Assembly: GCF_019112545.1 (NCBI RefSeq)
Contig: NW_025064889.1
Coordinates: 531,422 to 595,421, forward strand
DNA length: 64,000 nt
From: Guyanagaster necrorhizus
Lineage: Eukaryota; Basidiomycota; Agaricomycetes; Agaricales; Physalacriaceae
Direction of reading: 5' to 3'
The notes beneath the pieces were generated by a model. The model was given only the letters and a program-made list of their open reading frames with translations, searched no databases and was not told where the DNA came from. Below, piece by piece: positions 1 through 64,000 of this stretch (position 1 is its first letter; the number at the start of each line of letters is the position of its first letter). Made by a program: the position numbers and the translations under genes.

Positions 1-1
1 C

Positions 2-1610
2 GGTTCGGACTTGCCCTGGGACCCTCACTTCATGGTAGAGAGTCTGAGTGACTCCACTATCTACATGAGTTATTATACTGTGGCGCAGTTGCTGCATGGT
101 AAGCGCACTTTTCGGTTCAAACATCTCGTTCTGATCGTCACGTAGAAAACAGTATCGATGGCTCGAAACCGGGTCCTCTGGGCATCAAACCCGACCAGAT
201 GACGGATGAGATCTGGGAGTATGTCTTCTGCGATGGTCCCTGGCCTAATCCCGCGCCCATGCCCCAAGGAAAAGCCGACGCTTTGAAGCACGAATTCAAC
301 TACTTTTATCCGTTTGACATACGGTCGTCTGCGAAAGATCTTATTGGCAATCACCTAACCTTTGCGTTGTACAACCACGTCGCACTATTCCCCGAGGACA
401 AGTGGCCTTTGAGCATGCGCACAAATGGTCATCTAATGCTGAACGGAAAGAAGATGAGTAAGAGTACCGGAAACTCTTTGACTCTCAGGGAGGCGACGGA
501 AAAGTTTGGCGCAGACGCGACACGGCTTAGTTTGGCGGATGCTGGCGACGGCATCGAAGATGCGAATTTTGAGGAGAAGACAGCGAATGCTAACATCCTG
601 CGGGTGCACACCTTGCTGGCATGGTGTGAGGAAATGATAGAGGACGAGAAGAACCTTCGGCACGGCGAGAAGCTGTATCACGACCGGGTGTTCGAAGAAG
701 AAATCAACGATCTGATCAATATTACCCAAAGTCATTATGCAGCAACGAACTACAAGGATGCTCTAAAATACGGCTTTTACGAGCTCCAAGGCGTGCGGGA
801 TTGGTATCGAGAAGTTACCGTTGACACCGGTATGCACGGGGATCTCATCAAGTACTGGATTCAAATCGCCTCCTTGCTCATCGCTCCAATTGCACCTCAC
901 TTTGCTGAACACATCCACTCTGCGATCCTCAAGAATCCGACGTCGATACAACTCGCCTTGTGGCCTACTCCCTCGAAACCTGTTGATAGGACACTCATCG
1001 AAGCGGGGCAGTATATGCGCGGCACGACCAAAATGATTCGAGATGCTGAGACGAGTTTGCTGAAGATGCTAGCCAAATTGAACAAGGGCGGCAAGGGGGG
1101 CAAGTCTCAGCAGACTTTTGACCCAAAGAAACCAAAAAGTGTCAGAGTATACGTGGCGAAATCTTTCCCTGAATGGCAGGATACGTGTGTTGGCATCCTG
1201 CGGGAGGTCTACGCTGAAAAATCAGACAAGTTCAATGATGCCAAGGTGAAGGAGCTGTTAATACAGAAAGGGCTGATTAAGGATAAGAGGGCTATGCCGT
1301 TCATACAGGGCTTCAAGGTAAGGCTTCTAGGTTACAGGTCCAGTCTGATGTCTGATTCATCATCATCTAGAAACGCATACAACAGTTTGGCGCAGAGACG
1401 GCGTTCCATCGCACTTTGCCATTCTCTGAGAGCGCCGTCCTGGCGGAGATGTTGTCATATCTGAAGAAAACCCTTTCTCTGGTTGATGCCGATATTTTGA
1501 GTGTCGAGGAAGCGCTAGAGAAGCAAGAAGCTGGGTTCACAAAGAGCATAATAGAGTCGTCGGAGCCAGGATGCCCAACGTTTGAGTATCGGAATGTATG
1601 GAAGCTCTAG
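2..1610 (+). CDS. Cytosolic leucyl-tRNA synthetase, 3' part (5' end outside window)
   Basis: Charges tRNA-Leu with leucine in the cytosol (class I aminoacyl-tRNA synthetase). I read three exons, 2-98, 146-1317 and 1386-1610, with GT-AG introns of 47 bp (phase 1) and 68 bp (phase 0). The first exon reads [20 protein letters not shown], typical of the eukaryotic/archaeal-type LeuRS core. The KMSKS catalytic loop is at 451-465 ([10 protein letters not shown]). The anticodon-binding helical domain follows, then a Lys/Gly-rich linker and the C-terminal domain ending in FEYRNVWKL before TAG at 1608-1610. The ATG at 199 is internal, because the reading frame continues upstream through the first intron. 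The gene is convergent with the epsin gene, with 167 bp between the two stops. No frameshift or stop is seen. The editing domain and HIGH motif lie outside the window. Confidence 0.95.
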
Positions 1611-1777
1611 ATTTAATGATATAGAAGTTTGATTCCTCTGTTTCAGGAGAGCCAACTACGTTTTAAAAATTAAAATAAAGGTACCATAGTAGGACGGCAA
1701 TGGTCAGGGAAAGAAAAGAAACATATACACTAATTCCACTTCCACCGCAGATCAATCGTCATGAATTGCTTCGCGGC
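1611..1777. other. Convergent intergenic region between LeuRS and epsin
   Basis: These 167 bp separate two stop codons that face each other. They hold AT-rich, A-run sequence (for example AAAATTAAAATAAAG near 1662-1678) that could serve 3'-end formation for both genes. I see no other gene. Confidence 0.5.
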
Positions 1778-2288
1778 TCAAACACTAAAGAAAGGTTGCT
1801 CATCCTGTTGCTGTTGTTTCGCAAAAGGATTATGCCCCGTCATCTGCTTAGACATTATCCTTGCCTGACCGTATCTTAACGCGCCTACATTACCGAACGT
1901 GTCCTGACCATCGTCCCGGTTTGCGAGAAGATTTGCCAAGTGTTCGTTCTCATCTGGCCGGGATTTGACCACAGGCCCAGTGGGCTTATTATTGATAGGC
2001 GATGGTCCGGGAGATGGAGAGAAGTTTAAATGGTGATTGAAAGAGGAGAGGTCAACATTCTGGTTGTTGTTGGCATAAGTGCCTTGAAGGTTAAACTGAG
2101 GCGTAGGATGAGGAGAGGGCGAAGATCTAGGTTGAGAGTGGCTGGGAGAAGGTGCGAAGGGATTGTTCGACCTGAAGCATTCTTCATTAGTGGTCCAATT
2201 GGCATGACATACGGAGAACCCACCCAAAGCCAGTCGGCTGCGCCATAATTGACTGCTGCTGTTGCATGAACGCATTCTGTTGTTGTTG

Positions 2289-2319
<31 letters not shown>

Positions 2320-3536
2320 AATAGCAATTGCTGTCTCATCCACTCGTCATTTTGCGCTTGCTGCTGCTGTTGTAAGAGAAATTGCTGTTGCATAAGCATC
2401 TAGACAAACGCCGTCAGGATATCCCTAATATCGACAGACAAAAAAGTTCTTTACCTCTTGCTCAGCCTGAGCCTGTTGCTGATATGGATTGAACGCAGTG
2501 AATTGTGGCTGAATTTGGGTAAACTGTGGCTGAATTTGCGTGAATTGGGGTTGTAGACCAATAGTATACGGCGTAGGGTCGCTCATGTTGCCCATTGGGA
2601 AGGGATTGTTGCTGATGGGCGTAGACCTGGGCAAGAAGTGAGTTTAACGAAAAGGAAAGACAAAAAAAGGATGCTAACAGCTGATTCTGGTCATCGAAAA
2701 GCGCAGAAGAATTGGAGTCTTCAACGGCCTTATGCCGCTTCTCCTCCTCCTCTTCGCTAAGTTTGATGGCTGCCTGAAGGTCCCTCTCTTCAGCGGTGAT
2801 CCGCTCCTGCGCCAATGTCCGCTTGCTCTCTTCAATGGCTTTTCTCAGATCGTCCTCATCCCCGTTCCTCCTATTCGGTGGGTTGCTATTCAGACTACGG
2901 CGCTGGCGGTTCTCATCGACATCGTCGTCGGGTTCGTCATAGTCGCCTCCAGCACCGCGTATCATCCGGTCCCGCATGCTCGCCCGGGCCCTCCTCTCTT
3001 GGCGCAGTCGACCCTCATCAAGCAACAAGCTAGTGATGTCCTTCGCCTTTTGACGCACATTGGCGCCCTGGTCCTTCCCTTCTTCATCAAGGTATTGGAA
3101 TTCCTTGAGGGTCTTGATTATGTAGACGTTGTCACGGAAGTAGATGACGACATTTTCGGAACCTTGGTGAAGACAGTAGTCAAGCACAGTGAGACTCTGG
3201 CCATCGCATTAGCAAACAACAAGCAAGAGATGGCGGAGGGTTCCCCTCTCACCTTGAATACATGCCGCCAATTCTTGCCCTTGTCATTCAACCTCTTATC
3301 GAGCATCTCCATTATTTCCACGAAATCATTTCTGTATGACAGATGTTACGTTCAGGTTCTACGGATAGCAGATCCACTGACTGATTGTATGTCAATTGGG
3401 CTATCTCGTTCATTTGCGTGCCACTGGGGCCCCAAGGATCGTTGCTGGTCGCATCACGGACCTTTGCCTGTGTGTCAGAGTAACCCTTCGTATAATTTTT
3501 GGTGACACGGATAACACTCTTTCCAAAGTGTTGCAT
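1778..3536 (-). CDS. Epsin-type clathrin adaptor (ENTH, two UIMs, NPF motifs)
   Basis: Endocytic adaptor that binds PI(4,5)P2, ubiquitinated cargo and EH-domain proteins at clathrin-coated pits. I read six exons on the minus strand: 3536-3382, 3331-3253, 3196-2679, 2626-2455, 2399-2224 and 2171-1778. Introns are 50-56 bp and all phases are consistent, giving 497 aa. Residues about 1-150 form the ENTH domain (NYTKGYSDTQAKVRDATSND, then MEMLDKRLNDKGKNWRHVFK). Two ubiquitin-interacting motifs follow near residues 190-230 (DDLRKAIEESKRTLAQ and ERDLQAAIKLSEEEEE). Three NPF motifs (NNPFPMG, NNPFAPS, HNPFAKQ) are EH ligands. A long glutamine tract sits between the first and second NPF. The C-terminal part contains NRDDGQDTFGNVGALRYG, common in fungal epsins. 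One donor is the non-consensus GTTAGC. The start fits the Ent1/Ent2 N terminus. The exact paralogue is not resolved. Confidence 0.93.
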
Positions 3537-3704
3537 GCTGGCTGTGGGAGTGAAATGGCGTCAGGCTCACTGCGGGTGGCTGTGCTTCCACTTTGCCCGG
3601 GACTCGGCAGGTTCCGAAGTCCGGCATGGGTCACATGATAGACGCGCCGGTGACGATGCGAGTGACAGTAACGCCCTCATTTCAACCTTTCGCGACCACC
3701 AACG
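3537..3704. promoter_or_regulatory. Short divergent promoter region between epsin and SMC2
   Basis: Only 168 bp separate the two start codons, which point away from each other. Both promoters and both 5' UTRs must fit in or overlap this stretch. I see no clear TATA box. The assignment rests only on the geometry of the two recognised genes. Confidence 0.5.
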
Positions 3705-6700
3705 ATGCGGATAGAAGAACTCGTCCTGGAAGGTGGGGGGTTTTCCCGGAAATGTTGTGGTGCTTCCTGACTTTTTTATGTCAAGGATTCAAGTCCTATC
3801 CAGTTCGAACCCAAATTACTGGCTGGGACCCGTCTTTCAACGCGATTACTGGGCTCAATGGATCCGGGAAATCAAACATTCTCGACGCGATTGCGTTTGT
3901 GCTTGGGATAACTAACATGTCCGTGGTGCGTAGACTGGCGTTCTTTGTTGTCTTTGTGACCCAACGAGGTTGCAGATGCGTGCGGCAAACCAGCAAGACC
4001 TCATATACAAGCGCGGACAAGCAGGAGTCACAAAAGCAAGCGTCACTATCGTCTTCGACAACTCAGACCGCTCCAAGAGTCCCCTTGGGCTGGAGGATCA
4101 AAAGCAGATTACCGTTACTCGTCAGGTGCGTGGCGTTGTTATAATACAGGCCTTTTTAATAAGAACTAGGTGGCGCTTCCCAACGTTTCAAAATACCTCC
4201 TCAACGGTCACAAAGCTCCTCAACAAACCATCCAAAATCTCTTCCAGTCCGTCCAGCTCAACATCAATAACCCCAACTTCGTCATCATGCAAGGGCGCAT
4301 CACCAAGGTGCTCAATATGAAGCCTCAGGAGATTTTGGGCATGGTCGAGGAAGCAGCCGGAACGCGGATGTTTGAGGATCGAAAGGACAAGGCAAAGAAG
4401 ACAATGGCAAAAAAGGAGAAACGCGTTGACGAAATCACTGCGGTGCTGCAGGAAGAAATTGCACCTAAGCTTGACAAGCTTCGGAAGGAGAAGAAGGCGT
4501 TCCTGGACTACCAGAAGGCTGTAGAACAGCTAGAGCTTCTTGGGAAGAAGCTGCACGCGTTAGAGTGGCACGATGCGAAACAGAGGGTCGACTCGAAGGA
4601 GAAAGAGGCTGAGCAGAAGCGAGAGGAGGTCAGGACGCGGCAGGATGAGAAAAAGAAGGGGACACGAGATTTGAAGGCTGCCGAGGAAGATGCTGCCGAG
4701 GTGCAGAAGAAGAAGGATGCTGAGATGCGAAAGGGCGGCAAGCTAAGCAAGTTGGAGGGAGACGTAGTTGAGCTGGACAAGGAGCTCACCAAGCTGCGAA
4801 CGCAAGTTCAGCTAAAGGAGAGCTCTATCATGGATGATGACAAGAGCACCGAAAATGCCAAAGACGAGATACGGCGGGTATGTTTTTCAGTCTTTTGAGA
4901 GACGCCGAGCTGACGGTAACCAGCTTGAAGCTTCATTAGCCCAGCAGCAGACCGAAGTGGAGAAGATTACGGCTGAACATACCACCGTCAAGGACGTCCA
5001 CTCAAAGATTCAGCAAAAGCTTACATCCGATGAAGAGCTGCTGCAGTCATTATTGACTGGGCTTTCTTCGAACCGTACAAATACTAACGGCGGGGGTTAT
5101 TTAGGCCAGATTGCGGAGGCGCGAGCCAGGGGTGCTCAGGCACGAGCAGAGGAAGAACAGAGCAGAATTACGTTGTCGATGCAGGAGAAGGATCTCAAGG
5201 ATCGACAAAATCGGTGGAAGGAGGTTGAACGCGACGCGGGGGAAGGCAAGCGGAGGATCCAAGCACTCAAGACAGACCTCGAGCGATATAGGCGGCAAGC
5301 CGAAAAATGCGGATGGAACAGAGAGATGGAGGAGACTTTCGAGAGCCAGCTTAGGGACCTAAAGGCACTTATTCGTCAACTCATCGACGTAAGTCGTCTT
5401 TCTCTGTGAATGATACTTTTGTGACTTTGTTTGAACAGAGACGCGACTACGTCAAGCAGAATCTAGGAGGGCTCGACTTTGATTACCAGGCACCACCCAA
5501 CTTCGACCGGCAGAACGTTAAGGGTCGTCTAGCGACACTGGTCTCGCTCGCCAAGGGAAACTACAACAAGGCCGCAGCTTTGGAGGCTACAGCTGGTGGA
5601 CGGCTGTACAATGTCGTCGTCAAGGACGAGAAAGTCGGCAAGGATCTACTGACAAACGGGAACCTTAGAAAGAAAGTGACGGTTATTCCTCTCAACCAGA
5701 TCCAGCCTTCTTCAGTCCCTCCCCAAAAGGTCTCTCGGGTAGAACAGCTCGTCGCGGGAAAGGCCAAGGTTGCGCTCTCATTGGTTGGCTACCCTGACGA
5801 AGTGAAGAATGCCATGGCGTATGCGTTTGGAAGCACCTTCGTCTGCGAGGACGCTCAGACGGCGAAGACTGTAACGTTCAACAAGGAGATTGGAGCGCGC
5901 ACTGTGACGTTGGAGGGTGATGTGTACGAGCCTTCGGGGACGTTGAGCGGAGGGTCTGCGTCGCAGAGTAGTGGTGTGTTGTTGAGGGTGCAGGAGCTCA
6001 TCGAGGCGGAAGCGAAGCTAGCTGATGTTCAAGGCCTGTTGGTGGTGCATGAGACGGATGGAGAGAAGAACCGGAAGAAGAGGGAAGATTGGAAGGCTTT
6101 GGAGAGGCAGATTGAGATGAAAGAGCACGAATTACAGTTGTTGGAACGCCAAGTTGGGGGAAGTACCGCTGGTAGAGTAAGATTTTGTGCTTCTCATTCT
6201 CAAGCGAGTTGAGCCTAACTGTGTATGTAGCTCGAGGACGATATCAAGACGCTATCACAAAGCATTCAAGCGCTGCAGAAGAACGTCCACGATGCGAAGG
6301 AGAAGCAAAAGACAGCCGACGAGCAATGCAAGAAGCTTCAACGCGATATGGATGAGTTCAAGAATAACAAAGATGGCAAGATCGACGAACTAAAGGTGGT
6401 GATTTGCAATGGCCCTTGCAGCGCGGTGTTTCGCTAATGTATTGTTTTAGGCCGGTATTCAGAAGCAAAAGGCGGTGCTACAGAAGCATGCTGTTGTGGT
6501 GAAAGAAACGCAAAAGAAGCTGCAAACTGCGATGCTGGAGCTGCGTCTGTTATCTTTATTCCTACTGTAACGAAGAAATGCTGATGGTCACGGCAGAGCA
6601 AATGCAAATCGATATCAACACTTCGAAGGCCACACTAGAGGAAGTTGTCGCCGGTGGTGATAAGCTACGAAAGGAGCTTGAGAAACTTGTCCAGCACGTT

Positions 6701-7960
6701 GCGGATGAACAGGTGCTTTGATCACATTGCTTTTTTGGTCGACATCGACTAAGCGTTATAAATAGAAATCCTATGAGACGGCATATCAGGAGCTTGAACA
6801 AGAACGGGCGACGCTCTCCCGGTTTGACGGTCAACTGAAGGAGCTCGAAGGGGTCATCAGGGCGAAGAAGAAAGCACTCGTTGGTGCTGATGCTGATTTA
6901 ACCAAGTTGGACCATGCGATACAGAATCTGGAGAAGGAGCGAAAAGCTGCGGTCCATCAGGTTGACTCTTCGGAGAAAAATTACGAGTGGATTTTGCAGG
7001 AGCACGAGTAGGCCTTGCTTATTCTCTGGGAGCTTGAGCTGACATGTCTCCCATCTCTAGTCAGTTCAACAGGCCTGGAGGCAAGTATGACTTTCGGCAG
7101 TGTGATATGGGCAAGCTCAGGGAGGAGGTGATCGAGCTGGAGAACAAGCAGAAGGTGCAGAGGAAGAAAGTCAATTATAAGGTGGTGAATATGATTGATG
7201 AGTTAGCCTTTTCGTATTTGTTCCCTGTTGGTCGGCTAATTAGGCCTTGTAGCGTTGAGAAGAGGGAGTTATCTCTACAAAACATGCTTGAAACGGTGCT
7301 GGGCGACAAGAAGAAGATTGAACAGACTATCGAGGAGCTCGATCGATATAAGCGGGATGCACTTCAGAATACGTGGACAAAGGTGTCTAAGTAGGTCCTT
7401 CGGCTACTCATTCCATTGACCCGCAATGCTGATGTCGTACACCAGAGATTTTGGCGACATCTTCCGAGAGCTCCTGCCAGGAAATTACGCCAAGCTCCAA
7501 CCGCCTGAAGGCCTCGACATGACTGAGGGCCTAGAAGTCAAAGTCCAGCTCGGCATGGTGTGGAAGCAAAGCTTGACGGAGCTGAGTGGAGGACAGAGGT
7601 CTGCAAGAATACATTCCCTTGTTTACGTGGATCTGACGTTCATCTAGATCCCTCATCGCTCTGTCGCTTATCATGGCCTTGCTCCAATTCAAACCTGCTC
7701 CAATGTACATCCTTGATGAGATCGACGCGGCACTGGATCTGTCACATACGCAGCATATCGGGCATCTATTCCGGACACGGTTCAAGGGGTCGCAGTTTAT
7801 TGTGGTGTCATTGAAGGAGGGATTGTTTACAAATGCAAATGTGTTGTTCAGAGCAAGGTTCAGGGATGGGACATCAATTGTGGAGCGGACCGCTAGTAGG
7901 AGTGGATCAATACTATATACGGAGGAGGGGCAGGAAGGGAGGGGAGGCAGGAGAAGATAA
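3705..7960 (+). CDS. SMC2: Condensin subunit SMC2
   Basis: Core ATPase of condensin, paired with SMC4 for mitotic chromosome compaction. I read 14 exons: 3705-3732, 3786-3925, 3976-4125, 4170-4877, 4924-5388, 5439-6176, 6231-6395, 6451-6544, 6597-6712, 6766-7007, 7061-7201, 7253-7390, 7446-7598 and 7648-7960. Introns are 44-55 bp, and the sum is 3591 nt (1196 aa), normal for the family. Start is [15 protein letters not shown]. Walker A GLNGSGKS is residues 32-39. The first coiled coil is K/E-rich. The hinge is about residues 520-680. The second coiled coil ends in NRPGGKYDF. The ABC signature TELSGGQRS is near residue 1090, and Walker [13 protein letters not shown] has its DE at 1116-1117. 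The 28-bp first exon and the GTTAGC and GTCTGC donors are unusual but required to keep frame. The gene is divergent from epsin, and transposon sequence begins about 70 bp after its stop. Confidence 0.95.
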
Positions 7961-8029
7961 TTCTTGGCTGCAGATAAGTTATTTACTGTGATATGTATTG
8001 GTTGCAATGTATGACTTGACCATTGTATG
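7961..8029 (+). other. SMC2 3' flank
   Basis: About 70 bp of AT-rich sequence between the SMC2 stop and the first recognisable transposon coding remnant. It presumably holds the SMC2 3' UTR and polyadenylation signals, although no canonical AATAAA is visible. The exact boundary with the transposon is not resolved. Confidence 0.4.
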
Positions 8030-10156
8030 TTCTTTTCTGTTACTATTGTTGATAGTCTAGGATTGGTAGGAATACCTGGTATATCTGACTCAATTGCTTC
8101 CATTCATCATCTGAAAACTTTATCTCATGAATATTGCATGAGGCAGGAAGCTGACTGCTTGATGCAGCATTTGAGGCTGATCTTTGAGGCTGAGAATTGT
8201 AGGGTTTCAGGCAAGCACAAGATAAATGCCCTTTTTCTCCATGGTTGAAGCACTTTTCTTCTTTTCAGAGTGCATCTATATCCATCAGCTGCCCCTGACC
8301 ACCATGCACAGTTCCAGTTCCTATCCTCTTGTCATTTGTAGTCATCCCTTTTGGGGCTGACCCACCATTGACAGCCTTTCCTCCACTCATGGTGGCTTTT
8401 ACTTCCTCATGTCCAAGAGTGTTGATTTGATAATTGTAGTCCATCCACAAAATCCTTCTGTTCCACTTGTTATAGATGGAGAGAAAATCATTGTCCCCAT
8501 GGGCAATAGTATTGCAGAGATTGGGTCAGACTGAAGTTGGTCTGCTGTAAGACCCACCATTTGGCTGCATGGACTTTCTGTTCTGCATCTAGTTTGAATC
8601 ATTTTTGTACAGCTTCCTTAAACCATGGATAGGAGGGATATCTCCATCACTCAGTGATTGAGTCATAAAAATACTGCTCTTGTAGGCTCCACCATTCTTG
8701 TGCTGTGCCTTCAAACCAGGTGGTGCAGAATATCACCCAGTGAGGGCTAAATCTGGCAGAGTTCATAGAGAAATAGGTGTTGTATACTTCAAAATATGCT
8801 TTGCATTGTTGGAAGAAGTGCTTTAGGTCTAGGCTTTCTTCTTTGAACAGCACAGGTTCTTGAGCAATGGTCAGCTTCAGATTTCCCCAGGTTCTATGGT
8901 CTCAGGTTCTTATGGAGGTGGAGTGTCTAGCAGTGGTGGTGGCAGTGTCAATGGTAGTGCTGGTTTTTTTGGCCTAGGCAAGAACTGCAGCCTCTGGTCA
9001 TACCAAGGATGGTCTGGCAGTTCTTCAGGGGGTGGGGGAAATGGCACTGTTGGCTCTTTCCTCTCTTTTCCTTTGCCAGAGGATGCCAATAAGGCTGGGG
9101 GTCTGGCATCTTTGGGCCCTGCTCCAGCAAATAGATGGATGGGTGCAGCCAGGACTTGCTAGGGAGTCTGCCAGAAAAGATTTTGGCTTGCCCAACTACT
9201 TAGGCTACTTCCTGCTGATAGTGATTATTCAGATGCATAGTAAGAGAAAGAAAATGGGGGCTTCCAGCACCCCTTGGCATTCTGTACTACTTCTGCTACT
9301 CTAGTTTCCACCCATGCTCTGTCTACTAGATCTCTGGTATGCTCCAGCAGTGCAAGATATCAGAGTCCTTTGCTGGTGCCTAACCAGCAGGTGTCTGCCA
9401 TTTGCTGCTCTCTGAGCTGTCAATAATGTCCAGGCAGATTCATCAGTTGAGGATATATTCATATCCCCTGTCTGGCTCATATAAGTCCACTGTTCCTGAT
9501 TTAGTGAACTGAGGCTTGCTCCCTCTGAGGCTGTATGCATTAATGCCAAGGACAATCTGGCTGATGTTCTGCTCTTGAATTGAAGGGCTTCAGAGCATGC
9601 TGGCCATGAGGCTGGACTTGTCCACCTGCTTAGAGTAAAGCCCAGAGAGGGCTTCTGGTGTATGCCCTCAGTAGTAGTCAGCAGTAGAGGCAGCCACATC
9701 TCTGGTTGGAGGTCAGCTTGTATGGCCATCATCCTCTCATACTGACTCTCTCTTGTCAGAGATGGCTAGTTAGATAATGAGAGAGGGGGGTTCAACTCCT
9801 CCTTCTCTAGTTTATACACTTCCAAGTCCTGAAGATTGGATGATATAATCTGTGCTGCTGATGTCAGTGGATTCTGGGGCCAGTGGCCAGACAATGATGC
9901 TCTCCTGACTTGGGAGTGCATAGAGCACTGGTTGGAGGGCTTGATGGAGGAGATCCACTCTTCATCAGCTCTCCCACTCCTCCAGTTCTCTTCTTCTTCT
10001 TCTTTATTCCCTTAGTAATCATACAACATGATATCTGATAATTCCAGTTACTGCAATGAACAAGCAAGCATCTGCAATAGAGGTGATGATGATGTTTCTG
10101 AGTGTGAGTTTTATATGCTAGTCCTTAGCAAAATGCCATCAGACCAGAGCATGTGA
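8030..10156 (-). pseudogene. Decayed gag of chromovirus G
   Basis: Minus-strand remnant of an LTR-retrotransposon gag. Near 8200-8260 the minus strand reads KCFNHGEKGHLSCAC, a zinc knuckle (CX2CX4HX4C) with its second cysteine changed to histidine. At 8647-8853 a capsid-like stretch reads HFFQQCKAYFEVYNTYF and EWWSLQEQY, matching the corresponding region of elements A and B. Further towards 10.1 kb are stop-rich, low-complexity gag N-terminal sequences. The sequence has almost no CG dinucleotides and many TGA/TAG stops. There is no pol: the left end is truncated just past the zinc knuckle and abuts the SMC2 3' flank. It lies directly downstream (in minus direction) of the LTR at 10171-10800. 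Non-functional. Confidence 0.75.
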
Positions 10157-10169
10157 AGTCTTGAGCTAA
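10157..10169 (-). other. Self-priming primer-binding site of element G
   Basis: On the minus strand this 13-mer reads TTAGCTCAAGACT and lies 1 nt from the LTR boundary. It is a perfect complement of AGTCTTGAGCTAA found inside the LTR (minus strand, plus coordinates 10403-10415), 25 nt after a TATTTAAG box. This matches the Tf1/sushi self-priming arrangement. No tRNA-like TGG start is seen. Confidence 0.75.
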
Positions 10170-10170
10170 T

Positions 10171-10800
10171 TATTAGGCCTCTACTAAACACTCACAAATG
10201 TCTAGCACTGCTTCTGCCAGGATCCAAGTCTGGATTCTGAGTCTGGGTCTGATTTCAGTATAAAAGTATGATAAGGATGATGAGATAGGCTATAAGAATT
10301 TTGCAGAGAGAGATAAAAGGTTGTGGCTGGTAGATATAGTCTGCTATTGTGGCAAGAGTATTCACACCAGGTAGTCAGAGAGTTTAGCAGATGTATTAAA
10401 CCTTAGCTCAAGACTGGGATATATCACTGTGTACTACTGCCTTAAATACTGTCTAAAGAATCCTATGCTCTACAGGCAACTATTATCTGCTTTCCATGCC
10501 TTCTGCTCATTGTCTGAGATAACAATAACTGTGCTCTTACTTTTGTTCATCATTGTTGCTCTGCTATACTATCACTATGGTGAGTTTTCTATATGCTGCA
10601 GTTTCTATTATATTCAAGACATGGGATAGTGACAGTTACTACATTGTTTCTTATCATCTATTGTGTGTCAATAAATAAGGTGTAGCCATAATGTCATCAT
10701 ATCTTCATCATTCTTTGTAAGGTCAGCCTGAGGTTGGGATTGGTAAGCATCTGCTTACTAAGCATTGGCAGGTCATAATTTAGGGGCAAAAATCATGACA
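10171..10800 (-). repeat. 5' LTR of element G
   Basis: In the minus-strand view the LTR contains TATTTAAG followed 25 nt later by AGTCTTGAGCTAA, the predicted RNA start. It runs from TATTAGGCC (degraded TGTTAGGCC) at 10171 to about 10800, where the RT fragment G2 begins. The right boundary could be a few bases to the left (CA at 10793), because the adjoining TGACA could be target-site sequence. Its sequence is strongly CG-depleted. The partner LTR is not in the window. Confidence 0.7.
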
Positions 10801-11432
10801 ATCAAGAATCATTATCTGCTTCCACTAATTTCAGAGCTCATAGACAAGCTATCAGGAGCCAAGTACTTCACCAAACTGGATGTCTGGTAGAGATACAATA
10901 ACATCAGAATCAAAGAAGGAAACAAGTGGAAAGCAGTGCTCTGAACCAATCAAGAGCTGTTTGAACTACTAGTAATGTTTTTTGGACTTACTAATTCTCC
11001 TGCCACTTTCCAAACCATGATGAATAATGTCTTTCAAGACCTTATTACTTAGAGAAAAATCACTATCTATCTGGACAATATAATGATTTTCTCAATAACA
11101 CTCAAAGAGCATCAAGACACTATGTGACAAGAGTTGTAGATCCTACAGAAGAACAAACTATACCTAAAGCCAGAAAAATGTGAATTTGAAACCTTGGAGA
11201 CCAAGTACCTTGAGCTCATCATTGCTGAAGAGAAGTTATGAATAGACCCAGTAAAGATGACAGGCATATAAGAATGGCTCACTCCAACTAAGAAGAGAGA
11301 GCTGCAATTCTTTTTAGAGTTTGCAAACTTCTATTGACACTTTATTAAAGACTATAAAAAAATAGCTCTGCCACTAACTAAACTTATTAGAAAGGCAGAC
11401 TGAAAGTGGAAAGATGTATAAAAGCAGGTATT
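10801..11432 (+). pseudogene. Chromovirus pol fragment G2, first part (reverse transcriptase)
   Basis: Plus-strand Ty3-type RT remnant with many stops: IKNHYLLPLISELIDKLSGA, then [21 protein letters not shown], and the catalytic motif read as YLDNIMI (YLDD with its second Asp changed to Asn). It then continues through the RT thumb (TKKRELQFFLEFANFY). It stops abruptly inside the RT/RNase H linker at the 5-bp target duplication GTATT of element I. The same reading resumes at 38474. It is flanked on the left by the LTR of G, which is in the opposite orientation, so the two are separate insertions. Confidence 0.8.
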
Positions 11433-11932
11433 TGTTAGGAACATGCCAATCAAGTGAGTTTGAGTGCACACAGAGAGATCAGCAGAGTGTGTGAGTGTCA
11501 ATGAAGCTATTGGCAACATCACTCTTGAGTTGAGGTTCAAGAATTTGAGTGGACAGAACAGAGTTCTATCAGAAAAGCAAAGAGGAGTACCCTTTGGAGT
11601 GGAATCTGATGAATGAGGTAGGGAGAAGTTGAAGTGAGTACAAAGGGTAGATGGCTATCCAAGTTGATATTCAAACTGAGTAGTTACAATGGTTATACAT
11701 GGCTTTATATACTAATAGTAACTAATTCTGAGTTGGGTTCTATTGGGTTCCAATGTCAATATTTGCTACTGAGTTCAGGGTCTAGATATTATAATATGAA
11801 ATATGAATGTGAAATGATAATGGTAAAAATAAAATTAATAGATAATGAGAAGCAGGCAGAGTCTGATGGGTTTTGGTGATTGAATATGTGGTTGGTTGAG
11901 ATGACATAAAGGCTGGCAGCATGTGCATAACA
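11433..11932 (-). repeat. 3' LTR of element I (left copy)
   Basis: 500 bp, aligned by eye along its length with 37969-38468 and with the CG-rich LTR at 61814-62305. It contains TATATA (TTTATATACTAAT) readable in both directions. Preceded by the duplication GTATT. Confidence 0.88.
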
Positions 11933-12070
11933 GTATCTCTCCATTAGCATTCTTGCTCTCAAGAGCACAGATCCTGATAGCTGGTGAGGCCATATAGAAG
12001 ATTGTTGATAGCTGTGGGAAATTTTGCAACTTGATCAGATACTACCACTATTGCCTAAACTTTTGTCACT

Positions 12071-13405
12071 ATGTTGCCTCTTGCCATGTATCATCACTTA
12101 TGCACTCTCAAGCCTTTGGTGAGGGAACCCACCTCTGATAGCCCTGAAGAGGCTAAGGAATTATTTCATCTGAAATGGCAAACTATGGAGAAAGAGTATG
12201 CAGAGACTGTGAAAGTCCACTTAGAGTAGAAAAGAGAGCAGGAGAGAGAGAAGAAGGTCTGAGCAGACCATGTGATCTAGGAGGCATGGAGAAAGAAGCA
12301 GCAAGAGAGGTTGGAGAAGAAGAGGGAGGAAGTCCAGTGGACAGCAGAGAGATGGGCAAAGGAGGTGGAGGAGGTGTTGAGAGAGGCAGCTCAAAGGGAG
12401 GCTAAGAAGAGGGAGGCCATAGAGGCCATAATGAGGGCTGAGGCCTTGGAAGTAGGGCAGGAGGGGATAGTTATAGAGAATGAGTTGCAAATGACCTCTG
12501 CAGAGGCTGTTGATTTTTGGCTGCATCAAGTGCTGACAGAACAGTTTGGTCCTAGTCTCAGTCTTCACTTCAAGAGAGTGACTGGCTGTATGTCTCTGGA
12601 GTCTAATGATGAGCAGGATAAGGGGACCAAGGGGAATGATGAGTTGAAAGAATCTGAGAGGACTCTGGAGAGAAGAAAGTGAGTGCAAGAGAGGAAGAAG
12701 AGAGTGGCAGGTCTGACAGAGAAGAGCCATAAATGTAAGTTCAGGTCAAGAAGTATAGTGAATAGCAGTGAGACAGAGGTGGTGGCCAGTCTCAAGAAGA
12801 GGGCAAAGTTAGAGATTGCAGGGCCAGCAGAGAGCAAAAAGAAATTGAGCAGTGAAAGTAAGTGTCTTATTGTTTCTGGTTGGCTTGTCTTAGTTCTGTT
12901 TTCAAGGAGTTGTGTGTGCTGCTATCAAGATGGCACACCCTGTTATACACATCTGGTAACTGAAGGTGCTGGCTGTAGGCAGACTTGTGCCTGTTGCAAG
13001 ATTAAGAAGACCATCTGTTCATTCAATAAGGGCATCACTGCAAGTGAGGTGATCAGCAGTGTGGAGGTCTCTGCTGGTCTCCACCAACTTTTAAAGTTAA
13101 TATGCAAGTTGATGCATCATGTGAATGAGTTGGCAGATAAGGTGGCAGATGTCCATGGTACCATAGTAGATCTCCAGGATAATTACAGGTCAGATGATAT
13201 GTTGTCTCTCTCAGAGTTGTTTTCAGAGTCTGAATTGGAGGCCTGAAAGAAGGCTTGTCTGCTTTTCAAGAATGAGAAGGATCAAGAGGTGGAAGATCTG
13301 TGGGAGGTGATGTTGAAGAGGCTGGATGAGGATATAGAGGAGTTGAAGAGGCAGAGAGAGAGTTCAGATTCTGATGCAGACCCATTGGATTCCACTTTCT
13401 TGTAA
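12071..13405 (+). pseudogene. Decayed antisense gene of element I (coiled-coil plus Zn2Cys6-like)
   Basis: Plus-strand gene, opposite to the gag-pol strand of element I. It is the degraded counterpart of the intact gene at 62430-63768. The start ATG at 12071 and stop TAA at 13403-13405 are at equivalent places. The middle reads SAEAVDFWLHQVLTEQFGP against PAEAVDFRLRRVLVERFGP in the intact copy. The intron is still visible (GTAAGTGTCTTATTG... to ...TTTTCAAG near 12859-12907). All six cysteines of the CX2CX6CX14CX2CX6C cluster remain (SCVCCYQDGTPCY ... CACCKIKKTIC). Several in-frame stops (for example in the coiled coil, and a TGA in the tail near 13246) make it non-functional. Upstream (11933-12070) is the purine-rich tract (minus strand) and a leader. 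Confidence 0.85.
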
Positions 13406-13636
13406 AGATTTTGTGTAAAATGCATATAGAAAAAGGCATTAGATGTTAGTAGTGGAGAAAGAAAATGTAAATACAAGATTTTGACTTTAAAAGTATAAAA
13501 GGAGTGATTGGAATAGTAGTAATTAGTGATTAAAATTGAAATAGTAAGGTGGGGTGCTGGTGGCTTTCAGAGTCACATTGTATCAAGAACAAAATGATTA
13601 AGTGACTTTGGATAAGAGTTCTAGTTTGCCTGAGTA
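13406..13636. other. Spacer between antisense gene and end of pol in element I
   Basis: 231 bp without a reading frame. It matches the last 230 bp of the window (63769-64000), so it is an original part of the element family. It must hold the 3' ends of two convergent transcripts: the antisense gene from the left and, in the young copy, gag-pol from the right. Confidence 0.6.
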
Positions 13637-16600
13637 TCAATAGTGGAAGTCTTCAATAAATTCATCAGTAGAGAACTTGGAGGCTAGTAACCAAGCAAAC
13701 TCTTTATTGGTATCTTTGTAGCCTAGCCACTGGATCTTGTACAGCAGTGGGCAGTGGAACTGGCAGTCCAGCTTAGAGTCAAGGATTTGAGCTATTTTGA
13801 AATGTTCTTCTCTGTTGACTTTGACTGAAGGTGGTGATAGTTGGATTTGGTTAGGAATGATGTTTTCTTCTACAGATTCTAATTGTGACACATGGAAGAC
13901 TGGGTGAATGGATCAGAGATCTGGTGGAAGTCTCAGCATGAAGGATTAGGAATCTGGTTGAGCTATGATTTCAAAAGGGCTGAGGTATTTCTCTAAGAAT
14001 TTTCTGGTTGGGTGGGTGGTTTTAATATGTTTGAAACTGAGGTAGACCTTGTCACCCACTGTAAATGGAAGCACTGAAATCTGATGCTTGTCTGCTTGGA
14101 TCTTGTAGTGAGTCTGAGCCTTGGAGATTTCATCTTTTAATACTTGATGGAGTTCATCAAGGTTGACTGCAAAGTCTCAGGCCTGAGCAGAGGCAATGTC
14201 CCTTTCAGGGTGAATGGTGATGTTAGAGTGGTAACTCTTGTTGGTGAAGAATGAGAAAATCCTGGTGGACATGTTAGGGGCATTGTTGTAGGCAAACTCA
14301 GCAATAGGTAAGAGGGTGTCCCAGTTGTCCTGCTGGTAGGAGCAGTAGATGTGGATATATTGTTCCAGAGTTTGGTTTGCCTATTTGGTTTGTCCATCAG
14401 CCTCTGGATGATAACCTGAAGTAAGATGGAGTTCTATGTTAAGGGTGGTGGCTAGAGTGCAAGTAAACTGAGAGATGAATTTAGAACTATGATCAGATGT
14501 GATGTGACTGAGTATCTCATGTTTGAAGAAGACATGGATAAGGAAAAGTTAGACAAGCTCTGTGGAGTTAATGGTGTTGTGAGTGGGGATGAAGATAGCT
14601 TGCTTGCTAGCTCAGTCTATGACTACTAAGATAGTGGTAAATCTATTGGAGTCTGATAGTTGTTCAATGAAATCTATGAAAATGGAATCCTATGGCTGTT
14701 TGGAAACTGACAGAGGTTTGAGTAACCCATAGGGGTGGTGTTTAGATGTCTTATTGCACTCACAAACTGTGTAAGACTTAACATAGTGTCAAATATATTC
14801 ATGCATCTTTGGCCAGGTATAGTTCTGCCAGACTAGTTTTAATGTCTGGTTTTGACCAAAGTGATCTGCTAAGATATAGTCATGATTATTCTGTAGTATA
14901 CAGAGACAGAGATTGTTGGAGTCCAGAACATAGATGCAGCCTTCAAACTGAAGGATGTTGGATTTGTCAATAGACCACTGAGAGAGAGAGGATTCAGAAG
15001 TGGTCTTGGCCTGGTGGAGGCCATCAGAGCATATAAAGTCAGAGAATTGTGCTTATTTGATATCAGTGTGAAGTTTGTTGATATCCATGATGGCACTAGC
15101 CTATAGAGTGGGGCCTTTAAGGTAGGTTGCATGGAGTGATGCAGAGAGTTGTTCTTGAGTAAACACAGATCAGAAATTGTGGGGGTTGACTTGGGCATAT
15201 TGACTATCCCCCTCTTTAGGGTAGATGTCCCATCATCTAGTGAGCACATTCAGTTTCTCTCCAAGTTTCCCAGAGCAGAACCAGATTACTAGGTTGAACT
15301 GGAATAGGTATTCAGACTAGTGAACCTGTTGGTGGATTAGAATCTTGGTGGTGGTGAAGTATTCAAGGTTTTTATGGTCTGTTATGATGTCAATAGAGTC
15401 TATAGAGCCTTCAAGGTAGTGCTGCCAATGTTTAAAGGTCTTAAATGGCTAGAAGTTCTTTGTCATGAGTGTCATAGTTGAGTTTGGCATTGTGAAGGCT
15501 CTGGGAGCAGAAGGTGATGGGGTGAATTTTGCCATCTTTAAGATAGATGGAGAGGATAGCTGCAATTGCATAATTGGAAGTGTCAGTTTCCACTACTATC
15601 TTTTGATCAGAGATCCAGTGGATAAAGATGAGAGCATGTGTAAAGGCCTGTTTCAACTCATTAAAGGCAGCCAAGCATTTGTTATCAAATTTTCATGGAG
15701 TTCTCTTGCAGGTGAGTCATGTAAGGAGAAGAATGATGTTGCTATATTCATGTATGAAGTGACAGTAGAAGTTAGCAAAGCCAAGAAAAGATTAAATGTT
15801 CTTGACCTTTTGTGGCACTGGCCAGTCAACAATAGCCTTGACTTTTTCTTCAGACATGTGAAGTCCTTCAGGTGATAGGATGTAGCCTAGGTATTCTACA
15901 GAATTCCAGTTGAATTCACATTTGAAATCTTTGCAGTAGAGTCTATTAGCTCTAAGCCTGATAGAACCTTATGAATATGTTTCTGGTGATCTCTCAGGTT
16001 GTTAAAATATATGAGGATGTTGTTAAGGTAGACTACTACTGATATGTCAAGCATGTCTGAGAATATATTGTTCACAAATCATTGGAATGCTGCCAGAGCA
16101 TTTATGAGGCCAAAGGGCATGACATGCCATTTGAAGGAACTATAATGAGTTTGGAAGGCTGTTTTTCATTCATCTCCTTTAGCTATGTGAATGAGATAGT
16201 AGGCATGTCATAGGTTGAGCTTAGTGTAGATGCATGCAGAGCAGGCAGAGTTGAGGAGATCAGAAATGAGAGGAAGAGAGTAGTGATCCTTCTTGGAGAT
16301 TTTGTTTAGGCCATGGTAGTTGATGTAAAGTCAGAGTTCACTGGTCTTCTTCTTGACAAATAGAACTGGAGCTCTGTGCAGAGAGCAGGATAAAGTGATG
16401 AACCCATTGCATAGATTATCATCAATAAACTCTTGTAGAGCCTTGAGTTTAGATTCTGAAAGGGAATAAATAAATCCAAGCAGCAGAGATGTTCCTTCCT
16501 CAAGGTTGATTTTAAGATCATACAGCCTGTGTTCAGGTAGTTTTTCAGAGAGGGTATCACTGAAGATGTCTGCAAAATTATGGTACTCTACTGGCACTGA

Positions 16601-17470
16601 TGAAAGATCTGCTGGTTCCATGGATGTGGCTTTGGCTCTAATATTAGACAAGGAAGGCTGCAGTATGAACTGCTGAGTGCCTTCTTCTGCACTGGCTCAG
16701 ACAAATGTGGCAGTGGATATGATAGAGATCTTTGAGTGTGCTTTTATAGTAAAAGACTCTGAGAGAGAATAAGAATAGATGGGTTCATATAGGAATGGAG
16801 TCTGCTGGCTACCTGAAGTGGATTTAGAATAGAGTAAAGCCTCAGAAGTTGGACTAATAGAGTCTGATGGGCACAGAAGTCTCAGAATTGAGCTGGAAGG
16901 CTCAAAAAGAGGTGGACTATTGTCCTATAGACACAAAAGTCCCTGAGATGCAGTGAAAACTGTGGAATTGGTTGAAGTGAGATCCTGATAGCTTGAGCAG
17001 AAAGTGATACTGTTCTCTGCCCAGTCAATCAGTGGATTGTAGTGGGAGAGCCAGTTGTATCTTAGGACAAGATTGCAAGACAAATCCAGAGAAGTGATAT
17101 AGAAGTTGATGGAGATGGTGTCTCCAGATGGGAAACAGATGGAGATGATTGCAATTTGAGATGTACAGCTTCTGCTGGAGCTATCAAATAATCAAAGTTG
17201 CACACTAGAGATAGTTTTAATGGGAATTTTATTGACAGCTACATACTTAATGTCAACAAAGTGGTAGCTAGAACCAGAATCAATAAGGGCAAGAAAATGC
17301 AGAATGATACAAGTTGGGGAACTGTTGGGTTTCACAGTAGTTGGTAATTCTGCTGAAAGAGGAATGTGGAAGGAGTGATTGGAAAGGGATGTTGCACTGA
17401 GAGTGATAACCTCTAGTGTGCAAATAGAGTCAATGCAACCCTGAACTCACATAAAAGAAACAGGGTTGCT
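13637..17470 (-). pseudogene. Decayed pol of element I (protease-like, RT, RNase H, integrase, chromodomain-like end)
   Basis: Minus-strand Ty3-type pol, heavily interrupted. From its 5' side: a retropepsin-like region near 17.0-17.3 kb, RT with LFVKKKTSEL and SALNELKALQEFIDDNL-like text at 16331-16651, RNase H at 15441-15674 (VETDTSNYAIAAIL, then YDTHDKELLAI), integrase remnants around 14.1-15.2 kb, and a chromodomain-like C terminus at 13637-13891 (EEHFKIAQILDSKL, YKIQWLGYKDTNKEFAW). The family differs from A/B/E/F; it resembles the common agaricomycete Ty3 group with WLGY instead of WKGY. Almost no CG remains over the stretch. The downstream neighbour on the other strand is the antisense gene. 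Confidence 0.8.
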
Positions 17471-17916
17471 TCCTAGTTTTCTGACTCTGTTAGAGCCAGC
17501 TCCACAGGAGCAGTATTGACTTCAGCTGTATAACTCTTGGTGGAGGCTGCTGCCTTCTGCTTGTTGCAGTCTTCAGTCTTGTGTTTGGCTCCACAGAACA
17601 TGTAAAGGTTGTTCTGGCACTAGCAGTCTTTTTCTTCCTGAGTAAGATGACCATCTTTATCTGGCTTGTTGGCATAGGGCTTAGAGGTGGTAGATTTTGG
17701 TGTGGAGCTGGAGTCCAAAGAAGAAGAGTTGGTCCTCTTGGATTTAGGGTTGGAGAATTGGTTGGAGGCCTTATTGTCTCAGTTTTCACAGGCAATTTTG
17801 ATCTTTTGGGTCTAGTAGTGAGCATCAAGTTCTTGAGCAAGGAAGCACATATCACAAAAGTTGTTTGGCTTTTTATGGTGTGCCATGTTATCTTTGATAT
17901 AGATGCAGAGGCCATA
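17471..17916 (-). pseudogene. Decayed gag 3' part of element I (zinc knuckle)
   Basis: On the minus strand one frame reads CQNNLYMFCGAKHKTEDC near 17.57-17.64 kb, a zinc-knuckle-like Cys/His pattern that ends gag in this family. Pro/Thr/Ser-rich linker sequence lies upstream of it (higher coordinates). The gag is cut at 17917 by element F; it continues at 36919 after the CCATA duplication. Confidence 0.65.
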
Positions 17917-18381
17917 TGTTATGATTTTTCCTTATTTCTTTTTCTTTTTCTTGGAAATGACCCTTATCTCTGCTTAGTCAGGGTGCTTAGACCATGGGAA
18001 GGCTTAGTCAGCAACCCAGTTAGTCATCATCTTATTGCACTGCTGTGTGCTGTGAAGGGAGAGACAATACTCCTTTTGTCATTTAACTGCAGTGCAGCAG
18101 TAACAGCACAACCACAAGACAACAGCAGAGGTAACAGCTCTATGACAGACAATATCTTTTGTGAACTTCTATTAATAGTCCGATAACAGAATAATATTTA
18201 AGTAGCATAGTTTTGCTGTAGTAACTTCAGCATTAAGCTAAAGTTTATTCTTCACTATCTATTCTCAAGTGACTTGCAATGCCTTGACTACACAACTCTA
18301 TTAACACATCAGTGAACTCTGTCAGTATAACCTGAAGTGTGAGGTTCTGAACAGTTTATCATGTGGAATTTGGGCTTAATA
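17917..18381 (+). repeat. 5' LTR of element F
   Basis: Starts TGTTATGATTTTTCC and ends GGGCTTAATA (degraded TTAACA). Contains a TATA-like AATATTTAAG, then 26 nt later AGCATTAAGCTAA (18229-18241), the predicted RNA start. It aligns with 36416-36918 apart from indels, one being a stretch of about 30 bp present only in the 3' LTR. Confidence 0.88.
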
Positions 18382-18382
18382 A

Positions 18383-18395
18383 TTAGCTTAACACT
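18383..18395 (+). other. Self-priming primer-binding site of element F
   Basis: TTAGCTTAACACT, 1 nt after the LTR. Its complement AGTGTTAAGCTAA differs from the LTR 13-mer AGCATTAAGCTAA only where one has TG and the other CA. Both derive simply from an original CG that decayed on opposite strands, so the ancestral pair would have been perfectly complementary. Confidence 0.7.
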
Positions 18396-18429
18396 TATCA
18401 TTCTCTTTCTCAGGCCCAATTGTGCTGAG

Positions 18430-20851
18430 GAACCAAATGCCCCCTGTGCTTAATTTTTCCAATCCAAACTTTACCCACAAGTTCTTCAAACTCCTCACTT
18501 CCATCATCAGAACATTGATAGGCCTATTGATGATCATACAGCTGTGCTATAGATGTCAATCAATTACTGCCTAGACAATTTATCACTATCAAGAGTTCCA
18601 ACATATCTGTGCAATCCTATGCAATGTCATACCAGACCTCCCCCTCCACAACATTTCTGCCTCTGTCTGACAATCCTTTCATTCCACAGAAGGAGACAGC
18701 CCCAAAATCATCCCTAGGAGCCCAGCTAAAGGGCATTTTAGGAAAGAAGAGGAGCAGTGGCAGCAGCATACCTACCCCTCATGACTTCTGTCAGCAGTCA
18801 TCCAAGACACTGCAAACTCTTGAGCTACAGGATTTTGATGACCCTGATCCAACATCTCCATCCTGTCTCTCAAGCATGATGTCCTTGCAATAAGGACAGT
18901 GACCACTATCTCTGAGCCCAACATTGAGTGCCATGCTAGAGACTCTCTTGATGCTATTCAGGTGGCTTCAAGCACCAGAAATACCACAGGCTGGGAATCC
19001 CAATATACTATGATGGCATGAAGCAGGAGTTCTAGCCAGAGAGAAACTAGAGTCAGTAGTTCTGACCTATTCTTTGATGACAATGACAAAAATGAGCTCC
19101 AGTACTGGCAAGCCACAGCCAGAGAAGCTAGTCAACTGAAGTGGAGCGAAGAAAGCCAAATGATGAGCTCATTAAGATGCCATTCAGAGGTATCATGACC
19201 AGTACAACCAACCCTAAATATTGCTCCAGTCATCACAGAGGATGACATTTGACCTCTCCAATCTCTTGCTGAGTACATTGAGGAGCAGGCACATATCAGG
19301 CATCAGGCTGCTCAGGAGAATGCCCTCTTCAGGCAGTACCTCTGAGCACGAGACAGGAGGAGGGGCTCTGGAAGCTCTTGACTCACTAATATGCTTATTA
19401 GTACTACCACCAACAGCATTTCTGACTCTCTGTTCTGGGAGCCTGTCACTCCTATCACTGAGTCTGACCTTTGGACAGGATCAGTCACAGGAGTTATCTA
19501 TACAGATGACTTCCACTCTAGAGAGATGATAGATCTTGACGATGATTGCTCATTATCATATGGAACTGATATCATCATAGAGACTGATGACATCTCCATC
19601 TGGGGAGATAGAATATCATCAGACCAAGGAATGGTCAGAGGGGACAAAGAACACATCAACTCCACAGATGACATATGGCAGTTCCTTGATAGGAACTTTG
19701 CCGCTTTCTTCCTTCAGCCAAGGTTCTATTGAAACTTCCACTGGTATCACAGAGCAATAATGGCAGCAGCAGCAAGAGAGGGAGTTGAGGAGGAGCAGCC
19801 TGAGCAGGAGCCTACTCCTTGACTTGGATCTGATGATGCAGAAACCAGTACACAGTCTCAGTATGGTCACCCCAGAGGTCTTCAGCCTGTATGACAGTTC
19901 TCTCCTTAGAGAAGAGGAGAATGAGGCAACCAACATGGATAATGATGCCAAAGAGGAGAATCCTGACAGGAAAGTCAGAAACCCCCTTCTTGAGTGGGAG
20001 AAAACATTTAAAGTATGCCTGATAGAGGAGAAGTTGTGACAGAAGGTGCATGAGGCATGTGAAGAAGACTTCATTTGGCTGTACCAAGAGCAGGTAGCCA
20101 AATTATGGAGAGATAATCTCTGGTTGAGATCATCTCTAGGACAAAGGTATACCTCTGCTGATTTTCTCAAGCAGGAGGAAATTTTGCAATATGTGGCCAC
20201 TGAGCAGGCTATTTTTAATTTTAATCAAAGATATTTACATTATCAGATGGGACTATTACCACTATACAAGCTGAAGTATGGCAGAAGAATAGCACCTAAG
20301 CCATAAACACCAAGTATAATACCATCCAAATTGGCATATATAATGCCATTAATCTGAATAGCATTGTCAAGGTACTTGCTTGCCACATCAGCCATCTGCA
20401 GCACAGCATCTCAGCTGGCTCATTACTGACCACAGCCAAGTAGCCATTATCTGAACCTGTGGAGGATGCTGATTCAGCAACTATTTGCTGGACAACTACC
20501 ACCTGATGAAGCCAAAGGCAGTGAAGCCACTCTAGCAGCCCCAAAGGCTCCTGAAGGAGATGACCCTGAAGTGACAGCCCAGGGCTGGACCATTCAGAAC
20601 AGACATATCATACAAAAAGAACCTCCCTCACTAGAAAGCCCCATTGCTGATGATGGGTTCCTTCATTTGTTTCCCAGTCTGCCACTAGGATAGGCAGGCC
20701 CACCAGAGAGCAGACCCTCAAATCCAATGCCTCCCCTTGATCTCAAGGCACAAATTCTGAATGTCAAACCAATTCTTGTGTATAATCCTCTCTCCTTTAA
20801 GGGAGCATCCGATGACATTGATTGATTCCTTATGGACTGCAATCAATACTT
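18430..20851 (+). pseudogene. Decayed membrane ORF and gag 5' part of element F
   Basis: Begins with the small hydrophobic ORF seen in A and B (MPPVLNFSNPNFTHKFFKLL followed by TSIIRTLIGLLMIIQLC). Next comes a basic, Ser/Pro-rich segment (18624 onward: MSYQTSPSTTFLPLS, then LKGILGKKRSSGSS) that matches element B. From about 19.4 to 20.3 kb is acidic gag N-terminal sequence (for example LYQEQVAKLWRDN). At the right end is the start of the capsid-like region. Many stops are present. It is interrupted at 20852 by element A, and continues at 28931. Confidence 0.7.
20847..20851. repeat. Target-site duplication TACTT of element A (left copy)
   Basis: TACTT at 20847-20851 is repeated at 28926-28930 directly outside the other LTR. 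It falls within the gag of element F. Confidence 0.93.
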
Positions 20852-21275
20852 TGTTAAGCCCAAGCGTCATGTGAACTGATACACGTGATAAACAGGTGTT
20901 CCTTCGCACTTCGAGGAATCACCTGAGTTCACTATATGTATATCCGGACGGTGTGACTCAAGGTCAGATATAGACTCGAGGTAGAATGGTATGTATAAAC
21001 TTTAGCTCGAAGCTGGGGTATACCAGTGAGAGCTGTCGGTCTTAAATACTATACAGGTATCGCTAAGAATATAACTACTTATTGTGTCGTTCTGTGTCTA
21101 TGGTGCCCGTTGTCCTTGAGCATCGTTGTTGTACATAAGAGGGTAATTGTGCATCGTCGAGCGTTGCTGTATCTAGGCGGTTCAGTTGTGCTTACTAAGC
21201 CTTTCCCATGGTCCCGTGCCCTGACTAAGCATGAATAGGGGTAAAGGAATAAGAGAAAAAGGAAAAATTGTAACA
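20852..21275 (-). repeat. 3' LTR of element A
   Basis: 424 bp, 421 identical to the other LTR by my reading. The 13-mer matching the primer-binding site is at 21002-21014. Next to it inside the element is the polypurine tract at about 21276-21290 (minus strand). Confidence 0.93.
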
Positions 21276-21308
21276 TTACCCCCTCGTTAAGACCATCGTC
21301 CCGATGGC

Positions 21309-24300
21309 TTAATTAAGGGATAGTTCATAGTCGTGTATGGCCATCTCCGCGTTCATGTACTTCTCATTCACCCATTGGTTAGATTCTGGTCCATATCCCT
21401 TCCAACTGACGAGGTAGTCAACCGTTGTAGTCATTCCTCCACCTTTCGCTTTGGTTCGGCGCAGTTTGTGGTTTAGGATTTGATCGATTTCGAAGTGTTC
21501 TTCGTCGTCGATCAAGTCCGGTGGTAGAGGCGGTGGCCGTTGTTGGTTGGGAAAGGCTGGCGCGATATATGGATTTAATAATGTTTCATTGAAGACGTCG
21601 TGGATTTTCCAGGCTTGGGGTAAGCGCAGTTTATATGCACTTAGTCCAACGGCTTTTATGATTGTGAAAGGGCCTGTGCATTTGTCGTCGAGTTTCTTTT
21701 TTGGTCATGGTAAATGAAGGTTTGTTGTGTCCAGCCATACTTTATCGTTTGGTTGGTATATATGACTTGCTTGATGATGTTTATCGTAGGTCCCCTTCAT
21801 CGTTGCTGCTGCCTTCTCCAGGGCTATCTTTGTCTCGTGGTGAATCTTTGTCATATCTGCTGCGAAGTTTGCTGATGCGGGTGTGGTTGTTCGAATGCGA
21901 TTCGTTTGGGTAATGTGTGGGTGACGACCATGGTTTATGAAGAATGGGGTTTTTCCCGTCGTGGAGTGTACACGGTTGTTATGTTGGAAGGCTGCGAGAG
22001 TGAGCCATTCAGTCCAGTCATCCTGTCGGTAGTTGATGAAAAGGCGTAAGTACTTTTCGATTTCCTGATTAACACATTCCGTTTGTCCGTCTGTCTGCGG
22101 GTGGTAGGCCGTGGATGCATTTTGTTTAATGTTTAAGATGCGATACAAGTTGGTGATGAATTTTGAGACGAATTGGGGGCCTCTGTCTGAGATGATGACT
22201 TGGGGCATTCCATATTTGGCGTATACCTCATCTTGTAGGATTTTGGCCCATCCTTCGGAGTTCAATTCTGTGGAGCACGAAATGGGAATGATCGCTTTAG
22301 AGAATCGGTCTACGATGACGAGGATTGCATCATACCCGTTGCATTCGGGCAGACCGGTGATCATGTCGACTGAAATGTGTGTCCATGGGGTAGAGGGCAC
22401 CTCGTTGGGATGGAGCGGTGCTGCTCGCGCTTGTGTCGAGGACTTCTCTCGTTGACAAGCTTCGCAAGCCTTAACGTAGGCGGTTATGTCGTTTCCCATC
22501 TTTGGCCACCAATATTCTCGTAATACGAGCTCTTTGGTTTTGGCAATGCCCGGGTGTCCGGCCGTTATGTGATCGTGGCAGGTGGCGATAATTTCGCCAC
22601 GCAACTGTTGGTCTCGGAGGACATAGATTCGACCATCGTAGTGAATTAGGCCCCCCTCCTTTGTCATTCCTCGTTCATGATTGAGAGAGGGGGCCACCTG
22701 TTGATCCCACTTGTGATTGTCCCGTGTTGCGCTCTTGATCCGCTCGTGTATTTCCTCCTCCGTCGGCATTATCATGGCGTGGAAATGTTCCGGTCTTAAT
22801 AGGGTCACCCCCTCGTTATCTGCGCTTCCTTGGTCATGGTCGGCTCATCGACTTAACAGGTCAGCTTTCTTGTTCACCGTTCCTGCCTTATGATGGAGGG
22901 TGTATTGATATTGACTAAGCTCCGTCACCCAGCGGGCTTGTCGTCGGTTGAGTTTCTGGGGCTGTCGGAAGTACTGTAGGTTTTGGTGATCCGTCCAGAC
23001 TTCAAATACTTCTTCGGCTTCAATAAGATAATGCTGCCACTCCTCCAAGGCGAGCATGATGGCGAGCAACTCTTTGTCGTAAATTTCATAGTTTCGCTCT
23101 GTGACGGTTAGAGCTTTGGAGAGGAAGGCTACGGGTCGCCATTTTCCGTCTTGCTCTTGAGAGAGGACGGCCCCTATTGCCCCCTCACTTGTGTCGGCTT
23201 CCACCCTAAATTTCCCTTCCTGGGTTGGGATGGCCAGTACAACATCCTCCGCTAGTTGTCTCTTGAGGTCCGCGAAGGCGTTCTGTTGGGAGGGTCCCCA
23301 GTTCCAGGGTGCATTGCCCGTCAGCTGTGTCATTGGGCAGACGATTTTGCTGTAGTCACGGATGAATCGTCGGTAGAAGTTGGTGAACCCAAGGAACGAC
23401 TGTAATTCCCTTTTTTTGCTGGGTTCTGGCCACTCGGTGACGCCTGCTACTTTTATTGGGTCCATCCGGATACTCCCTTCGCTAATGATTACTCCGAGGT
23501 ATTCCGTCTCTAGTACCTCGAACTCGCATTTCTCCACCTTGAGGAATAGTTTGTGCTTCCTCATGAGGGCTAGTACTTTTCGTACTAGGCTGCGATGTTC
23601 CTCCTTTGTTTTGGACATGATTAAGATATCGTCAAGGTATATCGTTACTTTTCCGGTGGAGATGAGATCTTTGAAGATATCGTTCATCATCCATTGGAAG
23701 GTTGCCGGGGAATTTGTGAGTCCAAAGAACATTACTGTTGGTTCGAATAATCCCCGGTTGGTCCAGAATGCGGCCTTCCACTCGTCTCCCTCCTTGATTC
23801 GGACGTTATTATACCCCCATCGTATGTCAAGTTTCGTGTAGTACTTGGCGCCTCATAGTTTGTCCATTAGTTCGGAGATTAGAGGCAATGGGTACCGATT
23901 TTTAATGGTCATCTCATTGAGTTTTCGATAGTCTTGGACTGGTCGAAGTTTTCCGTCCTTCTTCTTGACGAAGAAGAAGGGAGATGCCATGGGGGATTTC
24001 GAAGGGCGAATTCTCCCGCTGGATAGGTTTTCATCCAGGAACTTGTCGAGCTCTTGCTGTTCGTGATGACCGAGCGGGTAGGTTTTACAATCCAGATTGG
24101 CATTGGCGTTTGGGATTAGTTCAATAGCGTGGTCCCATGGTTTCGGGGTGGGTAGTTCGTCAAAGCTCTCTTTCTCGAAGAGGTCTTTGTAGTCTCGTGC
24201 CCATTCAGGTACCATCTCTTCGAACGTCTTCTCTGCCTTTCCCTGGTTGGCCTTGGCGGCCAAGTCATTCGCATGGTGAATGGCTCGCACTTGAATCTCC

Positions 24301-25199
24301 TCCTGGAGGTTTATTGCGAGTATGGTTTCCCCGTCCTCCATCTCCTCGTCCCATCGGTCTTCAGGATCTTCGTCTGGCAGCTCAAACGGAATTTTCCTGC
24401 ATTTGCATCTGGCGAAAGTGATCCGGCCGGTCTTCCAGTTGATCAGCGGATTATGACGAACGAGCCAATCATGGCCGAGGAAGAGTTCTTTTGTTCCGAG
24501 ATCGGTTACTGCCAAGTCGATGCGTTCGGAATGATCTCCGATCGTTAATCTGAGTTCGACGAACTCGGTGATGGAACCGGCCTGATTTTTTGTCCCATCG
24601 GCATTATATACGGGGATTGGGGCCGCCGTCGCCCTGGTCGGGAGTTGGTGCTTGTTGATGAAAGCTCGATTGATTGAGCTCCCCGTGCAGCCGCTGTCGA
24701 TCAAGGCAGTTGCCTGATGGATGGACCGGGAGGTTAGCGTTTCGATTTGCCCCTTTACGGTTAGATCTCGTCCGGGGGTTTTGGCTCGTAGGATATACTT
24801 TTTTGGTCCGTGGAGCTCATCTAACCATTCGAGGGCACGGCAGCATTCGGCTTTTCTGATTCCATCGATTAGCTCATCCACTACTTCTTCCGCTCTGGTT
24901 CGATGGATCCAATTTCGAAGCACAGCTTTTGCTGCTGCTTCGTTCTTGGCGTCTTTGATGGCCCTCCATGTCCATTCGGTGTCGAACGGTTTGAGCCATG
25001 TGGTGGGACTCTCTGTCCCTGTTCGGCCCATGGGCGTTTGAGTTTTCTTTTGCGATTCAATGGTGTGTGTTGTGAATGCTCGGGGTATATTCGAATGCGT
25101 AGTAGACATGGATGTGACTACAGGAATACTATCAGTCCGACTAGTGGCTGTTGCTAACACACCATCAGGTTTCTTGGCCAGCCCAGTGGAATCGCTCAC
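21309..25199 (-). pseudogene. Pol polyprotein of chromovirus A (three in-frame TGA stops)
   Basis: Reverse transcription and integration enzymes. One frame of 1297 codons, 25199 to 21309. Retropepsin ALIDSGCTGSSIN. RT with SPFFFVKKKDGKLRPVQDY, then [12 protein letters not shown] and catalytic YLDDILIM. RNase H with RVEADTSEGAIGAVL. Integrase zinc finger CHDHITAGHPG ... CEACQ, and DDE residues in [21 protein letters not shown] and the Glu of [17 protein letters not shown] motif KCTGPFTIIK. C-terminal chromodomain EEHFEIDQILNHK, DYLVSWKGYGPESNQW. The only breaks are TGA at 23853-23855, 22845-22847 and 21705-21707, each fitting CGA (Arg) to TGA. The first codons overlap the gag stop in the -1 frame. 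All catalytic motifs are present. Confidence 0.9.
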
Positions 25200-26449
25200 T
25201 GGCTGGCCTCGCCTTTTACCTCCTCGACCTTGGTCTCCGCCCCGAGTGCTTCGTCTTCTTTCTGCAGCTCGGCGATCTGCGTCCGGATGTCTTCGCGTGT
25301 TCGCTTCTTCTTTGGGCAGTCCTTGGCCATATGGCCCTTTACTCCGCAGTTAAAGCATTTCCCCTCCTTCTTCAGCTGATCGATGTCCATGGGCTTCCCA
25401 GTCCCGGTGTAGGTTGTACTGGTTCCGGTCTTCTGGGTGCCGTATGATGGAGTGGTCGTCGCGGAGCCCGAAGATTTTCCGGCAGTTTGCCCCGACTTGT
25501 TCGGGGTTGGCGGGGTCGACTTCTTGGAGTACTCCTGCAGCGTCGTTGCCTCCGCTTTCTGCCTTTGTCGCTCTTTGTACATCTCGATGATTCGTTCTTT
25601 CCACTCGTCATATCCTACAGGCATCAGCATCTTGACGCCCATAGCTGAGATCATCGTGAGGTACGAAGAGGGGACTCCTTGTTTGAGTGCTTCTACCATC
25701 CTTCCGTCGTTGGCGATATCTTCTCTTATTCCTGCGAGTTTGGCAAGCCTCTCGAGCTCGTCGAAGTAGTCGGTTGCGGCCTTATCCCCCATCTTGTACT
25801 CCTTGATTTTTTGCTTGTGTACTTCCTGAACGGTGGGGTCAATGAACTTGTCATTCAGCATTCGTTTGAACACCGGCCATGAGGGATAGCGGTAGTGCTC
25901 CCTAGTGGTGGATCGAAAGTTTGGGGAGATCAAGATCCACCACATTTTGGCCTTGTCTTCCAGATAGGAGGTGGCGAATGCGACTTTATTCATATCGGTG
26001 CCGATATACCCGATATAGACTTCGAAGTACTGTTCGCAGTTGACAAGGAATCGATCAATATCGTCAGAAGCTCCCTTGAAGGGGCGGGGTTTCCGAAGAA
26101 GGTCAGGGTGACATTGTAAGATGTTGGCATTCTGAGGGAGGGCGCCCATCGGGTTGGGCCAGTCGCCGAATGGTGGTTGTTTCCATTCTGCGGGTGGTCC
26201 GGGAAAGGAGTGTAAGGAGTTATCGTCGGCGACTGGGCTACCTTTTGGTTCGACAACCCGGACAATCACCCCGTCGCGCACCGTGAATCCGAGGTGGACC
26301 GCTTCGGGATCATCCCAAATAGGATCCTTCCCGCTTGATTCTGCTTGGTCTGAGGGAGGTTGTCCGCTGAGGAGCCGACTTCCACCGCGGGTCCAGGGAT
26401 TCTGGGTTTGGGCGGCCTGCCATGCCGGCCGATTTCTGCTTCGGATGAG
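25196..26449 (-). pseudogene. Gag capsid/nucleocapsid region of chromovirus A
   Basis: Structural protein of the virus-like particle. The frame runs from the TGA at 26450 to the gag stop at 25196-25198. It starts with NPWTRGGSRLLSGQPPSDQA, which matches element B residue for residue at several places. The capsid-like (retrotransposon gag) domain has FKGASDDIDRFLVNCEQYFE and YLEDKAKMWWILI. It is followed by a Thr/Ser-rich linker and a CX2CX4HX4C zinc knuckle CFNCGVKGHMAKDC near 25316-25357, then a charged tail ending GEASQ-stop. The separating TGA at 26450 follows MAS where element B has CGG (Arg), so it is probably a CGA to TGA change inside one longer gag frame. Pol starts in the -1 frame over the stop. 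Confidence 0.85.
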
Positions 26450-28243
26450 TCATGATGCCATGCTTCGGATCGATGGGCTATCATCGGCCCGACTCTGAAT
26501 AGAAGGGGCGATGTAAATTGCTCGCTTTGGTGGGACGGGGGGAGTACGCGGCATTGGTGCCAGTTGTTTCGGCTTGTTAATTGGTCGATATGGGGGTATC
26601 GGTGCGAGCGGGTCTTCTGGGTGCCGCTGCCCGTATTCTCTCCATGCGTACTCCGTCGCGGCATACTGTAGAACTTTTTCCTTTTCAATTCCCCCCGCAT
26701 ACCTATACTCGAGTCCTAAGGGCGTCGCTTGCCAGCACGCGTCCTGCCATAAGTAATTTCTTCCCTGCTCGTACAATTCCTGATACTCCCTGTTTCTGGT
26801 TCTTTCAATTTCCTCCCGTAATGCTTCTTCATCTGTATCCTCTCCTGCTCGTTCCAGTCGTTGTCGATATGGATCATCACTGTCCTTGTCGTCCTCCTCG
26901 TCGCCCTCGTCCCCGCTGTCCTCTTCTCCGAGGAGGGAACTGACGGGCTGGTCGAAGATGGATGGCGCGGCTGGTCGAAGGGTCATCGGGGACCCTTCCG
27001 TTGACCTGGGGGCTTGGCCCATCGTCCCCTCGGTCACTGGTTTGAGCGATGGGAGGACTCCTGAGCTGACTGTAGCGCGTCCCACCACGCGCTCTTGTCT
27101 CCTCCAGTTCTCGGCTATAGACGCCGAAGAGTCGCTGGAACTCGGGATTAAGGAACTGTCGAGCGACCCTGCTGCCCAGGAATCGCTGGAGAGCCCTGTC
27201 GGAGATGTGGGCATTGTCGGGAACTTGGAGCCCATAGGCTCCGAGGACGGAATCGGCGTCGGAGGAGATGGTATCAGTGCGGGTGGGGTATTCGAGGCTG
27301 ACAGGTCGGGGTCTTTCAGCATTTCCTCACCTGATTGCTTCGTTCCAGCTGACGATGCTGGTGGGCCCCGTCCATGGGTCACTGTCTGAATCGGGCTCTC
27401 TGAAGGGGGATCCGGTATCGGTACGGAGCTCATACTCCCTAGGGGAGGCTGACCCCATCCTTTCAACCTCCTCCATTCTTCTTCGTTCTCTTCCTTGCCT
27501 GTCGTACTCTGCGGCCTCGTACTGCTCTCGGGCCTCTTCTCGGACATAGTCGGCGAGCTCCTCCTGGGTTCGCCTGATTTCTTCCTCCCAGTTCTGATTC
27601 TGCTGCTGCTGCTGTCGTACGGCCTCGTCATAGTCGAAGGGAATGGCAAGGTCCCAATCTGGGAATATCCAGTGTATAATTCTTCTTGTCACAGCTCTTC
27701 CCCTCTCACTAGCGGTTTCGTGCTCGGGCTCGCTCCCGACGTGGAGGTGCCGGTAGGGATCTCCTGCTGCTGAGATGGCGATGTCCGCGTTGTCGTAGTC
27801 GGGGTGGATTGTTCTTCCTTATGGGTTGTCAACCCCCAACCTGCTGACGGACGGGCTGGGATCGGAGTTGGGCTCGGTGGGGGTCTCGGGGGGGTTCTGG
27901 GGGGTGTGGGGACTTTCACGGGGTCCCGCAGCCATCCGAGCGGCATCAAGGGAGTCCCGAGCACGGTTTCCAATCCCTGAGGGAATTGGGGAGGTGGGAT
28001 GCTCGGGGGAGCTGGCCGGAGTGACGTAGTTGGAGACCTCGGCGGGCTCCTGAGCGACGTTCATCGTCCACGGGTTCCGGAACCCAGTGAGAGCAGGGTG
28101 GCGGTCTCCGCCATCTCGTCAAATGGGGTGTCGGGGTCCTTCCTCCTCGTGAAGGCTCCCCGAATCCGGGTCGCTATTCCTGGCTTCTGGTATGGGTCCC
28201 CCTTGCGGGAAGAAGGACGTTCTGGCGGAGGGGGGGATGTCAT
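26450..28243 (-). pseudogene. Gag N-terminal region of chromovirus A (open in two frames)
   Basis: Starts MTSPPPPERPSSRKG at 28243 and runs in the capsid frame, with TGA stops at 28061-28063 and 27689-27691. The long stretch 27649-26450 (399 codons open) has Pro/Ser-rich, acidic (EEDSGDEGDEEDDKDSDD) and helical parts (ALREEIERTRNREYQELYEQ). Another frame is open at 27692-27327 and reads HWIFPDWDLAIPFDYDEAVR followed by a Glu/Arg-rich helix. That frame is conserved in the gag remnant of element E (IYWLFPAWDLNIPFNYDEAL), so real coding may change frame here. Function in this family is unknown; probably a particle scaffold or linker. Confidence 0.6.
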
Positions 28244-28445
28244 GGAAAGGGAGGTCGGGGGTTACGTTTCGTAGTATCTGTTGAATTTGTTGGAATGCCT
28301 GATAGTGCCTGACTATCCAAGCTGCTACTGATTGTCTTCCGCGGCAAAGGGTGATGATGGCTAAGAGACCGAGCAATGTTCCGATGATGGAAGCTATTAG
28401 CTCGAAGAAGTCATGATTCAGGTCTGCGGTTGTTACTGGAGGCAT
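28119..28445 (-). CDS. Small membrane-segment ORF of chromovirus A
   Basis: 108 aa if started at the ATG (MPPVTT) at 28445. A CTG-initiated reading could extend it to 28460. Residues about 13-34 form a hydrophobic segment (FFELIASIIGTLLGLLAII) with a single Glu, long enough to cross a membrane. It is followed by a basic patch (CRGRQSVAAWIVRHYQ) and a polar tail. It lies between the primer-binding site and gag and overlaps the start of the gag N-terminal frame in another frame. Counterparts occur at the same place in B (54467) and F (about 18430), so it belongs to the element. I do not recognise a family. It is not an env-sized protein: too short, no cysteine-rich ectodomain. Role unknown; membrane targeting of Gag is one possibility. 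Confidence 0.6.
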   Translation of the reverse strand: MPPVTTADLNHDFFELIASIIGTLLGLLAIITLCRGRQSVAAWIVRHYQAFQQIQQILRNVTPDLPFHDIPPSARTSFFPQGGPIPEARNSDPDSGSLHEEEGPRHPI

Positions 28446-28487
28446 TCGGTTTCTCAGCACAATTGGGCTTGAGAAGGGGAACGAGGA

Positions 28488-28500
28488 AGCTTCGAGCTAA
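28488..28500 (-). other. Self-priming primer-binding site of chromovirus A
   Basis: On the minus strand TTAGCTCGAAGCT, 1 nt from the 5' LTR. It is perfectly complementary to AGCTTCGAGCTAA within the LTR (28652-28664), which lies 26 nt after TATTTAAG and so at the expected RNA 5' end. Confidence 0.85.
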
Positions 28501-28501
28501 T

Positions 28502-28925
28502 TGTTAAGCCCAAGGGTCACGTGAACTGATACACGTGATAAACAGGTGTTCCTTCGCACTTCGAGGAATCACCTGAGTTCACTATATGTATATCCGGACG
28601 GTGTGACTCAAGGTCAGATATAGACTCGAGGTAGAATGGTATGTATAAACTTTAGCTCGAAGCTGGGGTATACCAGTGAGAGCTGTCGGTCTTAAATACT
28701 ATACAGGTATCGCTAAGAATATAACTACTTATTGTGTCGTTCTGTGTCTATGGTGCCCGTTGTCCTTGAGCATCGTTGTTGTACATAAGAGGGTAATTGT
28801 GCATCGTCGAGCGTTGCTGTATCTAGGCGGTTCAGTTGTGCTTACTAAGCCTTTCCCATGGTCCCGTGCCCTGACTAAGCATGAATAGGGGTAAAGGAAT
28901 AAGAGAAAAAGGAAAAATCGTAACA
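28502..28925 (-). repeat. 5' LTR of element A
   Basis: 424 bp. The promoter box TATTTAAG (minus strand, about 28691-28698) and the predicted RNA start AGCTTCGAGCTAA are spaced by 26 nt. Followed by the second copy of the TACTT duplication (28926-28930). Confidence 0.93.
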
Positions 28926-28930
28926 TACTT

Positions 28931-28988
28931 CCAAGTATTTATCTTGTACTTTCTACTTGACATGTACAAGGTGATGTATGCTTCAACC
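28931..28988 (+). pseudogene. Gag piece of element F between A and the pogo-like element
   Basis: 58 bp that continue the F gag after the TACTT duplication (reads QVF..LYFLLDMYKVMY) up to the TA target of the pogo-like transposon. It matches element B 56636-56690. Confidence 0.75.
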
Positions 28989-28990
28989 TA

Positions 28991-31387
28991 CAGTTGACTA
29001 TCTCATAATGCATGATGTTGAAATGCATAATTCTGACTTTGCATATGGATTGGGCTGGAACACAGTTGAGGAGCAGAGAAATGGGCTAGAAATGCATATT
29101 GCATAATGCATATAGTTCTAGTTAGAAATATGCATTGTCAGATCGAAAATTATAGTAAGCTGATATGACATTATGCATATATTAGAACAATAAAGAATAT
29201 AATTTATTTGTATGGACTATGATAAATACAAAAAAAATTATTGTAAAGTGATGCAACCTATATCTCTATAAATATACCTCCTGAACCAACATGAAAATCA
29301 TATGCTAAACCTGGAAATCTATATGAGCATACAAAACAGAAGGAGAAAGTCCCAATGTACACATCATCAGCTCAGCCTCTAAAGCAGATCTCTCACCCAC
29401 ATCTCATAACAGGAGACTGGCTCATAGTACTCAAACATGTTGATAACTATCCTTTCCATTGATATGCTGATATTGTGGCATATTTCACAAACTGAAAGAA
29501 AGGTGCACTGCTCTTTACCCAATCAACTCTTTCACAGAAACTGGTATCTTGTACAAAAATCGAACAGTGTGCAAATGAGAATCCTAATGCACTATCATCT
29601 AAAAAGTCTTGTATTGTCACCTGACCTGATGTAGAGCATGCTGTTGCATTCTGGTATCAGAACATACAGCTCTGAGATGAGACTGTGACTAGTGCAATGC
29701 TGATAGAGAAGCGAAATCAGATTGAAAATCTGATGAATATTCCAGAGGATCAGTGTTTGAAGAGAGAGGGATGGTTGAGGTCATTCTGCAAGGCATGAAA
29801 GATTCAGGAGATTTGGCAGCATAGAGAAGCAGGCTCAGTGGATATGATGGTAGTGGAAAAAGAACATGTGCATCTTCACAGCATTATAATGAAATATGCT
29901 ATGCAGGACAGATGAAATATTGATAAATCCAGTCTTGTCATCTTTGCCATTCCAGATCATACCTTGGCATCTGGTCCTATGAGTGGACAAAAACAGGACA
30001 AGTTCTGCATCACCATGTGTTTTGCTGTGAATGCAAATGAGAGTGAGCAGATGCCAGTTGTTTTTATTGGCAAGTCAAAACAACTATGGTGTTTCAAGAA
30101 AAAGAGTCTAATGGAAATAAGATTCTATTATTGGAATAACAAGAAGGCCTGGATGACAAGCAAAATATTTATAGAGTGGGTAAAGATGTTTGATTTAAAG
30201 ATGAAGAGGGAGATGCAGCAGGTTCTGCTGATCTTGGACAACTTTTGAGGGCATTCCATTGCTTATACACCTCATAACACAAAGCTGGAGTTCTTTGAGC
30301 CCAATATGACTCTATATGTTCAGCCACTAGATGCTGATATTATCCACTGCTTTAAGGCACATTATCGGAATGCCATATATATCTATGCACTTGATCTCAA
30401 TGATCTTAGAGAGTCTAAGATCTTCAAGCTTGATCTCCTTGAAGCTATGACTATCACTTGTGATGCTTGAGCAAATGTCAGCAGTGAAATAATAGCAAAC
30501 TGCTGAAAACACACCAGTATAATGCCTGACAATGCATCTGAGTCACAGTCTATCACACCATCCAATGATTTTCAAGATGCCTCACTTCTCAAGTCTGCAT
30601 GAAACCTTGTTCATGACTTTGCCTCAACAGACAAATACATGCTTCCAGGGATCAAACAGGCATTGCAGGCTCTGCTTGGAAACCAATATGCTGATGCTGA
30701 CTGGTATCCTGCTCTTATGGCTGTTATGAATGCAGAGAATGATGTTGATAAAGCACTAGAGGCAGTCAATCAGTTGGCTTCTTTGTCACAGTCAAAAATA
30801 AACACACCTCCCACCCAAATTGCCCCCATTCAACAGCTCCAGACAGCAGAGATAATGTTAAAGGACTATCTTATCAAATTGAAACAATAAAATTACGTGT
30901 TTGGTCCCATTCCAACTATTGAAGAGATGGTTAACTCTATTGCAGAAGAGTATACTAAAGATCTTGAGGTGATGCCAACAGATGAGGAGATTGTTGCTGC
31001 TATCAAGCATGATATTGCAGTAGAAAATAGAGAAATAACTGTCATTGATGATGATGAGGAGGAAGAAGAGAAAGAGGAGAGTGAGGAAGAACAGACCTTG
31101 ATAACTACAAGGGAAGGATTTGAGCTTATTCAAAAGCTGGAGACATTTTATGTTTCACAAGGTGATCAGGGTGGATTAGTACCACAGCTGAGGAAGTTGA
31201 GAGAGGCATTATTCAAGGAGATGCATAGAAAGCTGACCCAAAAGCCACTGACAGCATTTTGGGACAATAATGACATTATCATATAAAGTCACATGTCATA
31301 TCATATGCTATTTTAGTTCTGCATAAATCTATAAATGCATATAGTTTTGATGTCTCTCGACCATATGCATTGTGAGATAGTCAACTG
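28991..31387 (+). mobile_element. Pogo-like (Tc1/mariner superfamily) DNA transposon
   Basis: 2397 bp flanked by TA on both sides (28989-28990 and 31388-31389). Terminal inverted repeats of about 23 bp with one mismatch: left CAGTTGACTATCTCATAATG, right end reversed CAGTTGACTATCTCACAATG. Inserted in the gag of element F: removing the element and one TA restores the gag reading (YASTYLEEKTKIWW). ATGCAT-type motifs are repeated in both subterminal regions. It contains a decayed CENP-B/pogo transposase gene. Confidence 0.93.
29420..31286 (+). pseudogene. Decayed pogo/CENP-B-type DDE transposase
   Basis: Cut-and-paste transposase. The N-terminal half has helix-turn-helix-like text (ALLFTQSTLSQKL, NALSSKKSCIVT, PDVEHAVAFWYQN) and the CENP-B-type DNA-binding region (NIPEDQCLKREGWLRSFCKA, then HREAGSVDMMVVEKE). 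The DDE domain has NIDKS (first Asp; family NIDES), MSGQKQDKFCITMCFAVNAN, FIGKSK, RFYYWNNKKAWMT, LLILDN (second Asp) and YVQPLDADIIHCFKAHYRN (third Asp). The C-terminal part is an acidic region (DDDEEEEEKEESEEEQ) and ends at 31284-31286. Several in-frame stops (for example after KYAMQDR and after LDNF) make it inactive. Length and order are those of agaricomycete pogo-type transposases. Confidence 0.88.
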
Positions 31388-31389
31388 TA

Positions 31390-32163
31390 CTTGGAAGAAA
31401 AGACAAAAATATGGTGGGTCTTTCTAGCCCCCACATTCTGGTTGACCACACAACAACACCACTGATACCTCTCATGGCCAGTATTCAAGCAAATGATCCA
31501 TAACAAGTTCATGGACCCAGCCATCCAAGAAGTCCACAAACAGAAGATGAAGGACTATAAGATGGACAATAAAGCAGCCACCAACTACTTTGATGAGTTG
31601 GAACAACTTGGCAAACTCACTAAGGTATGAGAAGACATGGCCAACATAGGATGGATGGTTGAATATATGAAGAGAGGATTGCCACCCTTCTATCTTAGGA
31701 CCATCTCAGATCTCAGACACAGTATCCTGGTCAGCTATGATGAGTGGAAGACCAGAATTGTCATCATGTGGTGAGAGTGACAGCAGCAGAAGGTAGAGTC
31801 ATCCACTCTATCATGGGATGGACACAGGAACCAGAGACAAGACTCAAAGCCCTCCACCTCCTATCTGACCACATCCTCTAGGCCTAGTGGCTCAGCCTCA
31901 ACTTCTCAATATAGCAAGAAGCAAACTGGTATAGGCATGACATATATCAGAACAGATAAGCCAATGAATGTGAATCATCTGAAGAAAGAGGAGAAGTGCT
32001 TCAATTGTGGGCAGAAGGGCTACATGGCAAGGAACTGCCCACAGAAGAAGAACAAGCACATCTGAGAAGATATACAGACATAGATTGCCAAACTAATAAA
32101 AGAGGAACAGGATCTTGGCCAGAATAATAAGGCCAAGGAGGTAAAAGGCAAGGCCAAGCAGTG
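31390..32163 (+). pseudogene. Decayed gag 3' part of element F (zinc knuckle)
   Basis: Continues the capsid-like domain after the pogo insertion (KIWWVFLAPTFW, then KQMIHNKFMDPAIQEVHKQK and DELEQLGKLTK). The zinc knuckle KCFNCGQKGYMARNCPQKK, near 31998-32045, has His changed to Tyr. It ends with the stop TGA at 32161-32163 (AKQ-stop), overlapping the pol frame by the CAG-TGA-GCG-AT junction also seen in A and E. Several stops are present. Confidence 0.8.
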
Positions 32164-35100
32164 AGCGATTCCACTGACTTGGCTGAACTCATGAGTAATA
32201 GGTCACAGACTGCTGGACAAACTGACAATTCATTCTCTGTAGTACTCTCTATGTCTAAATTATGCATGCATTCAAATATACCTGACTCCATTACTCATAG
32301 ACATGAATTGCCTAAGGAACTGACTTCAGTAACTCAAATGCCAATGAAGGGCTGAAGAGGGGCAGAGAGCTCCAAAGGTGTGCCATCGTCAATGGTTTGC
32401 CAAGCTAAACATCTCAAACAGACTCAATTGCCTATAGGCCAAAGAGAGGTAGAGAACCCTATTGGCTGGCTAAAACCATTTAAGACCGAATAGACTTGGT
32501 GAGCCATCAAAGATGCAAAGGATGAAAAAGCAGCAAAAGCCATACTCAAAAATTGGGTATGCAAGACTCGAGCCAAGGAAGTGATCAATGATATGATCAC
32601 TGGAATATAAGAAGCTGAACAATACTAAGCTTTGGAATGGCTTGACAAACTGCATGGACTATGGAAGTTTATCTGACAGGCTAAGACTTTAGGCCAGAAT
32701 CTGGTAACCAAGGCTCAAATCAAGACACTCATGTCTCAGAGCACCCACACTGTCATGGTGCTGATTGACAGTAGATGCACTGAGAGTTCTATCAATTGTG
32801 CTTTCATCAATAAGCACAATCTTCTCACTCAAGCCACAGCAGCCCTGATTCCTGTTTACAATACAGATGAAACAAAGAACTAAGCTGGTTCGATCATCAA
32901 ATACATTGAGCTTAGGCTCATGATCAGAGATCATTCCAAATAGATTGACTTGGCAGTAACCAACTTAGGAACCAAGAAAATATTCCTTGGCCATGATTGG
33001 CTAATTTGACACAATCCATTAATCAACTGGAAGACTGGCCACATCATGTTTGCATGATGTTGATGCTGAAAAGTCCTATTCGAATTACCAGATGGAGACC
33101 CTGAGGACCAATGGAATGAAGAAATAAAAGATGGGGAAATGATCCTCACAATAAATCTGCAAAGGGCCATCAACATTCACACTATACATTATACAAATAA
33201 TTTAGCAGTAAAAGCTAATGCAGAAAAGGAGAAAAAAACATTTGAAGAGATGGTATCCAAGTGAGCATGAGATTTTCAAGACTTATTCAAAAAGAAAAGT
33301 TTTGATGAACTACCTGATTTCAAGTCTTGGGACCATGCCATTGAACTAATCCCCAATGCCAATACCAACCTGGATTGTAAGATGTATCCACTAGGCAACA
33401 ATGAGCAGCAGGAGTTGGACAAGTTCCTTGAAGAGAACTTATTCAGTGGAAGGATTTAGCCATTGAAATTGCTGATGGTGTCTCCCTTCTTTTTTGTCAA
33501 AAAGAAGGACAACAAACTCTGGTTAGTGCAGGATTATCAGAAGCTCAATGAAATGATAATCAAAAATCATTACCTGCTTCCTTTAATTTCAGAGTTAATG
33601 AACAAACTCCAAGGTGCCAAGTATTACACCAAACTAGATGTTTGGTGGGGGTACAACAACATGCACATCAAAGAAGATGATGAATGGAAGGCCACTTTTT
33701 GGACAAACCATGGTTTGTTCAAACCAATGGTTATGTTCTTCAGACTTACAAATTTGCCTGCCACTTTTCAGTGGATGATGAATGATATCTTTAAGGACCT
33801 CATTGCCACCAGAAAAGTCACAATCTATTTAGACAATATTTTTATTATATCTAAAACCAAGAAAGAACATCGACAGCTAATATGACAGATACTAGCTTTG
33901 ATAAGGAAACACCACCTTTTTCTCAAGATGGAGAAGTGTGAATTTGAAGTACTTGAAACAGAGTACCTTGGAGTTATCATCAGTGAAGGGGCCATTAGAA
34001 TGAACCCTGTCAAAGTAGCCAGAGTAACTGAATAGCTGGAGCCAACCAAGAAAAAGGAACTGCAATCATTTTTAGGATTCACCAACTTCTATTGCTGGTT
34101 CATTTGGGACTACAGCAAAATAGTCCAACCTATGACACAATTAACTGGAAATGCACCCTGGACCTGGGGACTCTCACAGCAATCAGTGTTTAATGACCTT
34201 AAATAATGATTAGCTGAAAACGTCATACTTGCCATACCAAGTCAGAAAGAAAAATTCTGAGTGGAGGCTGACTCAAGCAAAGGTGCAATCAGAGCAGTAC
34301 TCTCTCAGAAACAGGACAGCAAATAGCAACCCATTGTGTTTATGTCAAAAGCACTTATAGTGACTGAATGCAACTACAAGATATATGACAAGGAGCTCTT
34401 TGCCATAATGCTTGCACTCTCTGAGTGGTGGTATTATCTCATTAGAGCAGTTCAGATCTTTGAGATCTAGACAGATCATTAGAATCTCTGATATTTCTGA
34501 CTCTCACAGAAACTTAATTGCCGACAAGCCTGATGGGTCATGGAACTATCTGAATATGAATATACACTGCACTACAAGGCTGACACAGCAAACAAGAAGG
34601 CTGATTTCCTCAGCCACAGAGCAGACCATGATCAGAAGGGAATCAACAATGAAGGGGTCATATTATTATGACCTGAGCACTTCCAGGCTATGATTATGCC
34701 CACCAAGGAGGAAGTACATGAGTGCATTAAGAGTGCTACCCAGGACTCCCACAAATGAGATCAAAAGATAGCTCCATCACTTAACCATGAATAGAGACTA
34801 AAAAAGAAAGAGGAATTAATCTATTATGATAGACAGATCTACATCCCAAGAGATCAGAGGCTTTGTAGTGACATCATCTCCACATGCCATGATCATGTGA
34901 CTGCTGGACACTCTGAAATCACCAAAACAAAAGAATTAGTCTTGAGGGAATATTGGTGGCCTAAAATAGACTATGATATCATCTGATATGTCAAAGCTTA
35001 TAAGGTTTGTCAATGTGGCAAATCTTTAATACAACTCTGAGTAGCTCCACTCCACCCAAATGAGGTCCCTTTATCATCATGGACTCACATTTCAGTGGAT

Positions 35101-36385
35101 ATGATAACTGAGCTTTCTGAAAGTGATGGTTATAATACGATCATCATCATAGTCGATTGCTTTTTAAAGGTGATCATTCCAATCACCTGTTCAACAGAAT
35201 TAACATCAGAAGGATGGGCCAAAATCCTATGAGATGAGATCTATGTAAGGTATGGCATGCCTCAGGTAGTGATCTCAGACAGAGGACCACAATTTGTTTT
35301 CAAATTTCTGGATGGTTTATATTGACTCCTCAACATCAAACAAAATACCTCGATGGTATATCACCCTCAAACAGACAGCCAGACAGAGTGAGTCAATCAA
35401 GAAATTGAAAAGTATCTCTGACTTTTTATCAACCATCACCAAGATGATTGGATAGAATAGCTTTCATTAGCCATTTTTCAACATAACAACAGGATTCACT
35501 CAGCAACAGGAAAAACCCCATTTTTTATTAACTACAGATGAAACCCACCAGTCACACAAAGTGAGCAGATACATGCAACAATACCAGCATCAACAGATTT
35601 TGCAACAACAATGGCAAAAATCCATGAAGAAACAAAGACAGCCCTTGAAAAGGCTGCCTTAATCATGAAGAAACAATATGACAAGCACTGATGACTGGCC
35701 CATAATTATTCAGTCAATGACAAAGTTTGGCTAGATACAACAAACCTACACCTCCCTCATCCAAAACAGAAGCTGGCAGACAAATGAACAGAACCATTTA
35801 AAGTCATTGCCAAGATCAGCAACTCCACTTACAAGTTACAATTACCCACAACTTGGAAAATTCATAATGTTTTCAATAAAACATTATTGACATCATACAT
35901 TGCACCAGCCTTTCCAAACCAAGAGCAATCACCACCTTCACCACCAGAAATCATTGATGATAAAGAACATTATGGAATTGATGAAGTGCTAAACCACAAA
36001 CTATGCAAAGTTAGAGCATATGGTGGTGGGATGACAACAACAGTTGACTATCTAGTCAGCTGGAAAGGCTATAGACCAAAATCAAACCAATAGATCAATA
36101 AAAAATATATAAATGTGGAGGAGGCGATCCATGACTATGAACAATGAATCAACAAGATGGACACAGAGGGGGTCATGTTCAATATTATCTCTGAACAAAT
36201 ATATTCACCTGCCATCAACAGAGGACATACAGCAAAGAGCAATATCCAAAAATGAAAGTCACAACATAATGATGATGGCAAGGAGGAGCTTCCATGCAGG
36301 ATACTCTGATAGATCCCTGCTACTAGGACTAGAAAGGACTGTGGATCCTCACACATCGACATGAAGACTTATCTCTAATTAAACC
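32161..36385 (+). pseudogene. Decayed pol of element F
   Basis: Same order as element A: protease remnant (LIDSRCTESSINCAF, catalytic DSG damaged to DSR), RT (SPFFFVKKKDNKLWLVQDYQ; catalytic box YLDNIFI with Asp to Asn), RNase H, integrase ([27 protein letters not shown]) and chromodomain (KEHYGIDEVLNHKL, DYLVSWKGYRPKSNQ). Many stops replace Trp, Arg or Gln codons. A polypurine stretch (GGAAGGGGTAA) precedes the 3' LTR. Confidence 0.85.
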
Positions 36386-36415
36386 ATCAGGATGATGGTC
36401 TTATGGAAGGGGTAA

Positions 36416-36918
36416 TGTTATGATTTTTCCTTATTTTTTTTTCTTTTTCTTGAAAATGACCTCTATCTCTGCTTAGTCAGAGTGCTTAGGCCATGGGAAG
36501 GCTTAGTCAGCAACCCAGTTGGTCATCATCTTATCATGCTGCTGTGTGCTGTGAAGAGAGAGACAATACTCCTTTTGTCATTTAACTGCAGTGCAGCAGT
36601 AACAGCATAACCACAAGACAACAGCTTTTGTGGAGAACTTGGCAACAGCAGGGGTAACAGCTCTATGACAGACAATATCTTTTGTGAACTTCTATTAATA
36701 GTCTGATAACAGAATAGTATTTAAGTAGCATAGTTTTGCTGTAGTAACTCCAGCATTAAGCTAAAGTTTATTCTTCACTATCTACTCTCAAGCGACTTGC
36801 AATGCCTTAACTACACAACTCTATTAATACATCAGTGAACTCTGTCAGTATAACCTGAAGTGCAAGGTTCTGAACAGTTTATCATGTGTTGATAGTCATA
36901 TGGAATTTGGGCTTAACA
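36416..36918 (+). repeat. 3' LTR of element F
   Basis: 503 bp, TGTTATG...GCTTAACA, followed by the second CCATA at 36919-36923. Contains GTATTTAAG and, 26 nt later, AGCATTAAGCTAA. Confidence 0.88.
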
Positions 36919-36923
36919 CCATA

Positions 36924-37968
36924 GTAAAAAGCATAGTGAAGAGAGTTATCTCTGTACCCAATTTATGAGGCATACTGATTGAATTAGACTATATACTTCA
37001 TGATCTGATCTCTATTGCACATCTGAAAGTGTTCTAATGCATCTTCAGCATCTCTGATAGTGTCAAAGAGGCTGAAGTTGCTATGAAGCTCATCTAAGAA
37101 AGCTGTATAGGAGAATTTCCAGGCTGGTGGATTCCATAGATTGGAGTTAAGAATGTCTGATTTGAACCAGTTGAGTGTGGTGCTAGCCAGAAAGGAAATA
37201 GCATAGTTGATCTTGCTAGCATCTGTTGCAAATATAGTAGATCTGTCATTGAAGTTCAACTGAAGAGAGACAATAAAGACCTTCAGTTTGTGAGGGTTGG
37301 AGCTGTCAAATGGTTCTAGTTTTTTGACTTTGGTATGAATAGTGGCTGGTTTAAAGTTATTAAAGGAAGCAAAGACTCCTTATAACAGGTTCATGAATTC
37401 TAGGAACATGTCCTGCTGGTTTGGATTGTTGCTTTCTATGAGGCCATCAGAGCTGCCTGGGCTATTGAGACTATCTGGTCCATCTGGTCCATCTGGCCCT
37501 CCTGAAAAAGAGTTTGGTGGGTTACCACCTGATTTCCATCAGATGAGAGTATGGGTGGGAGTGTCTTTACCTCTGCCTTCTGAGTCTGAGCTGTCTGAAT
37601 TCCCATGTATATTACCCAGAGATAAGGGGTCTATTAGGAGGTCAATTCAGATGCTATACATCAGGCTGACCTATTAGGCCTTATTAGTTGGGATGCTGAT
37701 AGCATCAAAAGGGTTAGAGAAATCATCATAATTAGGTTGGCAGGCAGTAAACCTAGAGTGATTGTAGATTTCCTTATGAGAAGATTCTCCACTGGAGGCC
37801 AATCTGAAAAGACCTGGTTGTTTCTTTGAGGTGGAGGCCAGGATGTCTTCTATGGAAAACATATTGTGATGGATAAGCTGGATTTGATTGGGATTGGTTT
37901 CTGTGAGTTGGATAAATGTGATGGACATGATAAAAATTTTCGACTCAAGAGTTTGAGTTTAAATATAC
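36924..37968 (-). pseudogene. Decayed gag 5' part of element I
   Basis: Minus-strand gag typical of agaricomycete Ty3 elements: LNFNDRSTIFATDASKINYA, TTLNWFKSDILN, YTAFLDELHSNFSLFDTIRD and EDALEHFQMCNRDQIMKYIV (36984-37259), preceded by a Gly/Pro/Ser-rich stretch (SGGPDGPDGPDSLNSPGSS) and an N-terminal part read from about 37928. It ends at 36924, where element F is inserted, and continues at 17911 downward. Next to the 5' LTR (37950-37968) I see no convincing primer-binding site. Confidence 0.75.
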
Positions 37969-38468
37969 TGTTAGAAATATGCCAATCAAGTGAGTTTGAG
38001 TGCACACATAGAGACCAGCAGAGTGCATGGGCATTAATGAAGCTATTGACAATGTCACTCTTGAGTTGGACCCTAAGGATTTGAACAGACAGAACAGAGT
38101 TCCATCAGAGAAGCAAAGAGGAGTACTCTTCAGAGCAGAATCCAATGGATAAGGTAGGAAGGAGTTAAAGTGAGTATAAAGAGTAGATGGCTATCCAAGT
38201 TGATATTCAAACTGAGTCATTACAATGGTTATACATGGCTTTATATACTAATGGTAGCTAATTCTGAGTTGGATTCCATTGGGTTCCAATGTCAATATTC
38301 AATATCAAGTTTGAGGTCTAGATATTATAATGTGAAATATAGATATGAAATGATAATGATGAAAACGAAATTAATAGATAATGGGAAGCAGGTGGAGTCC
38401 AGTGGGTTTTGGTGATTGAATCCATAGTTGGTTGAGATGACATAGAGGCTGGCAGCACATGCATAACA
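37969..38468 (-). repeat. 5' LTR of element I (right copy)
   Basis: 500 bp, same length and ends as 11433-11932, followed by the duplication GTATT at 38469-38473. On the minus strand it contains TATATAAAG. Confidence 0.88.
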
Positions 38469-38473
38469 GTATT

Positions 38474-39165
38474 CCAGAAAATAAAGTGCTGGATCTGTTC
38501 AGACTCTATTCTAGCCATCCTCATTGATGATGAAAAGTTCAAGATAGAGGCAGACATGTTCAAAGGAGCCCTAGAGGCCATCCTCAGCTAAGAGCAGAAT
38601 AGACAGTAGAAGTCAATCATATATCTCTCTAAAGCACTCTCTACTACTGAATACAACTATAAAATCTATGACAAGGAGTTGCTAGCAATCATGATAGCCT
38701 TAGATGAGTGGTGCTACTATCTGATAGGTGTCAAGTATGACTTTAAAATCTGGATGAACTATTGAAACCTTCAGTATTTTAAAAACCCACAGAAAGTGAA
38801 CTGTTGACAAGTATGATAGGTGATAGAGCTGGCAAAATACCACTTTAGCCTCTACTATAAACCTGGCACTGCCAATAAGAAGGCAGACCTGCTCAGTCAA
38901 AGAGCAGACCATGATCAAGAAGAAAATGATAATAAAAAAATCATAGTACTCAAACCTGAAATGTTCTATACAAACACTATAATCTTTTCAACCACTCTTA
39001 AAAAAGATTCAATGAGAAAAGAAGTCAATAGAGGATGCAGTACAGTTGGTCCTTGACAATGGAAAGAAAGAGTGGATTCTTAAAGAGAGGGTACTCTATT
39101 TCTATGATGAACTGTATATACCAGCTAACAAGAAGTTGTAGAATGAAATTATCATGACATGTCAT
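38474..39165 (+). pseudogene. Chromovirus pol fragment G2, second part (RNase H to integrase start)
   Basis: Resumes the reading broken at 11432: IDDEKFKIEADMFKGALEAI, SKALSTTEYNYKIYDKELLA (RNase H), ELAKYHFSLYYKPGTANKKA and the first part of the integrase zinc finger (LYIPANKKL, EIIMTCH). It ends where element X begins at 39166. Stops and CG loss are as in the first part. Confidence 0.8.
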
Positions 39166-40580
39166 TGATATGCAGAGTACATGTCTAGCCCTATAATTTG
39201 CAAATTCTGCATAACACACTAGAATATGCTAGTAACTGAGGATCATTAGCCAGTAGAGGACTATGGCTGAGGCTCCAAGCTGATAGTCATGCTAGTCACC
39301 AATACTAAGTCCAAATTGGACTTTGTAAAAATAATATGGCCTAAGAATAAAAATTCCAAGTCAGGTTTGAACTTAGAAAAGTTCTGCACCACACCTTAGA
39401 AAATACTAAGTCCAAGTTGGACTTAGAAATGGTACCTCAAATAGGGCCAATTCTACATGCCACTAAGACAAGTATATTCTAAGACAGCTACGGATATAAT
39501 ACCATAGCCAGTTGTGGAGTATTGAGTAGAGATAGCATCATCTAGGAGCAGTAAAAAGAGAGACCCAATAATCTGTGGCTAGCACTGTGAGTTTTGACTC
39601 AAATGCCTAAGTTCAAATTTTTTAGGTATCAGATAATCTAAGAGACTTAGAATTGAGAGGAATAGAGTGGATAGGACTGGTTGACTGGACCTGACTGGGT
39701 CTGATTGATCGAGCTACTAAGAATAACTCAGAAGATTAAAACTTTGAGTAGACAGAAAGGAGTTAGGTATCCACAGTCTCTGTAGACTTAAAATAAAGCT
39801 GTGCAGTGACCAGGCAGGTCTGGGCAAGCCTAGGGGAGTCCAGGAGTGCTGCCATTCTGAAATAATGGCATGATTCTGCTTTAAACAGGAGAAATATTAT
39901 TTTGAATGCTTTATTTATAGATTCTGTACCTGTTGTTGGTGTATAAAACAAGAGAATAGGGGGGAAATAGCAAGCAAGCGATCCACCCCCGCATTCAGGC
40001 CTTCTAGCCCACTGTAGCTGGTCCCTGGGACAATGGATTTTGAATTCTGCTTCGACTTAGTGATTTATTTAAGTTGCTTTGTCACTTAGAGAGGATTGGA
40101 TTGGAATAATAACTGTATTTTGGGTTTTGAATTAATTTAGGTTTCAAACTATAAGGGTATCGGCATCAGAATACAAGTTCTTCATTTTTGAGGACTGCTA
40201 GCCAGCCAAGAGTGCAGCTAGTCAAGCCTAAATGCTTGATAGACTTAGTATTTGGGTTTTGGAGTTCATTGGGTTTTGGAATATTCTAAGTTGATTTGGA
40301 GCACAATTTGACATTGATTCTAAGTCCTAATTATACTTAAACATTGCTATAAACTACTCTCATGAGTATTGCATCTTTGAAAGCAAGATAGAGTTGAATA
40401 ACTGTCTTTATTGACTGTTTCTTTGATTTTATTTAAGACTGCAAGAGTGCTTCTATCATACTCAAAACAACTGACCTTAACTGTATTTGGTGATTGTGTA
40501 TTGAGTGGTTAGGTGTTGGTGATTGAGAGTTCATTTCTCATTCACTTCTCTTAGTCACTTAGCTGTTACCAAGCACATCA
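39166..40580 (+). mobile_element. Element X, copy 1 (1.4 kb TG...CA repeat, no ORF)
   Basis: 1415 bp starting TGATATGC and ending AAGCACATCA. A second copy exists in two pieces at 48126-49177 (inverted) and 51672-52039. No convincing coding region: the 62-codon ORF on the minus strand at 39763-39951 recurs in copy 2 only because the DNA is repeated. It contains a TATA-like GTATAAAACAAG near 39935-39950 and two palindromes of the form AAGTCCAARTTGGACTT. TG...CA ends and a presumed 4-bp duplication CCAG (40581-40584 and, after undoing an inversion, 49178-49181) suggest a solo LTR or a small non-autonomous LTR element. Confidence 0.7.
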
Positions 40581-40584
40581 CCAG

Positions 40585-41832
40585 CTATCTGAAAGCTGAG
40601 CTCTGCCTAACAACCTGCCAACCTCATACCAAAACCCATGGACCAGCAAAGGAAGCCAAATATTAGGGGCTCAGCCCCCACCTGATGAAGCAAGCAGGAG
40701 TGGTGCTAGAAAAGAACTGATTAGGAATGACCACAAAGCAGTGTGACTCAGATTCACTATCTGGGATGGAGTTATAGTCTGAAAAGAGGAACTGCCACAA
40801 GGAAGTCCAGTTGCAGATGACAATTCTCTTCATTCATTCCCTGGACCACCACAGGAATGGTGATGCCCTCTATTCTCTGACTGGTCCAACCTGATGAGTG
40901 TCTTACCAAATGATATGGCAGTCCTCCAATGCCACCCAGATCTTTTACAAAAGCCCTGACCCTTCAAAGGGGCCTCTGATGACATTGACCAATTTCTGGT
41001 CAACTGTGAACAATACTTCAAAGTCTACATTGGGTACTTGGGGACTAACATAAACAATGTAGTTTTTGCTGCCTTTTATCTCAAGGAAAAAGTGAAAACA
41101 TAGTGGATTCTCATTTCTCTGAACTTCTGATCATCAACTCAGAAGCACTATTGATATCTCTCATGGCCCATCTTTAAACAGATACTCCACAACAAATTTA
41201 TTGATCCAGTGTACAAGAAGTATATAAACAAAAGATCAAGGAATACAAGATAGGTGATAAGATGGCTACTGATTACTTTGATGAGTTGAAATGTTTAGCC
41301 AAACTCATCAGAATCCGAGATGATACCAACAACAATAGAAGGATGATCGAGGCCTTCAAAAGAGGTATCCCCCCCTTATACATCATGATGATCTCTGCCA
41401 TCAGCATCAAAGCCTTGATGCCAGTTGGATATGATGAATGGAAAGAAAGGATCATTAAAATATACAAAGAGTGACAAAGACAGAAAGCAGAATCATTGAC
41501 TCTTCAAGATTATACTAAGAAGCCGACCCTGCCAACTCCAAACAAATCATTAGGGATAGCTGCTAGAAAATCATTGGGACCCTCTATAGCACACAAAAGA
41601 CCAAGACAAGAGCAATATACACTGGAGCAGGGAAGCCAATGGACATAGATCAGATGAAGAAAGAGGGCAAGTGCTTCAACTGCAGCCAGAAAGATCATAT
41701 AGCAAAAGACTGCCCAAAAAAGAGGTGAATCCAGAAGGATATCCAGGCCCAAATCACCAAACTCCAGAAGGAGGAGGAGGAGCTTGGTGATGAGACCAAA
41801 GTTGAAAAAGTAAAAGATGGGGCCAACCAGTG
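40585..41832 (+). pseudogene. Decayed gag 3' part of element E
   Basis: Plus-strand gag with the same order as A: SPVADDNSLHSFPGPP, then FKGASDDIDQFLVNCEQYFK (40967 onward), TDYFDELKCLAKLIRI (41262-41474 open) and GYDEWKERIIKIYKE. A zinc knuckle CFNCSQKDHIAKDC is near 41672-41713. Ends ANQ-stop with pol in the -1 frame. Its 5' half lies inverted at 49178-51209; the two meet at the CCAG target of element X. Confidence 0.8.
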
Positions 41833-42729
41833 AGTGATTCCACTGGATCAGCCAAGAACTCCCACAGTATGCAAATGATAGCTGCTAGACAGACTAACAG
41901 TGTTTCTGTAGTCATGTCTATGTCTGCTCTATTTATGCATTCGAATATACTCCTGATGTCTAAACTGCACACCAAAGAATTGCAAAAGAAGAAAGAGACT
42001 CAAATGCTGATGTATAGCTGAACAAAGGCAGAGAGCCCCCAAAAAAGTAAGTTATCACTGAAAGTTCACTAAGCTAACAACTCAGAACAGACTCAACTGC
42101 CTATGGGCCAAACAGAAGCAGAGAGCCCTACTACTTGGCTCAAACCATTTGACACTGAATGGATCTGGAGGGCCATCAAAGACACCAAGAACAAAGCTGC
42201 AGCAAAAGCCATGTTTAAAAATTGGATACACCCAATATGAGTCAAAGAAGTTGATGAAATGATGGAAGGAATGAAGAAGATTGAGCAATGCCAAGCCCTA
42301 GAGTGGCTTGATGAGCTCTGTGGATCACAAAAGTTTATTTGACAGTCCAAAACATTCAGACAAGATCTGCTTGCCAAAGCCCAGATCGAGACTCTTATAT
42401 CTCAGTCAATTTATGCTGTGACTGCCCTGATCAATAGTGGCTGCACTGGGAGTTTGATCAATCATGCTTTTGTCAATAAGCACAAACTCCCAACCCAAGC
42501 CACAGCAGCACCAATCTCAGTCTATAATATAGATAAAACAAAAAACCAGGCTGGCTTGATTACTGAATTTGTTGAGCTCAGGCTCATGATTAGAGATCAT
42601 TTGGAGCAAATTGACTTGGCCATAACAGATCTCAGAACCAAGGAAATCTTCCTTGGTCATGATTGGCTAATACATCATAATCCACTAATCAACTGGAAAA
42701 CTGGAAGGATCACATTCATGAGGTGCTGC
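41830..42729 (+). pseudogene. Decayed pol of element E, first part (protease)
   Basis: Retropepsin region ALINSGCTGSLINHAFVNKH (Asp of DSG changed to Asn), then EIFLGHDWLIHHNPLINWKT. It ends within RITFMRC at the insertion of element Y, and resumes as CWKILFELLDEDPEDQW at 44534. Removing Y and one CTGC restores the frame exactly. Confidence 0.82.
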
Positions 42730-44533
42730 TGACACATCCTCTCTATGTTCAGACATGTAAAATTGTGAAAATTGCAAATACATGGACTGCATTCCAGTCC
42801 AGTAAGCATGTAACAGAAAATAGGACTTAAGCACACAGAAACCTAGCTATTATAATGCTAAACTGAAGTAACAATAAGCAGAGTGCATGGCCTAGTAACA
42901 GACTAATACCAGAGGGATTAGACTGCATGTGAGGTCTCAGCACTTGGCCCTAAATGTGCCAATACTATTATGAGAGGACATGCTAAAAATAAAAAGACTA
43001 CAATTGAAATAAGATCAGCAATTCTGATCACATTGATCAAAGATGCACAGCTATTGATGCACTGATGGGATATGCTTTAGAACAGAGAACTGAGACCCAA
43101 AGAAAGGTATCTGAATAAATGGGTATTGAACAGAAAAATAGAATGATGACAACAAAGTAATAAGTAGAGAAATATTACCTCAGGAATGAATAGCATGCAT
43201 ACTTATAGTGCCTTTAGCATGTATAACATAGTGAGGGACTTCACATCATACCAAGAAATGGCACCTTTGGTGAGTCAGATGGAATGACTGGCTAGACACA
43301 GAAAAGCAGAACATAGCCATTGTGGCTGACTCCTGGCATAAGAGATAACCCCAGGGGTCTGGAACAGTTTACCACTGTCAGAGATGTCACTAGAGAAATA
43401 AGAAAGTGAGCAGACCTAGTGAGGCCAACTAGCTAATATCAGCTAGTGAAGGAACAGCAGGCACAGTCTCTATCTGAAAGAGAATGAGCATGGTGACTGT
43501 AATATGTGCACAAATAATACCCATGGGATCTGGCACAGAGTCTTGCACTTTGAGGATACCATAGTAGAATTGTATTAGTAAGTATCATAGTAGAGTATTT
43601 AAATACAGTATTATATGAGTAGAGAACAAGTTTTTGACCCTCACAGTTGCAGTATATTGAGCACAGAAAGTCTTGCACTCTAGCTCTGGGTTTGTGTTAG
43701 TAACTTCAGATGAGAGAATAAACTGATTATTGATATCATTAAGAGTGCTGTGAGAACTAAGTGAGGTATCGAAGCTCATGAAGGACTTGAGCCTAGTTTG
43801 ATAAGAGGTTTTGGATTGCACTCTAACCTGAGAATAAGAGAGCAGTGTCTGAAGGACATCATCTTAGAGTTTTTGAGGTATTTGTGATGTGCAGCACTAC
43901 AGGTGACAGAGGTTCAAATCCTTTGGCTTGATTAGTATGCACTTTTGTGTTATTTCTGCAGATTGGCAGAGGTTCAAACCCTTTGGTCTGTTGGATGGTG
44001 TTTTATTGTGTTTTGTATCTCTGGATCACATAGGTTTGAATCCTGTGGGTTTATGATCAGTTTAGAAGCTTGTGAACAGAGATCTGTGCTCTTTGGCACT
44101 TGTGGACATATTTGTGATTGGTTTTTGCTCAGAGTGTGAAGCTTTGAGTTGTGTATTGTGTGTGTTAGGGATTTGAGTTGATCTGAGCTGTGCTTGGAAC
44201 TATTTGAGGGTTTTGAAGGAGTGTTTCAACATATTGTATTGAGTTGCAGTACTCTTTGCCTTGAGGCCCAGCAACACCTGTTGCCACCTCTTGTTTTGAT
44301 AAAATGAAAAGCTTTGAGGCTTAGAGAGACCTCGAACTATTATAAGTGCACTATTACTGTTTATGTGCTATGATCTCATTGAAGAGGACAATTATATTTG
44401 TTGATTGCTACTTTTATTGCATTATAATCCCTCCATGAACTAAGAGTTTTGTGTGTGTGTTGGTGTGAGTGTGGTCAGTGGATAACACTCTGCAGTATCT
44501 GCTTTCATCTTGCACACACTCAGATCCTCTTCA
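42730..44533. mobile_element. Insertion Y (1.8 kb, TG...CA ends, no recognised gene)
   Basis: 1804 bp that interrupt the pol of element E. With ends TGACACATCC and CTCTTCA, the flanks carry a 4-bp duplication CTGC (42726-42729 and 44534-44537). An alternative reading with a 5-bp TGCTG duplication and ends ACACAT...TTCAC cannot be excluded. No ORF above about 80 codons and no recognised protein motif. AT-rich, CG-poor. Near 43905-44055 are three imperfect repeats around GAGGTTCAAATCC. It could be a long solo LTR or a non-autonomous element. Confidence 0.6.
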
Positions 44534-47500
44534 CTGCTGTTGGAAGATCCTATTTGAGTTACTCGATGAGGACCCAGAAGATCAGTGGGACAAGGAAATG
44601 GAGGATGAAGAAACCATTCTCACCATCAACCTTCAATGTGAGATACACATTTGAGCAGTTCATCATGCTAACAATCTAGCTGCTAAGGCCAACAAACACA
44701 AAGAGGAGAAAACCTTTGAAGAAATGGTGCCTGAATAGACATGAGACTTCAAGGATCTATTCGAGAAGAAGAGCTTTGATGAGCTATCAAAGCCAAAGCC
44801 ATAGGATCATACCATTGAGCTAACCCTGAATGCCAATGCCAACTTAGATTGCAAAACTTATTCTCTTGGCAACAATGAGCAACAAGAACTTGACAAGTTC
44901 CTGGATGAGAACTTGTTCAGTGGATGAATTTGACCATCAAAATCTCCAATGGCCTCACCATTCTTCTTCATCAAAAAGAAGGATGGTAAGCTCTGACCAG
45001 TGCAGGATTATTAGAAGCTCAATGAGATGACAATCAAAAACTACTACTCCCTCCCATTAATCTCAGAATTGATGGACAAACTCTGAGATGCTAAATACTA
45101 CACCAAACTTGATGTTTAGTGGGGCTATAATAATGTCTATATTAAGAAGGAGGATGAATGGAAGGTGGCATTCTGGATGAACCGAGGACTATTTGAACCC
45201 ACTGTCATGTTCTTTGGGCTCACCAATTCCTCTGTGACTTTCCAGTGGATGATGAACAATATCTTTAAAGACCTCATCATCACTGGAAAGGTCACTATTT
45301 ATCTTGATGACATTCTGATTATGTTGAAAACAAAAGAAGAGCACAGAAAACTAGTACAACAAGTACTAGCTCTTATGAGAAAGCACAAATTGTTTCTCAA
45401 AGTGGAGAAATGTGAATTTGAGGTACTCAAAACTGAGTACCTCAGGGTCATTATCAGTGAAGAGAGCATCTGGATAGACCCCATCAAGGTAGTAGGGATA
45501 ACAGAGTGGCTGAAATCAACCAAGAAAAAGAAACTACAGTCATTTCTCAGATTCATGAACTTCTATTGATGCTTCATCTGAGACTACAGTAAAATCATCT
45601 GACCAATGATGCAATTAACTGGCAATGCACTCTGGACCTGAGGCTCCTCTCAACAAACTGCCTTCAACAATCTGAAATGGCAACTGGCCAAAGATGTCAT
45701 CCTTGCTATTCCCACACAGGATGAGAAGTTCCGAGTTAAAGCCAACTCCAGCAAGGATGCCATCAGAGCCATACTTTCCTAAGAGCAAGATGGAAAGTGG
45801 CATCTGGTCGCATTCCTCTCCAAAGCACTCACTATCACTGAACAAAACTATAAAATCTATGACAAAGAGCTGCTTGCCATTATGCTTGCCCTGAAGGAAT
45901 GGTGGCATTATTTGATTGGGGCCACAGAAGTTTTTGAGATCTGGACAGATCATCAGAATCTTCAATATTTCTGACAACCCTAGAAACTAAACTACTGGCA
46001 AGCTAGATGGATTACTGAACTCAGCCAATACCAGTACATGCTCCATTATAAGGCAGACACAGCAAATAAGAAGGCCAACCTCCTTAGCTAAAGAGCAGAC
46101 CATGATCAGAGGGGAGCTGATAATGAAGGAGTGATGTTATTATGGCCTGAACATTTCAGAGCTATGATAATGCCAACAGAGGAGGAAATTCATGAGCACA
46201 TCAAAAGTGTGATATAAGACAACTGCAAATAGGACCAGCAAGTGGCCCCATCTCTCAACTATGAGCAAGAGATGATGAAGGATGAGAGACTAATTTGCTA
46301 TAATGGGTGAATCTATATTCTCTGAGATCAAGGATTATGCAGTGAGATCATTGCAACCTGCTATGACCATGCAACTGCCAGTCACTCTGGAATTGCCAAA
46401 ACTAAGGAATTGGTACTATGAGAGTACTGGTGGCCTAAGATGGGCAATGACATCATTGCATATGTCAAAGCATGCAAAGTCTGCCAATGAGGCAAATCAT
46501 CAACACAGGCTCAAGCTGCACCACTCCACCCGAATGAGGTTCCATCATCACTATAGACTTATATCTCAGTTGATATGATCACCAGACTCCTAGACTGTAA
46601 TGGCTATGATGCAATCATTGTCATAGTTGACTGATTCTCAAAGGCAATGATCTCAATCACCTGTTCAACAGAGTTGACCTCTGAGAGGTGGACAAAGATC
46701 CTATGCAATGAGGTTTATGCTAAATATGGTATGCCTTAAGTCATTATTTCTGATAGGGGACCTCAATTTGTCTCCAAATTCTTAGATGACCTCTATCATC
46801 TCCTAAATATCAAAAGGAACATGTCAACTGCATATCACCCTCAAACCAATGGCCAAACAGAATGAGTGAATCAAGAGGTGGAAAAGTACCTTCACCTCTT
46901 CATAAACTACTGACAGGATGACTGGATAGAATGGCTGGCTCTAGCTACCTTTCAACATAACAACTGGGTCCACTCTGTGACAGGAAAGACACCATTCTTT
47001 GTCAATCATAGACAACACTCAAACATCACCCAGACTGAATGGCACCATACCACAACTCCTGCATCCATGGACTCTGCCACTATCATGGCAAAGATCCACT
47101 CTAAAACCAAAACTGCTCTCAAATGAGTGGCAGCTGCAATGACACAGTAGTATGACAAACACTGCTGTACTGTGCACATATACTCCAACAGTGATAAGAT
47201 CTGGCTCAATACAACCAACCTTCACCTCTCTCATCTAAAGCACAAGTTAGCCAACAAGCACACTGGCTCTTTCCTAATACTCTCTGAAGTTGGGGCTGAC
47301 ACTTATAAGCTGTGACTCTCTCTAACTTGAAAGATACATAATGTCTTTAATGAGACATTATTAACTCCATACATTGCATCAGCATTCCCTAACTAAAAAC
47401 AACCTCCACCTCCACCCTCTGATCTTATTGATGATGAAGAATACTACAAAGTCGATCAGATTCTCAACCACAAACTATGAAAAATCAGAGCAAAAGAGGG

Positions 47501-47630
47501 TCACACAATAACTACCATTGATTGTCTGGTCAGCTGAAGGAGTTATGGACTGGAATCCAACCAATAGGTCAATAAAAAGCTAATGAAGGCTGACAATGCT
47601 ATACAGGACTATGAATTATCTCTAAATTAA
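44534..47630 (+). pseudogene. Decayed pol of element E, second part (RT to chromodomain)
   Basis: RT with SPFFFIKKKDGKL, FFGLTNSSVTFQWMMNNIF and an intact catalytic YLDDILIM in the open stretch 45165-45569. RNase H ([20 protein letters not shown]), integrase ([28 protein letters not shown]) and chromodomain-like end (DLIDDEEYYKVDQILNHKL, then YELSLN and stop at 47628-47630). Numerous stops lie in the rest. The C terminus YELSLN equals that of element A, so E is an older member of the A family. Confidence 0.85.
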
Positions 47631-47663
47631 GCTATCAGGATGATGGTCTTAAGGAGGGGGTAA

Positions 47664-48125
47664 TGTTATGATTTTTCCATTTCTTTCATGAATTAATCCC
47701 TATTTATGCTTAGTCAGAGTGCTAGAATGAGTGCTTAGAACTGTGGGAACAAAGCTTAATCATTACAACTAGCCAAGTCAATCATTGTCTTTCGATGCAA
47801 CAGCATTGTCTGATGACACACAATAATTCTTTTATGTATGATAATGATGCCCTAAGACAATGGGCATAATGGACTCAGAAATACATAATAGTTGACAGAT
47901 ATTATTAGCACATTCTGTACAGTATTTAAGATGGCTCACTCTCACTGGTAATCTCCAGCTTTGAGCTAAAGTTTATTCATCTCATTCTACTCTCAAGCCA
48001 ATTCTTCAAGACCTTGTGACACACCACTCTGATTACACATCAGTGGACTTGATCATTTTACCTAAAGTGCAAGGTAGCAGTCACTTATCACATGTAATTG
48101 GTCCACATGATGCTTGAGTCTAACA
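47664..48125 (+). repeat. 3' LTR of element E
   Basis: 462 bp, TGTTATGATT...GTCTAACA, followed by CTGCA (48126-48130). Contains TATTTAAG, then 26 nt, then AGCTTTGAGCTAA (47957-47969). It pairs with the inverted LTR 51210-51671 of equal length. Preceded by the polypurine stretch AAGGAGGGGGTAA. Confidence 0.88.
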
Positions 48126-49177
48126 CTGCACTCTTGGCTGGCTAGTGATCTTCAAAACTGAAGAACTTGTATTCTGATGCTGAAACCCTTATAGTTTGAA
48201 ACCTAAATTAATTCAAAACCCAAAATACAGTTATTATTCCAATCCAATCCTCTCTAAGTGACAAAGCAACTTAAATAAATCACTAAGTCGAAGCAGAATT
48301 CAAAATCCATTGTCCCAGGGACCAGCTACAGTGGGCTAGAAGGCCTGAATGCGGGGGTGGATCGCTTGCTTGCTATTTCCCCCCTATTCTCTTGTTTTAT
48401 ACACCAACAACAGGTACAGAATCTATAAATAAAGCATTCAAAATAATATTTCTCCTGTTTAAAGCAGAATCATGCCATTATTTCAGAATGGCAGCACTCC
48501 TGGACTCCCCTAGGCTTGCCCAGACCTGCCTGGTCACTGCACAGCTTTATTTTAAGTCTACAGAGACTGTGGATACCTAACTCCTTTCTGTCTACTCAAA
48601 GTTTTAATCTTCTGAGTTATTCTTAGTAGCTCGATCAATCAGACCCAGTCAGGTCCAGTCAACCAGTCCTATCCACTCTATTCCTCTCAATTCTAAGTCT
48701 CTTAGATTATCTGATACCTAAAAAATTTGAACTTAGGCATTTGAGTCAAAACTCACAGTGCTAGCCACAGATTATTGGGTCTCTCTTTTTACTGCTCCTA
48801 GATGATGCTATCTCTACTCAATACTCCACAACTGGCTATGGTATTATATCCGTAGCTGTCTTAGAATATACTTGTCTTAGTGGCATGTAGAATTGGCCCT
48901 ATTTGAGGTACCATTTCTAAGTCCAACTTGGACTTAGTATTTTCTAAGGTGTGGTGCAGAACTTTTCTAAGTTCAAACCTGACTTGGAATTTTTATTCTT
49001 AGGCCATATTATTTTTACAAAGTCCAATTTGGACTTAGTATTGGTGACTAGCATGACTATCAGCTTGGAGCCTCAGCCATAGTCCTCTACTGGCTAATGA
49101 TCCTCAGTTACTAGCATATTCTAGTGTGTTATGCAGAATTTGCAAATTATAGAGCTGAACATGTAGCCTGCATATCA
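48126..49177 (-). mobile_element. Element X, copy 2, left piece (inverted)
   Basis: Reverse complement of 39166 to about 40220, nearly identical over 1 kb. It adjoins the LTR of E through the CTGCA duplication, showing that E was inserted into this X copy. Its outer end CATATCA at 49177 adjoins CTGG and the gag of element E. Confidence 0.8.
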
Positions 49178-51209
49178 CTGGGTTGCTGTGGAGCCAGATG
49201 AGAGTGCCGAGTGGGAAAATGTGCTTCAGATAGATGAGGCCATGTACATGGCTCATTTCAGAGTGACCAGTGGTGACCATGGCATTAGTCATATGGCTTT
49301 CAGCATCTGGTAAGCCAATGGTTGTTGAAGCTGGTCTTCAGGATGCTTCTTGTTATATTGTATTGCAGTGTAGTCAGTAGCTGCATATCTCAGGATTTCT
49401 GTCTTTTCATTAGTCAAGGAATGTAGATATAATTGTCCAATCTGTGATGCTATTCAGGTAGTATCATGCTATAAAAAGTTCACCTCTTGCAGATAAAATT
49501 CCTAGTATTCTTCAATCCTCACCTCCTGTATTGCCCATTCCAGCTCTTCTTTGTCTGTATCCTCCTGTAGTATATAGGTGAGTTCCTCTCTCACACAAGG
49601 TGGATTGCTACTTTCAGTTTCTTTCCCCTCATACTTGTTGCTCTCCCCTTCTGTGAGAAGAGAAGTGGTGGACAGATCATAAAAACTCTCCACACCCTCT
49701 TGTAGTCATGCTGTTGACCCACTGTCCTGGCTGGATACTGGATCCAGCCATGGGGCCTGAAAAGTCAGAGGCATTGAGGTAGGTGGAAGCTGGCTGACTT
49801 TTGATATCAGAGTCATACTGGTTTTCTCCTGTCATTCTCACTGCCTCCACTCACTTGCAATAGAGCTGGACATTTCTTCTGTATCTGTCATTGAGGAGCT
49901 GCCTGACCATCTGACTCCCAAGGAACTCTCAGAGTGCTCAAGCAGAGACATGAGCAGTCCTTAGTACTTGTAATCTATAGTGCCTGAGGATGGACTTGTC
50001 ATCACTGAATGTAGTATTAGTGCTAGAGGTTCTTTGGAAAGGAGGATATTGTGAGATTGGAGAGTGCTGGGAAGACTTGACAGTCCTTCCTTCTGCTGCA
50101 AGGGTTTTGTTTCACCAGTGGGCTTCATCCCATGGGTCAGACTTGATACTGGGTTCTCAGAATACAGGGGTTGAGAGAGACTGGTCAGCATAGACTGATA
50201 TAAGTACAGATGTGATCTCAGGCTGGATTTTATACCAGTTGGAGATATTAGCCCTTTCCAGTCAAGCCCTTTCAATGGCTCACTGCCCCTCTCTGTGCTC
50301 TCTGTCATACTCAGTGGCCTCTCTCCTCTGCCTTCTGCTTTTGAGAATGTGCTCCTCAAGCTTGCTGCAAACTAGCTGCAGTGCATCTGGCTGCCTTTGC
50401 TTTTTCTGTCAGAGGGCTTCATCATAATTGAAGGGGATGTTAAGGTCCCAGGCAGGAAAGAGCCAATATATGATTTTATTCCTATTTTCTTGGATTTGTC
50501 ACTTATCATCAAGCCAGTCTGAGGGAGACCTCCCCAGCCCACTGCTTGTTCCAACCAAATAGTGGCTGGCAGAGGTGAGGCTGTGAGACTGGTCTTGAGA
50601 TGTCATGCAGCAGGGTCTTATAGCCATCCAAGCAGAACTGAGGGAGTCTCTGGCATGGTTACCAATCCCAGGAGTTCAAGAGGTTCTGGAAGGGTCAGAG
50701 GAGGGAGACTGCTGAAAGAAGTTGCCTAGGATGTTTTTGTCCTTATAATTGGAGACAGGGGTTTGCTGCCAGGGATTTCAGAATCCTATGAGGTGAGTGT
50801 TGCTGTTTCTGCTGCTTGGTCAGGGAGAGTATCTGTGTCTTTCTTCTTCTTGAACATCCCCTTGAGCCATACCACTAGGCCTAGCTTCAGGTAAGAGGCT
50901 TGTCAGAGACTGGTGGGATATTCATCAGGATTCAGGGATGTCATGGAGTGGGAGGTCTGGAGTTACATTTTGTAGAATATGTTGGATGTGTTAAAACTCA
51001 TTATAATATCTGATTGCTCAGGCAGTGATTGAATGGTGTCTCTGGCACAGCTGGATGATCACCAACAATCCTAATAATGTTCCAATGATGGAAGAGAGGA
51101 GTTCAAAGAACTCTCAGTCAGAATTTAGGTCTGATGTGTTGATAGAGAGCATTCAGTTTTCTCTGCACTAATATACATGAGAAAAGGGAAGAGGAAGCTT
51201 TGAGCTAAT
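49178..51209 (-). pseudogene. Decayed membrane ORF and gag 5' half of element E (inverted)
   Basis: Minus-strand gag N-terminal region. Near 50.4-50.5 kb it reads IYWLFPAWDLNIPFNYDEAL, matching element A; at 49502-49693 it has an acidic helix (EELTYILQEDTDKEELEWAI). It ends at 49178 in the same part of gag at which 40585 begins. The self-priming site is at 51196-51208. A decayed hydrophobic leader ORF lies around 51.0-51.15 kb. CG-poor with many stops. Confidence 0.7.
51196..51208 (-). other. Self-priming primer-binding site of element E
   Basis: Minus strand TTAGCTCAAAGCT, 1 nt inside the LTR. Perfect complement of AGCTTTGAGCTAA in the 3' LTR (47957-47969). The adjacent 5' LTR has AGCTTCAAGCTAA instead, so the ancestral form was probably AGCTTCGAGCTAA, identical to element A. 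Confidence 0.75.
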
Positions 51210-51671
51210 TGTTAGACTCAAGTGTCACATGAACCAATTACACATGATAAGTGACCACTACCTCACACTTTAGATAAAATGATCAAGTCCACTGATATGT
51301 AATCAGAGCAGTATGTCACAAGGCCTTAAAGAATTGGCTCAAGGGTAGAATGAGATGAATAAACTTTAGCTTGAAGCTGGGGATTACCAGTGAGAGCAAG
51401 CCATCTTAAATACTATACAGAATGTGCTAATAATACCTGTCAACTATTATGTGTTTCTGAGTCCATTGTGCCTATTGTTCTAGAGCATCATTACCATACA
51501 TAAAAGGATTATTATATGTCATCAGACAATGCTGTTGCATTGAAAGACAATGACTGACTTGGCTAGTTGTGATGACTAAGCTTTGTCCCCATGGTCCTAA
51601 GCACTCATTCTAGCATCCTGACTAAGCATAAATAGGAGTTAATTTATAAAAGAAATGGAAAAATCATTATA
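51210..51671 (-). repeat. 5' LTR of element E (inverted relative to its 3' LTR)
   Basis: 462 bp, begins TGTTAGAC and ends AAAAATCATTATA (degraded ATAACA). Followed by TGCAG (51672-51676), the partner of CTGCA at 48126-48130 in opposite orientation. Confidence 0.85.
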
Positions 51672-52039
51672 TGCAGCTAGTCAAGCCTAAGTGCTTGATA
51701 GACTTAGTATTTAGGTTTCAGAGTTCATTGGGTTTCAGAATATTCTAAGTTGATTTAGAGCACAACTTGGCATTGATCCTAAGTCCTAATTATACTTAAA
51801 CATTGCTATAAACTACTCTCATGAGTATTGCATCTTTGAAAGCAAGATAGAGTTGAATAACTGTCTTTATTGACTGTTTCTTTGATTTTACTTAAGACTG
51901 TAAGAGTGCTTCTATTGTACTTGAAACAACTGACCTCAACTGTATTTGGTGATTGTGTATTGAGTGGTCAGATGTTGGTGTTTGAGAGTTCATTTCTCAT
52001 TCACCTCTCTTAGTCACTTAGCTATTACCAAGCACATCA
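51672..52039 (+). mobile_element. Element X, copy 2, right piece
   Basis: Matches 40210-40580 with few differences and ends AAGCACATCA. It completes the X copy into which E inserted. Confidence 0.8.
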
Positions 52040-53883
52040 ACAGTTGAAGCACTTTCCTTCTTTCTTCATTTGATCAATATCCATTGGTTTTCTAGTTCTG
52101 ATGTAGGTTATGTCAGTTCTGGTTTTCTGTGTGATATAAGAGGATGTCATGCTAGACTTGAGGGTGATTCTGCTGCTGAATTTACTATTAGATGATAAAC
52201 TGAGCTTCTTGTTGGATTGAATTCTAGCATTTATAGCCTTTTATCAGAGCTGCTCTTTGTTCATTTCAGTAATCCAATCCTTTCATGTATTGTACTCCTT
52301 TGGAATGTTAGTGCCTATATTGGAGATCATCTTTATATATGATGAGAGAATGCCAAGCTTGAGGTACTCAACCATCCTTCTATTGTCATCAGTGCTCTCC
52401 CACACTCTGGCTAGCATTTCTAACCTCTTCAACTTGTCAAAATACTTGCTTGCAACTTTGTTGCTGACTATTTATAGCTCCTTCATCTTGTTTTTATGTA
52501 CTTCCTGGATGGCTGAATTGATGAATTTGTCACATACCATCTGCTTAAAGATGAGTCAGGATGAGAATTGGTGGTGCTGCTAGATAGAAGAGTAGAATGT
52601 GAGTGAAATGAGAGTCTATCATTGCTTGGCTTTGCTCTCAAAGTAAGAGGCTGTGAAGGCCACCTTGTTCATGTTGGTTCTGAGGTAAATGATGTATACC
52701 TTGAAATATTGTTTACAATTGATCAGAAATTGATCAATATTGTCAGATGTGCCTTTAAAGGGGCATGGTGTGTGAAGTAAATCAGGCTTGCACTGTAAGA
52801 TGGCAGTGTTTTAGGGTAATGCCCCTATAGAGTTTGGGTATTTGTTGAATAGCAGGCAGTGCCATTCAGTCAGAGGTCCTGAGAAGAAGTAGAGAGACTT
52901 GTCATCAGCTATGAGACTCTCTTGTGGGGCAGCTTTCTTTCATATGATCACTTCATTCTTAATAGTAAACTCTAGTTAAACAGCTTCTGGATCATCTTTA
53001 ATCAGTTCCTTTCCTGTCCCACTTCTCTCAGTCTCATTAAGTAGTAGCTGTCCACTGAGTAACCAGCTTCCTTTGCCAGTCTATGGATTTTTGAGGCTGG
53101 TGGTCTAAGTGGTTGGCTGGAGTTGTAGCTGAGAGAGCCAAGTTGCTAAGATCTAGACTGATAGTATAGAGTATGAATAGCAGCTTCAGCTTGATCAAAC
53201 TGATGGGATCATATAGATGGCTCATTTCAGGATTGTGATCAGTGTCTATGGCATTGATTGTATATCAAACTTCAACTTGTATATTAGCAAGTCAGCAAGT
53301 TGATCTTCAGAGTGCCTTCTGTTGTAGATGTTGATTGTGTGTTTTGTAGCAGAATACTGTAAAATTTTCCACTGTTCCAATAGTTCAGCATTAATATATA
53401 GTTGTCTCATATGAGATATGAGCCATTTGGCATCACACTATAAAAATATTACCTCTTTCTCATAGAGATCCTGGTATTCCTCCACTCAGTTTCTCTGTAT
53501 CTCTTTTTTCAGAGCTTCTTCATTGGTATCTTTCTTAGCATACTTCATGAATTTTTTCACTCTAAAAGGGTCTTCATCCTCAATCTTGGTGTCCTCACTC
53601 ATTTCCTCCTTATCTTCCTTAAGGAGAGAAGAGATCAGCTGGTCAAAGATGTTCCTCTTGACCAGTTAAATGGTCACTGGGGAGCTGTCTGTCATTTCAA
53701 GTGCTGGGCCCTACCTTATTATTGTCAATATTCTGGATAACTGGTCAAAGGGTATTGCCAAGATTGAGATGATAGTAAGTGCCTCCACATGCTTGCACTG
53801 CCTTCAGTTCCTCATTATAGATTCTGAAGTTTGCATAGAACTCCAGATTGAGGAATTGTCAAGCAACCCTTCTTCCGAGAAAC
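52040..53883 (-). pseudogene. Decayed gag piece K
   Basis: Minus-strand gag of the A/E type, cut at both ends. At 52040-52060 it begins inside the zinc knuckle (KCFNC, downstream half missing because X lies there). Then come Thr/Ser linker, capsid-like remnants near 52.3-52.8 kb (for example KGTSDNIDQFLINCKQYFK) and N-terminal acidic gag to 53.8 kb. The right end is cut by element B at 53884. Stops throughout, CG-poor. Owner element unknown: its LTRs and pol are not in the window. Confidence 0.65.
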
Positions 53884-54410
53884 TGTTATGATTTTTCCTA
53901 TTTCTCTTCTATTTTCTTTTCTTTTTCCTCAGAAATGACCCCTATCTTTGCTTAGTCAGAGTGCTTAGGCCAGTGCTTATGACCATGGGAACGCTTAGCT
54001 CAGCAGCCCAAGTCGGTCATTCTCCTGTCGCACTGCTATGTGCTGTGAAGGGAGAGACAATACCTCTTTTGTCCTCAAATTGCAGTGCACAACCACAGCT
54101 CCACAGCAAGACAACAGCTTTTGTGGAGAGCCTGGCAATGATAGGGGGAATAGCTCTACAGCAGACAATATCTTTTGTGAACAGTTATTTATAACACGAT
54201 AACAGAACAGTATTTAAGTAGCATAGTTCTCGCTGTAACATCCCAGTCTTGAACTAAAGTTTTACTTCACCATCTTATCTCAAGCAAACTGCAATGCCTT
54301 GACAACACAATGCTAGTCACACACAAGTGAACTCAGTTGGACATACCCAAAGTACGAGGTACTGAACTGTTTATCACATGTCTCTAGTCATGCGGAATTT
54401 GGGCTTAACA
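53884..54410 (+). repeat. 5' LTR of element B
   Basis: 527 bp, TGTTATGATT...GGGCTTAACA. Promoter box GTATTTAAG near 54210, then 26 nt, then AGTCTTGAACTAA (54245-54257). Same family as the LTRs of F. Confidence 0.9.
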
Positions 54411-54411
54411 A

Positions 54412-54424
54412 TTAGTTTGAGACT
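54412..54424 (+). other. Self-priming primer-binding site of element B
   Basis: TTAGTTTGAGACT. Its complement AGTCTCAAACTAA differs from the LTR 13-mer AGTCTTGAACTAA only as CA versus TG, which a decayed CG (AGTCTCGAACTAA) explains. Spacer to the LTR is 1 nt. Confidence 0.75.
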
Positions 54425-54466
54425 TCTCACTTCCTTTTCTCAAGCCTATTTGTGCTGAGAAACTGA

Positions 54467-54718
54467 ATGCCCCCTGCTCTAAATCCATCTGATCCAAACT
54501 TTACACATGAGTTCTTTGAACTCTTAGCCTCTATCATTGGAACCTTGATCGGTTTGTTGGTGATCATACAGCTGTGCTGTGGATGCCAATCCATTATCAT
54601 CTGGGCCATTTGACACTATCAAGAATTTCAGCGCATCCGTACAATCCTTCAAAATGTCACATCAGACCTCCCCTTCCACAACATCCCTGCCTCTGTCCGA
54701 AACTCCATCTGACACCCC
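54467..54718 (+). pseudogene. Small membrane-segment ORF of element B (one internal stop)
   Basis: Starts MPPALNPSDPNFTHEFFELL, with a hydrophobic run ASIIGTLIGLLVIIQLC. It has a TGA at 54611-54613 where element A has Arg (WIVRHYQ), then continues HYQEFQRIRTILQNVTSDLP. The length, position and residues match the ORF at 28445-28119. Function unknown. Confidence 0.6.
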
Positions 54719-56240
54719 GAAGAAACAGAAGACGAGCCTGAGAGCTCAACTCAAAGGCATTCTAGGAAAGAAGAGGAGCAGCACCAGCAGCACGAGTATC
54801 CCCCAAGACCCCTGTCGGCAGTCATCCGAGACCCTGGAAACCCTTGGGCTACAGGGTTTCAACGATCCCAATCCAACACCCCCGTCCCCTCCCCCGAGTG
54901 CAGCATCACAACGTCAAAAACAACTGTCACCCAGTCTGGAATTGGGCGCCAGGCTAGAGACTCTCTGGATGCCATTTGGGTGGCTCCAGCAGCCAGAAGT
55001 ACCACAAGGAGCAGCAGAAGGGAAACAAGGGTCAGTAGCCCTGACCCTTTCTTTGATGACACCAACAGAAACGAGGTCCGATACTGGCAAGCAGCATCAA
55101 GAGCTGCCAGCAGACTTGAACGAGGAGAGGCAACCCACCTACCAAGAGGTGGTCCAGTGGTATCAAACCCAATACAGCTGACTCCTCACTCCCTTGCCAA
55201 TTACCTCGATACTGCAGTCAGCACTTCCGACCCTCCATTCTGGGAACCGGCCACTCCTGTCAGTGAGTCCAACCTCTGGACCGGACCAGCCAGAACTGTC
55301 CATGCCAACGACTACTACTGCAGGGAGCCGACACTTCTCGACGATGACCACCCGTTATCATATGGGACAGACACCATCACCAAAACTGATGATATCCCTA
55401 TCCAGGGAGATAGGATATCGTCGGACCTTGGATCCATCAGCGGCAACGACGAACATATTGACCCCACCAGGAACCTCAAAAGGGTCCTCGATGGGCTAAT
55501 TGCCACCCTCTTCCTTCGCCCCCGCTTCTACAGAAACTTCCGCCAGTATCGCCAAGCAGTGGCACCGACAGCAGAAGGAGAAGAGGAGCAGCCTGACCGG
55601 GAGCTTACTCCTTGACCCAGACCCGATGATGCCGAGTCAAGTACTCAGCCCCAGCCTATCTGACCTGGAAACCTTCGGCCAGCAAGGCAGTTCCCTCCTC
55701 AAGGAGACCACCGACAAGGGGGCCAAAGGGGACAATGAGGCCGAGGAGGAGAACCAAGGAGGCCGAGTAGTGGACCCCATCCTTGAGTGGGGAAGCATCG
55801 TCAGTATAACCACATGCTGAGAACAGGAGAAGAAACGACGAGAACGAGAGGTGTGAGAAGAGGAGTTTATCCGGTTATACCAGGAACAGGTAGCCGAATT
55901 ATGGAGGGACGATCACTGGCTACGATCATCCCTGGGGAGAAGGTACACCACTGCTGATCCTGTTGAGAAGGAGGAAATTTTACAGTATGCCGCGACAGAG
56001 TGGGCTATTTTTAATTTCAATCAGCGCTTCTTACATTATCAGATGATGGTGATGCCACCATACTGACCAAGGTTCAGCAAGCGAGAGGCACCAATGCCAT
56101 AGATGCCAAGTGTAATGCCACCCAAATCGGCAAACACGGCATCCTCAATCTGAACGGCAACATCAAGGTACTCGCTCACCATATCAGCCATTCGCAGCAT
56201 GGCATCTCGGCTTACCTGGTCCTATGCGCAGCCGAGAATT
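54654..56240 (+). pseudogene. Gag N-terminal region of element B
   Basis: First part MSHQTSPSTTSLPLSE, LKGILGKKRSSTSS (open to 55181), overlapping a second open frame 54980-55615 (FFDDTNRNEVRYW ... FLRPRFYRNFRQYRQ), then a third from 55500. The order matches element A and F, so the region must be read in more than one frame or has suffered indels. Followed by ELWRDDHWLRSSLGRRY and EEILQYAATEWAIFNFNQRF, matching EKVLQYAATEYAWREYGQRH of A. Confidence 0.6.
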
Positions 56241-57464
56241 TACCACCCAAATCCCTGGACCGGTACAGGAAGCTGACTATTGGAGAGACAGCCACCACCT
56301 GACGAGACAACCGGATCAGCACTGACCGACGAAAAGAAGGATGACCCCGAGGCCACAGCACAGAGGTGGACGATCAAAGATGGCCGGATCGTCAAGAAGA
56401 AAGGGCCGCCAGCTCCAAGGAGCCCCATCGCCAATGATGGCTCCTTGCATTCCTTTCCAGGGCCCCCGATGGATTGGGCAGGTCCTCCTGACAGAGAGCT
56501 CCTGAATCTGATGTCGCCTCTTGATCCGAAGGCGCATATACTAAATGTTGGACCGACACTTGGGTGGGAGCCCCTTCCTTTTAAAGGGGCCTCAGACAAT
56601 ATTGACTGCTTCCTCATGGACTGTGACCAATATTTCCAGGTTTTTGCCTCGTACTTTCTTCACGACATGTACAAGGTAAACTATGCCACCACCTACTTTG
56701 AAGACAAAGCAAAAGTATGGTGGGTACTCCTAGCCCCCAACTTTTGGTCGATCACTTGACAACACAATCGGTATCCAGCCTGGCAGGTACTAAAGCAGAT
56801 GATTCGTGACAAATTCATGGATTCCACTGTATGAGAAGTCCACAAATCAAAGATGAAGGAGTACAAGATGGGTGACAAAGCGGCACCCGATTACTTCGAC
56901 GAACTGGAATGACTCAGAAAACTCGCCGAGATCTGGGAGGACATAGCCGACTCGGGACACATGGTTGAGTACATGAAGCGGGGAGTACCACCACATTACC
57001 TCAAGACCATTTCAGATCTCGGCCATAGTGTGCTGGTTGGCTATGACAATTGGAAGGCATGAATCATCCTGATGTGGCAAGAATGACAGTGGCAGAAGGC
57101 AGAAGCGACAAACCTGTGAGACCAGCACAGGTATCAGGGACAGGGCTTGAAGCCCTCCACCTCTCACATGACCACATCCACCAGGCCCAGCGGCTCTGCC
57201 CCAACTTCCAAGAACGACGGGAAGCAAACTGGTAAGGGTCCAAGTACCAGAATGGGCAAGCAGATCGATGTGGATTGCCTCAAGAAGGAGGGGAAGTGCT
57301 TTAATTGTGGCCAACCAGGCCACATGGCGCGGAACTACCCAGAAAAAAAGAACAAACACACATGGGAGGATATCAGGGCATGGATCATGGAGTTGACAAA
57401 AGAAGCACAAGACCTCAGGGAAGATGACAAATCTGAGGAGGTAAAAGACAGGGCTGAGCAGTAA
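56241..57464 (+). pseudogene. Gag capsid/nucleocapsid region of element B
   Basis: Reads NPWTGTGS just upstream, then RQPPPDETTGSALTDEKKDD, SPIANDGSLHSFPGPP, FKGASDNIDCFLMDCDQYFQ, YFEDKAKVWWVLLAPNF. It has a Ser/Thr-rich linker and a zinc knuckle CFNCGQPGHMARNY, whose last Cys is changed to Tyr, near 57300-57340. At least five stops interrupt the frame (for example TGA at 56758). Ends AEQ-TAA at 57462-57464 with pol in the -1 frame. Confidence 0.82.
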
Positions 57465-60400
57465 GCGATTTGACTGCCTCGGCCAAAGAAACAAGTAACA
57501 GGTTACAATCTGCTGGACAGACTGACATTCTATCCTCTATAGTATTACCATCTATGTCTAAATTATGTGTGCATTCAAATATACCCAACCTCGTTACTCA
57601 AAAACCAGAATCGCCTAAGGAACCAACTTTAATGACTCAAGTGCCAATGAAGGGCCAAAGAGGGGCAGAGAGCCTCAAAGGTATGTCTTCACCTTCTGTT
57701 CATCAAACTAAAAAGATAAAACAGACTCAACTGCCTTCAGGCTGAAGAGGGGTAGAGAACCCTACAGCTTGGCTCAAGCCATTCAATACTGAATAGACTT
57801 GGCGAGCAATCAAAGATGCGAGAGATGAAACAGCAGCAAAGGCCATACTCAAGAATTGGGTACATAAGACCCATGTCAAGGAAGTGATCGACAATATGAT
57901 CACAGAAATGTGAAAAGTAGAGAGGTGCCAAGCACTCGAATGGCTCGATGAATTACGCAGACCATGAAAGTTTATTCATCAAACTAAAACTTTGGGACAG
58001 GACCTAGTAACCAAAGCACAGATTGAGACATTAACGTCTCAATCTACCCATGCAGTCACTGCCCTGATCGACAGTGGTTGTACAGGAAGTTCTATTAATC
58101 AGGCTTTCATCACCAAGCACCAATTACCTACACAGGCAACAGTGACCCCAATACCCATCTATAATACAGATGGAACAAAGAACCAAGCAGGATCAATCAC
58201 CAAATACATGGAGCTTAGGCTCACTATCGGTGATCACTCAGAACAAATCGACCTGGCAGTAACAGATCTAGGAACCAGGGAGGTATTTCTCGGACATGAT
58301 TGGCTAATCAGACACAATCCGCTAATCAATTGGAAAACCGGATGGATCACCTTCACCTGATGTCGTTGCCAGAAAATTCCCTTCGAACTCCCAGATGAAG
58401 ACCCTGAGGACTGATGGGATGAAGAAATGGAAGACGGTGAAACCATCCTCACTGTAGACCTTCAAAGGGCTATTAACATTCGTGCAATGCACCATGTTAA
58501 TGACCTCGCAGCAAGAGCCAATGCTGAAAAAGGGGAGAAGACATTCGATGAAATGGTACCTGAATGGGTGCACGACTATTGAGATTTATTCGAAAAAGAA
58601 AGTTTCAATGAACTATTCGATGCAAAACCATGGGACCATGCCATCGAATTAATCCCTAATGTGAATGCCAACCTAGATTGCAAATGCTATCCATTAAGCA
58701 ACAATGAACAACAGGAGCTAGACAAGTTCCTCGAAGAGAACTTATCTAGTGGATAAATCTGACCATCAAAGTCATCAATGGCATCACCCTTCTTCTTCAT
58801 CAAAAAGAAGGACAGAAAACTCTGACCAGTGCAAGATTACCAGAAACTCAATGAGATGACGATCAAAAATCATTATCCTCTTCCGTTAATCTCAGAGTTG
58901 ATGGACAAACTCCGAGGCGCAAGATACTACACCAAACTGGACATTCGGTGGGGATACAATAATGTGCGTATCAAAGAAGGCGACAAGTGGAAAGCTGCTT
59001 TTCGAACAAACTGCAGTTTGTTCGAGCTGACAGTAATGTTCTTCAGCTTGACAAACTCACCAGCAACCTTCCAGTAGATGATGAATGATATCTTCAAAGA
59101 TCTCATTGCCACAGGGAAGGTCATGATCTATCTGAACGATATACTAATCATGTCCAAAACCAAAGAGGAACACAGACGATTGGTGCACCAAGTCCTATCC
59201 TTGATGAGGGAGCACCGACTCTTCCTCAAGGCCGAAAAATGTGAGTTCAAGGTATTGGAGACCGAATACCTCGGAGTCATTATCAGCGAAGGAAGCATCA
59301 GGATAGACCCAATCAAAGTTGCAGGAGTAACAGAATAGCCGGAACCAACCAAGAAGAAGGAATTACAATCATTTCTCAGATTCACCAACTTCTACTGCTG
59401 GTTTATTTGGGACTATAGCAAAATAGTCTGACCTATGATGCAATTGACTGGAAATTCCCTATGGACCTGGAGAATTTCCCAACAGGCAGCATTCGACGAC
59501 CTTAAATGCCGGTTAGCTGAAGACGTTATTTTGGCTATACCTAGCCAGGATGGAAAGTTCCATGTGGAAGCTGACTCAAGTGAAGGCGCAGTTGGGGCCG
59601 TACTTTCACAGGAACAGGATGGCAAGTGGTGACCAGTCGCCTTTATGTCAAAAGCACTGACAATAACTGAGCGCAACTATGAAATCTATGACAAAGAACT
59701 CCTCACTATAATGCTCGCTCTTGCTGAGTGGCAGCATTATCTCATCGGAGCAGTCCAAACTTTCGAAATCTGAACTGATCACCAGAACCTCCGGTACTTC
59801 TGACAACCTCAAAAGCTTAATCACAGACAAGCCCAATGGGTCACAGAACTATCCCAATATGACTATACACTACATCACAAGGCTGGCATGACAAACAAAA
59901 AGGCTGACCTCCTCAGCCGCCAGGCAGATCACGACCAAGGGGGTGATGACAACAAGGAAGTCGTTTTACTACAACCAGAACACTTTCAGACAATGATCAT
60001 GCCCACAGAAGAAGAGATGCACGAACGCATCAAGAGTGCCACCTGGGATCCACATAAGTGGGATCAACGAATTGCCTCATCACTCAATCATGAGCATGGG
60101 CTGAAGAAGGAAGGAGACTGATCCGCTATAATGGACAGATCTACATCCCCAGAGACCAAAAACTTCATGGTGACATCATTGCCACATGTCATGATCATGC
60201 GATGGCCGGACATCCCGGCATTGCAAAAACAAAGGAGCTTATACTAAGGGAATACTGGTGGCTGAAAATGGACTATGATATCATCCGATATGTCAAAGCT
60301 TGTGAGGTTTGCCAATAAGGCAAGACTTCAACACAACCCAAAGCTGCACTGCTCCACCCGAATGAGGTCCCTTCATCACTATGGACCCACATTTTGGTGG

Positions 60401-61608
60401 ATATGATAATCGGACTTCCTGAAAGTGATGGCTATGATGCCATCATCGTCATAGTCGATCGCTTCTCAAAAGCGATCATTCCAATCACCTGTTCCATAGA
60501 ATTGACATCTGAGGGATAGGCAAAGATACTATGGGACGAGGTTTATGCAAAGTATGGCATGCCTCAAGTAGTGATTTCAGACAGGAGACCACAATTCGTA
60601 TCCAAATTCCTGGATGATTTGTACTGACTGCTCAATATCAAAAAGAATGTCTCCACAGCATACCATCCTCAGACAGACAGTCAAACAGAACAGGCCAACC
60701 AAGAAATTGAAAAGTATTTATAACTTTTCATCACTTATTGACAAGACGACTGGATGGAATGGCTAGCACTGGCAGCATTCCAACATAACAACAGGATCTA
60801 CTCAGCGACAGGCAAAACACCATTCTTCATAAACTACGGAAGGAACCCGAACCCACCAGTTGCACAAACTGGGTGGATTCATACAACGATGCCAGCCTCA
60901 TCAGACTTTGCAACGACAATGACAAAGATCCATGAGGAGACCAAGGCTGCTCTTAACAAAGCTGCTTTATTAATGAAAAAGCAGTATGACAAGCACAAGC
61001 GACCGGCACACAAATACTCAATTAATGACAAAGTATGGTTAGATACTACAAACCTCCACCTGCCAAGGCCAAAATGGAAATTGGCAGACAAACGGACAGG
61101 CCCATTCAAAATCCTGGCTAAAATCGGGGAATCCGCATACAAGTTGCAGCTTCCAGCAATGTGGAAAATCCATCATGTTTTTAACGAAATATTACTGACA
61201 CCATATATCACACCAGCCTTTCCAAACTAAGAATGACCACCTCTGCCACCTGCAGAACTCATCGATGACAAAGAGCACTACGAAATCGATGAAGTTCTAA
61301 ACCATAAAACATGAAAAGTCAAAGCACAAGGTGGAGAGATGACAACTACCATTGACTACTTAGTCAGCTGGAAAGGGTATGGGCCAGAAACAAACCAATG
61401 GGTCAATGAAAAATACATGAATGCGGAAAAAGCGATTCAGGACTACAAGCACAGAATCAATAGCTTGGATGTCAAGGGTGGTCATGTTCAATATTATGAG
61501 CCGACTGAAAACCTAAACCTGATACAGGAGAGGATGATGAAGATGGCGGTCCAATGGATGGGTCCAGCAGATTGGCCACCTCCTTCTGAAGGGGGGGGTC
61601 TACCCTAA
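57463..61608 (+). pseudogene. Pol of chromovirus B
   Basis: Protease VTALIDSGCTGSSINQAF (DSG intact), RT SPFFFIKKKDRKL and [20 protein letters not shown] with catalytic box YLNDILIM (first Asp to Asn), RNase H FHVEADSSEGAVGAVLSQEQ, integrase remnants, DKVWLDTTNLHLPRPKWKLA, TGPFKILAKIGESAYKLQLP, chromodomain KEHYEIDEVLNHK and DYLVSWKGYGPETNQWVNEK. Frame 2 holds to about 60120, then a one-base loss near 60118 shifts to frame 1. More than ten TGA/TAG stops, many at former Arg, Trp or Gln codons. Its C terminus is longer than that of A (about 40 extra residues, ending PSEGGGLP). Inactive. Confidence 0.88.
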
Positions 61609-61645
61609 CTTAACTATCAGGATGATGGTCTTAAGAAGGGGGTAA

Positions 61646-61813
61646 TGTTATGATTTTTCCTATTTCTCTTCTATTTTCTTTTCTTTTTCCTTGGAAATGA
61701 CCCCTATCTTTGCTTAGTCAGGGTGCTTAGGCCAGTGCTTATGACTGTGGGAATGCTTAGCTCAGCAGCCCAAGTCAGTCATTCTCCTGTCGCACTGCTA
61801 TGTGCTGTGAAGG
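61646..61813 (+). repeat. 3' LTR of element B, first 168 bp
   Basis: Identical start to 53884 and nearly identical over 168 bp up to GCTGTGAAGG, then interrupted by TGTTAGGAACGTG of element J. The remaining part should lie beyond the window. Confidence 0.88.
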
Positions 61814-62305
61814 TGTTAGGAACGTGCCAATCGAGTGGGCTTGAGTGCACGCGTGGAGTCTGGCGGAGTGCGTGGGCGTTGACGAAGCTATTGGCAACGT
61901 CACCCTTGAGTCGGAGCCCAAGGATCTGGATGGACAGAACGGAGTTCTGTCAGAGAAGTGAACAGGAGTATCCTTCGGAGCGGAATCCGACGGATGAGAT
62001 AGGGAGGAGTGAGTATGAAGTGTAGATGGCTTATCCAAGTTGATATTCGAACTGAGTAGCTACGATGATGTACATGGCTTTATATACTAATGGTAGCTAA
62101 TTCCGAGTCGGGTTCCATTGGGTTCCGGTGTCGGTATTCGTTACCAAGTTCGGGGTCTAGATATTACAATGTGAAATACGGATGTGAAATGATACTGGTG
62201 AAATGAAATTAGTAGGTAATGGGAAGCGGTCGGAGTCCGGTGGGTAGTGTGATTGGATTCGTGGTTGGTTGAGGTGACACGGAGGCCGGCGGCATGCGCA
62301 TAACA
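61814..62305 (-). repeat. 3' LTR of element J
   Basis: 492 bp, matching the 500-bp LTRs of element I base by base but with CG where they have TG or CA. Contains TTTATATACTAAT, a TATA-like sequence on both strands. On the minus strand it precedes, by 25-26 nt, AGTTCGAATATC. Confidence 0.88.
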
Positions 62306-62429
62306 GTATCCCCCTCTTAGCGTTCTTGCCCTCAAGAGCGCAGATCCCGATGGCCGGTGGGGCCACATGGAAGATTGTTGGTGGCCGTGGGAGTTTTTTC
62401 AGCTTGATCTGAAACCACCATCTTCGCCT

Positions 62430-63768
62430 ATGTCGTCGCTCGCCACGTATCATCGCTCACGCACTCCCGAGCCTTTGGTGAGGGGGTCCACCCCCGATGG
62501 CCCTGAAGAGGCCAAGGAATTGTTTCGTCTGGAATGGCGAACCGCAGAGGAAGAATATGCGGAGGCCGTGGAGAGCCATTCGGAATGGCAAGGGGAGCGG
62601 GAGCGGGAGGAAAGGGTCCGGGCGGACCGTGTGGCCCGGGAGGCGCGGAAAAAAGAGCAGAAGGAGGAGTTGGAGAGGAAGAGAGAGGAGGTTCGGCAGG
62701 CCGCGGAGAGGCGGGCTAAGGAGGCAGAGGAGGCGTTGAGAGAGGCGGCTCGGAGGGAAGCTGAGGAGAGGGAGGCCGCGGAGGCAGCGGCGAGGGCTGA
62801 GGCTGAGGAGGTAGAGCCGGAGGGGATGGTTGCGGAGGATGGGTTGCAAATGACACCCGCAGAGGCCGTTGATTTTCGGCTGCGTCGAGTGTTGGTGGAA
62901 CGGTTTGGTCCTGGCCCTGGTCTTCGCTTCAAGAAGGTGACTCGCCCTACGCCTCTGGAATCCGATGATGAACAGGACAAGAGGACTGAGGGGGATGATG
63001 AGTCCGAGGAATCCGAGGGGACTCTGGAGAGGAGGAAGAGGGTGCAGGAGGGGAAGAGAAGGGCAGCGGGTCCGGCGGAGAAAGGCCGTAAACGCAAGTT
63101 CAGGTCGAAGAGCGTAGTGGATGGCAGTGGGACAGAGGTGGTTGTTAGCCCCAAAAAGCGGGCAAAGTTGGAAGTGGCAGGACCGGCGGGGGGCGAGGAA
63201 TTGTTGGATGGTGAAAGTAAGTGTCTTGGTTTTCTTTCATGGCTCAACTTAGCTTTTTTTGTTTTTAGGGAGTTGTGTGCGCTGTCGTCAAGATGGTGCC
63301 CGGTGTTATGCACGACTGGTAGCCGAAGGCGCCGGTCGAGGGCGGACTTGCTCTCGCTGCAAGATCAAGAAGACCGCCTGTTCGTTCAACAAGGGTGTCA
63401 CCGCGAGCGAGGTGATCAGCAGTGTGGAGGTCTCCGCCGGTCTCCACCAACTTTCACAATTGATACGCAAGTTGATGCGTCGCGTGGATGAGTTGGCGGA
63501 CGAGGTGGCGGATGTTCACGATACTGTGGCAGGTCTTCAAGACGACTACAGTTCCGATGATGTGTCGTCTCCTTCGGAGCTGTTTTCGGAGTCCGAGGTG
63601 GAGGCCTGGAAGAAGGCCCAACTGATGTTCAAGGATGAGAGGGATCAGGAGGTGGAGGATCTTCGGGAGGCAATGTTGAAGGGGCTGGACGAGGATATAG
63701 AGGAGTTGAAGAGGCAGGGAGAGAGTTCGGGTTCCGGTGCGGGCCCGTCGGGTTCCACTTCTTTGTAA
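62430..63768 (+). CDS. Antisense accessory gene of element J: coiled-coil protein with Zn(2)Cys(6)-like cluster
   Basis: Two exons, 62430-63216 and 63269-63768, joined over a 52-bp GTAAGT...TTTTTAG intron (phase 1), giving 428 aa without a stop. Start chosen at MSSLATYHRSRTPEP because the equivalent ATG exists in the old copy (12071); an upstream in-frame ATG at 62367 would add 21 residues. Residues about 25-135 are a highly charged Glu/Arg/Ala-rich coiled coil. Residues about 140-175 hold PAEAVDFRLRRVLVERFGPG, conserved in the old copy. Basic, nuclear-localisation-like runs are GRKRKFRSK and PKKRAKLE. Cysteines 265, 268, 275, 290, 293 and 300 form CX2CX6CX14CX2CX6C, the spacing of fungal Zn(II)2Cys6 DNA-binding domains. 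The acidic C-terminal tail is helical and Ser/Gly-rich. The strand is opposite to gag-pol of the family. Probable role: nuclear DNA-binding regulator; target unknown. A host-derived gene captured by the element is an alternative origin. Confidence 0.8.
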
Positions 63769-64000
63769 ATATTTTGTACAAAATGTATATAGAAAAGGGC
63801 GTCAGATGTTGGTGGTGGAAAAAAATGTAAATGCGAAAATTTTTTGATTTTGAAAGTGTAGGAAGGGTGATTGAACGGTGGTAATTAGTGGTTAGAATTG
63901 AAATGGTAAGGTGGGGCGATGGTGGTGTCCAGAGTAGCACTGTATTAGGAATGGGATGTTTGAATAACTTTGGACAAGGGTCCTGGTTTGTCTGGGTATC
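63769..64000. other. Spacer after the antisense gene of element J
   Basis: No gene. Matches 13406-13636 of element I, where the end of pol on the opposite strand follows immediately. The window ends before that pol. Confidence 0.6.

What the first reader, a model, noticed from the sequence alone, without database searches (positions are those of the whole stretch)
62430..63768. An LTR retrotransposon family carries an intact, spliced, antisense gene for a Zn(2)Cys(6)-like coiled-coil protein
In elements I and J a gene lies between the end of pol and the 3' LTR, on the strand opposite to gag-pol. In J it is intact (428 aa) with a GT-AG intron of 52 bp; the decayed copy in I keeps the same start, intron position, stop and all six cysteines. 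An intron on the antisense strand is not removed when the genomic (sense) RNA is spliced, so it can survive retrotransposition. This fits a real gene that the element itself carries. A predicted DNA-binding protein with nuclear-localisation-like runs could regulate the element's or the host's transcription, or steer integration or silencing. Antisense accessory ORFs are known in some plant Tat/Ogre-type elements; I know of no described fungal element with a Zn(2)Cys(6) antisense gene.
Basis: partly seen in the sequence, partly recalled or inferred. Interest (0 to 1): 0.87.

Follow-up and report, generated by a model that had tools for sequence, protein, structure and literature searches.

The report
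Antisense spliced gene inside fungal retrotransposon
A family of jumping elements in a fungal genome carries an extra gene written backwards to its own genes, with an intron that marks it as a separate message; selection has kept the protein, which probably works in the nucleus, as similar backwards genes of a human retrovirus and of plant elements do or are thought to do.

Summary
Window 62430-63768 is a two-exon gene (intron 63217-63268, 428 aa) next to a 492-bp LTR, in an element nested in another element's LTR. It is multicopy: 150 exon-2 matches were listed in this genome, a capped list. 85 of 98 listed integrase matches have exon 2 on the opposite strand 151-357 bp away; gene and integrase diverge together (rho 0.93). 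The intron is kept: GT in 54 of 54 aligned copies, AG in 51. Purifying selection is specific to the gene's frame: transversions shared by at least 3 copies are 28 N: 28 S against 1976:436 possible (ratio 0.22, p 9e-8), the other five frames 0.75-1.74. Younger copies alone show no such signal. Each of six cysteines is kept in 45-49 of 49 rows, but Zn(2)Cys(6) membership is not met (below Pfam cut-off; recalled signature 0 of 49). The kind is known: antisense accessory ORFs between pol and 3' LTR occur in plant elements and in fungal Boty (brtn). New, as far as I could search: the antisense intron kept across copies, frame-specific selection, and this cysteine/coiled-coil protein. A nuclear DNA-binding role is inferred. 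Other species could not be tested.

The parts
61809..61813 (.). left copy of the 5-bp target-site duplication (GAAGG); the right copy lies outside the window
   Evidence: insert breaks the LTR of the host element, whose intact copy at 54030-54075 has GAAGG once
61814..62305 (-). LTR of element J, which is its 3' LTR if pol is on the minus strand; TG...CA ends
   Evidence: copies away from the gene match to position 492-494 of the query, gene-side copies run on to 497-499; last 95 bases of the right LTR 98.9% identical
62078..62086 (-). TATATAAAG, candidate TATA box of the sense promoter in the LTR
   Evidence: read directly; no transcript evidence
62306..62318 (-). purine-rich tract (AAGAGGGGGATAC on the minus strand) next to the LTR, candidate polypurine tract; fits minus-strand gag-pol
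   Evidence: read directly
62430..63216 (+). exon 1 (262 codons and 1 base): E/A/R-rich stretch, two basic NLS-like runs near its end
63217..63268 (+). intron, GTAAGT...TAG, 52 bases here, 48-56 in 54 aligned copies
63269..63768 (+). exon 2: six-cysteine motif CX2CX6CX14CX2CX6C, then two predicted helices; stop TAA
12071..13405 (+). decayed copy of the gene in element I (premature stops, acceptor AA)
13604..14872 (-). integrase/chromodomain remnant of element I, 76% identical to that of L013, antisense to the gene

Best explanation
A Ty3/gypsy element with a chromodomain-like integrase tail carries an accessory gene between pol and the 3' LTR, on the opposite strand. Shown: position, strand, copy number, kept intron, constraint in the gene's frame, kept cysteines. 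Inferred: an antisense transcript starts in or near the 3' LTR (its U3 would then face both ways), is spliced, and yields a nuclear, coiled-coil protein with a zinc-cluster-like domain that binds DNA, most likely the element's own LTR, and tunes its transcription or copy number, as HBZ does in HTLV-1. The genomic (sense) RNA has no splice sites for this intron, so it survives each round of reverse transcription.
For: 150 exon-2 and 149 exon-1 matches listed in the genome (capped). 41 of 41 places with flanks have the LTR upstream in the same orientation, one of them only partly matched. 85 of 98 integrase matches have exon 2 at 151-357 bp, 85 of 85 on the opposite strand; rho 0.93 between their identities. 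Donor GT 54 of 54, GTAAGT 52; acceptor AG 51 of 54; intron lengths 48-56, 34 of 54 not a multiple of 3. Shared transversions 28 N: 28 S against 1976:436 possible, p 9e-8, in this frame only; strongest in the Cys segment, 2 N: 9 S against 210:57. Six Cys kept in 48, 47, 48, 45, 49 and 48 of 49 rows. Invariant K221, K242, K243 in 49 of 49.
Against: No transcript or protein data. Cys region modelled with low confidence (pLDDT about 41). No Pfam family. The 39 younger copies alone give no selection signal (15 N: 6 S, p 0.25), and transitions show little difference between shared and single changes. Exon-1 indels are multiples of 3 in only 12 of 30 (decayed copies included), exon 2 in 4 of 4. The gene is not more conserved than the LTR at DNA level (76% and 80% between I and J). 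Two copies lacking the gene share one deletion and so appear to have spread without it in cis.
Confidence: 0.6

Rival explanations
1. The product acts in the virus-like particle or pre-integration complex (nucleic-acid chaperone, nuclear import or target choice with the chromodomain integrase) rather than on transcription.
For: Cys motif with lysines, NLS-like runs and coiled coil would serve this too; gene and integrase diverge together (rho 0.93), though any two genes of one element would.
Against: A separate antisense unit with an intron is an odd way to make a particle protein; gene-less copies with both LTRs exist, though trans supply is possible.
Confidence: 0.2
2. The antisense RNA, not the protein, matters: it pairs with the genomic RNA and feeds RNA silencing or copy control.
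For: Antisense transcripts of other elements are discussed this way (passages of PMC7264820); near-complete CpG decay suggests that the family is a silencing target (inference).
Against: Constraint in one frame only and a kept intron need a translated product.
Confidence: 0.08
3. A host gene was captured and rides along as a passenger.
For: An intron is natural in a captured genomic piece; two gene-less copies.
Against: Present in 85 of 98 listed elements over a wide divergence, with purifying selection between subfamilies; no copy was found away from the LTR among the 41 places examined. No host relative was seen, but lists were capped at the best matches, so one is not excluded.
Confidence: 0.07

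Closest known systems
brtn of Boty-like Ty3/gypsy elements (Botrytis cinerea, Sclerotinia sclerotiorum; Zhao et al. 2011)
   Same: Fungal gypsy element with an additional antisense gene between pol and 3' LTR (section 5 of PMC7264820; passages of PMC8365987 and PMC4227169)
   Different: Ascomycete hosts; the original paper is not held and no BRTN sequence was compared, so homology, intron and domain are untested
Antisense ORFs of plant Retand/Grande/RIRE2 elements (TRP28, gene23)
   Same: [quoted passage not shown] predicted DNA-binding or nuclear product (abstract, passages and Discussion of PMC11963269; passages of PMC7264820)
   Different: Different protein and host; Retand is described there as non-chromovirus; the word 'intron' does not occur in either text
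HBZ of HTLV-1
   Same: Spliced antisense gene expressed from the 3' LTR, nuclear regulator (listing with abstract starts; passages of PMC11963269)
   Different: bZIP factor of an animal retrovirus; no relation claimed
Fungal Zn(2)Cys(6) cluster, PF00172
   Same: Six cysteines in two CX2CX6C groups with a basic run, next to a coiled coil
   Different: Loop of 14 residues; sub-threshold Pfam score; the half that resembles the canonical DNA-contacting half comes second

Membership tests
Antisense additional ORF between pol and 3' LTR (aORF-3R) | lies between pol and the 3' LTR | tested here: met
   LTR upstream in 41 of 41 places; integrase end 151-357 bp away in 85 of 98 listed matches. J's own pol is withheld.
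Antisense additional ORF between pol and 3' LTR (aORF-3R) | opposite strand to pol | tested here: met
   85 of 85 paired matches
Antisense additional ORF between pol and 3' LTR (aORF-3R) | in most copies, conserved like the element's other proteins | tested here: met
   85 of 98 listed, 4 of the other 13 have an exon-1 match instead, 2 lack the gene, 7 unresolved; rho 0.93 with the integrase
Antisense additional ORF between pol and 3' LTR (aORF-3R) | transcribed from its own or the 3' LTR promoter | not testable with these tools
   no RNA data held
Zn(2)Cys(6) cluster (PF00172) | Pfam score over the curated cut-off | tested here: not met
   no match for the whole protein at E 1; 3 of 21 exon-2 proteins at E 2.6 or worse; 3 of 4 fragments of 45 aa at 11.6-13.9 bits, cut-off 21; not among the genome's 39 Zn_clus matches
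Zn(2)Cys(6) cluster (PF00172) | canonical spacing signature (pattern recalled) | tested here: not met
   0 of 49 rows; half-signature 44 of 49, swapped order 40 of 49
Zn(2)Cys(6) cluster (PF00172) | binds two zinc ions and DNA | not testable with these tools
   low-confidence model
Ty3/gypsy chromovirus | integrase of Ty3/gypsy type | tested here: met
   L013: Integrase_H2C2 4.8e-18, rve 5.5e-10, SH3_Tf2-1 6.3e-16
Ty3/gypsy chromovirus | chromodomain at the integrase end | tested here: inconclusive
   Chromo E 0.00036, 20.8 bits, below the cut-off of 25.1

The most novel reading that the evidence does not exclude
The protein is an anti-silencing factor: an element-coded, sequence-specific DNA-binding protein that the element makes from its own 3' LTR to protect or reopen its LTRs against cytosine methylation. 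It would be a fungal counterpart, in an LTR element, of the anti-silencing proteins known from plant DNA transposons (VANC; recalled). The family is under strong CpG decay: 171 of the 172 possible CpG transitions in the gene occur in at least 3 of 49 copies. J's LTR bears three CGG-N3-CCG sites, of the kind zinc clusters bind (the site type is recalled and chosen after the fact).
Probability: 0.12. Interest if true: 0.85.

Novelty: new variant of a known kind. Interest (0 to 1): 0.57.

Why it matters
Antisense accessory genes of LTR elements are known in plants and in one described fungal family, but their function is open. Here the intron and frame-specific selection show, from sequence alone, that such a gene is expressed as its own message and kept for its protein. 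It is a natural form of the antisense-intron trick used in retrotransposition reporters (recalled), and the many copies in one genome make promoter, splicing and DNA binding directly testable.

Tried and rejected
So distribution is untested.

Structure: AlphaFold on exon 2 with 21 rows gave mean pLDDT 61.3 and two helices (46-95, 108-153), Cys region under 50; no fold search was run on it.

Upstream start at 62367: in frame (63 bases) in one group of copies but 62 bases away, out of frame, in another, and ATA in several, so 62430 is preferred.

All-changes dN/dS: pooled ratio 0.47 in the gene frame against 0.61-0.89 in the other frames (42 rows) and 0.47 against 0.62-0.88 (12 open rows); CpG decay blurs this, so transversions were used. 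A first pass with all 54 rows included truncated rows; L032, L048, L076, L081 and L082 were dropped before the counts of 49.

CGG-N3-CCG sites: two in 62050-62429 against 0.07 expected by shuffling (P 0.001), but spacing was chosen after the fact, J is the least CpG-decayed copy and many copies have lost sites: a lead only. One search ended in an error after the first block; the second block was not seen.

Full report
What is there. The window lies in a 53.3-Mb genome of 109 contigs, unnamed here. At 62430-63768 (+) there is a gene of two exons with a 52-base GT-AG intron, 428 aa. It sits 125 bases from an LTR (61814-62305) whose last 95 bases recur at the far end of an insert of 6973 bases; the insert breaks the 3' LTR of another element and is flanked by GAAGG on both sides. 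Most of the insert beyond the window is withheld, so J's own pol was not seen.

Strand. In element I the integrase remnant is on the minus strand at 13604-14872. In L012, L013 and L022 the minus-strand integrase frame ends 181, 182 and 236 bases past the gene's stop; L013 has Integrase_H2C2, rve and a Tf2-type SH3 domain over cut-off and a chromodomain below it. A purine tract lies next to the LTR on the minus strand (read). Other gypsy elements in the window region are 31-37% identical in integrase; the one that hosts J has about 190 bases between its last integrase match (61455) and its LTR (61645), no room for such a gene.

Copies. 150 exon-2 and 149 exon-1 matches were listed (150 of 285 and 146 of 338 candidates scored). 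The 41 distinct places with flanks, the best-scoring ones, all have the LTR upstream in the same orientation, L065 only in part. Of 98 listed integrase matches (98 of 2523 candidates scored) 85 have exon 2 at 151-357 bases, all on the opposite strand; of the other 13, four have an exon-1 match, two lack the gene, seven are unresolved. Identities of integrase and exon 2 correlate, Spearman 0.93 over 85.

Intron. Among 54 aligned copies the donor is GT in 54 (GTAAGT in 52), the acceptor AG in 51; lengths run 48-56, in 34 copies not a multiple of 3. In copies with 51 bases the frame also reads through (L022), but with 49, 52, 53, 55 or 56 only splicing keeps the frame. Exon-2 indels are multiples of 3 in 4 of 4, exon-1 in 12 of 30, intron in 2 of 8: exon 1 is not clean, since decayed copies are included. 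The intron can persist because the sense RNA, the template of reverse transcription, does not carry its splice sites.

Integrity and selection. 8 of 42 distinct rows have the ATG, GT-AG and a full frame; 4 more are open but have lost the ATG at 62430 and keep an in-frame ATG at 62367. All-changes ratios are 0.47 in the gene frame and 0.61-0.89 in the others. CpG sites are nearly all hit: 171 of 172 possible CpG transitions are seen in at least 3 of 49 copies. Transversions avoid this. Those shared by at least 3 of 49 copies are 28 N, 28 S and 3 stops; possible are 1976, 436 and 150; ratio 0.22, p 9e-8. Single-copy ones are 46 N: 13 S, near neutral. The other five frames give 0.75, 1.02, 1.42, 1.54 and 1.74, none significant. 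By segment, the Cys region is strictest (2 N: 9 S). The 39 younger copies alone give 15 N: 6 S, p 0.25: the signal comes from divergence between subfamilies.

Protein. Exon 1 codes an E/A/R-rich stretch and two basic runs; K221, K242 and K243 are kept in 49 of 49 rows while neighbouring arginines vary at CpG codons. Exon 2 has CX2CX6CX14CX2CX6C, the six Cys kept in 48, 47, 48, 45, 49 and 48 of 49 rows, then two predicted helices. The signature of canonical zinc clusters (recalled) is met by 0 of 49; the second Cys group meets the half that normally comes first (44 of 49), so the halves look swapped (40 of 49). Pfam sees Zn_clus only below cut-off and in the normal order. It is zinc-cluster-like, not a tested member.

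Gene-less copies. C4 and C69 copies share one junction with the gene removed between short direct repeats; C69 has an LTR on each side. The element can therefore spread without the gene in cis, which weakens essentiality but leaves supply in trans.

Prior work. [quoted passage not shown] PMC8365987, PMC4227169 and PMC5987419, passages). Retand elements carry antisense TRP28 ORFs with predicted DNA binding (PMC11963269: abstract, passages, Discussion). A survey of fungal LTR elements does not contain the word antisense (PMC3248453, passages). The ten searches listed no fungal element with a cysteine-motif antisense gene or a kept antisense intron; the library is partial and Zhao 2011 was not held.

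Verdict. A real, spliced, selected antisense accessory gene of a fungal gypsy family: a new variant of a known kind. The regulator reading is likely but inferred.

Noticed in passing
window 53884-54410, 61645-61813; outside the window 68787-69150: A + strand gypsy element whose 3' LTR is split by element J; its two LTR parts are 95.8% and 95.6% identical to the 5' LTR.
   Followed up: yes
window 62430-63768 and 48 aligned copies: Near-saturated CpG transitions across copies (171 of 172 possible seen in at least 3 of 49), suggesting methylation-linked decay of the family.
   Followed up: partly
L083, L084 (G000:C4:1797241-1797362, G000:C69:43919-44039): Two copies share one precise loss of the antisense gene between short repeats, one of them with an LTR on each side.
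   Followed up: partly
L010, about window coordinates 79755-81579 (outside the window): A rearranged copy of the family: left end, part of the gene's 3' side, then an inverted LTR piece.
   Followed up: no
window 20851-21276 and 28501-28926: A direct repeat pair 99.3% identical flanking minus-strand integrase frames: likely LTRs of a young gypsy element.
   Followed up: no
window 39163-40217 and 48126-49180: Inverted repeat of 1055 bases, 98.8% identical, 7.9 kb apart.
   Followed up: no
window 199-1464: Open frame with tRNA-ligase anticodon-binding and LARS1 domains: part of a leucyl-tRNA synthetase gene.
   Followed up: no
window 37969-38472: LTR of the J family, about 80-85% identical to those of J and I, with no gene match beside it in the window self-comparison: perhaps a solo LTR.
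   Followed up: no
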